NCBI RefSeq assembly: GCF_022768985.1 | Contig: NZ_JALEKL010000004.1 | Span: forward strand, 124,001 to 188,000 | Length of the DNA stretch: 64,000 nt | Origin: Methanosphaera sp. | GTDB taxonomy: Archaea > Methanobacteriota > Methanobacteria > Methanobacteriales > Methanobacteriaceae | Direction of reading: 5' to 3' | Shown here: positions 1 through 64,000 of the stretch, in pieces | Numbering within the stretch: position 1 is the first letter of the stretch | Layout: every line of letters starts with the position of its first letter | Program-made: the position numbers and the translations under genes | The notes under the pieces: model-generated | What the model saw: only the letters and a program-made list of their open reading frames with translations | Told to the model about the DNA's origin: nothing | The model's database searches: none

Positions 1-1
1 T

Positions 2-640
2 AAAGAAGATATTAGAAAAGATTGGCAAGATTTTTTAGGAAAAGAAACTTCTGACTTTGCTACAGGTTCAGAAAGAATTTTTTACTGGTTATTTAATCAA
101 TTTGGAGTGCCAAATTCATCACCTATTGGTTCTGATATGTTTTTTGAGACATATAATGCTTATGTGCATATAGATATTAAAACGGTTACTAAAAAGAATA
201 TTGGCGATATAACTAAAAATATATTTGTTGGTGACAATCAAAATAGTTATATTGGGCATGTTAAAACAAGAACCTATGATGATAAGTATAAAGGTAATCT
301 ACCTACTTTTTACCATAAAGAAAATGGCGAAGTAAAAATATGTTTAACATATTTTATTTGTATTTTGTATAATGAAGAGAATTTGGACATTCAAACTATT
401 ATTATTACTTGCATGCCTAATGGAGAATTATCTGAGTTTTATGAGCCAGATACTCTTAATGCTGGTAAAAATAGAGGCAAAGTCCGATATAATTATTCTA
501 AATGCAAATATTTTAGATTATTAGATGACCAACCATTAAGAACTAAAGTTTTAATTTGGTCTCCAGAGAGTGATGATGTTAAAAAAAGACTTAGTGAGAT
601 TGAATCTATTTATTTAGAACAAGAGGAATCTAATTTATAA
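2..640 (+). CDS. Partial gene: possible PD-(D/E)XK restriction endonuclease (3' part)
   Basis: The reading frame is open from the first bases of the window to the stop at 638-640, so the true start lies upstream; a GTG at 107 is in frame but has no reason to be the start. About 212 residues are visible. A Gly-Ser-Asp near visible residue 45 is followed at residues 57-61 by a hydrophobic strand carrying Ile-Asp-Ile-Lys-Thr, the spacing expected of a PD-(D/E)XK nuclease core (first acid, then D-x-K). The rest has alternating strands and a charged C-terminus without membrane segments. No methyltransferase is visible, but it could lie to the left. The location beside a recombinase gene fits accessory DNA. 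Family assignment is an inference from this motif only; it could be another nuclease-fold protein. Confidence 0.45.
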   Translation, partial: KEDIRKDWQDFLGKETSDFATGSERIFYWLFNQFGVPNSSPIGSDMFFETYNAYVHIDIKTVTKKNIGDITKNIFVGDNQNSYIGHVKTRTYDDKYKGNLPTFYHKENGEVKICLTYFICILYNEENLDIQTIIITCMPNGELSEFYEPDTLNAGKNRGKVRYNYSKCKYFRLLDDQPLRTKVLIWSPESDDVKKRLSEIESIYLEQEESNL

Positions 641-700
641 TAATGTTAAATTTAGTATGGGTTTAAAATATCCTCATATATTTAGGAAATTATGATAGGA

Positions 701-1123
701 TTAATGATATTGTTCATTAATCCAAGATTCAAACTCTATTAAAGCACCACTTGTTAGATTATGTGTGTCTTTAACAATAGCTATGCATGATGTTATAATC
801 TCATAATCTACATCATCTATTTCACCAAAATACTTTTTAAGATTATTTAACTTTTCTATGTCTGATAATTCGGAATCAAATAACATTGATTCTATAAAAG
901 GCACATATTTATGAAGTATTGTTGGACTAGCTAACTCATCATCTTTTAATAATAATTTAGTCAATACTTCTTTATCAAAATGCAACCTATGATTTTCTAA
1001 GAACAATCTTTTATTTTCTCGTATTAATCTTTCTATTGTGACATTGTATGTTTCTTTATCGTATGCAATATCATCTAATTCAGATTTTACCTTTTCAGTT
1101 ACTTTAATATTCTTCAAATCCAT
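701..1123 (-). CDS. Small protein with ribbon-helix-helix/antitoxin-like N-terminus
   Basis: A 140-residue protein. Residues 5-35 (ITV-like strand, then Leu-Asp-Asp-Ile, Glu-Thr-Tyr and Leu-Ile-Arg) resemble the short DNA-binding module of archaeal antitoxin-like proteins (DUF7557/ribbon-helix-helix type), in which a strand is followed by two helices. The rest is predicted helical and acidic, with no recognised domain. The start is supported by AGGAGATG 5 bases upstream of the ATG. It lies downstream of the recombinase gene in the same direction, separated by 136 bases holding a perfect palindrome (1219-1245) that could be its operator. No toxin gene is seen next to it, so a regulator of the element is as likely as an antitoxin. 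Confidence 0.45.
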   Translation of the reverse strand: MDLKNIKVTEKVKSELDDIAYDKETYNVTIERLIRENKRLFLENHRLHFDKEVLTKLLLKDDELASPTILHKYVPFIESMLFDSELSDIEKLNNLKKYFGEIDDVDYEIITSCIAIVKDTHNLTSGALIEFESWINEQYH

Positions 1124-1218
1124 AATTACATCTCCTAATAGTTATGATAATTGGAACAATTTGCATGTTCATTATTTGGCTTGTTGTTCTCTTTATTATA
1201 ATATTGGGGTGAGTAATA

Positions 1219-1245
1219 TATAAGTATCTTATTAAGATACTTATA
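1219..1245. repeat. Perfect inverted repeat, 12-base arms, 3-base loop
   Basis: TATAAGTATCTT is followed by ATT and then the exact reverse complement AAGATACTTATA. It lies just after the recombinase stop codon and about 95 bases upstream of the start of the small DNA-binding-like gene. It may be a stem-loop at the recombinase 3' end or an operator for the downstream regulator; the sequence does not decide between them. Confidence 0.6.
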
Positions 1246-1259
1246 GGATATGTTGTTGT

Positions 1260-3326
1260 CTAGTTATATTCAACATCATCATAGTACATTGCCTCTTTTA
1301 TTATATCAATAGCTAACTCATCATTGATTTTTGATTTGGCATACTTCTCTTGGTGGTCAAAAAGGTATCCTAAGAGTTTATCTCCTTGATTTTCACCACC
1401 AATAACATCTAACAATTCATTTTTATCAATAAAATCCATAACATATGTCCAAATATTTTGTAGGTGTTTAATAATTTTACCATTATCTTTTAATTCTTCT
1501 TCTAATCTTTCTTTTAATTTTTTATCTATTTTAAGCTCGAATTTAGCTTTTCCTATTAATTCTTTGATTCCATTTCCATCATCATACATTTTTTCATGTT
1601 CTAATGCAATTGCAGTGGATAGTTCTGTTATTATTGCTATATCCTCATGATTTATCTTTAATGTCTCCTTATTTTTATGTATGTATTCATTTATTTTATC
1701 TCTAATAGTATTTGTATTTAAATCATTAAAACCTAAATTTTCCAATATGTCTTTCTTAACATCTTTAATTTTTGTATCAACATCTTTTTCAATTTCTTCA
1801 GTTCTATTTCGTAATTCTTTAACTTCATTATTTAATCGCTCATTTTCTGTATTTAAATCTGTAATCTTATCAGTTTTTTCTTTTATTTCATTAGTTAATT
1901 TTGCATATGTTTCATCTGTTACAAAATTAACACGATATTGTTCGTATATTGTAAGTTCATCTAACCACCTTAGGTAATGTTGATTAATCTTGTGAGGGTC
2001 TCGTTTAAAATATGCTTCAGATGTTGCATCAAATTTTCTTCCTTGTATTTGATTAACTAACAGTGGTTCATCAATTAGATTTGCATTGAGTCTTCTAAGT
2101 TGATGTGATGTGAAAAATCGTTGTCTGTCTTGATTAACCCATCCCCAATTATTTTTATCATTAACATGCTGAAATGCTCGTATTAATGATTTTCTAGAAT
2201 AATCAAATACTTTATCATCTAATGTCAAATTTTCTCTTGTTTTAAGATAATTGATAATAAATTGATTTGCCTCTGGAGTAATGCAAGTATAATAATCTCT
2301 GTTCCTTTTTACACGAACAAAATGAAATGTTGGTACAAGTTCTTTATCACCATCTACTTCATCCAACACTTGTTCAATATTTATATCACTAATGTCTTTA
2401 TGTATTTCAATTCCTTTAACTCCTTTAATATATTCTTCTATTGTAAATTCTCTTGCTTCAGCAGAACCTGAACCACTAACCATACAAAAAAGAAATAATG
2501 CACGATTTTTAATACTAGTTGTTGTCTCTATAGCTTTTTGAACATGTTCTTTCTTTGGGACTTCTTCAAATGATATTTCAGTATCATATGGGACATTAGG
2601 TTTTCCAAGTTGAGGTATCGTAATATCGCATTCTGCATAAAAGAAGGTAATATCACTCATTTTTGTACTTACTGTTTTATTAGAATATTTTTCTTTATGC
2701 AAATAATTCCTATATTCAACAAGTCTTCGTTTAACACTTCTTTTTGATTCTCTCACATTTTCTTCTTCTTCATCTTCTGCTTCTTGAATTAATTCTTCAA
2801 TTGACATATTAAAGTAATCACAATATCCAGTTAAACTTGTTAAATATCCTCCAATTGTACTTTCATTACTTAAGTTCCTATTTGTTGTAAAATCTTGGAA
2901 AAGTTGGGAATTTTTTATTTCTTCTCTTAATTTTGGATTAAGTAATGGTCTTAAGTCAGATTGGGGTAATGTAATTCTTTCTCGCCTATAAAATGCTCGC
3001 ACTGTTTTCATTCTACTTCTTACAGTTTTTGGTGCATATCCTTCTTCAGTTAAGAATTTTTCATGATTATCTAATCTTTTTGTAATTTTTCTTTCTGAAA
3101 TAGGTTTATCTGATTTCTCTTCATTTTTTGCTTCTTTTAATAAATCTGATAAAGTTTCATCTTGACTATAGCAATAAATTGCTAAATGTGTAATTTGGGT
3201 TACTTCACTACTTTTAGTAAGGTCAGAACTTTCAATATATTCTATAACTGGTTGATACTGTTTTACAAATTCTTTATATTTATCATATTTCTCTCCATCT
3301 TCCAGTCTTAATTTTTTACTTGCCAT
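1260..3326 (-). CDS. Large atypical tyrosine recombinase/integrase
   Basis: A 688-residue protein with two SAM-like helical N-terminal segments (about residues 90-135 and 195-240, each with a Lys-Thr-Val/Asn-Lys-Thr-Val turn), then a catalytic domain. Box II reads His-Gln-Leu-Arg-Arg near residue 405, and a Tyr in Ser-Glu-Ala-Tyr near 436 is the likely nucleophile. Around residue 290, where most family members have Thr-Gly-Leu-Arg-x-Ser-Glu, this protein has Ser-Gly-Ser-Gly-Ser-Ala-Glu-Ala-Arg, so the first catalytic Arg is displaced or missing. A long coiled coil follows (about 465-525) and then a helical C-terminus. It is about twice the usual integrase length. No Shine-Dalgarno precedes the ATG; a TATA-like stretch about 25-30 bases upstream suggests a leaderless transcript. 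It probably mobilises an element to the left of the window. Confidence 0.75.
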   Translation of the reverse strand: MASKKLRLEDGEKYDKYKEFVKQYQPVIEYIESSDLTKSSEVTQITHLAIYCYSQDETLSDLLKEAKNEEKSDKPISERKITKRLDNHEKFLTEEGYAPKTVRSRMKTVRAFYRRERITLPQSDLRPLLNPKLREEIKNSQLFQDFTTNRNLSNESTIGGYLTSLTGYCDYFNMSIEELIQEAEDEEEENVRESKRSVKRRLVEYRNYLHKEKYSNKTVSTKMSDITFFYAECDITIPQLGKPNVPYDTEISFEEVPKKEHVQKAIETTTSIKNRALFLFCMVSGSGSAEAREFTIEEYIKGVKGIEIHKDISDINIEQVLDEVDGDKELVPTFHFVRVKRNRDYYTCITPEANQFIINYLKTRENLTLDDKVFDYSRKSLIRAFQHVNDKNNWGWVNQDRQRFFTSHQLRRLNANLIDEPLLVNQIQGRKFDATSEAYFKRDPHKINQHYLRWLDELTIYEQYRVNFVTDETYAKLTNEIKEKTDKITDLNTENERLNNEVKELRNRTEEIEKDVDTKIKDVKKDILENLGFNDLNTNTIRDKINEYIHKNKETLKINHEDIAIITELSTAIALEHEKMYDDGNGIKELIGKAKFELKIDKKLKERLEEELKDNGKIIKHLQNIWTYVMDFIDKNELLDVIGGENQGDKLLGYLFDHQEKYAKSKINDELAIDIIKEAMYYDDVEYN

Positions 3327-3343
3327 GATTTACATTTTGGTAG

Positions 3344-3565
3344 TTTTATTATATATACTATTGGGACACACTATCAAGTCACTATATGATGCAATGGGAA
3401 AAACTAACAAATGATTACTTTAAAATAATATCATCAATAGGACTTATTCTCATAATACTAGGTGTAGTTAACATCCGATTTATGAACTTCGGATTTGGAG
3501 TACTAATTGCAGTAGCAATCCTATACTTCCTAAGAAATCGAAACCTAAAAAAACAAAACAAATAA
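3344..3565 (+). pseudogene. 3' stump of a membrane protein gene
   Basis: The frame is open from just after a TAG at 3341 to the stop at 3563-3565. It encodes about 73 residues ending in two hydrophobic segments and a basic tail (Arg-Asn-Arg-Asn-Leu-Lys-Lys). An ATG at 3386 is in frame but has no Shine-Dalgarno. Codon use (A-ending, CTA/ATA/AGA) looks like resident genes such as argG. It starts within 20 bases of the recombinase start codon. The simplest reading is the end of a host gene cut off by integration of the element to the left; a genuine 59-residue protein starting at 3386 is the alternative. Confidence 0.4.
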
Positions 3566-3610
3566 AAAAAAACTAATTTTCAACTCTTTTTCTCTTTTTT
3601 TCTATATTAT

Positions 3611-3716
3611 TCAAAAGATTTATTTTCTGAAAAAAAAAAGAATTATATTTAAGAGTAAATCTTATGAAGTTTTTTTTTAAATTCATGTAGATTATATCCT
3701 GATGATTAATGGAGGG
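3611..3716 (+). repeat. Upstream repeat, copy A
   Basis: About 100 bases upstream of the membrane protein gene at 3725 are nearly the same as 4496-4606 upstream of its paralog. Shared blocks include TCAAAAGATTTATTT, an A-run, AAGAATTATAT, TAAGAGTAAA and CTTATGAAG. The block holds the likely promoter and leader; copying of gene plus upstream region explains the pair. Confidence 0.7.
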
Positions 3717-3724
3717 AATTAATT

Positions 3725-4462
3725 ATGAATGAAATGAATATTTTAGCATGTTATCTTTTAATAGGATTAGCAGTGTCAGTTTTCAATGCTTTTTTTGTTT
3801 TAAAACCATTTTACAAGTGGATTAATCGTAATATAAAAGAAGATTTTTATGATGAAACTAAAAGTCCAGCATTTGATTTTGATGTTATTAATGGAAAATA
3901 TGGAGTATTATTAAATCTATTTTTTGGATTTTTACCTTTTATTTTGATAGGCTTTGTGTTATCTGCATTTTTAACATCACATTATGAATATTTATATGGT
4001 TTAGTGATAATTGGGTCAATGTTTTTAGTTCTATTTATTTTGTGCCATAGAGATCATGTATTTTCTCAGCCAAATTTTAATGATAAAACTATTGAAAAGC
4101 CATCATTTTCAGATATTTTTATTTTAACTCTTAAAGGTCGTGTATATTCTCATCCAAACTTTAGTGCAGAAAATATTGAAAAAATCCATTTTACTGAAAA
4201 TAAGTATTCATTTGTATTTTCTATGATTATATCAATGTTTTTAACTGTTGCTTTAACATTATCTGGAATAACTAATCTTATTGAAACAGGTGAGGTTAAG
4301 TATTTAATATGGTGTATTGTAACTTTTGTATTTATATTAATGATTCTTTTTGTAGATAAAGTGGATAATTTAGTTCCTATAAATTTACATAAACGTTTAA
4401 ATTTTTTATCTTTTGAACTTTCACTTGTAATTATAGTTTCTATAATGGGAAGAATGCTTTAA
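3725..4462 (+). CDS. Uncharacterised multi-spanning membrane protein, paralog 1
   Basis: A 245-residue protein with about six hydrophobic segments. A conserved juxtamembrane stretch (Leu-Lys-Pro-Phe-Tyr-Lys-Trp-Ile-Asn-Arg-Asn) lies after the first segment, and a second shared motif is Cys-His-Arg-Asp-His-Val-Phe-Ser near residue 102. Compared with the next gene it has an extra internal stretch of about 30 residues that repeats the Val-(Phe/Tyr)-Ser-x-Pro-(Asn/Asp) motif, probably an internal duplication. GGAGGG lies 6 bases upstream of the ATG. I do not recognise the family. The pair is isolated between accessory DNA and the convergent fae-hps gene. Confidence 0.75.
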   Translation: MNEMNILACYLLIGLAVSVFNAFFVLKPFYKWINRNIKEDFYDETKSPAFDFDVINGKYGVLLNLFFGFLPFILIGFVLSAFLTSHYEYLYGLVIIGSMFLVLFILCHRDHVFSQPNFNDKTIEKPSFSDIFILTLKGRVYSHPNFSAENIEKIHFTENKYSFVFSMIISMFLTVALTLSGITNLIETGEVKYLIWCIVTFVFILMILFVDKVDNLVPINLHKRLNFLSFELSLVIIVSIMGRML

Positions 4463-4495
4463 TTTTCACCTTCCTTTTTCTTATTTTTTAGATAC

Positions 4496-4606
4496 TCAAA
4501 AGATTTATTTCTGAAAAAAAAAGAATTATATCTAAGAGTAAAACTTATGAAGCTTTTTTAAATTCTGGAGGATTACATTCAGATTAATTAAATAAAAGAA
4601 GGAGTT
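4496..4606 (+). repeat. Upstream repeat, copy B
   Basis: Diverged copy of 3611-3716. The distance from its left edge to the start of gene 1 is 114 bases; the same distance here lands at about 4610, which supports a non-ATG start for the second gene near 4613. Confidence 0.7.
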
Positions 4607-4612
4607 GGTATT

Positions 4613-5254
4613 ATTAATTTAGGAGATTTAAGTTTTTATTTATATTTCATAGGTTTGGGAGCAGTATTTTTAAATGATATGTATTGTTTAAAGCCTTTTT
4701 ATAAGTGGATTAATCGTAATATAAAATCAGATTTCTATGATGAAGATTATAATCCAGATAGTTTTTATTCTGTTAGAGGTAAGTATAGTTTATTTATAAA
4801 TCTTTTTTTCGGATTTTTACCTTTTATTGTAATAAGCCTTATTTTACCATTAATATTTATTCCAAATAATTTTGTATTGCAATTAACATTATTTTTTGCT
4901 ATGATGTTTTTCATTCTTTTTGTATTATGTCATAGAGATCATGTATTTTCTCTTCCAGATCTTGATAATGGAATAACTGCTGAGGAGATACATTTTAGTG
5001 AAGATAAGTATCCTATTATTTTTACTATGTTAATGTGTGTACCACTTGCATTTTTCTGTGCATTTTTTGGTATAGGAAATTTTTTTATTTCTCATAATAT
5101 GATGTTTATTAGTTCATCTATTCCAAAGATTATTGGTATAGTGATGCTTTTTTATATTGATGTGGTTGATAAGATATTGCCTATTAATTTACATAAGATG
5201 CGAAATTTTTTAATTTATAGTGTTGCTGTTATAGTAATTAGTTTTTTAATATGA
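4613..5254 (+). CDS. Uncharacterised membrane protein, paralog 2 (apparent ATT start)
   Basis: A 213-residue paralog of the preceding gene, sharing the Lys-Pro-Phe-Tyr-Lys-Trp-Ile-Asn-Arg-Asn-Ile-Lys motif and Cys-His-Arg-Asp-His-Val-Phe-Ser, with about five or six membrane segments. The first ATG/GTG/TTG in frame is a TTG at 4655, which would remove most of the first membrane segment. GGAG at 4601-4604 stands 8 bases before an ATT at 4613, and with that start the distance to the Lys-Pro-Phe motif is exactly that of paralog 1 (Lys at residue 27). I therefore place the start at 4613; direct proof is lacking. The function is unknown. Confidence 0.65.
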   Translation: MNLGDLSFYLYFIGLGAVFLNDMYCLKPFYKWINRNIKSDFYDEDYNPDSFYSVRGKYSLFINLFFGFLPFIVISLILPLIFIPNNFVLQLTLFFAMMFFILFVLCHRDHVFSLPDLDNGITAEEIHFSEDKYPIIFTMLMCVPLAFFCAFFGIGNFFISHNMMFISSSIPKIIGIVMLFYIDVVDKILPINLHKMRNFLIYSVAVIVISFLI

Positions 5255-5307
5255 AATTATATTATAATAGTTTCACTTTTTTTCTTATTTTTTTTATTAT
5301 TTTTTAG

Positions 5308-5327
5308 TTATAAGTTTTAACTTATAA
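5308..5327. terminator. Inverted repeat between convergent genes
   Basis: TTATAAGTT, a two-base loop, and AACTTATAA form a perfect hairpin between the convergent membrane protein gene and fae-hps. T-runs on the + strand (about 5277-5305) precede it, and the T-run of the fae-hps signal lies on the other strand. It may help insulate the two transcription units. Confidence 0.4.
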
Positions 5328-5392
5328 GTTATTAGTAAGTAGAATTAACTTTTTTTCTTTAATTTTTGCATGTAAAAAAATGGTAATGTTTT

Positions 5393-5420
5393 AAAAAAAG
5401 GGTTTGTGGGGGGGGAGAAG
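5393..5420 (-). terminator. C-run/U-run 3' signal of fae-hps
   Basis: In the transcript sense the sequence reads CTTCTC, a run of eight C, ACAAACCC and then seven T. It starts about 15 bases after the fae-hps stop. U-runs are the known archaeal termination signal; the long C-run is the unusual part and recurs at other genes here. Confidence 0.6.
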
Positions 5421-5435
5421 ATATTGTTTTTGTGC

Positions 5436-6647
<1,212 letters not shown>

Positions 6648-7011
6648 GTGTTATATTCTCCATTAAATTCCTATAATAATTTATTTAAATTCAAATAGAT
6701 AATTTTAAAAAAAATTACTTGCCCCTCTTTTGTAAATAAAAAAAGAGTATTGTTATATATTATTATATTAGTATTTTTTTAATTATTAAATTTATGTTTT
6801 AAAAATTATTTATTTAATTATAAATTTAAATAAAATCAATTTATAATAAAGATTATCTTATTAGATAATAAAACTAGAATAAATAGGTTTTAAAATCCTT
6901 TTTATCATATGGTAATTAGGATGTGAAATTAGTTAAAATTAATATATTAATAGAAAAAGAAATATTTAATTAACATTTTATTTAAAAAATATTTGGGGAG
7001 TTTAAGATTAA
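6648..7011. other. Intergenic region between divergent genes, no gene seen
   Basis: About 360 very AT-rich bases between fae-hps and the PHP gene must hold both promoters. Several TATA-like stretches exist, too many to choose from by eye. I see no open frame with a ribosome binding site and no structured RNA. Confidence 0.5.
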
Positions 7012-7668
7012 ATGAAGATTGATACACATATTCACAGTAAGTTTTCTAAGGATTCTATAATGCCACTTGAGGATATTATTAAATATAGTAGAATTGAAAA
7101 TCTAGAAGCTATAGCAATATCTGATCATGATGAAATTGGGGTAATTGAGGCAATAAAGAATGTTGAACATGAGGGTATTATTGTAATACCAGCAGAAGAG
7201 GTAAGTACAACTAAGGGTCATATTGTAGCTCTTGGAATTAGTGAATATATTAAGCCTCTTCAAACACCACAGGAGACTGTTGATCAAATTCATGACAATG
7301 GTGGGGTAGCTATTGCTGCACATCCATACTGTTATTATCGTAGTGGTGTTGGTGATATTGTAAGAGATCTTGATGTTGATGCTATGGAAACTAAGAATTC
7401 AAGATTTATTCTTGGTATGTCAAATTATATGAGTAAAGTTGTATCACAAAAGTATGATATTCCAGCTATTGGTGCAAGTGATGCACATTTTATTGAGGGA
7501 ATTGGTAGTTGTTATACAGAAATTCCACAGGCAGATAGTGTTGATGAAATCTTAAAGTATATCAAAAAAGGCATGACAAAAGCTTGTGGAATAAGAACTC
7601 CTATGAAGGCTATTATTCGTGAAGTTATAAGAAAAAAAGGACATAGAACTAAGCCAAAAACAGAATAA
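7012..7668 (+). CDS. PHP-domain metal-dependent phosphoesterase
   Basis: A 218-residue protein of the PHP family, a TIM-barrel metal phosphoesterase. Metal-ligand motifs are visible: His-x-His at residues 6-8 (Asp-Thr-His-Ile-His), Ser-Asp-His-Asp near 40, Glu at about 64 (Pro-Ala-Glu-Glu), His-Pro-Tyr near 104 and Asp-Ala-His near 157. These match the stand-alone archaeal PHP proteins related to the histidinol phosphatase and PolIII PHP domains. GGGGAG precedes the ATG by 11 bases. The physiological substrate cannot be read from sequence; no histidine-pathway partner is adjacent. It converges on the antiporter gene. Confidence 0.85.
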   Translation: MKIDTHIHSKFSKDSIMPLEDIIKYSRIENLEAIAISDHDEIGVIEAIKNVEHEGIIVIPAEEVSTTKGHIVALGISEYIKPLQTPQETVDQIHDNGGVAIAAHPYCYYRSGVGDIVRDLDVDAMETKNSRFILGMSNYMSKVVSQKYDIPAIGASDAHFIEGIGSCYTEIPQADSVDEILKYIKKGMTKACGIRTPMKAIIREVIRKKGHRTKPKTE

Positions 7669-7740
7669 AAAAAAATGAAAAATTGGATGAATAATTTAAT
7701 TTTTCTAAAAAAAATCTTCTAATCTTTTTTTTTATTATAA

Positions 7741-8871
7741 TTATTCATCTTTAATTACTGGTGGATAGAATTTATCTGCAATAAATGTTGGAAGTATTGC
7801 ACTAAGTACTAAAACTCCTGTAAGAATACTGTAAATTTCACTACTTATAATATGATTATTAAGTCCATATAATGCTGCTACAAGACCAAATGTAAGTCCT
7901 GTTGAAAGTATAAGACTTATAAACATGTGATTGTCATCAAGATTGTGTGATATTACAGGATATGCACCAATAAATTTTGATACTACACGTACTATGAAGA
8001 TTGCAAGGAACACTCCTATTGATCCCATTATTATGGGTATTGATACTTTCATTCCTCCAACTATAAAGAATATTGGTGTTATTACACTAAATGCTACTGT
8101 TTGAAGTCTTTTTAGCATGTTGTTTTTGTTGTCATAGCTAAATGGTTTTGCAAGTAGTGCTCCTAGTATGAATACAAATAGTAGTGCTTGTCCTCCACCA
8201 ACATTTGCAAGAAATATCAATGCTGTTATTAGAAGAAATATATATTTAATTTCTAACTCATTTTTCTGCATTGAATATTTACGACTTTCAAATAATTTAT
8301 TTGAAAATTTATATGCAACACATAATATTATAACAGATAAAACAATGAATATCAGTGTGTTAATATCTGGCTTCATAAATAGTATACTTAATGCTAATGC
8401 AGTTGCAATATTTATAAGAAATGTAGATCCCATAAGTATTGTACCAATTGTTTTTGATGATAAACTACGACTTAAAATCACAGAATATACAATTGCAATA
8501 GATGTTTCACTAAGTGCTACTGCAACAAGTAGTGATGATGTTAAATCCCACTTAAGCATCATATAACAAAGTATTAGTACACATATAAATGATAAACCAA
8601 ACGATCCTATAGCTGTAAATAGGCATGTTTTAAAGTTATCTTTAACTATTTCAAAGTCAATTTCTGTTCCTGCAAGGAATGTTAAGACCATTCCACCAAT
8701 TGATGCTATATATAACATCCATGGTTCAACTTGTAAAATTCCCAGATTTCCTGCAATAATACCAACTACTATTTCAACAATAGATACTGAAATTCCAAAT
8801 TTTACTGAAATACAACTTGCAAGAAGTATTAGCACGGCAAGAATTACTGGGAAATAATCTGCTGTTATAAT
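7741..8871 (-). CDS. Cation:proton antiporter, CPA2 family (apparent ATT start)
   Basis: A protein of about 376 residues with about 12 membrane segments, typical of the CPA2 (Kef/NapA-type) Na+/H+ exchangers. Family features include the Gly-Ile-Ile-Ala-Gly-Asn-Leu-Gly turn after the first segments, Gly-Thr-Glu-Ile-Asp in segment 3 or 4, and Ala-Leu-Ser-Glu-Thr-Ser, the equivalent of the ion-binding region. No regulatory Rossmann (TrkA-N) domain is attached. The first canonical start (GTG at 8835) has no ribosome binding site and would truncate segment 1. GGGAGG at 8880-8885 stands 8 bases before an in-frame ATT at 8869-8871, giving an N-terminus of Met-Ile-Thr-Ala-Asp-Tyr-Phe-Pro-Val-Ile-Leu. 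The start is an inference. Confidence 0.8.
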   Translation of the reverse strand: MITADYFPVILAVLILLASCISVKFGISVSIVEIVVGIIAGNLGILQVEPWMLYIASIGGMVLTFLAGTEIDFEIVKDNFKTCLFTAIGSFGLSFICVLILCYMMLKWDLTSSLLVAVALSETSIAIVYSVILSRSLSSKTIGTILMGSTFLINIATALALSILFMKPDINTLIFIVLSVIILCVAYKFSNKLFESRKYSMQKNELEIKYIFLLITALIFLANVGGGQALLFVFILGALLAKPFSYDNKNNMLKRLQTVAFSVITPIFFIVGGMKVSIPIIMGSIGVFLAIFIVRVVSKFIGAYPVISHNLDDNHMFISLILSTGLTFGLVAALYGLNNHIISSEIYSILTGVLVLSAILPTFIADKFYPPVIKDE

Positions 8872-9002
8872 AAATAAAACCTCCCTTTAAATTAATTCAA
8901 TCTAAAAAAAATAATATTTTTTCCTTAATAAAAGATATTTTCAATAATAATCCTTTGTATGTATAAATTTCTATTAAAAATCTTATTTATATCTTAAATC
9001 AA

Positions 9003-9030
9003 TAAAAAAAGTGGTAATTAAGGGGAGTTT
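9003..9030 (-). terminator. C-run/U-run 3' signal
   Basis: In transcript sense CTCCCCTTAATTACCAC is followed by seven T, starting about 6 bases after the stop of the gene at 9036. Confidence 0.55.
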
Positions 9031-9035
9031 AAGTT

Positions 9036-9446
9036 TTAATCAAATATTGTTAATTGAAAGGTGTATTCACCAATAATTTTTTTTGATGTGTATGTGTTTT
9101 TATATTCATTATCTGTTTCATTAAGTATGATATGTGTCATATTTCTATATTCATATGAAAAAATGAAGTTATGTGTATATGAATGTATTGTTTTATTAAT
9201 TTCAGATACATGGTGTGTTTTATCTTCATTTTCATCTATCTTATATGCAAGGTTTTCAAGAGGTGATGTATCATAATTGGATCTACTATCAAGAATTTCA
9301 AGTACATCACCAGGTGTGTTTATCTTAGTGTTACTTTCAACACCACCCATCTGACCATAAATAAATACACTAAACATGACAACAACTGCTAAAATCACAA
9401 TTGCAAATATCATATCATAAACTAAAAAATATCCCTTCCTATTCAT
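9036..9446 (-). CDS. Membrane-anchored pilin-like protein
   Basis: A 136-residue protein. A short basic N-terminus (Met-Asn-Arg-Lys-Gly-Tyr) is followed by one hydrophobic helix (about residues 8-30), then a polar, Asn/Thr-rich extracellular domain containing several potential N-glycosylation sites (Asn-Lys-Thr, Asn-Met-Thr, Asn-Glu-Thr). The architecture resembles type IV pilin-like or single-anchor surface proteins, but the archaeal pilin QXSXE motif is not seen. It overlaps the end of the AIR-synthase-like gene by 8 bases, so the two are probably translated from one message. I do not recognise the family. Confidence 0.55.
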   Translation of the reverse strand: MNRKGYFLVYDMIFAIVILAVVVMFSVFIYGQMGGVESNTKINTPGDVLEILDSRSNYDTSPLENLAYKIDENEDKTHHVSEINKTIHSYTHNFIFSYEYRNMTHIILNETDNEYKNTYTSKKIIGEYTFQLTIFD

Positions 9447-10788
9447 AACGAGCTTTTATACTGGCTACAATTTTATCTTTTTTTGCAATAGCATCCCTTG
9501 TTTTTTCATCAATAATACGTGATGATTCATCAAAATCATTATCTGTTAACTCATCAATAATCTTCTTAATAGGAGTATATGCAGCTTCCCTAAATTTAGG
9601 TTTAAGAACTTCCATACTGCCATCAGCATCTTTAATGTAGGTTTTTTGTGTATCTGTAATTTTTCCAATAACATCTGTTTTAATATTATTATCATTTAAA
9701 AGATTCATAACATTCATGTATTCATCCTTATCTACTATAATCATAAGTGAATCAATAGATACACCAAATGGGTCAATTTTAAGATCATCAAGCATACTGA
9801 GAACTTTAGGTTCAATAAGATTAAGGATATTTTCACGATAAAGTTCTATACCAAGCTTTGTTGTCTTATTAATTTCATTAGCATCACCATTAATACCACC
9901 ATTTGTAATGTCTGTCATTGCATGAATAGCACTACTATTTGGATATTCATTAAGAAGTTTTGCAGCTTTTATGAAATCAACATTCATTGTACATTCAATA
10001 ACATCAGGGTAATTATTATAGATTGATGTTGTTGTAATTGTTCCACCACCAGATCCCTGTGTCATAAGAATAATATCACCCTTTTGTGACTGATTTCTTG
10101 CAGTTGGCATCTTATCTGATGATCCAACAGCACCAACAGCACCTGTAAGTCTGTCACCAAGAACCATATCTCCACCAATACGAAGTGTACTACCAGATAT
10201 TAATGGTACATCAGTTAACTCTGATACTGCACAAATTCCTGCAGTAAAATCAAGAATTTTACCAATATCTCCATCATCTGCAAGGTGAATATCACTTATA
10301 AGTCCCACTGGATTTGCTCCCATTACACAGACATCACGTAGTGTTGCACGTGCTGTGTGAAATCCTGCAAGAAATGGATAATCTCCTAGTCTTGAATGTA
10401 TTCCATCTATTGCTGTTGTTATGTAGTATGTATCATCTACTTTTATTACTCCACCATCATCTTGTTGTGTTGGATCTACTATTGAATCCGTCTTTGTATT
10501 TTCAATAATTTCTGCAATTTTACTATGAACATAGAAATCTCCAACTCCTCTTGATCCTACACCAAATTCTCCCATTTTAATGTTTGTATGTGGATATTGC
10601 ATTAAATCCTCAATTTGTGTTGTATCTATGTTTTGTGTTGTTTTAATTTCATCATATACTACATTTGCAAGTTTTAATGCTTTATCATCTGGTATGTTTT
10701 TGTAGTATTTGAGAATTTCTGTAAGCTTTTCTATTGTTTCATCTTTATCTTTGTTAATGTTTGATCTAACAAATTCTTCTATATCCAT
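9439..10788 (-). CDS. AIR synthase-related (PurM/HypE/SelD-fold) protein
   Basis: A 449-residue protein of the PurM-like superfamily. An N-terminal helical extension of about 75 residues precedes the ATP-binding half, which contains a Gly-Val-Gly-Ser-Arg-Gly-Val-Gly loop near 83, an Asp-Asp-Gly-Gly motif near 112, and Ala-x-Asp-Gly-Ile with Val-Met-Gly-Ala-Asn-Pro. The C-terminal half has the Thr-Asp-Ile-Thr-Asn-Gly-Gly-Ile motif. Relatives with known roles make PurM-type phosphoryl intermediates, HypE thiocarboxamide or selenophosphate; archaeal paralogs of this length are uncharacterised. An in-frame ATG at 10824 exists, but GTGGTAAT sits 6 bases before the ATG at 10788, which I prefer. It overlaps the downstream pilin-like gene. 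Confidence 0.7.
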   Translation of the reverse strand: MDIEEFVRSNINKDKDETIEKLTEILKYYKNIPDDKALKLANVVYDEIKTTQNIDTTQIEDLMQYPHTNIKMGEFGVGSRGVGDFYVHSKIAEIIENTKTDSIVDPTQQDDGGVIKVDDTYYITTAIDGIHSRLGDYPFLAGFHTARATLRDVCVMGANPVGLISDIHLADDGDIGKILDFTAGICAVSELTDVPLISGSTLRIGGDMVLGDRLTGAVGAVGSSDKMPTARNQSQKGDIILMTQGSGGGTITTTSIYNNYPDVIECTMNVDFIKAAKLLNEYPNSSAIHAMTDITNGGINGDANEINKTTKLGIELYRENILNLIEPKVLSMLDDLKIDPFGVSIDSLMIIVDKDEYMNVMNLLNDNNIKTDVIGKITDTQKTYIKDADGSMEVLKPKFREAAYTPIKKIIDELTDNDFDESSRIIDEKTRDAIAKKDKIVASIKARYE

Positions 10789-10927
10789 AATTATTACCAC
10801 TATTATTTGTAATACATTTAACATAAAATTGTATGATTATTGTTTTTGTATAAAACTCATACATATTATTTACTAAATATATAAAACATTTCTATTAAAA
10901 ATAATTCAAAAAATAAATTAGAAAGAT

Positions 10928-10950
10928 AAAAAAAATAGTGAAGGGGAAAA
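10928..10950 (-). terminator. C-run/U-run 3' signal of hisH
   Basis: In transcript sense TTTTTCCCCTTCACTA is followed by eight T, about 15 bases after the hisH stop. Confidence 0.55.
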
Positions 10951-10960
10951 ATTCCAATAT

Positions 10961-11581
10961 TTATTCTATAAGATTAACAAAACGTCTAAGAATTTCAAGA
11001 CCATTAGCACCACTCTTTTCAGGGTGGAACTGAAGAGCATGAACATTGCCACGACCAATAGCAACAGGAACATCATGACCATAATTAGTATAAGCTGTAA
11101 TAAGATCTTTATCTTCAGGATCAATATAGTATGAATGAACAAAATACATATACTTATCATCACAGCCACGAAGCAGTTCACAATTATTAGATTCTGTGTC
11201 ATTAACTCTTATCTGATTCCAGCCCATGTGAGGAATTTTATAGTCTGCTGGAAGATCAAAACGTTTAACACTACCTTTAAATATGTTAAGACCCTCAATA
11301 TTCTCTGTTTCTTCACTTTCAGAAAAAAGCATATGAAGACCAAGACAAATACCAAGAAGAGGCTTATCATCTGCAATATGATCAAGAACAATATCCTTAT
11401 ATTCAATAAGATTGTTCATAACAGCACCAAATGCACCAACACCAGGAAGAATAATTGCATCAGCATCAGCAATAGTCTTCTTATCTGATGAAACAACAGT
11501 ATCTGCACCTATCTTTTTAAATCCATTGTGAATACTACGGATATTTCCACTACCATAGTCCATAATTACTATATTACTAAT
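10961..11581 (-). CDS. hisH: Imidazole glycerol phosphate synthase, glutaminase subunit (apparent ATT start)
   Basis: About 206 residues of class I glutamine amidotransferase. The nucleophile Cys sits in Gly-Ile-Cys-Leu-Gly-Leu-His, and the His/Glu pair is in Leu-Gln-Phe-His-Pro-Glu-Lys-Ser near the C-terminus. With HisF it makes imidazole glycerol phosphate and AICAR in histidine synthesis. The first ATG (11563) would start at Asp-Tyr-Gly and lose the first strand of the fold, and lies about 30 bases from AAGGAG. An in-frame ATT at 11579-11581, 10 bases after GGAG, gives Met-Ser-Asn-Ile-Val-Ile-Met-Asp-Tyr-Gly, matching the family's N-terminus. It lies downstream of the UbiD and purE genes in the same direction. 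Confidence 0.9.
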   Translation of the reverse strand: MSNIVIMDYGSGNIRSIHNGFKKIGADTVVSSDKKTIADADAIILPGVGAFGAVMNNLIEYKDIVLDHIADDKPLLGICLGLHMLFSESEETENIEGLNIFKGSVKRFDLPADYKIPHMGWNQIRVNDTESNNCELLRGCDDKYMYFVHSYYIDPEDKDLITAYTNYGHDVPVAIGRGNVHALQFHPEKSGANGLEILRRFVNLIE

Positions 11582-11608
11582 AAAAATACATCTCCTTATA
11601 TTTAGTTT

Positions 11609-12892
11609 TTATTTTTCAAGTGTTTGACTTACACGTTCATAATCTTTAAGATTTCTAAATGACTTTGTAGCATCAATACCCATCTTAGTTGTAGTACCAT
11701 CAGCTTCAGATACAGGATCAAGTGATGAACCACGAGCCTTAGGAATAATAATTACATCATCATCTGCTTTAACACGTGTTGCAATAGCATATTCAACATC
11801 ATTAGGATCAAAGATGTCAATATCATCATCTACAATAACACAATGCTTTAATGATGGATGAGCAGAAAGTGCTGCCATAAGAACATTCTTTGCATCTCCT
11901 TCTGTCTGCTTTTTAATAGAAACAACAGCATGAAGCCAACAACATCCACCCTCTGTAAGAACAACATTCTGTACTGTTGCAAGAGTATTTTTCACACTAT
12001 TATATATACGTGGCTCCTGTGGAAGACCCTGAAGAAGCTTATGTTCATTACCAGCAGGGAGAATTGCATGATAATATGCATCATCTTTAAAGTGCATACG
12101 ACTTAATTTAATAACAGGTTCATCACGTATTTTATCATATGTATCTGTAAGATCAACAAATGGTCCTTCTGATTTTCTTTCATTTGGAAGAATCTTACCT
12201 TCAAGGAGAATTTCACACTCTGGTGCCTGAATATCTACAGTTTCACAGTTAACTAGTGTTAAATTTCCATCTTTAAATGTATTTGCAACTTCAAGTTCAT
12301 TATCAGATATGGAGATACTTGTTGTTGTAGCAAGAAGAGTTGAAGCTTCAAGACCAATAGCAATAGCAATTTCTAGTGGTTTTCCCATTTCCTCAGCTTT
12401 CTTATAGTAGGTGTATAGATTTCTTGGCACAATTCTAATTCCAAGTTCATCTTTACCATTTACAACCATTCTATGAATAGATGCATTTGTCTGTCCTGTT
12501 GTTGGATCTTTTGCAATTACAACACCTGCTGTAATATATTTTCCCATATCCTCAGGGTAGTATTTAAGAATTGGAAGTTTTGAAAGATCTGCATCCATAC
12601 TATTTGCATACACATCAGAGAAATCCTTAATATCTGTTATTTTTGTAGGATTATTTGTTGCTTCAATAATTGAATTTGTAAGATTATCAACAGTTGTATC
12701 AACAGATGCTGCAATTTTAGCTCTTGTATTACATATTCCTGAGATAATATTCATGTCACAATCCTTAATATTTGTAAATACTACTGTGTCATTTGGATAT
12801 TTTTTAAGAACTTTTGTAATTTCATATTCACATGAAAGTTCCTCATCAATTGTAATTATTTCATCTTTATCTATCTGGTCAATTAATCGCAT
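11609..12892 (-). CDS. UbiD-family decarboxylase, likely anhydromevalonate phosphate decarboxylase
   Basis: A 427-residue UbiD-fold protein that needs prenylated FMN. Recognisable family segments are Asn-Ala-Ser-Ile-His-Arg-Met-Val near residue 135, Gly-Ile-Arg-Ile-Val-Pro near 150, [13 protein letters not shown] near 242 and the [10 protein letters not shown]al/substrate segment near 350. In methanogens the single UbiD homologue of this type is the trans-anhydromevalonate 5-phosphate decarboxylase of the archaeal mevalonate pathway; that role is assigned from family knowledge. A TTG at 12898 is in frame, but GGGGAG places the start at the ATG at 12892. The gene lies 29 bases downstream of purE. 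Confidence 0.85.
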
Positions 12893-12921
12893 AATCAATA
12901 TCTCCCCTATTTTTTTCTATT

Positions 12922-13944
12922 CTATTCATAGTAGTTGTTTCTGTGAAGTGAATTTAAGAAGTTATTTAATGCTTCTTTTATGTCATCATCATAGATTGAA
13001 AGTATTCTTGCAGCAAAGAGAGCTGCATTTTCACCAGCATTAAGTCCCATTGTAGCTGTAGGAACACCAGGTGGCATCTGTATCATTGAAAGAAGTGAGT
13101 CAATTCCCCTAATTTGGTTGTTTCCACATGGAACTCCAATAACAGGCTTTGTTGTAAGTGATACAACAGCACCAGAGAGAACTGTTGAAAGATTTGATAC
13201 AACAATATATAAATCCATTTGATCATCAACATCACTAATATATTTTTCAAGTCTATCAGGTGATCTTGTTGCAGAAATTACCTTATATTGACTTTTAATG
13301 TTGAGTGTATCAAGAGTTTGTGTAATTTTATGTACAGTATCCATTGTAGAGTAATTACCAGATACAATTAAAACACGTGTATCTTTGTTACATTCAATTG
13401 TCTTATCACATTTTTCAACTTCATGTTCTGTGCGTTTTGTACGATTGTAATGTTTTGATGCAATTTTTTCTATAACATCTTTTTCTGCATCTTCCATTTT
13501 CTGTTCATATGATTGACGTTTTATTTTAAGTGCATCTTTCATGTCCTTATCATTACATGCAATTATCTGACATGCAAGCCATGCAGCATTATCTCCTCTG
13601 TCAATTCCCATTGTAGCAACAGGTGTTCCAAGCTGCATTTCTGTACTTGATAGTAATGCATCTATTCCTCCAACATTAGCATTTACAGGAACAGCAATTA
13701 CAGGCTTTGTTGTATATGCTGCTATAACTCCTGGAAGATGAGCTGCAAGTCCTGCTATTGCAATGAATACTTCTACTTCATCACTACAGTTGCGTACTAT
13801 GTCTTTTACTCTGTTATGTGTTCTGTGTGCTGATGCTACTCTAAGATCATAGTTTACTTCCATCTCTTCAAGTACTTTTACTGATTTTTGTGCAATTTTA
13901 TAATCTGATCCACTTCCTAGTATGATCATTACTTTAGTTTGCAT
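12922..13944 (-). CDS. purE: PurE with two tandem domains, the second degenerate
   Basis: A 340-residue protein with two PurE-type domains. The first (residues 1-160) has Gly-Ser-Gly-Ser-Asp at 11-15, Ala-Ser-Ala-His-Arg-Thr near 38 and Ala-Gly-Leu-Ala-Ala-His-Leu-Pro-Gly near 66, the full active site for the carboxylation step of purine synthesis (AIR to CAIR). The second (190-335) keeps the fold and Gly-Val-Pro-Thr-Ala-Thr-Met-Gly-Leu-Asn but has Ser-Gly-Asn-Tyr-Ser in place of the first loop and Ser-Ala-Thr-Arg in place of Ser-Ala-His-Arg, losing the catalytic His. AGGGGAATT precedes the ATG. Tandem PurE is known in Methanobacteriales. Confidence 0.9.
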   Translation of the reverse strand: MQTKVMIILGSGSDYKIAQKSVKVLEEMEVNYDLRVASAHRTHNRVKDIVRNCSDEVEVFIAIAGLAAHLPGVIAAYTTKPVIAVPVNANVGGIDALLSSTEMQLGTPVATMGIDRGDNAAWLACQIIACNDKDMKDALKIKRQSYEQKMEDAEKDVIEKIASKHYNRTKRTEHEVEKCDKTIECNKDTRVLIVSGNYSTMDTVHKITQTLDTLNIKSQYKVISATRSPDRLEKYISDVDDQMDLYIVVSNLSTVLSGAVVSLTTKPVIGVPCGNNQIRGIDSLLSMIQMPPGVPTATMGLNAGENAALFAARILSIYDDDIKEALNNFLNSLHRNNYYE

Positions 13945-14173
13945 TATAATTAATTCCCCTTAAAAATTGAATTTAAAAAAATAAAAATTTTAGTTAATAT
14001 ATTTATATATCCCTTATTTTTTATTAATTTTTTTTATATTATATAAAAAAATAATTTATATTATTATAAATATAACATTTTATTATTAAGTTAATAAAAA
14101 TTAAATTCAAGTTAGTTATTTTTTTAGCTTATAATTTTTTTATAATCAACAACCCAAATGGAGTATTAATAAA

Positions 14174-15982
14174 TTGCAATTTTTACCACAATTAGTTCTA
14201 ATTATGCTCGTATTGCTTGCTTTTGCCGGTTTTCCTAAGAAGTCAAAAAAGTATGATATGGCATCTGTTGTAATTCCTGCATTTAATGAAGAGGAATCAA
14301 TTGAGCATGTAATTAGTGCTGTAAAACAAGTAGATGTAATTGATCAAATTATTGTCGTAGATGATGGATCGAAGGATAATACTGCATCTATTGTATCTAA
14401 AATACCAGGAGTACTTCTTATTAAACATAGAACTAATAAGGGTAAAGGTTCTGCAATGAATACAGGACTTAAAAAGGTTAAAAATGAGGTTGTACTATTT
14501 CTTGATGCTGATCTTCGTGAAATACAAAAACAGCAGATTGAAACAATAGTAAAACCTATCCTTCAGGGAAATGCTGATATTGCAAAAACCAAGTTTAAAA
14601 GAGAAGCAGGACGTGTAACAGAACTTACAGCAAAGCCACTTTTACAGTTTTTCTTCCCAGAGCTTAGCTTTGCACAACCTCTTAGTGGACAGTTTGCTGC
14701 AACTAAGACATTTCTTGATAAGATAGATCTTGAAAATGATTATGGTGTAGATATTGGTATTGTTCTTGATGCTGAATCTCTTGGCATGAAGATTGTAGAA
14801 GTTGATATTGGTGATATTGTACATGATCATTCAACACTACAAGAACTTAATATTATGGCAAATGAGGTGGTACGGACAATTGTTGATCGTGCAATAAATT
14901 ATGGACGATTAACTATGGTTGATGATCTTGGAAATTCAATAAGAATGGAAATTATGGGATTATCACTCATTACACTTGGAATATTTGGTATATTTTTCAT
15001 TAAATTTATGAACTTATATATTTCAATTTTAATAATACTAGCAGGTCTTATAATTGCCATTTATCATATTGTGCGTATTGTTAAGATGTCAATTCATGTT
15101 TATCGCCGAAGTAATCTTTCAACACGTGACATGTTTAGGGTATTTATGAAGACACATTTTCCTGTTGTAATATCAGTTCTTATCTTACTGCTTCTTATGA
15201 TATCTCTTCTTGGATCTGTAAGTATTACATCAAATCAGATATCAATTGAGCCTGTAAGTAAAAATATGATCATACCAACATCCTCATCATCTACATCTTC
15301 ATCACAACAGCAGCAGAGTGTTGATGTACGTGGACCTTATAATGTTGCAAATGCACTTGAAAATGAAGAGGATCTTATACGATTGCCTCTGTCGGCTTCA
15401 AATACACTGCAAGCCCAGTATGGTGATTATGTATATATTAACAATGAAAGATATCAACTAGAGCAGGCTGTAAATCATGAAAATGATCTTCTCAGAATTC
15501 CTGAGAAAGCTCGTCATGGTCTTGAAGTTAAAGTTGACATGACAATTCGTGATTCTGACTTAAAATCTGTATTTGAGGATTCATATCTTGTAAAGAATAT
15601 AAAGGTAGATCCTAATAATGTTAATAATTCATCACATCTTGATGTTAATCATACAAATATTAGTGTTGGTGAACATTACTCACAAAATGCAACAGAGGGC
15701 AATATATTAACTGTTTATGTTAATGATACAGAGGTAGGAAAAACAGCTGCAATTCTTAATGAAAATAGTACATATTCAATATATATTAATGGAGCAGCTA
15801 TGTCTAACTTGAATATTAATAAAACAACAAATGGAACCATATATAATACAACATATAATAATTCAACTGTTGAAGTTAAAATGGAGCCATCAGATGTCAA
15901 TGCAACTTTAGTATTTGCTGATGATGATTCATATGTTAAATTCCTTAATATTCACATTAATGATAAAAATTCATATAAATAA
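14174..15982 (+). CDS. Membrane glycosyltransferase (GpgS-like GT domain) with exported C-terminal domain
   Basis: A 602-residue protein. After a short N-terminal hydrophobic segment, residues 30-240 form a GT-A glycosyltransferase: Val-Ile-Pro-Ala-Phe-Asn-Glu-Glu, Val-Asp-Asp-Gly-Ser, Asn-Lys-Gly-Lys-Gly and the metal-binding Leu-Asp-Ala-Asp-Leu. The Arg-Val-Thr-Glu-Leu-x-Ala-Lys-Pro-Leu-Leu and Gln-Pro-Leu-Ser-Gly motifs match glucosyl-3-phosphoglycerate synthases. Hydrophobic segments follow near 255-300 and 330-350, then a Ser-rich linker and about 230 residues rich in Asn-x-Ser/Thr sites, probably outside the cell. The start is TTG with GGAG 10 bases upstream. The membrane anchor and tail argue for surface glycan work rather than solute synthesis; the substrate is unknown. 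Confidence 0.75.
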   Translation: MQFLPQLVLIMLVLLAFAGFPKKSKKYDMASVVIPAFNEEESIEHVISAVKQVDVIDQIIVVDDGSKDNTASIVSKIPGVLLIKHRTNKGKGSAMNTGLKKVKNEVVLFLDADLREIQKQQIETIVKPILQGNADIAKTKFKREAGRVTELTAKPLLQFFFPELSFAQPLSGQFAATKTFLDKIDLENDYGVDIGIVLDAESLGMKIVEVDIGDIVHDHSTLQELNIMANEVVRTIVDRAINYGRLTMVDDLGNSIRMEIMGLSLITLGIFGIFFIKFMNLYISILIILAGLIIAIYHIVRIVKMSIHVYRRSNLSTRDMFRVFMKTHFPVVISVLILLLLMISLLGSVSITSNQISIEPVSKNMIIPTSSSSTSSSQQQQSVDVRGPYNVANALENEEDLIRLPLSASNTLQAQYGDYVYINNERYQLEQAVNHENDLLRIPEKARHGLEVKVDMTIRDSDLKSVFEDSYLVKNIKVDPNNVNNSSHLDVNHTNISVGEHYSQNATEGNILTVYVNDTEVGKTAAILNENSTYSIYINGAAMSNLNINKTTNGTIYNTTYNNSTVEVKMEPSDVNATLVFADDDSYVKFLNIHINDKNSYK

Positions 15983-16495
15983 GTAGTTGAATTAGAGGAC
16001 TGTATAATCTCCCCCACTTTTTTTACTTTTTTTTAGAGAAGATTGTTATAGTGAAATAAAATTTTTATAAAAATAGATTTTTAAGATAAACTTTTTTTCT
16101 AAAAGTAGTTTTAATACTAGATGATATAGTGTTATGGAGTTATCAAATCTAGTATAAAAAACTGATATGTCATCAAAATTATAATTAATTCTATTAACTT
16201 CTAACTATTTAAAAGGCTTATATGATCTTAATTGAGGTATTTTAAAGTAGATTTTAAAATATTCGAATTTAATTAAAGTATTAAATTTTTTTGGAAATTA
16301 AATAAAATTAATATAAATTTAGGACATAGTTTTATTTAGAGAAATTTAGTAAAAATAGAAATAATTTTTATGAAATTAAAATTTTAAGTAAAATTAATAA
16401 AATTTATTTAATATGACAATATAAAAATATAGATTAATATAGAAAGAAAAATTTTTTTAAAGTTTTTTTCTTGATAAATAAACAGAGTGATACAA
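15983..16495 (+). other. Long intergenic region: terminator plus AT-rich leader, no gene seen
   Basis: After the terminator at 16008-16034 come about 460 bases of more than 80 percent A+T before the nucleotidyltransferase gene. I find no open frame with a ribosome binding site, no C/D-box pair and no clear hairpin. The downstream gene's promoter must lie near the right end. Confidence 0.5.
16008..16034 (+). terminator. C-run/U-run 3' signal
   Basis: TCTCCCCCAC is followed by TTTTTTTAC and eight T, 26 bases after the glycosyltransferase stop. Confidence 0.65.
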
Positions 16496-17521
16496 ATGAA
16501 TGAAACCATAGGAATGATACTCTGCGGTGGATTTGGAAAAAGATTACGTCCTGTAACTGAAACAATTCCAAAACCACTTGTAGAACTTAAAGAGGATTAC
16601 ACAATACTAGATAAACAAATATTTGACTTCAAAAGTGCAGGAATTAAAAAAGTAATTCTATTAACAGGTTTCCTTGGAGAAAAAATCGAGGAAAGATATG
16701 GTAATAGCTACATGGGCGTAGAAGTAGAGTATGTAAAAGAAGATCAACCACTTGGAACACTCAATGCTATAAGACTTGGAATGGAACACATTAGAGAAGA
16801 TCAACAATGTGTAATAAGAAATGGAGATGTAGTTGCAGATCTAAATATTAAGAAAATGATTGAAGATGGTGAAAAATCTCCATTTGACTTTACAATATTT
16901 GTAACACGAATGGTTTCACCATATGGAATAGTAGAACTTAGTGGAGATAAAATCACCTCATTTAAAGAAAAACCAGTACTTGACTACTACATAAATGGTG
17001 GAATCTACTTCTGTAAAGGAAAACTTGACTTTGGATCATACAAAACAGGAGATATAGAAAAAACATTATTCCCAGAGCTTGCAAAAGAGAAAAAACTAGG
17101 ATACTACAAGGAAAATGAACTCTTCTGGATGGCAGTAGATACATCAAAAGAACTTCAACAAGTACAAAATGAATATAAAAACAGAGAAGATAAACCTTGG
17201 GGATATGAAAAAGTACTTATTAGTACAGAAAAATATCTTACAAAAGAATTATTCCTAAAAGAAGGATATCAGACAAGTTTCCACTACCACCCTAATAAGG
17301 ATGAAACAATGTATATTGTAAGTGGTAGAGGTTACATAGAATTTGAAGATAAAAAAGAATATTTCAGCACAAAAGATACAGTAAGAGTAGAACCACAAAC
17401 TGCACATACAATTGTAGCACTTGAAAATACAGTATTACATGAAGTTTCAACACCTGATCTTGATGATACAGTAAGAATAAAAGACTACTATGATGCTGAA
17501 ACACCAACAGGTAAAAGATAG
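16496..17521 (+). CDS. Sugar-phosphate nucleotidyltransferase fused to a cupin (mannose-6-phosphate isomerase type)
   Basis: A 341-residue fusion. Residues 1-225 are a nucleotidyltransferase with the Gly-Gly-x-Gly-x-Arg-Leu-Arg-Pro signature at the N-terminus ([10 protein letters not shown]), Pro-Lys-Pro-Leu-Val and the Asn-Gly-Asp metal motif near 105. Residues 230-335 are a cupin of the type II phosphomannose isomerase kind (Pro-Trp-Gly-Tyr-Glu; Phe-His-Tyr-His; Glu-Thr-Met-Tyr-Ile-Val). It probably makes a nucleotide sugar such as GDP-mannose for surface glycans, but the specificity cannot be read by eye. GAGTGAT precedes the ATG at 16496; the in-frame GTG at 16487 is part of that ribosome binding site. 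Confidence 0.8.
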
Positions 17522-17632
17522 AAATTTAATTTATATTATGTGAAGAAAGTTTACTCTTCACATCCTTAACTATTTTTTTTAAAAAAAGAATTATGTGAAA
17601 AATAATATTTTCATACTTTTTCACTTAGTTTA

Positions 17633-18298
17633 TTAGAATGCTTTTTTACAAATATATGCTATATGATCTTTCTCATATGGATCTAGTTTTATTTCTTCAA
17701 TAATTTGTAAACCCTCTTGTTTTAAAAGCTTTTTCTGTTCTTTAAAAATATCATTAGGATTACGTGTTACATCAATACTTCGAGCTTTAATCATTAATAT
17801 ACCAATTGCATCTTCTTTTGCAAAGAGTTTAAAATTATCAATAAACAACTGAGTCTGACGAGCCTGAGCAACATCACTATAAACTACATCAACAGCCTCA
17901 AGAAAACTCTGATATTCAAGAGGACGAGTAGCATCACCAAAAAGTGCAATTAAATTAGGACGATCCTTAGATACATCAAGAAACTCACGAATCATGGTAG
18001 CAGAAAATTCCACACTATAAATTCTACCCTCTGTACAAATATCAGAAATATGAGACGGTGTAGTACCTGCTGATGCACCAAGATATAGAACTTTACTGTC
18101 ACGTTTAAAAGGAAAAGTTCTAAGACCCTTAATTATAGCAGCAGCAAGCTTTGAACGTCTAGGATTCCAGAGACGAAACTCCTTATCTTCATATGTAATA
18201 AGCTTTTCTTGATAAATACTCTTTCCAGGATTTAAATTAACAGTAGCAATCTGATTATCTATCTGATATACATTTTCTCCAATTTCATTAATCTGCAT
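17633..18298 (-). CDS. flpA: Fibrillarin-like rRNA/tRNA 2'-O-methyltransferase
   Basis: A 221-residue archaeal fibrillarin, the methyltransferase of the C/D-box RNP that 2'-O-methylates rRNA and tRNA at guide-selected sites. Visible are the N-terminal fibrillarin fold, the Asn-Pro-Arg-Arg-Ser-Lys-Leu-Ala-Ala-Ala stretch near 47, the AdoMet loop Leu-Tyr-Leu-Gly-Ala-Ser-Ala-Gly-Thr-Thr near 72, Val-Glu-Phe-Ser and the catalytic Asp region Val-Tyr-Ser-Asp-Val-Ala-Gln. GGAGG precedes the ATG. It lies 18 bases downstream of its partner nop5, the usual archaeal pairing. Confidence 0.96.
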   Translation of the reverse strand: MQINEIGENVYQIDNQIATVNLNPGKSIYQEKLITYEDKEFRLWNPRRSKLAAAIIKGLRTFPFKRDSKVLYLGASAGTTPSHISDICTEGRIYSVEFSATMIREFLDVSKDRPNLIALFGDATRPLEYQSFLEAVDVVYSDVAQARQTQLFIDNFKLFAKEDAIGILMIKARSIDVTRNPNDIFKEQKKLLKQEGLQIIEEIKLDPYEKDHIAYICKKAF

Positions 18299-18316
18299 AA
18301 ATTTAACTCCTCCATT

Positions 18317-19564
18317 TTAGTAATTAAAATCTCCCTTATGTAACTTTCTCTTGTTACGTTTAGCCTTCTTACCATACTTTTTACGTTGTTTTTTCTGTTT
18401 TTTATCCTTCTTAGACTTCTTAGATGATGTGGTATTCTTTGAATTTTTACGTTTAGGAAATGGATTGTCTTTCTTAATTTTTTTAACTTTTTCATCTAAA
18501 TCCTTAATGAGATTATCGTCAACCTCCCCATTACCATATGCATCCTTTCTTGCTGCAATAGCAATCTTTGATGCAACAGCACGAGCAATCTTACCACGAA
18601 CCCACCAATTAGATCCACGAATACTAGGATGTTGGAATATAATACCATGCTTAGGAGGATTTTCACCAGTTTTAAGATGACGGAAGGTAGCCTTTTCTGC
18701 TCCAATAATTTGAATAGTACTAGATGGAAGTCTTGCAAGAGATTCAAGACCATTCATATGAGCAATAAGCTTTGCTGAAATATTAGCACCAGCAACACTA
18801 TAAAGGTTAGGTGCAACTTCCTTAATCTTTTCATCAATATATTCTTCAAGCATATTTTTAGTATCATATAACTCACAAAGTGATGCAGCAAAACTCTTAA
18901 TAATCATAAGATCAGAGTCTTTAACTTCAATATCATCGTTTGCATCAATAAAATCAATATTACTATTTTCTAGTAGTTTACTTTCTTTTATAGCACTACG
19001 TGTAGTTTCAGTAGCAATTAATTTTGCATAAAGCTGTTGATTGTGAATCTTATCAAGTTCTGGAAGATAAGGCATACACCATTCATGAAGTCTTTCAATA
19101 AGTTTTCCTGTTGTTTCATCAAGTTCTTCAAGAGAATTAATAGTTTCAACAATCATTACATCATTCATCTTAATTGAACTTTGAATCTCATCGCGTGTAA
19201 CTTCATTAAATGCATAGTTCATCTGTGATGTAATATCATCACTATCTTTTAGGTCTGTAATTTCAAATAGAATCTCATCAAGATTTGCACGTATAAAACG
19301 ACCAGCAGTAGTAGTTTTTTCAAATACCAGATTTTCACATTCAAGGTGTGTGTAAAGTGAGGAATTGCTAGTTTCAATGATAACTTCATCATATTTATTG
19401 TGAAGATCTAAAATTAAATCCTTTTTTTCATCTAATAACTTATTTTTCCTTATTTCTTCAAGCTTTTGTTTTTGATTATCTTCAAAAAGTCTATAGGCAA
19501 CGATATTATTTTCATTATCCGTCGCTATAAAACCAAAGCTTGTAGTTGTAATATAGCATATCAT
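18317..19564 (-). CDS. nop5: C/D-box RNP scaffold protein Nop5 (Nop56/58 family)
   Basis: A 415-residue scaffold that joins fibrillarin and the L7Ae-bound guide RNA. The N-terminal domain (1-120) binds fibrillarin, the middle is a coiled coil (about 130-230), and the Nop domain has Ala-Gly-Ala-Asn-Ile-Ser-Ala-Lys-Leu near 262, Ile-Ile-Gly-Ala-Glu-Lys-Ala near 290, the conserved Pro-Lys-His-Gly-Ile-Ile-Phe-Gln-His-Pro and Arg-Gly-Lys-Ile-Ala-Arg. A Lys-rich tail of about 50 residues ends the protein, as in eukaryotic relatives. No Shine-Dalgarno is seen before the ATG and TTTATAAAA stands about 35-40 bases upstream, so the mRNA leader is probably very short. It heads the nop5-flpA operon. Confidence 0.95.
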   Translation of the reverse strand: MICYITTTSFGFIATDNENNIVAYRLFEDNQKQKLEEIRKNKLLDEKKDLILDLHNKYDEVIIETSNSSLYTHLECENLVFEKTTTAGRFIRANLDEILFEITDLKDSDDITSQMNYAFNEVTRDEIQSSIKMNDVMIVETINSLEELDETTGKLIERLHEWCMPYLPELDKIHNQQLYAKLIATETTRSAIKESKLLENSNIDFIDANDDIEVKDSDLMIIKSFAASLCELYDTKNMLEEYIDEKIKEVAPNLYSVAGANISAKLIAHMNGLESLARLPSSTIQIIGAEKATFRHLKTGENPPKHGIIFQHPSIRGSNWWVRGKIARAVASKIAIAARKDAYGNGEVDDNLIKDLDEKVKKIKKDNPFPKRKNSKNTTSSKKSKKDKKQKKQRKKYGKKAKRNKRKLHKGDFNY

Positions 19565-19602
19565 ATTTAATATTTTTAGTTTTGTTATTTAATTAAATTT
19601 TA

Positions 19603-19640
19603 TAAAAAAAGTAGTAAAAAAAGAAGGTTGGGTGTGGAAA
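19603..19640 (-). terminator. C-run/U-run 3' signal of coaBC
   Basis: In transcript sense TTTTCCACACCCAACCTTC is followed by seven T, ACTAC and seven more T. It lies between the coaBC stop and the nop5 promoter. Confidence 0.55.
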
Positions 19641-19651
19641 ATATTTTTTTT

Positions 19652-20806
19652 TTATATTGAATCATAGATCTTGTCAATAATTTCCTCAGAAACATGACGT
19701 TTAGAACTTAATTCAACTTTTGATACAACATCATTCTCATCAATAATGTAAACTTCATTATCATCACTGCCAGGACCTGCACCTTCAGTTAGGATGTCAT
19801 TTGCAATCATAAGATCAGTGTTGTATTTTTCCATTCTATCTTTTGCTTTTGCAATTAACTCTTCCTGTGTTTTTGCAGCTTCTGCTTTAAATCCTACAAC
19901 ATAGATGTTAGGATTAATTTCTTTTATTTCCTTAAGAACTTTAGGTAGTTTTGTAAATTTAACTGAAATATCATTATCAGATGATAGTTTTCCATCTTTC
20001 TTATCTATTTTAAAGTCTGATATTGCAGCAGCTGAGATGTAGATGTCAGCTTCATAGATTGTACTTTTAATTACTTCCATCATTTCATCTGTAGATTCAA
20101 CATCAATTCTTTCAAATACACTAGGAACATACGTATCAATACGTCCACATACAACTGTTACATTTGCACCTTGTCTGTATGCTTCTTTTGCAAGTTCAAT
20201 ACCCATCTTACCAGAGCTTCTATTTGTAATACCACGCATATCATCAATAGCTTCAAATGTTGCACCAGTTGCAACTACAACATTAAGTCCTTCAAGTTTC
20301 TGTTGTGATACTCTTCTTTCAACTTCAAGTACAATATCACGTTTATCAGGGAACTTAGCCTTATTTTCACTATTTACAGGTTCAAGGAATGTAACTTCAC
20401 TATATTTATCCTTAATTTCATTAATTTTATCCTCAATTGCATGATACATTGAAATATGCATTGATGGAACAAAGAGAATAGGTGTTCTATATCCATTTGC
20501 TGTAAGAAGAAGTGTTGTAACTGCATTATCTGCAATTTTATTTGCAAATTTAGAAACTGTATTTGCTGTTGCTGGTGCTACAACAATAAGATCTGCCTTT
20601 GCATTAATTACATGTTCAACATATCCTGTAAGTTTTGTTGTAACAGGATGTTTTGATGCAAATTCCATTGATAGTGGTGTTATAATATCACATGCAGCAT
20701 CAGTCATAAAACATTCAACATCAAAGTTGTGTCTTTGAAGTTCATGTATAAGTTTTAAATCTTCTGTTGCAGCAATACTTCCTGTGATACAAAGAATAAT
20801 TTTCAT
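19652..20806 (-). CDS. coaBC: Bifunctional phosphopantothenoylcysteine decarboxylase / phosphopantothenate-cysteine ligase
   Basis: A 384-residue fusion of the coenzyme A pathway. Residues 1-175 are the CoaC flavoprotein (Thr-Gly-Ser-Ile-Ala-Ala at 8-13; Pro-Ala-Thr-Ala-Asn-Thr near 77; Pro-Ser-Met-His near 108, a variant of the usual Pro-Ala-Met-Asn). Residues 185-380 are the CoaB ligase, with Ala-Thr-Gly-Ala-Thr and Ile-Thr-Asn-Arg-Ser-Ser-Gly-Lys-Met-Gly near 205 and Ala-Ala-Ala-Ile-Ser-Asp-Phe near 253. GAGGTAG lies 8 bases before the ATG. Substitution of Asn by His in the CoaC signature is worth noting, but the rest is standard. Confidence 0.92.
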   Translation of the reverse strand: MKIILCITGSIAATEDLKLIHELQRHNFDVECFMTDAACDIITPLSMEFASKHPVTTKLTGYVEHVINAKADLIVVAPATANTVSKFANKIADNAVTTLLLTANGYRTPILFVPSMHISMYHAIEDKINEIKDKYSEVTFLEPVNSENKAKFPDKRDIVLEVERRVSQQKLEGLNVVVATGATFEAIDDMRGITNRSSGKMGIELAKEAYRQGANVTVVCGRIDTYVPSVFERIDVESTDEMMEVIKSTIYEADIYISAAAISDFKIDKKDGKLSSDNDISVKFTKLPKVLKEIKEINPNIYVVGFKAEAAKTQEELIAKAKDRMEKYNTDLMIANDILTEGAGPGSDDNEVYIIDENDVVSKVELSSKRHVSEEIIDKIYDSI

Positions 20807-20864
20807 TTTAATCTACTACCTCATATTTAAGTTTCTTTTCTATTTATTATCTGTTATTTTTCAT

Positions 20865-21473
20865 TTAGTTATTGATGTATTTATTTATTGCATTTTGAAC
20901 TGATGATGAAATCTGATTTATGATATTGTCATCATTGTCTTGCTGTAATTTAAATGTACCAGCAATTAAGTCATAGTTAACTCTTTGATGTTCATATTTT
21001 TCAACAGGTGTTGAAAAGAGTAATACATAGATCTTGTTGTCTTTCATCTTAATCCATGTAGCAACATGTTCTTTTTGTGATCCATCACCCTCATTTGTAA
21101 TGTATCTTTGCATTAAAACAGATTGATTGTTAATACTACTGTTTTTATAGTCAAGTTCAATATAATTACCACTCTGAACTAGGTATTTCTTGTTAAATTC
21201 AGATGCATTATAGATATCAGCACCAAATGATGATGGAACCTGTTGTATAACAACTGATGTTGCAGGCTCACTTGTACATGCAACAGCACCAATACTTCCC
21301 TCTGCTACTGATTTTGCCTCAGTCCATGTGTCAGGATAATTAAATTTAATTCCATTTTTTTCATACTTCTGACCAGGAACAGATAAATCATCAATAACAC
21401 TAGATGCAATAAGTGCAAATATTATAAGAACAATAATTCCACCTACTGTCATTATTACTTTAGATTTTCTCAT
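20865..21473 (-). CDS. Membrane-anchored PsbP-like protein
   Basis: A 202-residue protein with one N-terminal membrane helix (about residues 6-27) and an extracytoplasmic domain. The pattern Lys-Tyr-Glu-Lys-Asn-Gly-Ile-Lys-Phe-Asn-Tyr-Pro-Asp-Thr-Trp near 38-52 is typical of PsbP/DUF1795-like domains, which are common in Methanobacteriales surface proteins. It ends in a polar Asn/Ile-rich tail. GGAAG precedes the ATG. It lies 37 bases downstream of the SHOCT/Ser-rich membrane protein gene and probably shares its message. The role is unknown. Confidence 0.65.
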   Translation of the reverse strand: MRKSKVIMTVGGIIVLIIFALIASSVIDDLSVPGQKYEKNGIKFNYPDTWTEAKSVAEGSIGAVACTSEPATSVVIQQVPSSFGADIYNASEFNKKYLVQSGNYIELDYKNSSINNQSVLMQRYITNEGDGSQKEHVATWIKMKDNKIYVLLFSTPVEKYEHQRVNYDLIAGTFKLQQDNDDNIINQISSSVQNAINKYINN

Positions 21474-21510
21474 TTTATTACTTCCATTAGCTTTAATATA
21501 ATCTGACTAT

Positions 21511-22185
21511 TTAATCACTTGATCCACCATTTGATGATCCACCATTTGATGATCCTCCAGATGATCCTCCTGATGATCCTCTAGATGATGAACTACCACT
21601 ACTAGATGATTTCTTAGATGAACTACTACTTGCTTTTTTTGTAGTTGTCTGTGTAGATGTTGATGACTTCTTAGTTGTAGTTTTTGTCACAGTTGCCTGT
21701 GTTGTATTGTTTGTAACATTAGTTTGTGCTGACATATTTGCAGCTTCAGCTGTTGCATTAGGACCAAATGCTGAATCTCCAACTGTAATATTTATCTGAG
21801 TTTTATTTTCAACACTATGAAGTGTTGATACTCCTGCTACAATACCAATTGCAAATGCAAGTATTACAAAGAGTATTATAAGCTTTCTTCCAGTTCTTTT
21901 ACTGACAACATCATAGTTTGCCACATCTTTAGATTCAACCTTTGTATATTCATCTACAAAGTCATCATATAATTCTTTCTTCTTAGCAGTTTTTTCTTTA
22001 ATTGCAGATCTACTAAAGCCTTTAGCTTCTTGAAGTTCACTAACAGCTTCCTTATTTCCAAGTTTTCTTTCATATCTGATTCTTAGAGTGTCATATTCTT
22101 CTTGAGTAATATAGCCTTGTTCTTTCTGCTTTTCTAAATTTTTTAATTTTCTCTCTATGTTATGTTGAGAGTCACCCTTATTTAT
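21511..22185 (-). CDS. SHOCT-like, single-span membrane protein with Ser/Gly-rich tail (non-canonical start)
   Basis: About 224 residues. A GTG at 21924 is the first canonical start, but the frame stays open to the end of pheA, and the upstream part encodes a real domain: Leu-Lys-Asn-Leu-Glu-Lys-Gln-Lys-Glu-Gln-Gly-Tyr-Ile-Thr-Gln-Glu-Glu-Tyr-Asp is a SHOCT-type helical hairpin. One membrane helix follows at about residues 100-120, then a Thr-rich and finally Ser/Gly-rich exported tail with repeats. No ATG, GTG or TTG exists in frame before 21924. An ATA at 22185-22183 overlaps the pheA stop (ATAA) and lies 7 bases after GGGGG; an ATT at 22191 lies closer to it. The start is therefore uncertain. 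Confidence 0.6.
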   Translation of the reverse strand: MNKGDSQHNIERKLKNLEKQKEQGYITQEEYDTLRIRYERKLGNKEAVSELQEAKGFSRSAIKEKTAKKKELYDDFVDEYTKVESKDVANYDVVSKRTGRKLIILFVILAFAIGIVAGVSTLHSVENKTQINITVGDSAFGPNATAEAANMSAQTNVTNNTTQATVTKTTTKKSSTSTQTTTKKASSSSSKKSSSSGSSSSRGSSGGSSGGSSNGGSSNGGSSD

Positions 22186-23030
22186 TTTAATTCCCCCATA
22201 GCAGTTGTAGTTTCATAGGAACCTAAAATCTTAAAAATTTTAACTTTCTTTTCAACTTTTTTAAGAACTCTAGAAACATGGGAATCTAGCCTATGTCCTT
22301 CCATGTCAATAAAAAACAAGTATTTACCCATTCCTTCCTTTGAAGGTCTAGATTCAATCCTTGTAAGGTTTATATTTTCCTTTTTAAATTCATATAGGAT
22401 TTCATATAATCCTCCAGGCTTATCATCACATAAAGAGATAATTATTGATGTTTTATTGTTTTCACCTTTAGTTGTATCATTATCATCTTTTGATAAAATT
22501 ACAAATCGTGTTACATTGTTTGAATAATCTTGAATATCAGAATCTAGTATTTCAAGATTATATTTCTCAGCAAGTGATTTGTTTCCAATAACAGCAGCTG
22601 TTGATATTTCAGTTACATATCTTGCAGCTGTAGCAGTACTTGCCATACTTTCTGTAGGCTTACCTGTACTATTAATATATCTACGACACTGTGCAATTGG
22701 CTGTTGATGTGAACATATCATTTTAATATCATCTAGTGTTCTTCCTTTCTGGACAAGTAGATTATGTCGTATTGGAAGAACAAGTTCCTTAATAATTTTC
22801 ATATTAAAATGAGTTAAACAATCAAGAGTTATTGAAACAGAGCCTTCTGTAGAATTTTCAATAGGAACTACAGCAGTTGAGATATTTCCAGCATTTAAGT
22901 CTTCAAATACACTAAGTATGCTAGGATATGCTTTTATGGCATCTGTGTTATTGTTAACAACAATCATTGCTGCTTCATGTGAAAATGTACCTTCAGGACC
23001 TAAGTATCCAACTTGTTTATTTTTATTCAT
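22182..23030 (-). CDS. pheA: Prephenate dehydratase
   Basis: A 282-residue enzyme converting prephenate to phenylpyruvate for phenylalanine synthesis. The N-terminal catalytic domain starts with Tyr-Leu-Gly-Pro-Glu-Gly-Thr-Phe-Ser and contains Val-Pro-Ile-Glu-Asn-Ser-Thr-Glu-Gly near 57 and Asn-Val-Thr-Arg-Phe near 168. A C-terminal ACT domain (about 190-275) carries Pro-Gly-Gly-Leu and Glu-Ser-Arg-Pro, the phenylalanine-binding motif that implies feedback inhibition. There is no chorismate mutase domain. No Shine-Dalgarno is visible before the ATG. The stop codon overlaps the likely start of the downstream membrane protein gene. Confidence 0.95.
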   Translation of the reverse strand: MNKNKQVGYLGPEGTFSHEAAMIVVNNNTDAIKAYPSILSVFEDLNAGNISTAVVPIENSTEGSVSITLDCLTHFNMKIIKELVLPIRHNLLVQKGRTLDDIKMICSHQQPIAQCRRYINSTGKPTESMASTATAARYVTEISTAAVIGNKSLAEKYNLEILDSDIQDYSNNVTRFVILSKDDNDTTKGENNKTSIIISLCDDKPGGLYEILYEFKKENINLTRIESRPSKEGMGKYLFFIDMEGHRLDSHVSRVLKKVEKKVKIFKILGSYETTTAMGELK

Positions 23031-23134
23031 TAATTATATAATATATACAATTCAATTAATTAATTCTTTTATTTATTTTGAATAAATTCTATTACTAAAA
23101 AAAAGTATTAATTTAAATAAATTTTTAAAACTAG

Positions 23135-23158
23135 AAAAAAAATGGTTGGAGGGGAAGA
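23135..23158 (-). terminator. C-run/U-run 3' signal
   Basis: In transcript sense CTTCCCCTCCAACCA is followed by eight T, after the stop of the CBS-domain gene at 23200. Confidence 0.55.
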
Positions 23159-23199
23159 ATATATTCTAGATACCTAAAATATTTAAATTCAAATTGTAT

Positions 23200-24024
23200 C
23201 TAGTAGTTTCCTCTTTTTCTACTGTGATCATATACAAAGTTTAAGATATCTGATTTTGTAATAATACCTTGTACTTTGTTTTTATCATCAGATACAGGAA
23301 TTCCACTGAATTCTTCACTTACCATAGTATTTGCAACATCTGCAATTGATGCATCTTTTGTTGTTGTAGTTATGGTTTGTGACATTAATTCTTGTACAAA
23401 TAAGTTTCTAATCTGTGTTGCCTGGTATTTTTCAGGTACACGTTTTTTGAAGTCAATTATTGTTTTTGTAAGATCCTTATCTGTTACAATTCCTGCAATT
23501 GTTCCTGAATCAACAACTACTAATCTTGAAATTTCATTATCTTTCATTAATCTTCTTGCATGTACAAATCTTTCATCAGGTCCTATTGTAACAACTCTTT
23601 TTGTAAGTATGTCTTTGATGGATGTTTCTGTGTATACATCATCAGTTAAGTCTTTAAGGAAGTCTGTTTTTGTGATCATACCAACAATTTGTCCATCATC
23701 AACAATAGGTATTCCACCAATGTGATTGTCAACCATCTTTTTAAGAACTTGTAATTTTGAATCAGATGGAGCTGCTGTTATTACATCTGATGTCATTATT
23801 GTGGAAATTCTCATGTGTGTAAGTGGTACTTCTTCATATTTTGCAGATGCAATTTTTATTGCCATATCTGCTTCTGTTATTATTCCCACTAACTCTTTTG
23901 TTTTTGGTGAAATTGCTGGAAGTCTGGAAATTTTATGTTTTTGCATGAGTTTTAATGCATCTATTACTGTTTGATCTTTATTTACAGTTACGATATCTTT
24001 AGCCATTATTTTTTCGATTGTCAT
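23200..24024 (-). CDS. Four-CBS-domain protein
   Basis: A 274-residue protein made of four CBS domains in two pairs, each with the Met-Ala/Thr-x-(Asp)-Ile/Val-Val-Thr opening and the Gly-Ile/Val-Ile-Thr-x-x-Asp close (about residues 40-48, 106-114, 172-178 and 255-262). CBS pairs bind adenine nucleotides or AdoMet and regulate partner proteins. No enzyme or DNA-binding domain is attached. The ATG at 24024 follows GGAGCTGA by 6 bases; an upstream TTG at 24030 is less likely. It is one of three CBS genes flanking the bile salt hydrolase gene, all on the same strand. The ligand and partner are unknown. Confidence 0.88.
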   Translation of the reverse strand: MTIEKIMAKDIVTVNKDQTVIDALKLMQKHKISRLPAISPKTKELVGIITEADMAIKIASAKYEEVPLTHMRISTIMTSDVITAAPSDSKLQVLKKMVDNHIGGIPIVDDGQIVGMITKTDFLKDLTDDVYTETSIKDILTKRVVTIGPDERFVHARRLMKDNEISRLVVVDSGTIAGIVTDKDLTKTIIDFKKRVPEKYQATQIRNLFVQELMSQTITTTTKDASIADVANTMVSEEFSGIPVSDDKNKVQGIITKSDILNFVYDHSRKRGNY

Positions 24025-24257
24025 ATACAATCAGCTCCTTTATGTTTGTTTAAATTTTATTAAAGATCACAACCAATTACTTTTTTGGTCATGATTTTTC
24101 ATTAATAATTAATCTTATATCTAAATATAGAATTATTTATATTTTTATGACTTTTCTATAAGAAAATTATTAATAATTAATACATCTTTGTGTATTTTTT
24201 CAAGTTTTCATATACAAGTTACATAATTGTTTAATTAATATTGAATTAATTATTGAA

Positions 24258-25244
24258 TTAATTTTGATATTCCATTTTAAGTTCATCAATGTATTCAAAT
24301 TTCTTAATTTCACATCCATCAAGATCTTCATTGTCCATTGATATAACATGTGGTGTAAGGTTATTGTATGTTGTGTAGATATATTCATGTTTTTGAAGTA
24401 TCATACATGAGGTATATATTGTTATATCATCAGATCCCTCAGATATTACAGCACCAACAGGCATTGCAACAGCTTGAAGCATACGATTAAATTGACTTAT
24501 GGCAATATTAAGATTTTCAGGATCATCTATCTGTGATTTTAAATATGCAATTCTTATGAATCTGTCAACACCAGAATATCCACCAGGAAGTCCTTTTGTT
24601 CCCATACCCACACCCATTGGTTTAAGTTCACACTCTAACCAGTTGGTATTTTCAGGTTGTGTTGGCTTTATTGAAAGATAATCATTAAGATTCATTAAAT
24701 GCCAGTCAAAAGATGGGGAGTTAGTTAAAACTCCAAGTGGATTGTCAAATACTTTCAGTCCATCTTTTGTATTTTCAATGACAATTGATTTACCAGTTGT
24801 GTCTGTTACCATCCAGTGTAGTGTAGCTTCTGGTGTATTTTCATTTAGTGGATGATTTATAATTGCAAGATTCTCTGTTGCCTTTTTAACCTCATCAACA
24901 CTGGCAAAGTTTGAAAGAACCCAGAAGATAAATCCATGTGCTGAAACATTAACTTTATCATCATCTATATCACTTTCAAAGTATGCCATCTGTGGGAAGT
25001 TAAGACCTGCACATGCAACTCCTTTTTCATTAAATCCATCAGCATAGCATGGGAAGTTATCAATTATTGATGCCATTCCCATAGATGCATATTTTGGTTG
25101 TTTTTCTTTGCCATCAAATTCATCAATATATTTGAAATTACGTGGTGTAATTATAACACTCTGATTGAACTGGTATGCAAGATCCATATTACGTCCAAAA
25201 AGTGTGTATTCATCCTTAGTTTTTAAAGTTAATCCTGTACACAT
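24258..25244 (-). CDS. bsh: Bile salt hydrolase (choloylglycine hydrolase family)
   Basis: A 328-residue Ntn hydrolase. Cys-2, exposed after removal of the initiator Met, is the nucleophile (Met-Cys-Thr-Gly). Other family active-site residues are visible: Arg and Asp in Gly-Arg-Asn-Met-Asp at 18-22, Asn in Gly-Leu-Asn-Phe-Pro near 80, Asn in Leu-Thr-Asn-Ser-Pro near 172 and Arg in Val-Asp-Arg-Phe near 226. The enzyme hydrolyses taurine- or glycine-conjugated bile salts; penicillin V acylase is the alternative within the family. GGAGGAT precedes the ATG. A bile salt hydrolase fits life in an animal gut and is known in gut methanogens, probably through transfer from Firmicutes. Confidence 0.9.
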   Translation of the reverse strand: MCTGLTLKTKDEYTLFGRNMDLAYQFNQSVIITPRNFKYIDEFDGKEKQPKYASMGMASIIDNFPCYADGFNEKGVACAGLNFPQMAYFESDIDDDKVNVSAHGFIFWVLSNFASVDEVKKATENLAIINHPLNENTPEATLHWMVTDTTGKSIVIENTKDGLKVFDNPLGVLTNSPSFDWHLMNLNDYLSIKPTQPENTNWLECELKPMGVGMGTKGLPGGYSGVDRFIRIAYLKSQIDDPENLNIAISQFNRMLQAVAMPVGAVISEGSDDITIYTSCMILQKHEYIYTTYNNLTPHVISMDNEDLDGCEIKKFEYIDELKMEYQN

Positions 25245-25293
25245 TGTTTTTATCCTCCTTTTAGTTAATTATAAATACATTCAACTTCTAAGT

Positions 25294-26202
25294 CTATTCT
25301 ATTATTGTTTTAAGTAAGTCACGTACTGTGATAATACCTTCAAGTTTTCCAGTTTCATTATCTACTACTGGAACACCTTTAATATCATTTTCTTCCATTA
25401 TTTCAATAATATCTTCTGTTTTTGCATATTTATCTGTTGTAATTACATCTTTTTCCATTAATTTGTCAATGGTAATGTCAACAACATCATTTCCTTCATT
25501 AGAGAATAATTCTGTGAATAATTTGTGATCTCCAATGTATTTAAGAATATCTGTTGCTGTGATAAATCCTAGTAGTTTTTCTGTATTATCTTTTGGATCT
25601 TCACCAACAATTGGAATTCTACGAATAGAATTTCTTACCATAATCTTAGTTACACCTTCAATTCTTGTACCTGGTGTTGTTGTCATAACATCAGATGTCA
25701 TTACATCTTCAACATCACTGCCTGCTATGATATTTTTAAGTTTTCCAACAACATCTCCTTCTGTAAGCATTCCAACAAGTTTGTCATCATCATCAACTAT
25801 TGGAAGTCCACCAATTTTAGATTCAAGCATCACAGTTGTTGCATCAACAATTGTATCTTTAATATTAAGTGTTTTAACACCTTTTGTCATAATTTCACGT
25901 ATTGGTGCATTTATTGCAGAGAGGAAGTTTCCCTCATATTTATCTGTGATAACTTTATATTTTTCTCCTCCACCAAAGAAGTTAAGAATATCCATTGTTG
26001 TAATAATACCAAGTATTTTACCAGATCCAGGATCTGTTATTGGTATTCGACGAACATTGTTTTTTGTCATCATATTTGCTATGTTAATAATTGATGTACT
26101 AGCTGGTGCTACAATAACATCCTTGATTGCTATGTCTACTATGTTACTTTGATTTAGTTCATTTGCATCATCTCTGAATTTTTCAATTATTTTATTTTTC
26201 AT
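25294..26202 (-). CDS. Four-CBS-domain protein
   Basis: A 302-residue protein with four CBS domains, each closing in Gly-Ile/Met-Ile/Leu-Thr-x-x-Asp (near residues 67, 150, 220 and 290). A helical N-terminal stretch of about 20 residues precedes the first. It resembles the other four-CBS protein at 23200 but is clearly diverged. GGTGAT lies just before the ATG at 26202; the GTG at 26211 is part of that ribosome binding site. It lies 50 bases upstream of the bile salt hydrolase gene in the same direction, so the two may be cotranscribed. Confidence 0.87.
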   Translation of the reverse strand: MKNKIIEKFRDDANELNQSNIVDIAIKDVIVAPASTSIINIANMMTKNNVRRIPITDPGSGKILGIITTMDILNFFGGGEKYKVITDKYEGNFLSAINAPIREIMTKGVKTLNIKDTIVDATTVMLESKIGGLPIVDDDDKLVGMLTEGDVVGKLKNIIAGSDVEDVMTSDVMTTTPGTRIEGVTKIMVRNSIRRIPIVGEDPKDNTEKLLGFITATDILKYIGDHKLFTELFSNEGNDVVDITIDKLMEKDVITTDKYAKTEDIIEIMEENDIKGVPVVDNETGKLEGIITVRDLLKTIIE

Positions 26203-26255
26203 ATCTATCACCTACATTTTGTTTGTTTAATAAATCTGTGTCCATTATTATCTTC

Positions 26256-26825
26256 TTATTCATCAAGTTCCTCATCAATACATTCACTACAGACGTATTG
26301 TCCGTCATATTTTCTTAGAGTGTCGTATGCTCCACAGTTTTCACATACTCCTTCATCTATTGCTTCATCATCGTCATAGTTTCTATGTTCATAGTATTTA
26401 TCATCAATATCTTGACCTTCCATGAATAGTTCTATGAGTTCTGGTGATACTCTAACAATATCAGTTAATGTTAGCAGTCCTTTTAATTGTTCATCTTCAA
26501 TTACAAGTACAACTTTACACTTGTTTTTGATCATGGTTGTTGAAGCTTCAGCAAGTGAAGTATTAGGACTTATTGATACATAATCTTCCATCACCATATC
26601 TGCTGTTATATCTTTTGGTGATATATTTTTTGATACAACTTTTGAAATAATATTATTAGTTGTAACTATTCCCTTTACTTTTTCATCTTCTATAACCACG
26701 GAACTTATATTGTTTTGTGTCATCATCTCTGCGATTTCTGAGATTGCAACATCACTTGTTGCCTTAATAACATTGTATGTTATTGCATCTTTGATTCCAA
26801 TATTTTCTCGTAAATTTAAATCCAT
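26256..26825 (-). CDS. CBS-pair protein with C-terminal zinc ribbon
   Basis: A 189-residue protein. Two CBS domains (about residues 8-125) are followed by an acidic linker and a compact zinc ribbon at the C-terminus: Cys-Glu-Asn-Cys, about 13 residues, Cys-Ser-Glu-Cys. CBS plus zinc ribbon proteins are found in archaea and are thought to sense nucleotides or act as regulators, but this one has no assigned role. GGAG lies 9 bases before the ATG at 26825; the in-frame TTG at 26834 is less likely. It heads the row CBS-ribbon, four-CBS, bile salt hydrolase, four-CBS. Confidence 0.85.
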   Translation of the reverse strand: MDLNLRENIGIKDAITYNVIKATSDVAISEIAEMMTQNNISSVVIEDEKVKGIVTTNNIISKVVSKNISPKDITADMVMEDYVSISPNTSLAEASTTMIKNKCKVVLVIEDEQLKGLLTLTDIVRVSPELIELFMEGQDIDDKYYEHRNYDDDEAIDEGVCENCGAYDTLRKYDGQYVCSECIDEELDE

Positions 26826-27269
26826 GTTAATCAACTCCGGGTTAGTGAACTAAAGTTGATTTAATTTTCTTTTTTAGTTCATTATTTTTTTAAGTTTTCT
26901 TTATTAATTTCAATTAATTGATGAGGTTTAAGTTTTTGAAAATAATAATCCCAACCTAATGAATAGTATAATTTTCCTTATTAATATAATGGTTATTATT
27001 TTATGCTAAAAAATTACAAATAAATTATTTCATAATTTGTGTTATAATTTTATGTGAATTTTCATGGATTTTATGGTCTAAAAAAAGAAAAACTATAATA
27101 GAATAAAGTATAAATATAGTAATGTTGAAACTTATTTTTATAATAACTTTAAATAATATTAACCTTAATTAATTCTTATTTTATATAAAACTAGCAAGAT
27201 AATACTCTATTTCTAATATAATTAATTTAAAAAAAGTTAAGGGGAAGATAAATCTATTTTTTCAATGTT
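26826..27269. other. Intergenic region, no gene seen
   Basis: About 440 AT-rich bases upstream of the CBS-ribbon gene. They hold its promoter and, at the right end, the 3' signal of queE. No open frame with a ribosome binding site and no RNA structure are evident. Confidence 0.5.
27229..27248 (-). terminator. C-run/U-run 3' signal of queE
   Basis: In transcript sense TATCTTCCCCTTAAC is followed by seven T, about 20 bases after the queE stop. Confidence 0.55.
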
Positions 27270-27962
27270 TTATTCAACATCTAAATACTTATGAATTTGA
27301 GGAATAATTGAGACATTAAATTCAACACCCATAAGCTCTGAAATTCTAAATAAATTATCTTTAGATGTCCATAAACTCATAGGACTTACAGGTTGGATAA
27401 TGATATTAACATCACACTTTACATGCATTTTTATATCATCACGAACTTTTCTAATAATATCAAGGGGTGTGGTTGGTGATACTACAATTTTTATGTAATA
27501 ATTAACATTTTCCTCTTCAAGAACATCAATAGTTTTTAATTCATTTGCATATACAGACTTCCATTCATCCTCACAACTAAAGTGTTCTGGAAGCTTAATA
27601 TCCATAGATACAAGATCTATAACATCAGATATTTTACGCATATTTTCAGGTAATGTAGCATTAGTTTCAAGCATTGCCTTATATGGATATTTTCTTAGAA
27701 ACTCACCAATATATTCATAGCTAAGTAGAGGTTCACCACCTGTTATTTCAAGTGAATGAAAATCAGTACTCATAAGTGACTCTATTTTATCATTTAACAT
27801 ATCATATGAATATTCATCACCTACAACATCACTAAGACTTTCTTGTGTATCACAGTATTTACAGTTAATATTACATCCTGCAAATCTAATGAAAATCTGT
27901 CTTTTTCCAATAAGTTCTCCTTCACCTTGAATACTTGAAAATACTTCGATTATTCTTGAAAT
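27270..27962 (-). CDS. queE: 7-carboxy-7-deazaguanine synthase, radical SAM (apparent ATT start)
   Basis: About 230 residues. The radical SAM cysteines are in Cys-Asn-Ile-Asn-Cys-Lys-Tyr-Cys (Cys-x3-Cys-x2-Cys) near 28-35, preceded by the QueE hallmark Ser-Ile-Gln-Gly-Glu-Gly and followed by Thr-Gly-Gly-Glu-Pro. It turns 6-carboxytetrahydropterin into 7-carboxy-7-deazaguanine, on the way to archaeosine in tRNA. The only upstream ATG (27980) is part of the ribosome binding site itself (ATGGGGAGGTG). The in-frame ATT at 27960-27962 is about 9 bases after GGAGG and gives Met-Ser-Arg-Ile-Ile-Glu-Val-Phe, the usual N-terminus. It follows queD by 30 bases. Confidence 0.92.
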   Translation of the reverse strand: MSRIIEVFSSIQGEGELIGKRQIFIRFAGCNINCKYCDTQESLSDVVGDEYSYDMLNDKIESLMSTDFHSLEITGGEPLLSYEYIGEFLRKYPYKAMLETNATLPENMRKISDVIDLVSMDIKLPEHFSCEDEWKSVYANELKTIDVLEEENVNYYIKIVVSPTTPLDIIRKVRDDIKMHVKCDVNIIIQPVSPMSLWTSKDNLFRISELMGVEFNVSIIPQIHKYLDVE

Positions 27963-27992
27963 AACACAACACCTCCCCATATTTTTTTTTAT

Positions 27993-28481
27993 CTAGAATT
28001 CTTTATGATATGATGCACCCTGTCCAATTCCTTCATTTACTTGTACTTCAATATATTCAAGAGTGTCTGTATTTTCTAATTTTTTAACAATTTCATCTGT
28101 TATATATACACTGAGTGATTCAGCAGTTGTAGCATCGATTGGAAGAAGTACAACATCACATTTTGGAAGTTTATATTCAAGTTCACCAAGAACTGTAAAT
28201 TCAACAGTTTTATCATCTTCATATGTAACTTCAAGATCTGGACTTTCAACAGGTATTAGTACTCTGTGATCAAGACTTTTACATACACTACGTGTTATAG
28301 ATTTAAGTTCTTTAAAGTCAATTACAAATCCAAATTGTCCTGATCTTTCACCTTCAACTTCAACATCTACAATATAGCTGTGACCATGAATTTTTCCACA
28401 AGATTCATGTCCTATTACCATGTGTGCTGCTGAAAATCTTAAATTTGTATGAATTCCATCGAGATTTACTTTCATTTTCAT
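27993..28481 (-). CDS. queD: 6-carboxy-5,6,7,8-tetrahydropterin synthase family
   Basis: A 162-residue member of the 6-pyruvoyltetrahydropterin synthase fold. Zinc ligands are His in Ser-Ala-Ala-His near 19 and the pair in Gly-His-Ser near 33-35 (Lys-Ile-His-Gly-His-Ser); Cys-28 just before is the catalytic Cys position, and Leu-Asp-His near 70 and Glu near 150 are also present. It makes 6-carboxytetrahydropterin from dihydroneopterin triphosphate for preQ0 and archaeosine synthesis. GGGGAAATT precedes the ATG. It lies directly upstream of queE, its pathway partner. Confidence 0.92.
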   Translation of the reverse strand: MKMKVNLDGIHTNLRFSAAHMVIGHESCGKIHGHSYIVDVEVEGERSGQFGFVIDFKELKSITRSVCKSLDHRVLIPVESPDLEVTYEDDKTVEFTVLGELEYKLPKCDVVLLPIDATTAESLSVYITDEIVKKLENTDTLEYIEVQVNEGIGQGASYHKEF

Positions 28482-28541
28482 AATATAATTTCCCCTATAA
28501 ATTTAATCTTCATTATCTAATCTTCATTATTTAATTTATTT

Positions 28542-29108
28542 TTAGAATACTTTTGTTTTAGTAATATCTTTCATTATAGTTTCAATAGTTTCAATGTATG
28601 TATTTGCAACCTTATCTTGAAGTTCATAAACATCATCCATTGAAATACCATTATCTTCAAGAGATGCAACATTAACATCAGCTGGTGTTCCTTTCTTTGT
28701 AATATTAACAGCAAAGTGGATTTTCATAGCACTAATTGATGCTGTTGCAATAGATACAGATAACTTACCATTATCAATAAATATATCATCACCATCTTGT
28801 GTAGTTTTAATACCATAATCAAGAAGTTTATCACGCATAATCATAACAAGCATGCGTTGTCTGTGATATGCAAGCTTTAAATTACCAGGCTGTTCATCAA
28901 AATGCTCAACAATAAAATGAAGCATCTTATTTCCTGTAATATCAAGACCTACATCTTCATAGTCAATAAGGTTATCACCAAGAATATTCATAGGACCTAC
29001 CCATGAAACAATAGTTGAATCTTTCACATTAAATTCCTGAAATGCCCATGATGGATTAATTTGACTACCATCATATTCATTACCATCTTCCCATTTTAAA
29101 AATTGCAT
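28542..29108 (-). CDS. DUF366-like archaeal protein
   Basis: A 188-residue soluble protein with Tyr-Asp-Gly-Ser-Gln-Ile near 13-18 and Pro-Ser-Trp-Ala-Phe, Val-Gly-Pro-Met and a conserved Phe-Ile-Val-Glu-His-Phe-Asp segment near 66. I recall these features from the archaeal DUF366 family, so the assignment is from memory. It heads the cluster with queD and queE on the same strand, 60 bases upstream. Its position suggests a role with deazapurine or tRNA modification, but no catalytic motif proves it. Confidence 0.6.
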   Translation of the reverse strand: MQFLKWEDGNEYDGSQINPSWAFQEFNVKDSTIVSWVGPMNILGDNLIDYEDVGLDITGNKMLHFIVEHFDEQPGNLKLAYHRQRMLVMIMRDKLLDYGIKTTQDGDDIFIDNGKLSVSIATASISAMKIHFAVNITKKGTPADVNVASLEDNGISMDDVYELQDKVANTYIETIETIMKDITKTKVF

Positions 29109-29368
29109 TTTATCATTTCCTCTATTATAATATTATTTATATAATTTTAACTTTAAAAAACTAGTTTAAAAATATTCCAACATTTAACTATAATATATTA
29201 AAATGAAACTATAGAATAAATCTTTCCACACCCACCACAAATTAAAATAAATATAGTACTTTTAATAGCATTAAATTTAATATAAATAGATAAGATAACT
29301 TTATTTAATAATTCTAATGATTAAATTAGACTTTTAAAAATTAATAAATTATGAGGGAGTAAAAAGCA

Positions 29369-30095
29369 ATGCGAGATAAAATGAAATCACCACTACTAAT
29401 TGCAGTAGTTATAATTGCTATAATTGCAATAGTTGGAATATATTCATTTGCCACAGCCCAGACATACTCAAATGTAACAATGGATGGAGTTAAATGTGAA
29501 GTACCAAAGGCAAACATAACAACACAAAAAGTAGATAACTACCAAATCTATGATGATAAGCAAAACAACTTCAAAATAGTAGTATATGACCTACTTGAGG
29601 AAGATCCACAATTTAATGAACTTAAAAATACAGCACAACAATGCAACAGCAGTAACAAAAGGAAATCTAACATATAATAAAACCTCATCAGGACTATGTA
29701 GCTTCTATAAAAACTATGAAAACAGGTATGTGCTAATTACAACAACAAATGAAGATGTAATGAAACATGTACTTGAAACACTAAGTGTAACACCACTAAA
29801 AATTGATGACATACTAAATTCAAACGATACAAACTCAACAAATGATCAACTAAAACAACAAGCACAAGCAGCAGTAAAGTCAGCAAAAGCAAAAGGTGGA
29901 GCAAAACAATACACATCAGGAGATGATGGATACTTCTACTCACCACAACATGATGAATACATTAAACATTATACAGGAAAAGATGGTCTTGATCATGTAA
30001 AAGGAAAAAGTGGATGGGATCAATCATACGATCCAAACACAGGGTACATGACAACAAAAGATAAAGATGGAAATGTATACTATGATGAGATGTAA
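29369..30095 (+). pseudogene. Frameshifted surface protein, paralog of the next gene
   Basis: The N-terminal part (from ATG 29369, with GGGAG upstream) encodes a basic start, a membrane helix ending in Ala-Thr-Ala-Gln and an extracellular domain. Near 29641 two A residues are missing relative to the next gene (AACAATGC versus AACAAAATGC), so the frame ends early at 29677 while the rest continues in another frame to 30095. Joining the frames gives about 241 residues. The rest is well preserved, so the lesion is recent, an assembly error, or a switchable tract. It is unlikely to make the full protein as given. Confidence 0.75.
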
Positions 30096-30116
30096 CAAAG
30101 AAAGGGAGATTATATT

Positions 30117-30866
30117 ATGCGAGATAAAATAAAACCACCATTAATAATTGTTGCTGTTATCATCATAGCACTTGCTATTGCTGGTGTCTATTCATTTGCC
30201 ACAGCCCAAACATATACTAATGTTACAATGGATGGAGTTAAATGTGAAGTTCCAAAGGCAAATATTACAACACAGAAAGTTGACAATCACCAGATATATG
30301 ATGATAAAGAAAATAACTTTAAAATTGTAGTATATGACTTAGTGGAGGATGATCCACAATTTAATGAACTTAAAAATACAGCACAACAAAATGCAACAGC
30401 AGTAACAAAAGGAAATCTAACATACAATAAAACCTCATCAGGGCTATGTAGCTTCTATAAAAACTATGAAAACAGGCATGTACTAATTACTGCAGCTGAT
30501 GAAAATATTATGCAACATGTACTTACAACACTTGATGTTACACCACTTAAAATTGATGATATTCTAAATTCAAATGATACAGATAATTCAACACTAAATT
30601 CTCAGCAAAAACAACAAGCACAGGCTGCTGTAAAATCATCATCAAAAGCATCAAAAAAATCTAGTAGTGGTAAATCATCCTCTGGTGGAGATGATGGATA
30701 TTATTATTCTCCACAAGCTGAAGATTATATTCGTGAATATACTGATAGTAATGGTGTACAACATACTCAAGGTAAAGGTGGATGGCACGAATCATATAAT
30801 CCAAAAACAGGATATATAAAATATACAGATAAACATGGAAATAGTTATTCTGATTACTTTAATTAA
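30117..30866 (+). CDS. Membrane-anchored extracellular protein (intact paralog)
   Basis: A 249-residue protein: basic start, one hydrophobic helix (about residues 9-27), then an extracellular domain with Asn-Val-Thr, Asn-Ile-Thr, Asn-Ala-Thr and Asn-Lys-Thr sequons. A Ser/Lys-rich linker near 185-203 leads to a C-terminal repeat-like domain rich in Gly, Tyr and Asp (Asp-Asp-Gly-Tyr-Tyr-Tyr-Ser-Pro; Gly-Gly-Trp). GGGAG precedes the ATG. It lies 21 bases after its frameshifted paralog. Known-family assignment is not possible by eye; the architecture suggests a surface or adhesion-type protein. Confidence 0.7.
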   Translation: MRDKIKPPLIIVAVIIIALAIAGVYSFATAQTYTNVTMDGVKCEVPKANITTQKVDNHQIYDDKENNFKIVVYDLVEDDPQFNELKNTAQQNATAVTKGNLTYNKTSSGLCSFYKNYENRHVLITAADENIMQHVLTTLDVTPLKIDDILNSNDTDNSTLNSQQKQQAQAAVKSSSKASKKSSSGKSSSGGDDGYYYSPQAEDYIREYTDSNGVQHTQGKGGWHESYNPKTGYIKYTDKHGNSYSDYFN

Positions 30867-30985
30867 GTAATCTTTTTTCTCTTTTTTTTATTCTTTTTTA
30901 TTAGATTTTTGTTTTAATATGATAATTTTTTTATAAGATTTAATATAAAGTTAGTATTAAGTTTATAAATTATTAGGGGATATGT

Positions 30986-31636
30986 ATGACTAAAGCTATA
31001 ACATTAAAAACTATTGATAAACCTGGGGTTTTAAGAGAAATTACAGATTTTATTGCAAATAAGGGTATTAATATTACTTATACTCATTTGTATATGGAGT
31101 CTAATGATTATGCATCTACTTATATTGAGTTTGATGATGTTGATAATGTTGATTCTTTAGTTGAGGATCTTCTTAAGTTGCCTGAGATTGTTGCAGCAAA
31201 AACTGATTCTTCAATGAGTGAAATTTGGGGTAAAAGAATTATTATTATTGGTGGTGGAGCTCAGGTTTCACAGGTAGCTCTTGGTGCTATTACAGAAGCT
31301 GATCGTCATAATCTTAGAGGTGAAAGAATTAGTATTGATACATTACCTCTTGTTGGTGAGGAGAAGTTAAGTCAGGTTATTGAGGCTGTTAGTTCACTTC
31401 CTCGTGTTGGTGTTCTTGTTTTAGCAGGTTCTATTATGGGTGGAAGTATTGTTGATTCTATTGATAAATTAAAAGAGGATTATGGTATTAAGGTTATTAG
31501 TCTTAATATGGTTGGTTCTGTTCGTGATCATGCTGATTTAGTTGTTACAGATCCAGTGCAGGCTGGTGTAATGGCTGTTATGACTGTTGCAAAAACTGCA
31601 AAATTTGATATTGATCGTGTTGATGAAGTTTTATAG
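30986..31636 (+). CDS. ACT-domain protein with C-terminal DUF5612 domain
   Basis: A 216-residue archaeal protein. Residues 1-75 form an ACT domain (Thr-Ile-Asp-Lys-Pro-Gly-Val-Leu-Arg-Glu-Ile, then the strand Ile-Thr-Tyr-Thr-His-Leu). Residues 85-216 contain a Rossmann-like start (Ile-Ile-Ile-Gly-Gly-Gly) and the conserved Gly-Ser-Ile-Met-Gly-Gly-Ser and Ala-Asp-Leu-Val-Val-Thr-Asp-Pro-Val-Gln-Ala-Gly segments of DUF5612. ACT domains usually bind amino acids, so a regulatory role is likely. GGGGAT precedes the ATG. Codon use is strongly T-ending, unlike the gene cluster just upstream. Confidence 0.8.
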   Translation: MTKAITLKTIDKPGVLREITDFIANKGINITYTHLYMESNDYASTYIEFDDVDNVDSLVEDLLKLPEIVAAKTDSSMSEIWGKRIIIIGGGAQVSQVALGAITEADRHNLRGERISIDTLPLVGEEKLSQVIEAVSSLPRVGVLVLAGSIMGGSIVDSIDKLKEDYGIKVISLNMVGSVRDHADLVVTDPVQAGVMAVMTVAKTAKFDIDRVDEVL

Positions 31637-31676
31637 TATTAAGTTTTATTTCCTCTCTTTTTTTTATTTCTTTTTT

Positions 31677-32714
31677 TTATTTTATTTCTGGTATTTTTTC
31701 AAGTTTTATGTATTCACCTAGTGCTTCTCTTGTTGTTCCTACAACTAGGTTGTATGATTTTTCATTTGTTGTTTTATCTATTACTTCTTCACATACACCA
31801 GATACAATTGCTGTTTCATTATTTAATACTTCACCTGCATAAGTATGAGTATATGATACTACATTTTCAATATCATACTTTACACCATCTAAATATTCAA
31901 TATCACTTATCTTATAGATAGATGGACTATCATATGATTGCTTATTTTCTTTAATTTTACATCTTATCTTCATTGGTCCTACTTGTTTGTAGTAACAATC
32001 TGGTTTTACATTTTCTTTGATATCTTCATCATTCATTGTTGAGAGTATGTCAAAGAGTGTTCCACATATTACTCCACGTATATTTTTACGCATTTCATAG
32101 AATTTAAATTCCTCAAAACTAAGTGTGTCATCTTTTATACGTTTGTTATATACAAATTCCCAGAAGTTATCATCTATTGGATCAAGTATACTTTCTGGGT
32201 CATTTTTTAGTTTTCCATATAGATTTCGTGCTTTTTTATGATTTTCAAGTCCAAAGATTATGAAGTCTATGTCTGATTTTTCATTTTGAAATCCTAGTAG
32301 TGCTGATCCTGTTATTCCCATATCATCATAGCTAATGCCAGCTTTGCTGTGGAATGTTTCTGCAAGTTTTTGAACTTTATTGTTGAATGGATTGTCTGTT
32401 TTATCTTCTAGTATTTGTTTTAGTTTTTCTGTTGGATTTAGTATTTTTTTAATGTCACATCTTGGTACTCCCATCATCTTCTTGTTTTCTACATTCCAGT
32501 CAAATAGGTAGTTTGGATGGTTTTCTTTGATGTAGGTGTATGCTTCATCTGATCCTACTTTTGTATATTTTATGCCGTTGTAGTTTCTATCTCCATCTTC
32601 TGATGGTATGTATCTTAAAAATGCAACTATGTACTCATCAGGATGTGTATATCCATTTATTGCAAAAAATAAGTCGTCTTTTGTTTGAATAAAATATCTA
32701 GGTTTTATATTCAT
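31677..32714 (-). CDS. Nucleotidyltransferase-fold protein
   Basis: A 345-residue protein. The middle holds a DNA-polymerase-beta-like nucleotidyltransferase motif: Gly-Ser-Ala-Leu-Leu-Gly-Phe with Ser-Asp-Ile-Asp-Phe-Ile-Ile near residues 140-160, giving the usual metal-binding Asp pair. The N-terminal 100 residues look like an accessory fold found in archaeal relatives; the C-terminal part (after 250) is strand-rich. Possible activities range from RNA or protein nucleotidyl transfer to an inactive scaffold. GGGATCTG stands upstream of the ATG. It converges on the ACT-domain gene. Confidence 0.7.
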   Translation of the reverse strand: MNIKPRYFIQTKDDLFFAINGYTHPDEYIVAFLRYIPSEDGDRNYNGIKYTKVGSDEAYTYIKENHPNYLFDWNVENKKMMGVPRCDIKKILNPTEKLKQILEDKTDNPFNNKVQKLAETFHSKAGISYDDMGITGSALLGFQNEKSDIDFIIFGLENHKKARNLYGKLKNDPESILDPIDDNFWEFVYNKRIKDDTLSFEEFKFYEMRKNIRGVICGTLFDILSTMNDEDIKENVKPDCYYKQVGPMKIRCKIKENKQSYDSPSIYKISDIEYLDGVKYDIENVVSYTHTYAGEVLNNETAIVSGVCEEVIDKTTNEKSYNLVVGTTREALGEYIKLEKIPEIK

Positions 32715-33500
32715 ATTTATGCAGATCCCTTCTGTTTTTTGTTGTTTATGTAGTATTTTTATAATTTTTAAATTATGTATTTTATATTAAAATAATACTA
32801 CAAATACTATTAAATGTTTATTGAATTAAAATAAAGTAACCTTTATATAGTATGATATTAAAATAAGTTAATTGTGAGAACATAAAATTATTCTAAAAAA
32901 AAATATCCACATTAATTATTTTATCTATTTGGAATAAAAGAAAAGAACTCATCAAGAATCAAATAAAAAAATAGTTTATATACATGTAATCTTATCTTAT
33001 ATCAAAAACGCTCACCATTTAAATTTAGTTGTTATATGTATTAAAGAATGCTAAACTAGAATTAATGATTCAGAAAAAAAATATACTAAATCCAGATATT
33101 AGTACCTCTGGAAAAATAAATACTTAAAAAATAATAAAAAAAATAAATCCCATTATATAAATTTAAGGAAAAAAAGATTTTGCCTAATATCTTTTTTTAA
33201 TAAACTTTTTTTTTGACATTATATAACTTTTTTTTTATAAAAACTAATTTTTTTTAACATAACTTAATGCTAATTTTTTATTAAAATAAGGATTTTATTT
33301 ACATGTAACTAGTATATATTAAAAATTATCATTTTTATCTACATATTATAAAATAATAAGATACTCTTTTAATTAAATAACTATTTATGTAAAATATATA
33401 TCTTTAAAATAAGTGTATTTTTAATTTAAATTATTTGAAAATTGTAATAAAAAAGGGGTAAAATATTTTTTTCTAAAAAAAGTTTTTGGTGATTAGATTT
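32715..33500. other. Longest gene-poor stretch; promoter-like element only
   Basis: About 786 bases of more than 75 percent A+T. TTTATATACATG near 32974-32985, with an A-run before it, looks like a BRE/TATA promoter on the + strand and is followed about 25 bases later by one of the few GC-bearing stretches (CGCTCACC at 33010-33017). No frame with a ribosome binding site follows it, so a small RNA is possible but unproven. No tRNA fold or C/D-box pair is seen. The right end carries the 3' signal of the zinc-ribbon gene. Confidence 0.4.
33446..33460 (-). terminator. C-run/U-run 3' signal of the feo operon
   Basis: In transcript sense TTTTACCCC is followed by six T, about 40 bases after the last zinc-ribbon stop. 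Confidence 0.5.
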
Positions 33501-33686
33501 TTAATATCCCATACGGAACATACTTGTAATTTTCTCAGCAAATGATTTTTTCTTTTTAGGTCCAGGAATTTTAACTGCATAGCCACAATTAGGACAAAGA
33601 ACTAAATCTCCACCACAACCACAGTTACAATCAAGGTTTTCTGCAGTTGATTCATCATATACTGTTCCACAAATTTTACATTCCAT
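33501..33686 (-). CDS. Small zinc-ribbon protein of the feo operon
   Basis: A 61-residue protein. It has Cys-Lys-Ile-Cys-Gly at the N-terminus, Cys-Asn-Cys-Gly-Cys near 20-24 and Cys-Pro-Asn-Cys-Gly near 32-36, enough for two metal sites, followed by a basic amphipathic helix (Lys-Lys-Lys-Lys-Ser-Phe-Ala-Glu-Lys-Ile). GGGAGG lies upstream of the ATG. It is related in layout to the next gene (33701-33910) and lies 14 bases downstream of it. The position at the end of feoA-feoB suggests a metal-handling or regulatory role in iron uptake, which is inferred from context only. Confidence 0.75.
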   Translation of the reverse strand: MECKICGTVYDESTAENLDCNCGCGGDLVLCPNCGYAVKIPGPKKKKSFAEKITSMFRMGY

Positions 33687-33700
33687 TACAGGTAGCCTCC

Positions 33701-33910
33701 CTAAGCTTTAAGTGATTCTTTAATTTTCTGCATAAATGATTTTTTATTATTATTTTTCATTGCTTTTTTACATGGTACTTCATGTCCACAGTTAGGACAA
33801 CGTATATTTTCTCCATGACATCCACCAAATGGACAACCACATTCACATGATTTTACAGTTTTAGGATCAAATCTACATCCACATAATCTGCATTGTAATT
33901 CTTCTACCAT
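33701..33910 (-). CDS. Small zinc-ribbon protein of the feo operon
   Basis: A 69-residue protein with Cys-Arg-Leu-Cys-Gly-Cys near 7-12, Cys-Glu-Cys-Gly-Cys near 23-27, Cys-His near 31 and Cys-Pro-Asn-Cys-Gly-His near 38-43, then a basic tail ending Lys-Ser-Phe-Met-Gln-Lys-Ile. The number and order of Cys match the next gene. GGAGAG precedes the ATG. It follows the two micro-ORFs by about 36 bases. Metal binding is very likely from the Cys pattern; the rest is context. Confidence 0.75.
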   Translation of the reverse strand: MVEELQCRLCGCRFDPKTVKSCECGCPFGGCHGENIRCPNCGHEVPCKKAMKNNNKKSFMQKIKESLKA

Positions 33911-33946
33911 ATTATTTTCTCTCCATTTAATTTATTTTTTTTTATT

Positions 33947-33991
33947 TTATTCTTTTTTGTTAGATTTTTTGGTATTTGCTCCACGTATCAT
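33947..33991 (-). CDS. Micro-ORF 2: 14-residue peptide in the feo operon
   Basis: A complete ORF encoding Met-Ile-Arg-Gly-Ala-Asn-Thr-Lys-Lys-Ser-Asn-Lys-Lys-Glu then TAA. A near-perfect Shine-Dalgarno, GGAGGTGA at 33997-34004, stands 5 bases before the ATG. The first nine residues are identical to those of the micro-ORF at 34030, with different codons at two positions. It lies between feoB and the zinc-ribbon genes. A peptide this short with so strong a ribosome binding site and a close paralog next door is unlikely to be chance; the function is unknown. Confidence 0.7.
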   Translation of the reverse strand: MIRGANTKKSNKKE

Positions 33992-34029
33992 ACTTTTCAC
34001 CTCCAAAGTTTTATTTTTTAAGATTAAAT

Positions 34030-34071
34030 TTAATCTTTATTATTTTTTTTAGTGTTTGCTCCACGTATCAT
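34030..34071 (-). CDS. Micro-ORF 1: 13-residue peptide in the feo operon
   Basis: A complete ORF encoding Met-Ile-Arg-Gly-Ala-Asn-Thr-Lys-Lys-Asn-Asn-Lys-Asp then TAA. GAGGTGA at 34079-34085 stands 7 bases before the ATG. It lies about 105 bases after the feoB stop and 38 bases before micro-ORF 2. The shared peptide (Met-Ile-Arg-Gly-Ala-Asn-Thr-Lys-Lys) and the basic, polar tail suggest either a functional micropeptide or a translated leader for the zinc-ribbon genes. Confidence 0.7.
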   Translation of the reverse strand: MIRGANTKKNNKD

Positions 34072-34177
34072 ATTTTTTTCACCTCATTAATTTAATTTAA
34101 AAATAATTTTTTTTGTTATAAGAAGAAAATTTTATAGGAGTATAAAAAAAATTAATTTTTATACTCATACTACTACT

Positions 34178-36181
34178 TTAGGTAAATCCTAGTAGTAGTC
34201 CTCCTTGGTATACTATGAATGCTGCTACATATGCTACAACACAACATGTTACAATACAGGCTGCTACCCATTTCCATGAGTTTGTTTCTTCTTTTATTGC
34301 TCCTAAACATGCAAAACATGGTACATATAAGAGTGTAAATACCATGAATGATAACGATGTTAGTGGTGTAAATAAGGCAGGTAACATTGTTCCTATTCCT
34401 TCTTCACCTACTCCGAAGAGTGTACCAAATGTTGATACTACACTTTCTTTTGCAAGCATACCAAATACTAATGCTACAGCTGCTTGCCAGTTTCCAAATC
34501 CTAGTGGTTGGAAGATAGGTGCTATGAAGCTTCCAATAATTCCAATAATACTGTTAGCTGATGCTTCTTCAACACCAAGTGGTAGGTTACTTAATATCCA
34601 TATAAGGATACAGGTTCCTAAAATTACTGTACCTGCTTTTTTAATAAAGAGTGATCCTCTTTCCCACATGTGAAGTAGTGCACTTTTAAGTGTTGGAATT
34701 CTATATGGAGGTAGTTCCATGATAAATGGTGCTTCATCATCTGAAAATACTGTTCCTTTGTATAATCTTGCAACTATAATTGCTACAATCATACCAAGTA
34801 TGTATAATCCAAATGTTACTTCTGTTTGATAGCTTTCAAAGAATACTGCTGTGAAAAGTGCATATATAGGTACTCTTGCACTACATGATATGAATGGTAA
34901 TGCAAGCATTGTTGAAATTCTGTCACTTTCATTAGATAATGTTCTTGTTGCCATAATACCTGTTACATCACATCCAAATCCTAAGATCATTGGGATGAAT
35001 GATTTACCAGATAGGCCCATTATTTTACTCATTGCACGGTCAATTACAAATGCTGCTCTTGCTAGATATCCTACATCTTCTATTAAACTTAACAAGAAGA
35101 ACAGTATGAATATAATAGGTATGAATGTAAGTACTGAACCTACTCCACCAATTACTCCATTTAGGATAAATGTTTGGAATGCTCCATCACCAAGTATTGG
35201 TGTTAAATATTCAATTAAACTACCGAATGCTTCATCAATTAAGTCTTGGAATGGTCCTCCTATTGTGTATGTTAGATAAAATACTAGATACATTACAATT
35301 AAAAATATTGGTATTCCAAGAATTCTGTTTGTTACAATTGAGTCAATTTTATCTGTTAATGTTTTCTTTTCACCTGCTGGTCTTGAAACTGCTTCTTTCA
35401 TTATTGAATTAATTTGACCGTATCTTGCTTCAATGAAAGCTTCATCAAGTTTTTGATGTACAATTTCACCAACATGTTCTTGAATCTTTCTTAGTTTAGG
35501 AAGATTATCTTTATCTGCTGATTTTTCTGCAAGTGCTATTACTTCTTCATCATCTTCAAGAAGTTTTACTGCTGTCCATGAATCTGGTGCAGATCCTACT
35601 TTTAGGTGTGGGAATAATGATTTTACTTCGTTTATATGATCATCTAATTCAAAACCATATGTAAGTGATGCTGCTTGATCTGATGGTTTTCTTGCAGCTT
35701 TAATTGCTGTTCTTATAAGTTCATTTAGTCCTTTACCTTCTCTTGCATCGATTACTACTATAGGTACTCCTAGAGTTTTTTCTAGTTTTTTAATGTTTAT
35801 TTTTAGTCCTGCATCTTCTGCATAGTTTAACATGTTAAGACCAATTACTGTGTTTGCTCCAGTTTCCATGATCTGTAATGTTAAGTAAAGGTTTCTTTGA
35901 ATGTTTTCTGCATCTATAATGTTTATTACTGCGTCGTTTTCTTCATGGATTATAGCATCTCTTGATACTTTTTCTTCTACAGAATATGGTGTTAGACTGT
36001 AGTTTCCAGGAAGATCTATTACTTCTATTTCATAGTTGTCAAGTTCGAATGTTCCTGACTTTTGTTCTACTGTTTTTCCTGGCCAGTTTCCTACGTGTTG
36101 TTTTAGTCCTGTAAGGTTGTTAAATACAGAACTCTTTCCTACGTTTGGGTTACCGGCTAGTAAGAATTTTATTTTTTCCAT
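34178..36181 (-). CDS. feoB: Ferrous iron transporter FeoB
   Basis: A 667-residue transporter. The N-terminal G domain has Gly-Asn-Pro-Asn-Val-Gly-Lys-Ser at 9-16 and Asp-Leu-Pro-Gly near 56-59. The G4 position reads Asn-Met-Leu-Asn near 116-119 where FeoB usually has Asn-Met/Lys-x-Asp. A helical guanine-dissociation-inhibitor region (about 170-270) is followed by about ten membrane segments in two Gate regions, with the conserved Gly-Phe-Gly-Cys-Asp-Val near 404 and Phe-Ile-Ser-Cys-Ser-Ala-Arg near 430. It imports Fe2+. AGAGGT lies before the ATG, and a palindromic iron-box-like site lies 18 bases upstream of it. feoA lies 169 bases upstream. Confidence 0.95.
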
Positions 36182-36198
36182 ACCATACCTCTCAAAAA

Positions 36199-36214
36199 TT
36201 TAGGTATACCTAAA
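36199..36214. promoter_or_regulatory. Palindromic iron-box-like operator upstream of feoB
   Basis: TTTAGGTATACCTAAA is a perfect 16-base palindrome whose TTAGG/CCTAA halves resemble operators of DtxR-family metal regulators. It lies 18 bases before the feoB start codon, in the leader or core promoter. Confidence 0.65.
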
Positions 36215-36349
36215 CATTAGTTAATTATTTTACATCTAAAAAAAACTACTAATAAAAAATAACTTAAAAAAATAAGAAATTAATTTTTTTAGAAAATCAT
36301 TTTTTTTAAAAAGTTAAAATAAAAATAAAAATAAATTAAAAAATTCAAT

Positions 36350-36574
36350 TTATTGGAGTTCTATTGATTGAGCTTCTTCTTTACGTAGTGCAAGTGAGAA
36401 ACCTTGAACTCTGACTTCTAATGGATAGCCTAGTGGTGCTTTTCTTTTAAGTTCTATTGGTGTTCCTGATACAATACCCATTTCTTTTAGGTGTTTTGCA
36501 AGTGTTCCTGTTGCTTTGTAACTTTTGATAACTCCTTTTTCTCCAGTTTTTAAATTATCCACTGTTTTTGTCAT
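36350..36574 (-). CDS. feoA: FeoA-type SH3-fold protein
   Basis: A 74-residue FeoA. The pattern Gly-Glu-Lys-Gly-Val-Ile-Lys near 11-17, Leu-Lys-Glu-Met-Gly-Ile near 29-34, Gly-Thr-Pro-Ile-Glu-Leu near 37-42, Ala-Pro-Leu-Gly-Tyr-Pro near 46-51 and the Gly-Phe-Ser-Leu-Ala-Leu-Arg end match the family. It is thought to modulate FeoB. GGAG lies 8-9 bases before the ATG. The upstream region carries a TATA box flanked by two operator-like palindromes. Confidence 0.92.
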   Translation of the reverse strand: MTKTVDNLKTGEKGVIKSYKATGTLAKHLKEMGIVSGTPIELKRKAPLGYPLEVRVQGFSLALRKEEAQSIELQ

Positions 36575-36629
36575 AATAAATTTCTCCTTTAGATTTTTAA
36601 TTAATTTTTTAACTTAAAAATATACAAAA

Positions 36630-36643
36630 TTAGGTAAACTTAA
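36630..36643. promoter_or_regulatory. Imperfect iron-box-like site, feoA leader
   Basis: TTAGGTAAACTTAA matches the perfect palindrome upstream of feoB at 12 of 14 positions. It lies about 35 bases downstream of the feoA TATA box, near the expected transcription start. Confidence 0.45.
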
Positions 36644-36660
36644 CTTTTTATAATAATATA

Positions 36661-36684
36661 TTTAGGTACTCCTAATATATAAAG
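36661..36684 (-). promoter_or_regulatory. feoA promoter: TATA box with overlapping iron-box-like operator
   Basis: CTTTATATATT (36684 to 36674 on the minus strand) is a good archaeal TATA box. It overlaps TTTAGGTACTCCTAAT at 36661-36676, whose TTAGG/CCTAA halves match the site upstream of feoB. A repressor bound here would block TBP/TFB, the expected design for iron-dependent repression. Confidence 0.6.
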
Positions 36685-36941
36685 ATTATTATATATCAAA
36701 AAATATAACATATAAAAAAAATAAACACAATAAAACATTTAAAACTATAAAAAACTATTAAAATAATATTAATATTAAAAAATAAGATTAAAATTTCAAT
36801 AAAATAAGTAAAAAACAATATATCAATCAAATATATTAAAATAAGTAAATTAAAATAAGAATAAAAAAATATAATCTCCACAAAAAAAGTAGTAAAAATA
36901 AATCTAATTTTAAAAAAAAATAAAAGAAAGAATAAAGAAAC
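36685..36941. other. AT-rich spacer between ehbP and the feoA promoter
   Basis: About 250 bases almost free of G and C. A frame of 61 codons on the minus strand here is composed of Ile, Phe, Leu and Tyr from base composition and has no ribosome binding site; I do not count it as a gene. U-runs in the minus-strand sense just after ehbP probably end the hydrogenase transcript. Confidence 0.5.
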
Positions 36942-37211
36942 TTATTCTTCTTTTAAAACTTTTCTTTCTTGATCTAATTTATGTTTAGCTATTTCATATT
37001 TTACAAGGAAATCGTCATCATCATTAACTGGGATAACTTCTAATCCTAAAGCTTCATGTTCTTCGATCCATTCATCATTAAGAACAGGAACTTCTAATTT
37101 AATTGGTTCATCTTCATGATTTACAACAATTAAGTTTCTAAATGAAGTTCTAAGCTCAACAATATAACCTGCTAAACTAATAATATGATGTGCTCTTAAT
37201 ACAATTTTCAT
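36942..37211 (-). CDS. ehbP: Energy-converting hydrogenase B subunit P
   Basis: An 89-residue soluble subunit at the 3' end of the ehb operon. It begins with a strand-rich half (Val-Leu-Arg-Ala-His-His-Ile-Ile) and ends acidic/basic and helical. Its size and place after ehbO identify it. The biochemical role of EhbP is not established. The gene lies 19 bases downstream of ehbO. Confidence 0.85.
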   Translation of the reverse strand: MKIVLRAHHIISLAGYIVELRTSFRNLIVVNHEDEPIKLEVPVLNDEWIEEHEALGLEVIPVNDDDDFLVKYEIAKHKLDQERKVLKEE

Positions 37212-37230
37212 TTTATCACCTATATATTAC

Positions 37231-38220
37231 TTAAAGTAAGAAAGCAAGTATTACTGCTAATACAGCTATTATTGATGTTGCGATAACTGTAGGGTAGAAC
37301 TCATTATTGGTAAATAATGGTGAAAGTGCACTTACTACAGCTGCAGCCATTGTTAATATAATTGCACAAATAATTGGTACAATCATTGTAATACTGAATA
37401 CAGGTGGCATACCTAAGAATAATGTTGAGTAGAGACATCCACCAACAAATATTAATAAAGCATGAGCCATTACATAAAATGCTCTGTATTTAGCCATGTA
37501 TTCAAGAAGTGGACCTTGAATTACATCTGAGTGTCCTTCAAGGAATGCAAAAGGATTTGAATTTAATATAATTAAAAATCCTATGAAGAATACAATAGTA
37601 CCTAAAATACCAGGAACACTAAATAAGAATGGACCTGTTGCTTGTTGTACTGCTACAATATCAAGTAAGTTGATACTACCAGACATTATTGCAGGTATGA
37701 ATAAAGCTATATAAAACGGTAAACTACCGTATGATATAAGTTTTAAAGCTCTGTTTGCACTTAATTCTTCGAAGTATGATTGTGTAGCACCTAAGTGTTT
37801 TCCACCTTTAATCTGATCCGGGAACGGCATTGTTTTGGATAAGAATGAACGTGAAAATGAACTCATGAACACATATAATACTTCTTCTAATTTTAATAAT
37901 CCTACAACTGCTACAAGACTAGCAAATGGTCCCCATGCAGCCATTACTTGAGGTACAATTATGATAAATAATACAGCTACAACTAATAATGTAATTAGTG
38001 GAAGCATGTTGTATACTTTTGGAAGTATTGCATTAGGTTTAAGTACCTGTTTGAATAAGAATTTTAAAGTTGTGTAAAATCCTGGACTTGATACTTGAGG
38101 TCCAAGTCTTTGTTGTACTCTTGCTTCTGTTTTCTTTTCAATACCTGGTAACCATAAACATACGATACTTGCAATAATAAAAGCACCTATAACATAACCT
38201 ATTGATGTTAACATATTCAT
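37231..38220 (-). CDS. ehbO: Energy-converting hydrogenase B subunit O (NuoH-like)
   Basis: A 329-residue membrane subunit with about eight to nine segments, homologous to the NuoH/complex I subunit 1 family. Family features include the cytoplasmic Gln-Arg-Leu-Gly-Pro-Gln near 38-43 and Asn-Ser-Asn-Pro-Phe-Ala-Phe-Leu-Glu-Gly near 220, where the Glu is equivalent to the acidic residues of the quinone-pocket loop. It anchors the hydrogenase module to the ion-translocating arm. The gene follows ehbN by 14 bases. Confidence 0.93.
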   Translation of the reverse strand: MNMLTSIGYVIGAFIIASIVCLWLPGIEKKTEARVQQRLGPQVSSPGFYTTLKFLFKQVLKPNAILPKVYNMLPLITLLVVAVLFIIIVPQVMAAWGPFASLVAVVGLLKLEEVLYVFMSSFSRSFLSKTMPFPDQIKGGKHLGATQSYFEELSANRALKLISYGSLPFYIALFIPAIMSGSINLLDIVAVQQATGPFLFSVPGILGTIVFFIGFLIILNSNPFAFLEGHSDVIQGPLLEYMAKYRAFYVMAHALLIFVGGCLYSTLFLGMPPVFSITMIVPIICAIILTMAAAVVSALSPLFTNNEFYPTVIATSIIAVLAVILAFLL

Positions 38221-38234
38221 AGTTTTGTTCTCTC

Positions 38235-39386
38235 CTATAATTTAATTACTTGTATAGCTCTATCAGTACAGGTGAAACATGGGTCACATGATACAATAGC
38301 AAGTTGTGCATCCTGAATTGGGTGACCAATACATGCTTCTTGCATTGCAGCAATGTTTGACATTGAAGGTGTTCTGATAATACTGTGTCTTACTTTTCCA
38401 TCTTCAAGACCATATGAGTGGTAACATACTCCACGAGGTACTTCTATGTAGCTTTTATATACTGGAGAGTCAACCATTTCCCAGTCACGATTTACGATAG
38501 GTCCTTTAGGTAAGTTTTTAATAACTTGTCTAATGATTTTTGTAGATTCAAAAATCTCAGTTGCTCTCATAAGAATGTTTGCTCTTACATCTCCACCATC
38601 TTGAGTGATAATATCAAATTCAAATGGTTCGTATTCAAACATTTCTGTTCTGTAATCGTGTTCATATCCTGTTGCTCTTAGAGAAGGTCCTGATACGTGT
38701 AAATCAAGTGCTTGTTTCTGTGATAATTCACCAGTACCTGTGATACGGCTCATTACCATAGGATCAGCAATAAATCTTTCAGCAAATGCAGCTACTTTTT
38801 CATCAATGTAATCCATTGTGTCAAGTACTCTTTGTTGTTCTTTAAGATTTAAGTCAGCTCTTGGTCTTACACCACCAAGTACAGAAATTCCGTACTGTAC
38901 TCTGTTTCCTCCCATCATGTATAATAAATCCATTACAGATTCCCTGATGTAGAAGATTCTCATAGCAAAGGTTTCATGACATAATACTTCAGATCCGTGA
39001 CCTAAGTATAACATGTGACTGTGTAATCTTTCAAGTTCTTCTGCAAGAACACGTAAGTATACAGCTCTTTCTGGTATATCGATACCTATTGCACCTTCAC
39101 CAACACGACATGATTGGTATATGTGTCCGTTTGAACAAATACCACATACTTTTTCAGCTAATGCGTTAGCTTTTTCTACAGGTAGTCCTTCCATGATTCT
39201 TTCGATACCTCTGTGGTTTAAACCTACAGTGATTTCTGCATCTTTAACTATTTCGTCTTCAACAAATAGTCTTACTCTGTAAGGTTCAAGTGCAGCTGGA
39301 TGAACTGTACCCATATCTAATTCTGTTTCAAATACTTGTCTTTCTGTTTCGTTACAAGTAGTTGCTCCATCTATTTTTGTAACCAT
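38235..39386 (-). CDS. ehbN: Energy-converting hydrogenase B large subunit (NiFe)
   Basis: A 383-residue catalytic NiFe subunit. The N-terminal nickel ligands are in Val-Cys-Gly-Ile-Cys-Ser-Asn-Gly-His near 86-94, and the C-terminal pair is in [10 protein letters not shown] near 369-378. Unlike most NiFe large subunits only a few residues follow the last Cys pair, so there is probably no cleaved C-terminal extension, as in other group 4 enzymes. GGGTG precedes the ATG. It works with EhbM to reduce ferredoxin with H2 at the expense of the membrane ion gradient. Confidence 0.96.
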
Positions 39387-39405
39387 TTAGATAACACCCT
39401 CTTAT

Positions 39406-39858
39406 TTATTTATCCTCTTTCTGTAGTAGTATAGGTATTACTGATACTACTCCTGCTACAACGTCTTCTGGTCTTACAGCACATCCTGGTACTTTAGCAT
39501 CTACTGGAATAACGTTATCTACTGGTCCTTCAATTTCTTCAGATGGAATTTCACCATGGATGTTTTTGTAAACTCCACCAGTTAAAGCACATGCTCCTAC
39601 TGCTACTACTAATTTAGGATTTGGTATTGCATCATAAATTTTAAGTAGTGGTTCTTTTGTCCAGTATGTTACAGGACCTGATACAACTAAAACATCAGCT
39701 TCTCTTGGGTTCCATGTTAAATAAACATTGTACTGTTCAATATCGAATTTAGGAGATAAAACTGTGTTTACTATTTCTATATCGCAACCGTTACATCCAC
39801 CAGTATATACTAGCATGATATGTATTGACTTTTTACGAGATTGTGATTTAATTCCCAT
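39406..39858 (-). CDS. ehbM: Energy-converting hydrogenase B small subunit (NuoB-like)
   Basis: A 150-residue small subunit carrying the proximal [4Fe-4S] cluster. Cys ligands are in Gly-Gly-Cys-Asn-Gly-Cys-Asp near 20-26, Gly-Ala-Cys-Ala near 93 and Pro-Gly-Cys-Ala near 125, the group 4 hydrogenase/NuoB pattern. It lies between ehbL and ehbN with 14-19 base gaps. Confidence 0.95.
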
Positions 39859-39872
39859 TTTATCCCTCTAAT

Positions 39873-40421
39873 CTATTCATTTGCAGAAGCTTCACTTGCA
39901 GCTTCTGTTTCTTCAGCTTCTTGTTGAGCTTTTTCTTTCATTTCTCTATTTTTCTGAATAATAGAATCATCAGTCAAATACTGTGCAATAACTTGCATAT
40001 TTTTATCAGATACGTCAGCTGGATCTAAAAGCATACTGTTTACATCTTTGTCACATTTGTTTCCAACATCGTTTGGATGAATTGTTGCTGCTACACCAAA
40101 TAATCCGTATATTGGACAGAAGTCGTGACATTGGTAACAGTGTACACATTCAATTTCATCAATTTCAGGTACAGCTGTTTTTACGATACCTTCAGCAATT
40201 TCTACAGGTTCAACTGGTTTCATTACTATAGCTTTTGTAGGACATACATTTGCACATCCTCCACAACCTATACATTCTATTTTTGCAACTTTTGGTGATG
40301 GTTGAACATTACCGCTAAGTGCATCTTCACGTAGTTGTAAATCTGTTCTACATTCACTTCCAAAGATAATTCTTTTGAGGTTAACATAGATTCCTTCAAT
40401 AAAAACTTTTCCTAAACTCAT
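39873..40421 (-). CDS. ehbL: Energy-converting hydrogenase B subunit L (2[4Fe-4S] ferredoxin)
   Basis: A 182-residue ferredoxin-type subunit. Two full cluster motifs are visible: Cys-Ile-Gly-Cys-Gly-Gly-Cys-Ala-Asn-Val-Cys-Pro near 50-61 and Cys-Val-His-Cys-Tyr-Gln-Cys-His-Asp-Phe-Cys-Pro near 92-103. The C-terminal 70 residues are helical, acidic and Ala/Glu-rich. It probably carries electrons between EhbM and ferredoxin. The start overlaps the ehbK stop by 4 bases (ATGA), implying translational coupling. Confidence 0.94.
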   Translation of the reverse strand: MSLGKVFIEGIYVNLKRIIFGSECRTDLQLREDALSGNVQPSPKVAKIECIGCGGCANVCPTKAIVMKPVEPVEIAEGIVKTAVPEIDEIECVHCYQCHDFCPIYGLFGVAATIHPNDVGNKCDKDVNSMLLDPADVSDKNMQVIAQYLTDDSIIQKNREMKEKAQQEAEETEAASEASANE

Positions 40422-41749
40422 ATTGTTGCCTCGAAATCTCTTTGTATTTTAATTGCTCTAGCTGGACATGCTGTTTTACAAGCACCACAGTAAATACATC
40501 TGTCATCGTTGATGGTTAAGTTTCCATCTTCATCTTTGGTGATTGCTTTAAATACACATGCATCAACACATAATTCACAGCCAATACAGAGGTTGTTTTT
40601 GATCATTGAGTAACCATCTGCAATTTTGTATCTGAGAGGTGTTGTTTTTGGTATTGCTTGTACAGGACAGTACATTGCACATTTTTCACAAAGTACACAT
40701 TTATCAAAGTTAACTTTAATTTGGCCATTTTCAAGTGTAAGTGCATCTTTTGGACATACTTCCATACAAAGACCACATTTTATACAGTTAGCTTTAATGT
40801 CTCCTTCCCATGTTGTTCTTCCGAATTTACGAGCGTTGTATTTACATTCTTTTACACAGATACTACATTCAACACAGATACCTTCAAGTGTAATTTTTGA
40901 TTCTGGAACAAATTGAAGTACACCTTGTGGACATGCACTTACACATGGTGTTGTTTCAAGGTCTCCATCTTCAAGACAGGTACAACGGTCAACATCGTAT
41001 CTAATTCTTTTGTTTACTACATCAAGTGCATCGATTGGACATGCATCTGCACATAATTTACATTCAATACATGCAATCATTTTTGTATCATTTTCAACGT
41101 CGTATTCTGGGTGGTTTATTTTAAGTTCTAAATGACTTGCTTCAATAGCATCATTTGGACATTCAATTAAACATTTGTAACAAATTGCACATTTTTTCAT
41201 GTCAATTTCGTATTCTCCACCTTCTTCAATTGGTCCAATTGCATTTCTTGGACATACATCTACACAGATATCACATTTTGTACAAACACCTGGTTCTATG
41301 TATGAGAATTTAATTGAATTTGTAGGACATACATATGCACATCTACCACATTCAATACAGTCATCATGGTTTGTTCCTATGTTAACTCTGTTAACAAGTT
41401 CATTTTCCATTTTAACTGGTCTTGCTGGTTTTGACATTCTTGCATTATTCTTACATGGTTCTACACAAACACCACAGTTAGAACATAATCCCATTAATTT
41501 TCCGTCTTTTATTGTGATAACATCTACTGGACAAACTTTTTGACACATTCCACATGTGTTACATTTTGTCCTATCTACTACATAACCGCCCAATTTATTT
41601 TTAAAGATTGCTTTGTTTGGACAAACTCTTTGACATTTACCACATGTAATACAACTTACAGCTTTACCATTTACTACTTTAATTGCATCAGTAGGGCAAG
41701 CATCTACACAATTTCCTGAGCCGTCACAATTATTTGTTGTTAAAAACAT
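40418..41749 (-). CDS. ehbK: Energy-converting hydrogenase B subunit K (polyferredoxin)
   Basis: A 443-residue polyferredoxin. I count 14 successive Cys-rich motifs; 12 are complete Cys-x2-Cys-x2-Cys-x3-Cys units. The first lacks a regular spacing (Asn-Cys-Asp-Gly-Ser-Gly-Asn-Cys-Val-Asp-Ala-Cys-Pro) and the ninth has an insertion between its second and third Cys. It could carry a dozen or more [4Fe-4S] clusters and act as an electron wire. It lies between ehbJ and ehbL. Confidence 0.95.
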   Translation of the reverse strand: MFLTTNNCDGSGNCVDACPTDAIKVVNGKAVSCITCGKCQRVCPNKAIFKNKLGGYVVDRTKCNTCGMCQKVCPVDVITIKDGKLMGLCSNCGVCVEPCKNNARMSKPARPVKMENELVNRVNIGTNHDDCIECGRCAYVCPTNSIKFSYIEPGVCTKCDICVDVCPRNAIGPIEEGGEYEIDMKKCAICYKCLIECPNDAIEASHLELKINHPEYDVENDTKMIACIECKLCADACPIDALDVVNKRIRYDVDRCTCLEDGDLETTPCVSACPQGVLQFVPESKITLEGICVECSICVKECKYNARKFGRTTWEGDIKANCIKCGLCMEVCPKDALTLENGQIKVNFDKCVLCEKCAMYCPVQAIPKTTPLRYKIADGYSMIKNNLCIGCELCVDACVFKAITKDEDGNLTINDDRCIYCGACKTACPARAIKIQRDFEATI

Positions 41750-41764
41750 ATTTTATTACCCCAC

Positions 41765-42070
41765 TTAAGCCTCATATTTAGTTCCTAGTATAGCTCTTCC
41801 TATTATTGCACCAATTACTGCCATTACAAATCCTGGTCCGAGTGGTAATCCACCGTAGTATGGGAATGTACCTAACCAGTATGCTACTATAATAGCTGAT
41901 ATTATAATTGCGATCCATGATGAAGTTGTGAGGTGAATACCTTTTGTTGGTGTTTTATGCATCATTGCACCAAATACTAGACCCATTATGAATGCACATA
42001 CTGTAGGTCCAATATATACTGCTCCAAATAAGTTAGGAGCTACTGATGGTAAAAATTGTTCTACTACCAT
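41765..42070 (-). CDS. ehbJ: Energy-converting hydrogenase B subunit J
   Basis: A 101-residue membrane protein with three hydrophobic segments and Gly-rich turns (Gly-Pro-Thr-Val-Cys-Ala; Gly-Leu-Pro-Leu-Gly-Pro-Gly). Its identity rests on size, topology and position between ehbI and ehbK. GGAGGAAT precedes the ATG. Confidence 0.88.
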   Translation of the reverse strand: MVVEQFLPSVAPNLFGAVYIGPTVCAFIMGLVFGAMMHKTPTKGIHLTTSSWIAIIISAIIVAYWLGTFPYYGGLPLGPGFVMAVIGAIIGRAILGTKYEA

Positions 42071-42083
42071 ATTCTGATTCCTC

Positions 42084-42569
42084 CTACTCTATTTCCTCAT
42101 CATCTACGTAATCTTCTTTAAATTTGGTTACACCATAGAAGAGAATTACTAAAGTTGTTAATCCTATAAATACTTTTAAACCAACTACAATGTTAAGGTA
42201 TGGAATAATTCCTGCATTTAATGCATCAGGGAAGTTAAAAATACCTTGTAATGATGCTGGTACAAGTCCGTATAGGTTTGTTCCTAAGTTGTAGAGGAAT
42301 GATCCTCCAGTGAATAATCCACATAAACCTAATACTACATAAAGTAATGCTCCACAGCTTTCTACTAAAGACATTCTGGAGTGTGAAAGGTTAAATGGAT
42401 TGTCTTTTAATCCGTATGTTAATATACATAAGATTGCTCCGGAAGCCATCATAGCTCCTCCCTGGAAACCTCCACCCGGTGTAATGTGTCCACCGAGGAT
42501 GGTCATAACTCCGTAAGCCATCATTATGAATGATGTTGGATATGCTACTAATTTAAGAAGATCACTCAT
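42084..42569 (-). CDS. ehbI: Energy-converting hydrogenase B subunit I (MnhB/MrpB-like)
   Basis: A 161-residue membrane protein with four segments. The Gly-Gly-His-Ile-Thr-Pro-Gly-Gly-Gly-Phe-Gln-Gly-Gly motif near 23-35 is the hallmark of MrpB/MnhB-type antiporter subunits. An upstream ATG at 42584 is in frame, but GGAGGCG between the two favours the ATG at 42569, which overlaps the ehbH stop (ATGAGTGA). It is part of the Na+/H+-antiporter-like arm. Confidence 0.92.
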   Translation of the reverse strand: MSDLLKLVAYPTSFIMMAYGVMTILGGHITPGGGFQGGAMMASGAILCILTYGLKDNPFNLSHSRMSLVESCGALLYVVLGLCGLFTGGSFLYNLGTNLYGLVPASLQGIFNFPDALNAGIIPYLNIVVGLKVFIGLTTLVILFYGVTKFKEDYVDDEEIE

Positions 42570-42849
42570 CGTCGTCGCCTCCAAGGTTTACTTTTCCTCT
42601 TCCGAATACAAGCATTGTTGTTACTACTGCACTTACAAGAATTAATGCTTCACCAAGTGTATCGAATCCTCTGAAATCGAATACGATGTTAGTTACAAGG
42701 TTTGGTGCAATTGATACTCCAACTGCTTGGTATATGTAGTTTATTCCAGGGTAAATTAAATAACTGAATTGGAATACTGAGTTTAAGAAAATCATGGAGA
42801 ATGCAAGTAATGCTACTGCCATTGCTACTTTTCTTACTGAGGAATTCAT
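42562..42849 (-). CDS. ehbH: Energy-converting hydrogenase B subunit H
   Basis: A 95-residue membrane protein with two segments and the motif Asp-Phe-Arg-Gly-Phe-Asp-Thr-Leu-Gly-Glu-Ala near 57-67, which is shared with the MrpB/MbhE-type small subunits of antiporter-like complexes. It overlaps ehbG at its start and ehbI at its end. Confidence 0.9.
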   Translation of the reverse strand: MNSSVRKVAMAVALLAFSMIFLNSVFQFSYLIYPGINYIYQAVGVSIAPNLVTNIVFDFRGFDTLGEALILVSAVVTTMLVFGRGKVNLGGDDDE

Positions 42850-43187
42850 ATTAAACTAACCCCCATATTGAATACTATTGCTACAATTGCTAATGCGATA
42901 ATAGCATAAAACATCATGTTGTTTAAGCTATCATTGTGTTCTTTGTACAATTTAGGCATAATTGGTGATACATATACGTATGCAATCATTAATGCAACTT
43001 CTAGTACAATCATTAATGCTGGGCTTACAAGTCTTACTGTTGATACAGCAATAAGAATTGATGCCATTAATAATAATTCTGCAGCTACGATTGATGAAGT
43101 TTGTACTCCTGGAATTAAAGTTTCTTCAGCAGGATCTAACCCAAATGTACTTTTTAAGGTTTCTACAAGTTTTTCGTACATATTCAT
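42846..43187 (-). CDS. ehbG: Energy-converting hydrogenase B subunit G
   Basis: A 113-residue membrane protein with three hydrophobic segments and an amphipathic N-terminus. It is identified by its place between ehbF and ehbH. GGTGAT precedes the ATG. It has no sequence motif that reveals a separate function. Confidence 0.86.
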   Translation of the reverse strand: MNMYEKLVETLKSTFGLDPAEETLIPGVQTSSIVAAELLLMASILIAVSTVRLVSPALMIVLEVALMIAYVYVSPIMPKLYKEHNDSLNNMMFYAIIALAIVAIVFNMGVSLI

Positions 43188-43200
43188 ATTATCACCTATA

Positions 43201-44709
43201 TTATAAGATTAGGGTAGCTAGAGCCATAAGTCCTAATTTGTCTACTACTAATCCTGGGAATAAACCTACTACTAAGCTGATTACAAGGAATAATACTAAA
43301 ACTGCCATTGTAACTTTTGGTATTTTAGATTTTGATACTTTTAATTCAGCTGGTTTAGGTCTTAAGAATACCATGTATGTGATTTTTAAGAATGCTAAGA
43401 ATGTTACAATACTTAAAATAATCATGATTATTGCAAGTTCTGGGATTCCTTGTGCCATTGCTGCTTGACAAAGCATGTATTTACTTTGGAATACGCTGAA
43501 TGGAGGAATTCCTGCCATGATAAATCCTGCAAGCACTGTTAATAATGCTGCTGCTGGCATATCTTCAATTAATCCACCAAGATTGCTGATTTTGCTTGTT
43601 TTGGTTTTGTATAATACAAGTCCAAATGCTGCAAATAACATTGATGTTACTACTAATTCGTTTGTTGCTTGGAATAATCCTGCGGTCATACTGTAAGCTG
43701 TACCGAGTCCGATACCTACTCCAATGTAACCTAATTCACCAACAGCTAAGTATGCAATAACACGTTTGAAATCATCTTGTGTCATAGCCATACAAATACC
43801 TAAGATCATTGCAATAACTGATACTGCAAGAATAGCCATTTTCATTGTTGGTAAGTATCCAAATATTCTCATAATTACAAGACCAATTGATATACATCCA
43901 ATTACAGAGAATGCTTGTAATACCATTGATCCACTTGATAAACCTTTACTGTAAATTTCTGATTTAATTGCGTTAAATGGAGGTAATCCTGTTGCATATA
44001 ACCATCCATAGAATAACATACCAGCTGCGAATAATAATACAGGGTTTGTTGGGTTAACTGCACCTGAGTGTATCATTGTTACAATATCTGTTATGTTTAC
44101 GTTACCAGTTAATCCGAGTATAAGTGCGATACCTAAAAGCATGAAGGATCCACCTACTTCTCCGAGTAACATGTATTTTAAACCAGTTTCATAATTTCCT
44201 TTTACTCTTGATACAAGTATTAAACCTACTTGTACAAGTGCTGCGATTTCGAAGAATACGTATAAGTTGAATATATCATCTGTTAAGATGAATGCCATTA
44301 ATGCTGCTGTGAGCATGAATAGTAAGTATAAGTATACTCCTGATGTTTTTCTTGTTTCTGCGATTGATACAACTACTGCACACATAGCTACAATTCCGAG
44401 TATGAAAAGTACTACTTGTTGTCCAGGACCAAATATGTATGTAATTGCTGGGTGGAAAATTTGTAATACTGAACCAGAAATTATGCTACTTGCTGCTGCA
44501 GGTAGTGTTATGTTTGATAATAATAGTGGTAGGTGTCCACCGAAGTAGTGGTATCCGTATGTTGCCACTAAAGGTACTAAAGCAAGACAAATTGCTCCAA
44601 TGTATGCTATAAGTTTACTTGATTTTTGACTTCCATGTATTAAGTTTACAAGGATTGCACAAATGATTGGTATAATAACGAGTAGTGGTATAAATATAGT
44701 TCCATCCAT
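43201..44709 (-). CDS. ehbF: Energy-converting hydrogenase B subunit F (NuoN/MrpD-like)
   Basis: A 502-residue antiporter-like subunit with about 14 membrane segments, the proton- or sodium-translocating part of the complex. Typical residues are Phe-Phe-Glu-Ile-Ala-Ala near 150 (the key Glu of segment 5), Lys in Ala-Ile-Lys-Ser-Glu-Ile-Tyr near 248, and Asp-Asp-Phe-Lys-Arg-Val-Ile-Ala-Tyr near 312. GGGG precedes the ATG. Confidence 0.94.
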   Translation of the reverse strand: MDGTIFIPLLVIIPIICAILVNLIHGSQKSSKLIAYIGAICLALVPLVATYGYHYFGGHLPLLLSNITLPAAASSIISGSVLQIFHPAITYIFGPGQQVVLFILGIVAMCAVVVSIAETRKTSGVYLYLLFMLTAALMAFILTDDIFNLYVFFEIAALVQVGLILVSRVKGNYETGLKYMLLGEVGGSFMLLGIALILGLTGNVNITDIVTMIHSGAVNPTNPVLLFAAGMLFYGWLYATGLPPFNAIKSEIYSKGLSSGSMVLQAFSVIGCISIGLVIMRIFGYLPTMKMAILAVSVIAMILGICMAMTQDDFKRVIAYLAVGELGYIGVGIGLGTAYSMTAGLFQATNELVVTSMLFAAFGLVLYKTKTSKISNLGGLIEDMPAAALLTVLAGFIMAGIPPFSVFQSKYMLCQAAMAQGIPELAIIMIILSIVTFLAFLKITYMVFLRPKPAELKVSKSKIPKVTMAVLVLFLVISLVVGLFPGLVVDKLGLMALATLIL

Positions 44710-44743
44710 TATAAACTACCCCCGTTTATTGTAATAGTATTAA

Positions 44744-45133
44744 TCATTCTTTATCCTCTCCTAGTTTTTTATCATTTAAAAGAGCGGATGCATCGAGTGT
44801 TCCATGTCTTTTGTATAATACTATTGTAAGAGCTAACATTACAGCTAGTGTACTTGCTCCAATTACGATACTTGTAAGTACAAGTGCAAATGGTAGTGGG
44901 TATGCTGCATTTCCGAGGAAATTGTCAACTGTCATATTCTGTAAGAATATGTAACTAATTCCGTTAGCTTTGTAACCTAATGAAACTAATAATAGGTTTA
45001 CTCCATCACCAATAAATGCTGCTCCAATAATTTTTTTAAGAACATTATCTAAGTAAACTAAAGCTACTGTACCAATAATCATTAAAAGAGCACCGGTAAT
45101 TAAAGCTCCTAGTTGTATTGAACTAAATGCCAT
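44744..45133 (-). CDS. ehbE: Energy-converting hydrogenase B subunit E (MrpC/NuoK-like)
   Basis: A 129-residue protein with three membrane segments, matching the MrpC/NuoK family (Gly-Asp-Gly-Val-Asn-Leu-Leu near 42-48; [13 protein letters not shown] near 78-90). It begins at the last base of the ehbD stop region, so the two are coupled. Confidence 0.92.
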
Positions 45134-45417
45134 TATAATTCACCTTCCTCTTTTGATACAGGTTCTTCTCTTGTTTTTAATACTGCAATAGCTACTAATG
45201 TAGGTACAATTGCTGCTCCAACTACTGCTTGAGTTAAAGCTACATCTGCTGCAAGTAATACTTGGAAGATTGCTGCTACTGCGAATCCGCTTACACTGGT
45301 TAATACTGCCATTCTAAGTGGGTCTTTTTGCATTAAACAAACAATAGCACCTAAAATTGTGATTATGTATAAAATCCAAGGAATTGCTCCTTGTATCATT
45401 AAATTTAAATCTGCCAT
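45133..45417 (-). CDS. ehbD: Energy-converting hydrogenase B subunit D
   Basis: A 94-residue membrane protein with three segments ([10 protein letters not shown] in the last), resembling MbhD/MrpA C-terminal modules. A GTG at 45441 is in frame, but GGGGGAG lies directly before the ATG at 45417, which I use. Confidence 0.9.
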
Positions 45418-45418
45418 T

Positions 45419-45721
45419 TTATTGCTCCCCCTGTTCTCCACGGAAGTGTCCTTTTGCTATTGCATGTGTTGCAAATGGAGCTAATATAAAGTATACAATA
45501 CCTAAAGCTGCTTGTCCGATAAGCACTAAGATAAGTACGCTTAATACATCTAATATACCGAGTATTTCTAATCTTGCAAATACTGTGTATTTTAAATCAT
45601 CATCAGTTTCTACTAATAATCCTTTTGCTGCGATTAATGCGATTATTCCGCAGATAATAAGGATAATACCAACGATAACTCCTATAGGATCACCCATTAC
45701 TAAACTAAAATCAGCTGCCAT
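45419..45721 (-). CDS. ehbC: Energy-converting hydrogenase B subunit C (MrpG-like)
   Basis: A 100-residue protein with three membrane segments. The position and the Pro-Ile-Gly-Val near 12 with Ala-Thr-His-Ala-Ile-Ala-Lys-Gly near 85 resemble MrpG-type subunits. It starts at the ehbB stop (TAATGG overlap). Confidence 0.9.
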   Translation of the reverse strand: MAADFSLVMGDPIGVIVGIILIICGIIALIAAKGLLVETDDDLKYTVFARLEILGILDVLSVLILVLIGQAALGIVYFILAPFATHAIAKGHFRGEQGEQ

Positions 45722-45987
45722 TATAAATCCCCTCCAGCAAGTGCGTAGGCTGCAGCGATTGTTCCAACAGGACTTAATATTATTATTGCGAATGCTATGT
45801 CTTTACAGAATGCTATACCTGTTACACTTGTTACAAGTGTTAAAAATACTGCAAGTGAAATTGTAAATCCTGCTACACCAGCGAGTGCTGATCCACCAGT
45901 TTTTCTTGCTGCAATTTTGATACTAGCAATCATGTAAATTACTAGACATACCATTAGGAACAATTCAGATAGTGTTAAAAAATCCAT
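45721..45987 (-). CDS. ehbB: Energy-converting hydrogenase B subunit B (MrpF-like)
   Basis: An 88-residue protein with three membrane segments, similar in size and topology to MrpF. GGGTGATGAG precedes the ATG. It follows ehbA by 15 bases. Confidence 0.9.
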   Translation of the reverse strand: MDFLTLSELFLMVCLVIYMIASIKIAARKTGGSALAGVAGFTISLAVFLTLVTSVTGIAFCKDIAFAIIILSPVGTIAAAYALAGGDL

Positions 45988-46002
45988 CTCATCACCCTAA
46001 GT

Positions 46003-46314
46003 TTATTCTAACATTTTTTTTATATATGGCTCAAGAGGTATGATGTCCTCAGTTGCACGTGGTGTAATAGCTGATACTGTTAATACACCTTCTTCTTGAT
46101 CCATGTCTACTGTAATAGTACCAGGTGTTAATGTGATAGTATTACATAAGATTGCTAAGGATACTGGTCTTTTAAGATCAGGTTTAATCTTAACAACTAC
46201 AGGATCAACATCTCCCTTGAGACTGCAAGCAGCTGTGTCAATTACTGCTTTTATTATTTCGACTACTAATACTATGAAAAATTGTATTCCATAGATTATT
46301 CTAGTTAAAAACAT
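46003..46314 (-). CDS. ehbA: Energy-converting hydrogenase B subunit A (MrpE-like)
   Basis: A 103-residue first subunit: one or two N-terminal membrane helices, then a cytoplasmic strand-rich domain with Ile-Thr-Leu-Thr-Pro-Gly-Thr-Ile-Thr-Val-Asp near 60-70, the MrpE hallmark. CGGAG lies 9 bases before the ATG. Sixteen genes (ehbA to ehbP) follow without interruption. The Ehb complex couples H2 oxidation and ion flow to ferredoxin reduction, mainly for biosynthetic CO2 fixation in this group. Confidence 0.93.
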   Translation of the reverse strand: MFLTRIIYGIQFFIVLVVEIIKAVIDTAACSLKGDVDPVVVKIKPDLKRPVSLAILCNTITLTPGTITVDMDQEEGVLTVSAITPRATEDIIPLEPYIKKMLE

Positions 46315-46387
46315 AAATTAAACTCCGTTTTTATTATAAAATTTAAATCAATTAGCTATAAAAACTCCATACTTAAAAAAAGAAAAT

Positions 46388-46430
46388 ATCCAAATTAAGT
46401 ATATAGTATATATTTATTTATAAAAAACAC
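46388..46430 (-). promoter_or_regulatory. Probable ehb operon promoter
   Basis: On the minus strand TTTATAAATA (about 46424 to 46415) is a good TATA box, followed by a second TATA-like stretch. Transcription would begin about 25 bases further on, leaving a leader of about 75 bases before ehbA. Placement is by eye. Confidence 0.4.
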
Positions 46431-46482
46431 CATATTTAATTGTTATGAATTATATTAAAAAGATTAACTATTGTTAATTTTA

Positions 46483-47202
46483 TTATATTATACTAAATAC
46501 GCCCATTTGGAAAAAGGCAAATGCTAGCCACACTAAAATTAAAATAGAAGCCATACTTTTATGGAAAACAGTATTAGAAAATGGTTTAAAGATTGCAAGA
46601 CCCATTTTGGTATTTAAGTCAAGAACAAGATGACTTAAAGAACCAACAAACATCATAGCAAACACCATATACCAGTTAATAACAGTGAAATCCATAGGGA
46701 AAATGACTAAATATGCAGCAAGTGCAAGTAAATACAATCTGAAATAACGTCTATTAATAGTGAAATATCCAATTGCTCCAAGAATAATGAAAATAAAAAC
46801 ATTACCTGAGAATTCAACATTAAAATCAATACACATACGAAGAACAGTTGGAAGAAAACCCATAATAAACAATGTAAAAAGCAATGATATTATGAAAATA
46901 CCAACAAAAGTATGTGTAAAGCCCCTATGTTTTGAGATATAGAAAATCAAGGCAAGCATCACAATAATCAAACAAGATATAGTATTACCCTCATATAAAA
47001 AAAGAAGAACTGAAAGTAAAATACCAACAATAAACATCAAATAAATCTTATTTTTACGACTACTATGATCTAAATCAGGAATAGATGCACCAATTAATGC
47101 AAAAAATAAGTAAAAAACTGCAAGTGAAATAGGCTGCATTTTAAAAACAAAAGGCAATCCAAAAACAATACCAGCAATTGCATGAGGTTTAAATGAAGAC
47201 AT
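46483..47202 (-). CDS. YdjM/YbcI-type (DUF457) membrane-bound metal-dependent hydrolase
   Basis: A 239-residue protein with about eight membrane segments. It has the family's Pro-Asp-Leu-Asp-His near 44 and His-Arg-Gly-Phe-Thr-His-Thr near 87-93, which provide the acidic and His metal ligands of the DUF457 (LexA-induced YdjM) group, and Ser-His-Leu-Val-Leu-Asp near 196. The biological substrate is not known. A GTG at 47214 is in frame, but GGGATGTGA better fits the ATG at 47202. It lies alone, divergent from argG. Confidence 0.8.
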   Translation of the reverse strand: MSSFKPHAIAGIVFGLPFVFKMQPISLAVFYLFFALIGASIPDLDHSSRKNKIYLMFIVGILLSVLLFLYEGNTISCLIIVMLALIFYISKHRGFTHTFVGIFIISLLFTLFIMGFLPTVLRMCIDFNVEFSGNVFIFIILGAIGYFTINRRYFRLYLLALAAYLVIFPMDFTVINWYMVFAMMFVGSLSHLVLDLNTKMGLAIFKPFSNTVFHKSMASILILVWLAFAFFQMGVFSII

Positions 47203-47480
47203 CCTAAAATTCACATCCCAAAAAAATATATTTTAATTAATATATTATATGTAGCTACCTTACATATTTACTTAAAGATAAATTAAAAATTATTTAAATT
47301 ACAACTATCTATATCAAAAATTTTAAAAGAAAATAAAAAGATATATAATTATAATATAAAACTTATATTTTTTTAAATAACATTAATCACAATATTATTC
47401 TTAAAATACTAATCAAAAATTTTTCAATTAAAAACTAAGAATATATTATGTAAAAAAAATTATTAAGGAGAAAAAATAAC

Positions 47481-48659
47481 ATGGAAAAAGTTGTATTAGC
47501 ATTTAGTGGTGGACTCGATACATCAGTATGTGTAAAACTATTAGAAGAAAAATATGATATGGAAGTTATAACTGCATGTGTAGATGTAGGACAACCAGAA
47601 GATGAAATTAAAAGACCTGCAGAAGCAGCAGATAAAATTGGATCATCAAAACACTTCACAATCGATGCAAAAGATGAATTTGCAAAAGAATATGCATTCA
47701 GATGCATAAAAACAAACTCATTATATGAAGGATATCCATTAAGTACAGCATATGCAAGACCATTAATTGCAAAAAAAATTGTAGAAATTGCAGAACAAGA
47801 AGGAGCAACAACAATTGCACATGGATGTACAGGAAAAGGAAACGACCAATTCAGATTTGAAGCAACAATCAGATCAGAATCAGATCTTAAAATAGTAGCA
47901 CCAGTAAGAGACTACAACTTAACAAGAACAGAAGAACAAGAATATGCAAAAGAACATGGAATACCACTTCCATCAGAAAAAATCTACAGTATTGATGAAA
48001 ACATCTGGGGAAGATCAATAGAAGGAGGACTTCTTGAAGATCCTGCAACAGCAGCACCAGAAGACATCTATGCATGGACAAAATCAACACTTGATGCACC
48101 AGATGAACCAACAATTGTAAAAATTGAATTCATAAATGGTGAACCTGTAGCAATCAATGATGAAGAACTTGAACCTGTAGCATTAATTAGAAAAGCAAAT
48201 GAAATAGCAGGAGAAAATGGTATTGGTAGAATAGACATGATCGAAGATCGTATAATTGGTCTTAAATCAAGAGAAAACTACGAAACACCAGGTGCAATAC
48301 TTCTCATAACAGCACACTCAGCTCTTGAAAAACTAATATTCAGTAGAGAAGAACTTAAATTTGCAGAAAGTCTTTCACAAAAATATGCAGAACTTGTATA
48401 TGATGGACACTGGAACGAACCATTAAGAGAAGACCTTGATGTAGTAAACGACCACATGCAAAGAAGAGTAACAGGTACCGTAGAAGTAAGATTACACAAA
48501 GGATCAATGAAAGTAATCACAAAACAATCACCATTTGCACTATACAACCAAGAAAATGTATCATTTGATGATAAAGGTATAGATCAAAGAGAAATGATTG
48601 GTATGGTAAAATACCACGACCTTCAAGGTGCAGAATACTCAAAAGTAAATAAACAATAA
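47481..48659 (+). CDS. argG: Argininosuccinate synthase
   Basis: A 392-residue enzyme joining citrulline and aspartate with ATP in arginine synthesis. The ATP loop is Ala-Phe-Ser-Gly-Gly-Leu-Asp-Thr-Ser at 6-14; Gly-Cys-Thr-Gly-Lys-Gly-Asn-Asp-Gln near 113-121 binds substrate, and Ser-Thr-Ala-Tyr-Ala-Arg-Pro near 87. AGGAG stands 10 bases before the ATG. The gene stands alone, with codon use strongly A-ending. No arginine operator is obvious by eye. Confidence 0.96.
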
Positions 48660-48669
48660 GTTTATTTCA

Positions 48670-48692
48670 ATCCCTTAACCACCTTTTTTTTT
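48670..48692 (+). terminator. C-run/U-run 3' signal of argG
   Basis: ATCCCTTAACCACC is followed by nine T, 10 bases after the argG stop. Confidence 0.55.
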
Positions 48693-48791
48693 AGAAATAG
48701 AACTAATTTTTCAAAATAATAATAATAATTTTTTTTAATCTACTGATTTTATAAAAAATAAGAAATTTTACTGTTTTAATAAATTTAATTT

Positions 48792-48822
48792 AAAAAAAAA
48801 ATAATAAAAGTTAGGGAGGTTA
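48792..48822 (-). terminator. C-run/U-run 3' signal
   Basis: In transcript sense TTAACCTCCCTAAC is followed by TTTTATTAT and a T-run, after the stop of the disulfide oxidoreductase gene. Confidence 0.5.
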
Positions 48823-48851
48823 AAAATTTAGAGTTAAATACTTTTCATATC

Positions 48852-50381
48852 CTATTGTATGAAGTTATTTTCTCTTAATTGTTGTGTGAAACTTACTGTA
48901 GGTTCTTTAGGTTCTGCAGGTTCTTCATCTTTTTGACATTCTTCTTTTGCAGGTTCTTCAGCAGGTTTTATTTCACAATCATCTGCTTTGTCACATACAT
49001 CACAGTTTTCTGCTTCTTGACAATCTTCTACTTTTGCATCGTTAATTTCTTCTATTTTTTCAAGACATTCACCAGCAGCTTGTGCTATAGGATCAATTAC
49101 CTGAGATACAGGTGGTGCATATGAAAATTCCATTGATACAACTTCACTACATTTAAGTTTTTGTGAAATAATAGCTGTCATTGTATCTACTCTTTCTGCT
49201 ACTGCTTCTTGTCCAAACATTTGACATCCAATGATTGTACCATCAAGTTTTGCAATTAATTTAAGGTATAATGGTTTGCTTCCAGGATAGTATCTTGCTT
49301 TTGATAATGATTCAATGTTACTTACTACAACATCAATATCCATGTTTTCTGCTTCTTGTTGTGTAATTCCTACAGCTCCCATTTCCATTCTACCAATTTG
49401 TGATACTGTTGAGTTAAGAACTGGTTTGAATTCTATGTCGTGACCTGTAAGGTGTTTTGCAAGTATAATTCCCTGTCTTACAGCTGTTGTACCAAGTGGT
49501 GATGGTGTTTTTTCACCTGTAATTGCACTTACAACTTCAACACAGTCTCCTGCTGCATAAACATCTTTAACTGATGTTTCCATATGTTCATCTACTTCTA
49601 TTGCAAATCTACCAAGTTTACATCCGATACTTTCTGCAAGTTTTGTTTCTGCTCTTACTCCAGTTGAAAGTATTACCATATCTGCTGGTCTTTGTTGTCC
49701 ATCAATTGTTACAGATTCAACTTTTTCATCACCATTAATTGATTCTACAGCTGAAGATGTTAGTATTGTAACATTTTTTTCTTCAAGATGTTCTTGGAAT
49801 TTATCAGACATTTCTTTATCAAATGATCTTGGGAATAATTGTGGCATCATTTCAGCAATTGTTACTTTAATACCTTTATTTGCAAGTTCTGATCCAAGTT
49901 CAAGACCTATTGCTCCTCCACCAACAAGTGTAACGTTTTCTACATCCTGTGAATATTTAAGTATTTCTTCACCATCTTCAACAGTTCTTACTTTAAATAC
50001 TCCTTCAAGATCTTTACCAGGAATAGGTGGCATTAATGGTGTTCCACCTGTTGCTATTATAAGTTTGTCATATTTAACTTTTTCATCTACTGTAGCATTT
50101 TTGGATTTATATGTTACTTCTTTGATGTCTTTGTCAATTTCAGTTACTTCAGTTTCTGTAATAACTCTTATGTTTTTCTGCATATATTCTCCAGGTTTAT
50201 GCATAATTATGTCATCAAAGCTGTCGATATGTCCCCCAATTACGTATGGAATTGCACATGGGGAATATGCTACATTTTTCTGTGTTGTGAACACTATAAT
50301 TTGAGATTCTTCATCATATTTTCTAATATTAGATGCTGCTGTTAATCCGGAAGCTCCTGCTCCGATAATTACTATATTCAA
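48852..50381 (-). CDS. CoA-disulfide reductase/NADH oxidase-type flavoprotein with Cys-rich acidic tail
   Basis: A 509-residue protein. FAD loop Gly-Ala-Gly-Ala-Ser-Gly at 7-12; the single redox Cys of the CoA-disulfide reductase/NADH oxidase/peroxidase group is in Tyr-Ser-Pro-Cys-Ala-Ile-Pro-Tyr near 40-47; the NAD(P)H loop is Gly-Gly-Gly-Ala-Ile-Gly near 153; Ala-Ala-Gly-Asp-Cys near 279. About 60 extra C-terminal residues are acidic and hold seven Cys (including Cys-Asp-Val-Cys) with Pro-Ala-Glu-Glu/Pro-Ala-Glu-Pro repeats. The start is a TTG with GGTGAC upstream. A role in O2 or peroxide removal or thiol reduction fits the family; the tail is unexplained. Confidence 0.8.
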   Translation of the reverse strand: MNIVIIGAGASGLTAASNIRKYDEESQIIVFTTQKNVAYSPCAIPYVIGGHIDSFDDIIMHKPGEYMQKNIRVITETEVTEIDKDIKEVTYKSKNATVDEKVKYDKLIIATGGTPLMPPIPGKDLEGVFKVRTVEDGEEILKYSQDVENVTLVGGGAIGLELGSELANKGIKVTIAEMMPQLFPRSFDKEMSDKFQEHLEEKNVTILTSSAVESINGDEKVESVTIDGQQRPADMVILSTGVRAETKLAESIGCKLGRFAIEVDEHMETSVKDVYAAGDCVEVVSAITGEKTPSPLGTTAVRQGIILAKHLTGHDIEFKPVLNSTVSQIGRMEMGAVGITQQEAENMDIDVVVSNIESLSKARYYPGSKPLYLKLIAKLDGTIIGCQMFGQEAVAERVDTMTAIISQKLKCSEVVSMEFSYAPPVSQVIDPIAQAAGECLEKIEEINDAKVEDCQEAENCDVCDKADDCEIKPAEEPAKEECQKDEEPAEPKEPTVSFTQQLRENNFIQ

Positions 50382-50484
50382 TCATGTCACCTTTATACAA
50401 ATTTCAGTATAATATTTATATATGATTTTTTTATATTTTATATTTTAGCTTTTTTTTGAAAATATTTTAATAAAACTATAAATA

Positions 50485-51546
50485 TTATTCGAGAAGTCCT
50501 CTTAGTGTTTGTGCAAATTCAGATTCTACTATATTTTCACATCCAAGAGTTTTAGAATGTGCATCAAGCTCTGTAATTACATAGTCATATCCCATATCAT
50601 TTAATGGTTTTACAAGACGTGGACCATCTGTTACTGCAATTGTTGTGCCTGGAATTTTATTTACATCCACTGCATGAGGAACACCAAGTATAACTGTTAT
50701 ATCAGAGTCAAGATCTGCTAGAATTTCTTCTGCATTTGTACCTGTTATTGGGTATTCATCAAGACCACCTGTAATGTAATTTATAGGTTTTGATACATTA
50801 TCATTTACAACCTTTGCATGGTTACGGATGTAGTCAAGTCCAATTTCTTCATCTGTATTTGCAATATATACTGGTGCTTTAAGATCATAGTCTTGCCATG
50901 GTATTGTCATAATATCTGCAAATAGGTAGCTTGTCTCTTTTTTAGCATTAAGTACAATTGATACTTTTTTATCTTGTTTTATTGCATCAAGTATTATATT
51001 TGCAACTTTTACTTTGTTATCTCCATAGTTAGGCTTGATGTATTCACCTTTTGCCATTCCACGTGTTTTTTCAAGTTCTGTTGCCTTTTGAAGCATGAGT
51101 GTTTGTCTTTCAACTTCCTCAATTGGTATTATTCCTGCTTCATTTGCAGCTTTTAGTGTTGCAATTGCACCTGATGTATTGTCACCTTCACTAAATCCTG
51201 CATGTGTTTCTACAATTATAATATCACAGTCAACTCCTGCTTGTTGTACAGATTGTTTCATGTTTTCTCCAATAATCATACTTACACATGTTCCAACAAT
51301 ACCTATCTTTTCAGGCTTAAATGTATCATATACTTCATGGATTGTATCAACTAGTTTATCACTAGCACCAAAGATATAATCATTTTCATTCATTGCTGTT
51401 GTAATTACACGTATTTTTTCATCTTCAAGTAGTCTTCCTGTTCTAAAACAACACCCAGCAGGTCCATGCATAATAATTACATCTACTTGAAGATCACGTA
51501 GTGTATATAATGCTGCAGCTATTGGGCTTGGTCTTGGATGCATCAT
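50485..51546 (-). CDS. cfbD: Ni-sirohydrochlorin a,c-diamide reductive cyclase, catalytic subunit
   Basis: A 353-residue nitrogenase-like protein (NifD/NflD type), the catalytic component of coenzyme F430 synthesis, reduced by the NifH-like CfbC. The N-terminus Met-His-Pro-Arg-Pro-Ser-Pro-Ile and the Cys-bearing Gly-Pro-Ala-Gly-Cys-Cys-Phe-Arg near 29-36 and Gly-Thr-Cys-Val near 95 match CfbD cluster-binding segments. The start overlaps the stop of the upstream gene by 4 bases (ATGATG), with GGTGAA inside that gene as the ribosome binding site. No cfbC is in the window. Confidence 0.93.
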
Positions 51547-52712
51547 AACATTTCACCTTTTTTTAGTCTGTATTGTCCTACACTGGAGTAGTATTTATCC
51601 TTGAATTTTTCACCATCAAGTATTGGAAGTGCTGAAATTATCACCTTATCAATACGATCTGCATCAATATTTCTGAATGATTCATCATCTGTCATTATAA
51701 TGATACAATCTGCCTCATATGCTTCATCAATTGATATTTTCTTAGCTCCATGATTTTCAATAATATCTTCATCTACTTTATCATCACATACCCATACTTC
51801 TACATCTCGACTTACAAAATCATCAATAAGTGTTAATGATACATTATCATCTTCTGATATTAGGGTATCATCTGATGTAATACCAAGTATTGCAACGGTT
51901 GTCTCAAACATTGCAAGGTGAAGCTTTAAATATAGTTCTTTTTCTGCTCTATATGCAATATGATATGCTACATAGTTGTTAATGTCACGTGTTGTTTGTG
52001 ATAATTGTGCAGTTTCACCATATTCATCTGCAAGATTAATAATTTCTTTTGAATCACGAACTATATCATGATTTGCAATTGGCTGTGGATTAAGAAGATG
52101 TACATCATTATCCATATTTGCATACTTTATAGCTTCAATTAAGTCAATTGTTATGGCTTCAGATAGTATTGCTGTTTGATTTGCAAATGCAACCATAACA
52201 TCCTTATATGCACTTTGAAGGAGAGGTACACATTCTGCTGTCTGAATATTATTTGTAGTTTCGATATTTTCTGCCATATCACAGTAGAGATCTTTAACTT
52301 TTTCAAGTGATGTTTCATTTGTAGCAGAAATTAAGCATGTATCATCATTTACCATTACAGTATATGTAAGATTAATATCTTCAATAAGTCCTAGATCATC
52401 AAGAACTTTTGACATCTTATGTACACTTCGTGGTGGAAGCTGTGTGTCAAATACTACAATTTTATCATCAAGTACAAACTGAGATAACTTACGGCAAACT
52501 TCTTCAATTGGTGTGATGTCATATCTTCCATTTATGATACAGTTTAATGTAAGTATAATAACATCACAGCCACCTATAATGTCAAAATCACTAGTTTTAG
52601 TGATTGTTGTATTAAATTCATCTTTTTCATCATATACTACTACATCATCTGCATTTAACTGTTCATACTTTGAAAGATCAGTTTTGACATCTGGATAAAT
52701 TACAATTTTCAT
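51543..52712 (-). CDS. UDP-glucose/GDP-mannose dehydrogenase-like protein, degenerate, coupled to cfbD
   Basis: A 389-residue protein. The central part (about residues 160-250) resembles the dimerisation helix of UDP-glucose/GDP-mannose dehydrogenases (Ser-Ala-Tyr-Lys-Asp-Val, then Ala-Asn-Gln-Thr-Ala). The C-terminal third resembles their nucleotide-sugar domain (Val-Ala-Ile-Leu-Gly-Ile-Thr near 270; Val-Glu-Val-Trp-Val-Cys-Asp-Asp near 300). The N-terminal NAD loop (Gly-x-Gly-x-x-Gly) is absent, and I cannot find the catalytic Gly-Gly-His-Cys. GGGTGG precedes the ATG. The 4-base overlap with cfbD implies coupled translation. It may be a scaffold or tetrapyrrole-binding protein for F430 assembly; that is speculation. 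Confidence 0.55.
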
Positions 52713-52753
52713 AAATAAAAACCACCCAGTATTTTTTAATATTTTTTCTTAGT

Positions 52754-53941
52754 TTATTTATTTGAAATTATACTAATAATATCTGATTGTTCAAGTTCAT
52801 GTTCACTTGAAATTCTCATATTACGTCTTGCATCAATTGCATGTGTGAAACCTTCACCAATATCTGTGTGGATACAGTATGCAAGATCTCTAGGATTTGA
52901 TCCTTTAGGTATTAAAAGTGCATCAGGTAAGATATTACCTTTCTGGTCAGAGTATTTATGTTCATCTTCAACAGGATATACAACAATTTGATTTAAAACA
53001 TCATATACTGCTGTGTTAATAACGTTTTGAACTCCTGTAGATCCATATTTTTTAAGAACATTTACATCAATATAGTCAAGTGCTGCTTTTTGTTTTTCTG
53101 ATAATTTAGAATCATCAATAACATCAAAATGATCATCACCAGATTTATAGCTTATAAGACCTGCTTTTGCGGCATTAATAAGTGCAAGTTCAGATTCAGC
53201 ACTTGTTGGTATAACTTCATAGTGTTCTTTAAGTCTTGCAATGTTTTCTTCAGCCTGTGGTGTGTCAATTTTATTTGCAACAATAATGATAGGTTTTGCA
53301 TATTCAAGAAGTTTAGATAAGAATTTTAAAATATCCTCTTTTTCCCATTTATCATAGTTATCATCCATGATACGTTCAGCTTCAAGTACATCATCAAGAA
53401 ATACACCAGCACCACTAAGTTGATCTGCTATAACTTTTGCAAAGTTAAGATGTTCTGACATTACTTTTCTTATAAGTCTTGACCAATTTCTTTCAAGAAT
53501 AGAATAAAGCCACATTGTAACTTCATCTCTTAGGAAGTTAACATCATCTAGTGGATCATGACTTCCAGGATCACATGGATTTCCTTCCTCATCTGTTGAT
53601 CCTGATGCATCAATAATATGAATTAATGCTCTTGCCTGACTTAAATCATCAAGGAACTGGTTACCAAGACCTTTACCTTCATGAGCTCCAGGTACAAGAC
53701 CTGCAACATCTATTAATTCAACTGGTATATATCGTGTTGAATCTTCACATTTTCCTGTTCTTGGATTACATGTAACATCAAGTTCTCCACATGGACACTG
53801 TGCTGTTACATATGCTATTGCTGCATTTGCATCGATTGTTGTAAATGGATAATTTGCTACTTCAGCCTCAGATAGTGTTGCTGAATTAAAAAATGATGAT
53901 TTTCCTACGTTTGGTTTTCCTGTTACTGCAATTTGTAACAT
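52754..53941 (-). CDS. YchF/OBG-family GTPase, archaeal type
   Basis: A 395-residue translation-factor-class GTPase. G1 is Gly-Lys-Pro-Asn-Val-Gly-Lys-Ser at 7-14, G3 is Asp-Val-Ala-Gly-Leu-Val-Pro-Gly near 78-85 and G4 is Asn-Lys-Ile-Asp near 212. A Cys-rich insertion near 50-68 (Cys-Pro-Cys-Gly-Glu-Leu, Cys-Asn-Pro, Cys-Glu) is typical of archaeal members. A C-terminal TGS domain (about 325-390) is present (Ala-Leu-Leu-Ile-Pro-Lys-Gly; His-Thr-Asp-Ile-Gly). It is a ribosome- or tRNA-associated regulatory protein. GGAGG precedes the ATG. Confidence 0.92.
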
Positions 53942-54092
53942 ATTAAAAAATTCCTCCTATATATGTAATCTAATTTCTAATTTAAAATGAATAATAAAAA
54001 TAATTCCTTACTAAAATAGTATTTAATTAATATATTATATTATCTATTTTCTATCTTAAAGAAGTTATTATTAAAAAATAGTGGCAGTATTA

Positions 54093-54118
54093 TAAAAAAA
54101 GATAAATTGGGTGGTTAA
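54093..54118 (-). terminator. C-run/U-run 3' signal of cbiE
   Basis: In transcript sense TTTAACCACCCAATTTATC is followed by seven T, about 16 bases after the cbiE stop. Confidence 0.5.
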
Positions 54119-54134
54119 ATTAAATTTAATATTT

Positions 54135-54761
54135 CTAAATTACTACAATACACATGTATCCAAATTCCATATTTCTAGCTTCACCAAGTGTAACTTGAAC
54201 AATTTGTTCATCAGGATAGCTTAGTTTTTCACATATTGTAATTGGATGTTCAGGATTATATCCATGATCAATAAGATACTCTGCAAGTTCACTTATGTGT
54301 CTATTTGGTAGTAAGATATTGTTTTTTCCTTCTTCAAGTTTATCAAGAAGATCTTCTGTTGGAGCTTTTCCACCATGAATTGTTATAAGATTTGCATCAT
54401 CCCATGGAATTTGAAGTTTTGCTGATGCAAGCTGGATTGAACTAATACCAGGTGTAACTTCAAGTTTTGTTTTTGGTGAAATTTTCTGCATTGTCTTAAG
54501 CATACCAGAAAATCCAGGATCTCCAGTTGATAAAATTGTTACTTTAAGACCTTCATCAAGGAATGAAACAGCTTTTTTAATAGTTTTTGGAATATCTCTA
54601 GGTTCAAGAACTACCATTTCTGCATCAAGATAATCAAATAGTTCAAGTGATCTTTTACTTCCAACTATAACATCAGATTTTTCAATAATTTCCAAACCTG
54701 CAACTGTTAAATATTCTTTTGCACCAGGTCCAATACCTACAATATTCATTTTATTTGTCAT
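54135..54761 (-). CDS. cbiE: Cobalt-precorrin-7 (C5)-methyltransferase
   Basis: A 208-residue tetrapyrrole methylase of the cobamide pathway. The AdoMet-binding Gly-Ile-Gly-Pro-Gly-Ala is at 10-15, Gly-Ser-Lys-Arg-Ser near 33, Ser-Thr-Gly-Asp-Pro-Gly-Phe near 79-85 and Pro-Gly-Ile-Ser-Ser-Ile-Gln near 103. In many bacteria CbiE is fused to CbiT; here it stands alone. AAGGAA lies 9 bases before the ATG; a Met at position 5 is the alternative start. Cobamides are needed by the methyltransferases of methanogenesis. Confidence 0.9.
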   Translation of the reverse strand: MTNKMNIVGIGPGAKEYLTVAGLEIIEKSDVIVGSKRSLELFDYLDAEMVVLEPRDIPKTIKKAVSFLDEGLKVTILSTGDPGFSGMLKTMQKISPKTKLEVTPGISSIQLASAKLQIPWDDANLITIHGGKAPTEDLLDKLEEGKNNILLPNRHISELAEYLIDHGYNPEHPITICEKLSYPDEQIVQVTLGEARNMEFGYMCIVVI

Positions 54762-54870
54762 TTTAATAGTTCCTTAAAATTGTTTTATTATATATTGTTA
54801 TATTCCTATGTTTTTAAATATAAATTTATATGATAAAAAAAACTAAAAAAAGATAGAAAAGAAATGGATT

Positions 54871-55665
54871 TTATGGTTTTGTTATTTTATCTTTAGCATC
54901 TTTGAGTGTGGTTTTTGACTTATTTTTAATATTTTCAACTTCTTCACTACTATAAGCTTCAACTGCTTTTTGTAGCATCTTTTTGTAGAATTTAACAATA
55001 TATCCAACACATGCTGCACTAACTACTGTTCCTATTCCTATTGCATTAATACATCCAAGCTGAATATATGATATTATAGCTGCTAAAATTACACATATAA
55101 CATCAAAGACTACTTTTATTTCACCAAATCCTTTCTCTAGTTTTTGACTAACAACTATGAGAATTCCATCATCAGGTAGAAGTAAGGTTTTTGCTTTTAC
55201 TTCAAATACAATTCCTAGTGCCATTATAAAACATGATGCTATGCATAATATCCATTTATCAAGTTGTGTTGTTGGAATTATATTTTCAGTTAACTTCATT
55301 GTGAAATTTGTAAAATATCCAAAAACAAATGAAAGTATGACTTGGAAGTATTGAATTTTCTTAAATTCAGATTTTGCTATGAGAACTTCACATATGACAA
55401 AAAATAAATTAAAAAATATGAGAATTGTTCCCACATTAAATGGTGTAACTAAAGATAATACATATGCAAATGCACTCATTGGTGATGTTCCCATATTACA
55501 ACGTATGGAAAGAGCAATAGCAACTGCCATAAGAAGCAGTCCAATATTAAGAAAGAGTATCTTTTTAATTTTTACTTTTAAGTTTAAATCTTCACTGGTT
55601 TGTTTTATGAATTCTCTTTTGAGAAATTCTTCCACCATTTTAAAGTATTTAGATTTATTTTCCAT
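54871..55665 (-). CDS. YczE/YitT-family membrane protein
   Basis: A 264-residue protein with about five to six membrane segments, the motif Asn-Met-Gly-Thr-Ser-Pro near 57-62 and the later Leu-Leu-Leu-Pro-Asp-Asp-Gly, which I associate with YczE/YyaS-type YitT relatives. About 30 soluble residues at each end are charged; the C-terminal one ends in Lys-rich helix. The transport substrate, if any, is unknown. GTGAT stands upstream of the ATG. Confidence 0.6.
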   Translation of the reverse strand: MENKSKYFKMVEEFLKREFIKQTSEDLNLKVKIKKILFLNIGLLLMAVAIALSIRCNMGTSPMSAFAYVLSLVTPFNVGTILIFFNLFFVICEVLIAKSEFKKIQYFQVILSFVFGYFTNFTMKLTENIIPTTQLDKWILCIASCFIMALGIVFEVKAKTLLLPDDGILIVVSQKLEKGFGEIKVVFDVICVILAAIISYIQLGCINAIGIGTVVSAACVGYIVKFYKKMLQKAVEAYSSEEVENIKNKSKTTLKDAKDKITKP

Positions 55666-55791
55666 TAATAATCACAAAAAACTATAATTCTATGTTTAAT
55701 TAATTTGTAAATAATAAAATTAGTAATTAAGTATAATAAAAGTAGTTTATCTTTTAAAAAAATAAAAAATTAGACTTTAGAATAATTAATT

Positions 55792-57081
55792 CTAAAGCAT
55801 CTTAAGAATTCCTGGAATTGTTCCATAACCAATAAGTATTATAAGAATTACAATGAAAAATGTTGTAATCATACGCATAATAGTACCAGCTCTCTCCTCA
55901 GATAAGTTATATCTTGCAAGAACATTAAGCAGGCTATTAAAACGTCGACTTATCCAACAACGCACAGCCATTGGAAAGATTCTTGTATACTTATTTAGTG
56001 TATCATTAAATTCCTTACGTCTTTGAGGTGTAACTCTCATATTGAGAACTTCCTCAAGTATTAATCCACCATCAAGAGGCTTCATTGGAAGTAGGTTAAA
56101 TGTACCAACAGCAAAGTTAAGAATATAAATTAGTGAAAATATTTCACTAAGTGTTGGAAGTACTGCAGGAATTACCTCACCATATTTAGCTTTTGCTTGT
56201 TGTGTAACAATTTCATGTCCTTTTGTTCTTATACCAATATATGCCTTTGATGAATTTGATGGACTCGATGATAATGTAAGATTATATTCGCCCTTATCTG
56301 TAACAATATTAATTCTATCACCAATATGAAGACCATTTAAGGCATTCATATACTCTGGTGTTGTAGATGTTGTCTTGTTATTAATAGATTTAATAACCAT
56401 ACCGTCTGCAAGAACACCTTCAGCAGGACTGCCTGATACAACACTTGATATTTCCATACCATCTGTTGTATAGATATGTTCTGATGCTATAAATCCACCA
56501 ATTCCCATAGAAATGACAAGTGCAATAATACAAAGAATTACATTTGCCATAGGACCTGCAAAAAATACTCGTATCTTTGAGATACTATTTGCCTCAGATA
56601 ACTGTTTTTCATTAGGTTCAACAAATGCACCAGGAATAATACCAAGAAGTATTAATCCAACAGAGTCAATGTCAATCTTTTCTGCTGCTGCAACAACTCC
56701 ATGACCACCTTCATGTATAATTAATACAGTGGCAAGAGCAATAAGTCCTGTTGCAAATGGAATATAAATTGGTGAACCTGGAATATCAACACCTGGAAGA
56801 ATTAATGATACTGTAGGTTGATTAAACATGATCTGAAGTGAATAAATAACACTCCAAACCATTACAACTATCAGTATCACACCAAGTGGCATTAAGAGGT
56901 TAAGAAATCTCTTCCAGAAATTAGGTGAAATATTAGCAATTTTATTAATAATATTACGTAGCTTATCTGTTTTAAGCATTATCATAATTCCATCAATATC
57001 AATGTATGGCTTGTTTTTCAGTAGTAATGCAACAATCCATACTATAATGAAACCAATCAAATAATAGTATAATACATTCAT
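55792..57081 (-). CDS. Site-2-type intramembrane metalloprotease (M50 family) with PDZ domain
   Basis: A 429-residue membrane protease. The zinc motif His-Glu-Gly-Gly-His is near residue 125 in a membrane segment, and the third ligand is in Asn-Leu-Leu-Pro-Met-Lys-Pro-Leu-Asp-Gly-Gly near 330. A PDZ-like domain lies between (about 205-290), as in RseP and archaeal S2P. It cleaves membrane-anchored regulators; the substrate is not visible. AGGTAA precedes the ATG. It lies 26 bases downstream of purL in the same direction, likely cotranscribed. Confidence 0.88.
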   Translation of the reverse strand: MNVLYYYLIGFIIVWIVALLLKNKPYIDIDGIMIMLKTDKLRNIINKIANISPNFWKRFLNLLMPLGVILIVVMVWSVIYSLQIMFNQPTVSLILPGVDIPGSPIYIPFATGLIALATVLIIHEGGHGVVAAAEKIDIDSVGLILLGIIPGAFVEPNEKQLSEANSISKIRVFFAGPMANVILCIIALVISMGIGGFIASEHIYTTDGMEISSVVSGSPAEGVLADGMVIKSINNKTTSTTPEYMNALNGLHIGDRINIVTDKGEYNLTLSSSPSNSSKAYIGIRTKGHEIVTQQAKAKYGEVIPAVLPTLSEIFSLIYILNFAVGTFNLLPMKPLDGGLILEEVLNMRVTPQRRKEFNDTLNKYTRIFPMAVRCWISRRFNSLLNVLARYNLSEERAGTIMRMITTFFIVILIILIGYGTIPGILKML

Positions 57082-57106
57082 AAAATTACCTTATATTCAT
57101 CTAAGT

Positions 57107-59281
57107 TTATATCATTTGTTTTTCAATTGTTGTTGTGTTTGCTGTTGTAAGTTCATCAACTTTAATGTTGATAAGTTCATCATCACCACAGCTTATGTTA
57201 ACTGTAGCATCATCTTTAACTTCACCAATAACTGCATATGCAACATCTACATCATCAAGTGCTTTGGTAATTGTATCTTTTGCATCTGCTTTAATTGTTA
57301 CAATAAATCTGCTTACAGATTCTGAGTAAAGTTTTGCAATATCTGACATTTCACCTTCAATAGGCATATCTTTAATATCTACATTTACTCCCATGCCTGA
57401 TTTTATACTCATAAGAGCTAAAGCAACACTAAGTCCACCTTTTGAAAGGTCATGTACTGCTGTTATGTCGTCTGTGTAGTTGTCAATTAATGATTTTACA
57501 GCCATTGATACGTTGTAGTTTTCATCAAGTCTGATTTGTGGAGGGTTTCCTGCTACAATATCATGGATTTCACGTGCATATTGTGATCCTTCAAGTTCAT
57601 CATATGTATTACCAAGGAGTAATACTAGATCTCCATCTTCTTTAAATGGCATTGTTTTAATGTTTGTATTTTCAATAACACCAACTGTACCAACAATAGG
57701 TGATGGATTTACTGTAACTCCTTCTGTTTCATTGTAGAAACTTACATTTCCACTGATAAATGGTGTAACAAATTTATTTGCAACATCACTCATACCAGCA
57801 ATTGATTGTTTAAATTGCCAGAATACTTCAGGTTTTTCAGGGTTACCATAGTTTAGACAGTCAACAAGAGCAATAGGTCTTGCACCCATACTTATAGCAT
57901 TGTTGATTGATTCAAGTACAGATCCTGCAGCTCCCATGTAAGGATCAAGATATACATGTGTACTGTTACAGTCTGTGTTAATTGTAAATGATGTATCATT
58001 ATCTACTTTAACAACAGCAGAGTCATCACCAGGTTTTACAACAGTTCTAAGTTGAACTTCATGGTCATACTGGCTGTATACCCATTTTTTACTTGTAAGA
58101 TTTTCACTTGAAAGTAGTTCAACAAGTGCATCTTTTATGTCATATTCTGGAATTTCTACAGGTGTTTCATCTTTTTGTGGTGCTACTGCTTCACGTTCAA
58201 TGATAGGTGCATCTGTAAAGAGTACATTTGGTGCATGACAGATTTCTTCATCTCCATCAACAATTACAAATTCACGTTCATCAATAATTGTACCAATAAC
58301 AGCGCGTGAAAGATCATGTTTTGCACAGATTTCTTCAGCTTTTGCTACATCTTCTTTTGAAATTGCAAATACCATACGTTCTTGTGATTCAGAAAGCATA
58401 ATTTCATATGCTGTCATGTTTTCTTCACGAAGTGGGATTTTATTAAGGTCAATACGTGAACCATTTCCACCTTTATCTGCCATTTCAGAAAGACAACATG
58501 TAAGACCTCCTCCTCCAAGATCTTTTACTCCATGTACATCAATTTCTTCAAGAATTTCATATGTTGCTTCCATTACACGTTTTTTAGTGAAAGGATCTGC
58601 AACTTGAACAGCTGGTCTGTCTTCAATTTCAGATTTTGATGTTAATTCTTCTGATGCAAATGTTACACCATGGATACCATCACGTCCTGTTGTTCCTCCC
58701 ATAAGAAGGTATACATCGCCAACAACAGGTGCTGATCCATATACAATTTCATCTTTTTTTACAAGTCCTGCACAAACTACATTTACAAGTGGATTGTATT
58801 GGAAGTTATCATCAAATTCAATTTCTCCACCAACTGTAGGTACACCAATTCTGTTACCATAGTCTGAAATTCCTTTTACTACATAGTCAAATATGTATTT
58901 TGATCTTTGATCTGACATATGTCCAAATCTAAGAGCATCAAGAAGTACAACAGGTCTTGCTCCCATACTTATAATATCACGTACAATTCCACCAATACCT
59001 GTTCCTGCTCCACCGTATGGTTCTACAGCAGATGGGTGGTTGTGGCTTTCCATTCCAATAGCAAGAGCATATTCATCAGTTAAACTTACAATACCAGCAT
59101 CATCCCCAGGTCCGAGTATTACATCAGGACCATCTGTTGGGAAGTTTTTTAGTATTGGTCGGCTACTTTTATATGAGCAATGTTCTGAAAACATTACATC
59201 CATCATACCTAATTCTAGTTCATTAGGTTCTCGTCCAAGTACTTCTTTTATATATTTTAATTCATCATCAGTTAAAACCAT
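57107..59281 (-). CDS. purL: Phosphoribosylformylglycinamidine synthase, subunit PurL
   Basis: A 724-residue small-type PurL, which needs separate PurS and PurQ. Phe-Ser-Glu-His-Cys-Ser-Tyr-Lys-Ser is near 29-37, the nucleotide-binding Gly-Pro-Gly-Asp-Asp-Ala-Gly near 54-60, and Glu-Ser-His-Asn-His-Pro near 73-78; the second half repeats the fold (Gly-Asp-Asp-Ser-Ala-Val near 413; Gly-Asn-Val-Ser-Phe-Tyr-Asn near 540). An in-frame TTG at 59293 exists, but the family start fits the ATG at 59281 (Met-Val-Leu-Thr-Asp-Asp-Glu), preceded by AAAGG. Confidence 0.95.
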
Positions 59282-59392
59282 AAACTCATACAACCTTTGT
59301 GAAATTTTTTTTTATACTTTAATTATATATTTTTGTGTTTTAATTTACTAGTTTTTTATAATTTTAATACTTATACTAATATTCCAACTTGC

Positions 59393-62300
59393 TTATTCAT
59401 CAATTGAAATTTCAAGTGTTTCATCTTCAATTTTCCATTCTTTGGAATATCCTGTGGATGTAACATCTTCAAATATAAGTTTATCTGTACGTACTTCATT
59501 TGATATGTATTCTTGGTGTTTTGATACAATATCTTTGAATTCATCACTACATTTAATATGTACTTTAATGTTTGCTTCTACATTAAGATCCATATCTTTA
59601 CGCATATCTTGGATACGTCTTATAAGTTCACGTGCCATAGCTTCAGCATAGATTTCATCTGTAAGTTCTGTATCTACATATACACTTCCATTTGTAAAGT
59701 CACAGCTTACAAGGTTTTCTGGAACATCTTTTTCAAAGAGTATTTCTTCAGCTTCAAGTGTAATATCTTTATCATCAAAGCTTATTGTGTATGTTCCATC
59801 AGCTTCAACTGCTGCTTGTATATCTGCTCCATCTACATCATCAGAGTCAAAGTATGCTTTTACACGTCCAAGATCTCCTCTGAGTTTAGGACCAAGTATT
59901 GCCATGTTAGGTTTTGCAATAATTATAGCATTTTCAAGTTCTGATTCAATTGTTACTTGTTTTGTGTTTGCTTGTTCTTTAAGTACAGCTTCAAGTGAAT
60001 TAATTGCATCTGCAACTTTTTCATCTTCTGTTACAACTGTAATGTTTTGTACAGGCCATCTGAGTTTGAATCTTGCAACATCTCTTGCATGTGCACATGC
60101 TTCAATTACATCACGTATGTAGTTCATGTTTTCTTCAAGTTCTACATCGATTTCATCTTCATTATATCCCCAGTCAAGCATATGTACACTTTCTGGTGCA
60201 TCTTCTTCTGTACCAACAACAATGTTTTGATAGATTTCTTCTGTTACATATGGTGCAATTGGTGCAAGTGTTTTTATAAGATCTTTAAGTGTGTAGTATA
60301 ATGTGTAGTATGCTCCAAGTTTATCAGGATCATCACTTTCTACCCATGTTCTTCCACGTATAAGTCTTACATACCAACGACTTAGATCTTCAAGTACAAA
60401 TTCTGTAATTTTTTCTGTTGCTCTGTTAAATTCAAGAGCTTCAAAGTCTTCTTCTACAGATTTTGTAAGTGAGTTAATACGTGAACGTATCCATAGATCT
60501 TCTTCTCTGAATTTAAGATCTTCTTTGTTATGTTCTGTTGCATTGAAGTTATCAAGGCTCATGTATGTTGTTGAGAAGTAATATACATTCCATAAGATGT
60601 TAAAGAGTTTTGCTGAGTTTTGTACTTCATCCCAGTTAAATTTAAGGTCATCCCATGGTTTGTTAGCATCAAGTAGATAGAATCTAAGAATATCTGCACT
60701 GTATTTTTCAATTACTTCCTCTGGACTTACAACATTTCCTAGTGATTTACTCATCTTTTTACCTTCAGAGTCAAGTGTAAATCCGTGCATTAATACTTTC
60801 TTATATGGTGCTTTTCCAAATGCTGCTACTCCAAGACCAAGTTGTGAATAGAACCATCCTCTTGTCTGGTCATGTCCTTCTGCAATGAAATCATATGGGA
60901 ACCATTCATCAAAGTTATCTGATGGATCTTGTGGGTAGTGTAGTGCTGCCCATCCTGCAACTCCTGAGTCAATCCATACATCAAGTACATCTTCTACTCT
61001 GTGCATTACTCCACCACAATCACAGTCTATTGTAATGTTATCAACGTGTGGTCTGTGTATGAAGTCACCTGTAAGTGTGTCGTCACCTGATAGTTCTTTA
61101 AGTTCACTTTTGGATCCTACAACAACTTTTTCTCCACATTTATCACATGTCCAGATAGGAAGTGGTATACCCCAATATCTTTGTCTTGATATTGTCCAAT
61201 CACGTGCATTTTCAACCCAATTTTTGAATCTGCTTTCTCCAGCCCATCCTGGTACCCATTCTACTTTATCAATTTCTTCAAGCATTTGATCTTTGATTTC
61301 AGTAACTTTAAGGAACCATTGTTTTGTTGCAATGTACATGATAGGTGTTTTACATCTCCAACAGTATCCTACTCTGTGGTGAATATCTCCAGATTTAAGT
61401 AGTGCTCCTGCATGGAAGAGGTCATGTGTAATTTCATCGTTTGTTTCACGTATAGGTTTTGATTCATATACTCCAGCTTCATCTGTGTATGTTCCATCTT
61501 CACCTACAGGACAGAATGGTTCTATGTTGTTTGCCATACCTACTTCATAATCCTCAGGACCATGACCTGGTGCTGTATGTACACAACCTGTACCATCTTC
61601 AAGTGTTACGTGATCTCCAAGAATTACTCTGTGTGTAAATTCTGCCTGTTTTGGTACTTTATCAGCAAGAGGATGTGCATATGTTATGCCTTTGAGATCT
61701 TCTCCTTTTACTGTTTTTAGGATTTTTGTTTCTTCATCTTCACCAAATACAGAGTCAATAAGTTCTGTTGCCATGATTACAATTTCATCATTTCCAGTTT
61801 CTGTATTTGTGTATTGTACATAACTGTAATCAAATGCTCCATTTACACTTACTGCCATGTTTGCTGGTATTGTCCATGGTGTTGTTGTCCAGATAAGAAT
61901 GTATGTTGGTATGTCATATTCTTGTTCATCAAGTTTAAATTTAACATAAATTGATGGGTCTGTCATTTCACCATATTCAATTTCTGCATTTGCAAGTGCA
62001 GTTTGGCAGTGTGGACACCATGTAATTACTCTTTTATCTTGAACAAGTAAGTCTTTTTCATCTGCTTGTTTAAGAGTCCACCAACAGGATTCCATGTATC
62101 CATTATCATATGTTACATATGGATCATCCCAGTCCATCCAAACACCCATCTGTTTGAATTGTTCTGTCATATCTTCTTTGTTTTTTACTGCAAATTCTTT
62201 ACATTGATCAACAAAGGAGTCTATTCCATATTTTTCTTCAATTTCTTGTTTACTTTTAATGTCAAGAATTTCTTCTACTTTATGTTCAATAGGAAGTCCG

Positions 62301-62563
62301 TGTGTATCCCATCCTGCTTGACGTCTAAGATCATATCCTGACATACTTTTATATCTTAGGAATGAATCTTTGATTGTTTTATTCCATGTAGTTCCTAGAT
62401 GTATTCTTCCACTACAGTATGGTGGTCCATCAAGAAATGAGTATTTTGGTCTATTTTCTCTTAGTTTTTTGGTTTTTTCAAATATTTCATTTTGATTCCA
62501 AAACTCTTGGATTTTCTTTTCTAAATTTTTATCATATCCTTGAGCTACCTCATTTATCGGCAT
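59393..62563 (-). CDS. ileS: Isoleucyl-tRNA synthetase
   Basis: A 1056-residue class I synthetase of the archaeal/eukaryotic type. The KMSKS loop is near residue 606 (Lys-Lys-Met-Ser-Lys-Ser), and the HIGH position near 55-58 reads His-Leu-Gly-Thr instead of His-x-Gly-His. An editing domain (about 190-400), two Cys-x2-Cys zinc sites (Cys-Pro-His-Cys near 186; Cys-Trp-Arg-Cys near 402 and Cys-Asp-Lys-Cys near 468) and a C-terminal anticodon-binding region follow. AGGAGAT precedes the ATG. Confidence 0.95.
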
Positions 62564-62842
62564 ATATTATCTCCTATTATTTTTTTGGGTAGATATTCAC
62601 TTTTTGAGTTTATGGTTTTATTCATGAATATTCCCTTTTTAATGTTAACATTATCTAATGAAGTTGATCATTTATAAGATAATGTTATAATATTTACTAT
62701 TTATATAATTACTTAAAATAATAGTTAACTATAATATATTAAAAATAATACTTTTAAAATAATATTAAAATCATAGATTATAAATAGAAAAGATAAGATT
62801 TCTTATTTATTTTAACAAATTTTTTGGGGAGTTTACTTTAGT

Positions 62843-63625
62843 ATGAATTATTTAATAATTAATGGAAGTCCAAGACGACAAAATACATGGAAGATAGTTG
62901 AAAGAATTAAAGATACATTATCTGATAATGATACTTCTGCAAATTTCTGGGAAGTTGACCTTATGAAAGAAGACATTCCACTATGCATGGGTTGTTTTAG
63001 TTGTTTTATGAATGGTGAAGATAGCTGTCCTCATGCTGATAAAGTACAGCCTATTGTTGAGATGATGAAAAAATGTGATGGTCTTATTATTACATCACCT
63101 GTATATGCACTTAATGTAACAGCACTTATTAAGAATTTCATTGATCATCTTGCATACTTCTTCCACAGACCATACTTCTTTAATAAAAAGGCAATTGTTG
63201 TTACAACAACAGCAGGTGCAGGAGCAAAAGATGCAGGAAAATATCTTGATGAAACACTAAGACATTTTGGATATAATAAACGATACAAGCTTTGTTTTGT
63301 AAATAGTTATGATGCTCGTGGAAAACTTCCATTTAAGGTACGTGAAGAGATTGATAAACAAACACTAAAATTCTATGATGATATAAAAGAAGACAGGCTT
63401 TATTCTCCATCATTTAAGGCTTTGTTCTACTATAATATGTGGCGTTCAATGGCATATAATGGACATGTTAAAGCTGATCAAAATTACTGGGTTGAAAATA
63501 ATATGATGGATAGTGAATTTCATCCAGACATACCATGTAGTGGACTTAAAAAATTACCATTTAAGATCTTCTATAAGATAATGCTCATGTTTTTAAGTCA
63601 AAATAAGGTTGAAGCATCAACATAA
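62843..63625 (+). CDS. Iron-sulfur flavoprotein / NADPH-dependent FMN reductase-like
   Basis: A 260-residue flavodoxin-fold protein. Asn-Gly-Ser-Pro-Arg at 7-11 binds FMN phosphate, Cys-Met-Gly-Cys-Phe-Ser-Cys near 48-54 with a further Cys near 62 could bind an iron-sulfur cluster, and Ser-Pro-Val-Tyr near 86 is typical. Methanogens have many such proteins, linked to oxidative stress or electron transfer. The last 80 residues are an extension rich in aromatic residues. GGGGAG lies upstream of the ATG. The exact partner is unknown. Confidence 0.82.
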   Translation: MNYLIINGSPRRQNTWKIVERIKDTLSDNDTSANFWEVDLMKEDIPLCMGCFSCFMNGEDSCPHADKVQPIVEMMKKCDGLIITSPVYALNVTALIKNFIDHLAYFFHRPYFFNKKAIVVTTTAGAGAKDAGKYLDETLRHFGYNKRYKLCFVNSYDARGKLPFKVREEIDKQTLKFYDDIKEDRLYSPSFKALFYYNMWRSMAYNGHVKADQNYWVENNMMDSEFHPDIPCSGLKKLPFKIFYKIMLMFLSQNKVEAST

Positions 63626-63726
63626 AATCCACTTCTTTTCCTATTTTTTTCCTAGTTTTTTTTTAAATTTAATATTTTATCATAAAAAGAAGAGTTGTAG
63701 CTATTTTTTCATAAAATTTATTTCAA

Positions 63727-63754
63727 TAAAAAAAGATAAAATGTTGGGGGGGGT
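63727..63754 (-). terminator. C-run/U-run 3' signal of the S-adenosylmethionine synthetase gene
   Basis: In transcript sense TTTTTAACCCCCCCCAACATTTTATC is followed by seven T, about 20 bases after the stop. With the fae-hps signal it is the clearest example, with eight C in a row. Confidence 0.65.
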
Positions 63755-63775
63755 TAAAAATTAAAGAATTTATAC

Positions 63776-64000
63776 TTAGAAGGTTCTTAGTTTTCCTTCA
63801 AGCATGAAGTCTTTAATATCTGTAATGTTTTCAAGCCATTTGTCGATGATTCTTGTTACATCATCTTCTACTTCATCGATTGTGTATCCATCTTTTGTCT
63901 GGATGTGTGCTGTTGCTGTTCTTGGTTGGTCGATAGGTTTTCCTATTTGGCTTAAAATTACCATATCAATGTTTTGTACACCTTCAACATCTTGGTATAC
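63776..64000 (-). CDS. mat: Archaeal S-adenosylmethionine synthetase (C-terminal part, cut by window edge)
   Basis: Seventy-four C-terminal residues are visible; the frame is open at the window end, so the gene continues to the right. The stretch Leu-Ser-Gln-Ile-Gly-Lys-Pro-Ile-Asp-Gln-Pro followed later by Asp-Lys-Trp-Leu-Glu-Asn-Ile-Thr and a Glu-Gly-Lys-Leu-x-x-Phe end is the hallmark of the archaeal methionine adenosyltransferase family, which differs from bacterial MetK. A Met at 63964 is internal. Confidence 0.85.
   Translation of the reverse strand, partial: VYQDVEGVQNIDMVILSQIGKPIDQPRTATAHIQTKDGYTIDEVEDDVTRIIDKWLENITDIKDFMLEGKLRTF

Follow-up and report, generated by a model that had tools for sequence, protein, structure and literature searches.

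The micro-ORF that follows the ferrous iron transporter gene feoB in the window (the whole stretch of 64,000 nucleotides of Methanosphaera sp. DNA that was analysed) is, judging from the pattern of nucleotide changes among its relatives, a real but unannotated gene whose encoded peptide is under purifying selection, most strongly at its N-terminal core. It is present here as a tandem pair, and its product is a putative partner of FeoB. The local gene order on the minus strand is feoB, micro-ORF 1, micro-ORF 2, then two CxxC zinc-ribbon genes, with the following features.

36350..36574, minus strand: feoA (PF04023, 3.7e-19)
36199..36214, no strand assigned: perfect palindrome TTTAGGTATACCTAAA, directly upstream of feoB (only exact match in the window)
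34178..36181, minus strand: feoB, ferrous iron transporter (TIGR00437, 648 bits; FeoB_N, Gate and FeoB_C)
34144..34151, minus strand: U8 run in the spacer separating feoB from micro-ORF 1, a possible partial transcription stop (sequence)
34024..34098, minus strand: tandem-duplicated unit, copy 1 (local alignment)
34080..34085, minus strand: Shine-Dalgarno sequence GAGGTG of copy 1 (sequence)
34030..34071, minus strand: micro-ORF copy 1, MIRGANTKKNNKD (sequence, positional comparison, codon test, randomisation)
33941..34016, minus strand: tandem-duplicated unit, copy 2 (local alignment)
33998..34004, minus strand: Shine-Dalgarno sequence GGAGGTG of copy 2 (sequence)
33947..33991, minus strand: micro-ORF copy 2, MIRGANTKKSNKKE (sequence, positional comparison, randomisation, alignment)
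33701..33910, minus strand: CxxC zinc-ribbon protein 1, 69 amino acids (below cut-off for every Pfam and NCBIfam model)
33501..33686, minus strand: CxxC zinc-ribbon protein 2, 61 amino acids (below cut-off for every Pfam and NCBIfam model)

The two micro-ORFs, 106 nt (copy 1) and 186 nt (copy 2) downstream of the feoB stop, encode nearly identical peptides and each has a strong Shine-Dalgarno sequence, just as originally predicted. Units of about 75 nt match end to end across the Shine-Dalgarno sequence, ORF and flank in local alignment, so the pair is a local tandem duplication, putatively a recent one. The first nine codons of the copies have two base differences, both silent, which the original prediction read as a sign of selection on the peptide; between tandem duplicates these prove nothing alone, and it is the comparison across species (below) that bears out such selection. 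Elsewhere in the window, adjacent ORFs of 169 and 249 amino acids (29586-30866) have long stretches in common (NATAVTKGNLTYNKTSSGLCSFYKNYENR...) and apparently represent a duplicated secreted or membrane-anchored protein. The palindrome TTTAGGTATACCTAAA is a candidate operator, probably for a metal regulator; feo genes of other genera in the same family have similar sequences ahead of them. Proteins similar to the zinc ribbons of the window (33501-33910) follow feoB in distant archaeal families (L247, L248 and L249), and the CxxC zinc ribbons found after feoB appear to form a widespread Feo accessory family that has yet to be named.

The nine N-terminal residues shared by the two copies, suggested as a probe for related feo operons, proved to be confined to the window's genome: an exact search of 100 genomes gave two matches, both in that genome, and a reversed-pattern control gave 0. 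This was the wrong test, because the conserved core is shorter, consisting of Ile-x-Gly plus basic or polar residues. Relatives were sought instead by position, as whatever reads downstream of feoB. The conservation in related feo operons on which the original prediction depended was then found: a micro-ORF of 10-17 amino acids, preceded by a Shine-Dalgarno sequence, follows feoB in 18/19 feoB-bearing genomes of the window's genus (the window counted), and MVSRGGIRGARKPVKPED-like peptides (MVSRGGIRGARKP...) of 15-18 amino acids, with the Shine-Dalgarno sequence GGAGGTG, are found in 8/8 genomes of a sister family (group f2/g18, which we take to be Methanothermobacter). The genus consensus is MIIGVNTKK...KK, with variants including MIIGVNTKKYPNKNKK (five genomes), MIRGVNTKKYHKKDDE, MIIGAKTKKK, MIRGIKNVRKNKKE and MIIGASPEVIKKIKKE, among others; Ile2 and Gly4 are invariant within the genus and the tails vary freely. 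One feoB-bearing member of the genus (G001) has no micro-ORF downstream of feoB.

Four other genera of the same family have longer forms (MRSKSGIRGVKIPKxDD); overall the gene is 10-33 codons long. Peptides such as MRSKSGIKGVKIPKNDED, MRSRSGIRGIKKPKDND, MKSRSYIKGIKLEENEEKDQDNQK and MTTKSGIIGIKNLNN are encoded after feoB in these other genera, directly so in g5, g6, g11 and part of g4 (g4, g10 and the like being anonymous genus labels; where the collection scan gives names, these are Methanobrevibacter and Methanobacteriaceae). One genome (G022; loci L095 and L118) has a second tandem pair of the peptide gene after feoB, MRSRSGIRGVKTPKDDE and MRSRSGISGVKTPNKK, a duplication independent of that in the window. 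The peptide is absent from the feoB loci examined in g2, g3, g7, g9, g10 and g14-g16, and is lost or decayed at most g4 loci. Four g4 loci, L169 (G144), L152 (G151), L161 (G149) and L175 (G174), have truncated (MRSKSGIKG*), diverged or remnant versions. Repeated loss in evolution indicates that the peptide gene is non-essential and that FeoB works without the peptide.

The family is apparently limited to Methanobacteriales. Among the other archaeal families that were sampled, none has such a peptide after feoB, and matches outside Methanobacteriales in an archaeal pattern scan have no adjacent feoB. A pattern for the long form, which covers neither the short forms nor those of the sister family, matched 6 Methanobacteriales and 2 others (Desulfamplus and Polaromonas) among 84,980 species; the latter two were rejected as likely chance matches, having no ribosome-binding site, with about 1 expected. 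Scans with Pfam and NCBIfam found no model for the peptide, a tblastn search of plasmids with two joined peptides as query gave no meaningful match, and no description of the peptide was found in the open-access literature, although it may have been published elsewhere.

Related micro-ORFs preceded by a Shine-Dalgarno sequence lie no more than 300 nt from the feoB stop at 49 of the 137 feoB loci of the class, versus 0.72 loci expected by chance per Markov randomisation; the motif rule was set post hoc, after the family was known, and g4 was sampled in part for matching the motif, which leaves the 18/19 and 8/8 above as the unbiased figures. Within the window's genus, which was sampled by position only, parsimony changes on the feoB tree number 11/12/35 at codon positions 1/2/3 (35 of 58 at the third; p = 2.3e-5), which answers the call for codon-level evidence, and this concentration at third positions points to a peptide-coding gene under purifying selection. 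The corresponding changes in feoB itself are 190/88/376. The pN/pS ratio of the peptide is 0.37 in the window's genus, where the column-permutation control yielded too few stop-free permutations to be usable, and 0.22 in the sister family, where the codon-position changes of 1/3/6 (p = 0.077) are suggestive only. For g4, the codon test (p = 3e-8) is biased because members were collected with an amino-acid pattern.

The upstream neighbour of the micro-ORF is nearly always feoB. The downstream neighbour differs: a zinc ribbon in most of the window's genus, an unrelated gene in G007, feoA in g4, and a convergent gene in the sister family, which has no close same-strand gene after the peptide. From these arrangements, the micro-ORF tracks feoB, not the downstream gene. 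The cis linkage is not absolute, as seen in two exceptions: in G138 the micro-ORF is upstream of its feoB, an order that we infer to have arisen by loss of the first feoB from a tandem pair like that of G142 (feoB-peptide-feoB-feoA), and in G035 (L124) a deletion fuses feoA with the final residues of feoB but spares the micro-ORF and the zinc ribbon.

The original prediction offered three roles for the peptide, of which putative partner of FeoB is the best; that of a secreted or metal-linked peptide is unsupported, there being no signal sequence and no Cys or His. The micro-ORFs are tandem copies of a small feo-locus gene of Methanobacteriales, which may encode a soluble, mostly basic peptide that adjusts the activity, assembly or stability of FeoB; more speculatively, such order-specific peptides of 10-33 residues could constitute a dedicated third Feo component in archaea, regulating FeoB in trans. 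Ribosomes finishing or following feoB would also make the short, soluble, mostly basic peptide, which would stay near membrane-bound FeoB, bind its cytosolic side (the G domain or the C-terminus), and exert this effect there, in the way that other small proteins act on their transporters. The Methanosphaera peptide would be a form reduced to the Ile-x-Gly core and a lysine-rich tail, and the window's genome would have a double dose of it through duplication. The micro-gene probably tunes iron uptake. Peptide charge is not constant: longer forms reach 0 and -4.

The mostly basic core would also suit a different partner (the zinc ribbon, FeoA, a regulator or RNA), the gene being beside feoB only for co-regulation. 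This is unlikely, although the zinc ribbon and feoA often share the locus, G035 keeps the peptide with the zinc ribbon still downstream after deletion of the adjacent feoB, and the peptide of the sister family is similar to an RGG motif, in line with RNA binding; against it, the sister family has neither zinc ribbon nor feoA adjoining the peptide, and zinc ribbons are often present without the peptide.

Strong Shine-Dalgarno sequences precede the micro-ORFs throughout, and in g4 many of these ribosome-binding sites overlap or directly adjoin the feoB stop. A T-run of at least five is present in the spacer between feoB and the micro-ORF in 18/19 genomes of the window's genus, with a stable hairpin before it only in some. 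Some transcripts in this genus may therefore stop short of the micro-ORF, which need not be expressed at the same level as feoB. At g4 loci, a hairpin and T-run (read by eye) lie downstream of the micro-ORF and are still there where it has decayed. A scan for sigma-70-type promoters, the wrong promoter type, found no excess.

The very short ORF, its strong Shine-Dalgarno sequence and its location directly upstream of zinc ribbons, both in the window and in the majority of the genus, are what a leader peptide or attenuator might look like, in which the act of translation, not the product, controls the following genes. This second role offered by the original prediction is contradicted by the variable downstream gene: it changes by lineage, is convergent in the sister family, and is not a zinc ribbon in G007, which has the micro-ORF nonetheless. 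A leader would be expected to have a constant downstream gene and alternative RNA structures, but the hairpin and T-run also shift from before the ORF in the window's genus to after it in g4, an Rfam scan gave no relevant riboswitch or leader, and conservation across families extends to the peptide sequence itself, all of which makes a leader improbable. The same hairpins and T-runs close by could suggest a conserved DNA or RNA element (a terminator or operator) that contains the ORF by accident, but this is very improbable given the third-position bias of changes, frames that remain intact across two families differing greatly in base composition, and the lack of an Rfam match. A C-terminal extension of FeoB by stop-codon read-through, suggested by ORFs directly after feoB (within 10 nt of its stop in g4), is excluded with near certainty by frame offsets to the feoB stop of 0, 1 or 2 modulo 3 in all three groups, and by the Shine-Dalgarno sequence and start that every ORF has of its own.

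ORFs of 13-18 codons escape gene finders and family libraries, yet this micro-ORF is conserved across two methanogen families; comparison of the intervals that follow a fixed marker gene can thus expose micro-genes invisible to similarity search. The regulation of archaeal FeoB and the replacement of FeoC are open questions (PMC8351635, PMC8749426). With a conserved peptide in the feo locus, these can be tested in methanogens in culture, for example Methanothermobacter, and if FeoB is indeed regulated in trans, the peptide would be among the shortest conserved transporter-regulating peptides known.

Among known systems, short bacterial leader peptides such as MgtL are similar in length and have strong Shine-Dalgarno sequences, but precede the gene under their control, whereas the feo micro-ORF is linked to the gene that precedes it. 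FeoC, a winged-helix protein of about 80 amino acids, is several times longer than the peptide; membership was rejected because there is no winged-helix match in Pfam or NCBIfam and the peptide is far too short. What the two have in common is a small gene 3' of feoB; FeoC acts as a cytosolic accessory protein (PMC8749426). The FeoB-associated Cys-rich protein (PF12669), of unknown function and found mainly in Firmicutes and Bacteroidetes, is likewise encoded by a small ORF directly downstream of feoB (PMC8749426), but is cysteine-rich, whereas the peptide has no conserved Cys or membrane span: the motif Cx3-5Cx2-3Cx6-8C is in no peptide found (at most one Cys, in G023), and four longer members did not match the PF12669 model at E<=1, the 13-18 amino acid forms being too short for the scan. 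The sP36 protein of Methanosarcina mazei (61 amino acids) binds the membrane transporter AmtB1 and tunes it (PMC10714827); both are small methanogen proteins, and the micro-ORF, like genes of sP36-like regulators, is a small ORF under purifying selection (by the codon test, with a strong Shine-Dalgarno sequence and predicted translation), but sP36 is longer and acts on a different transporter, so it serves as a functional precedent only.
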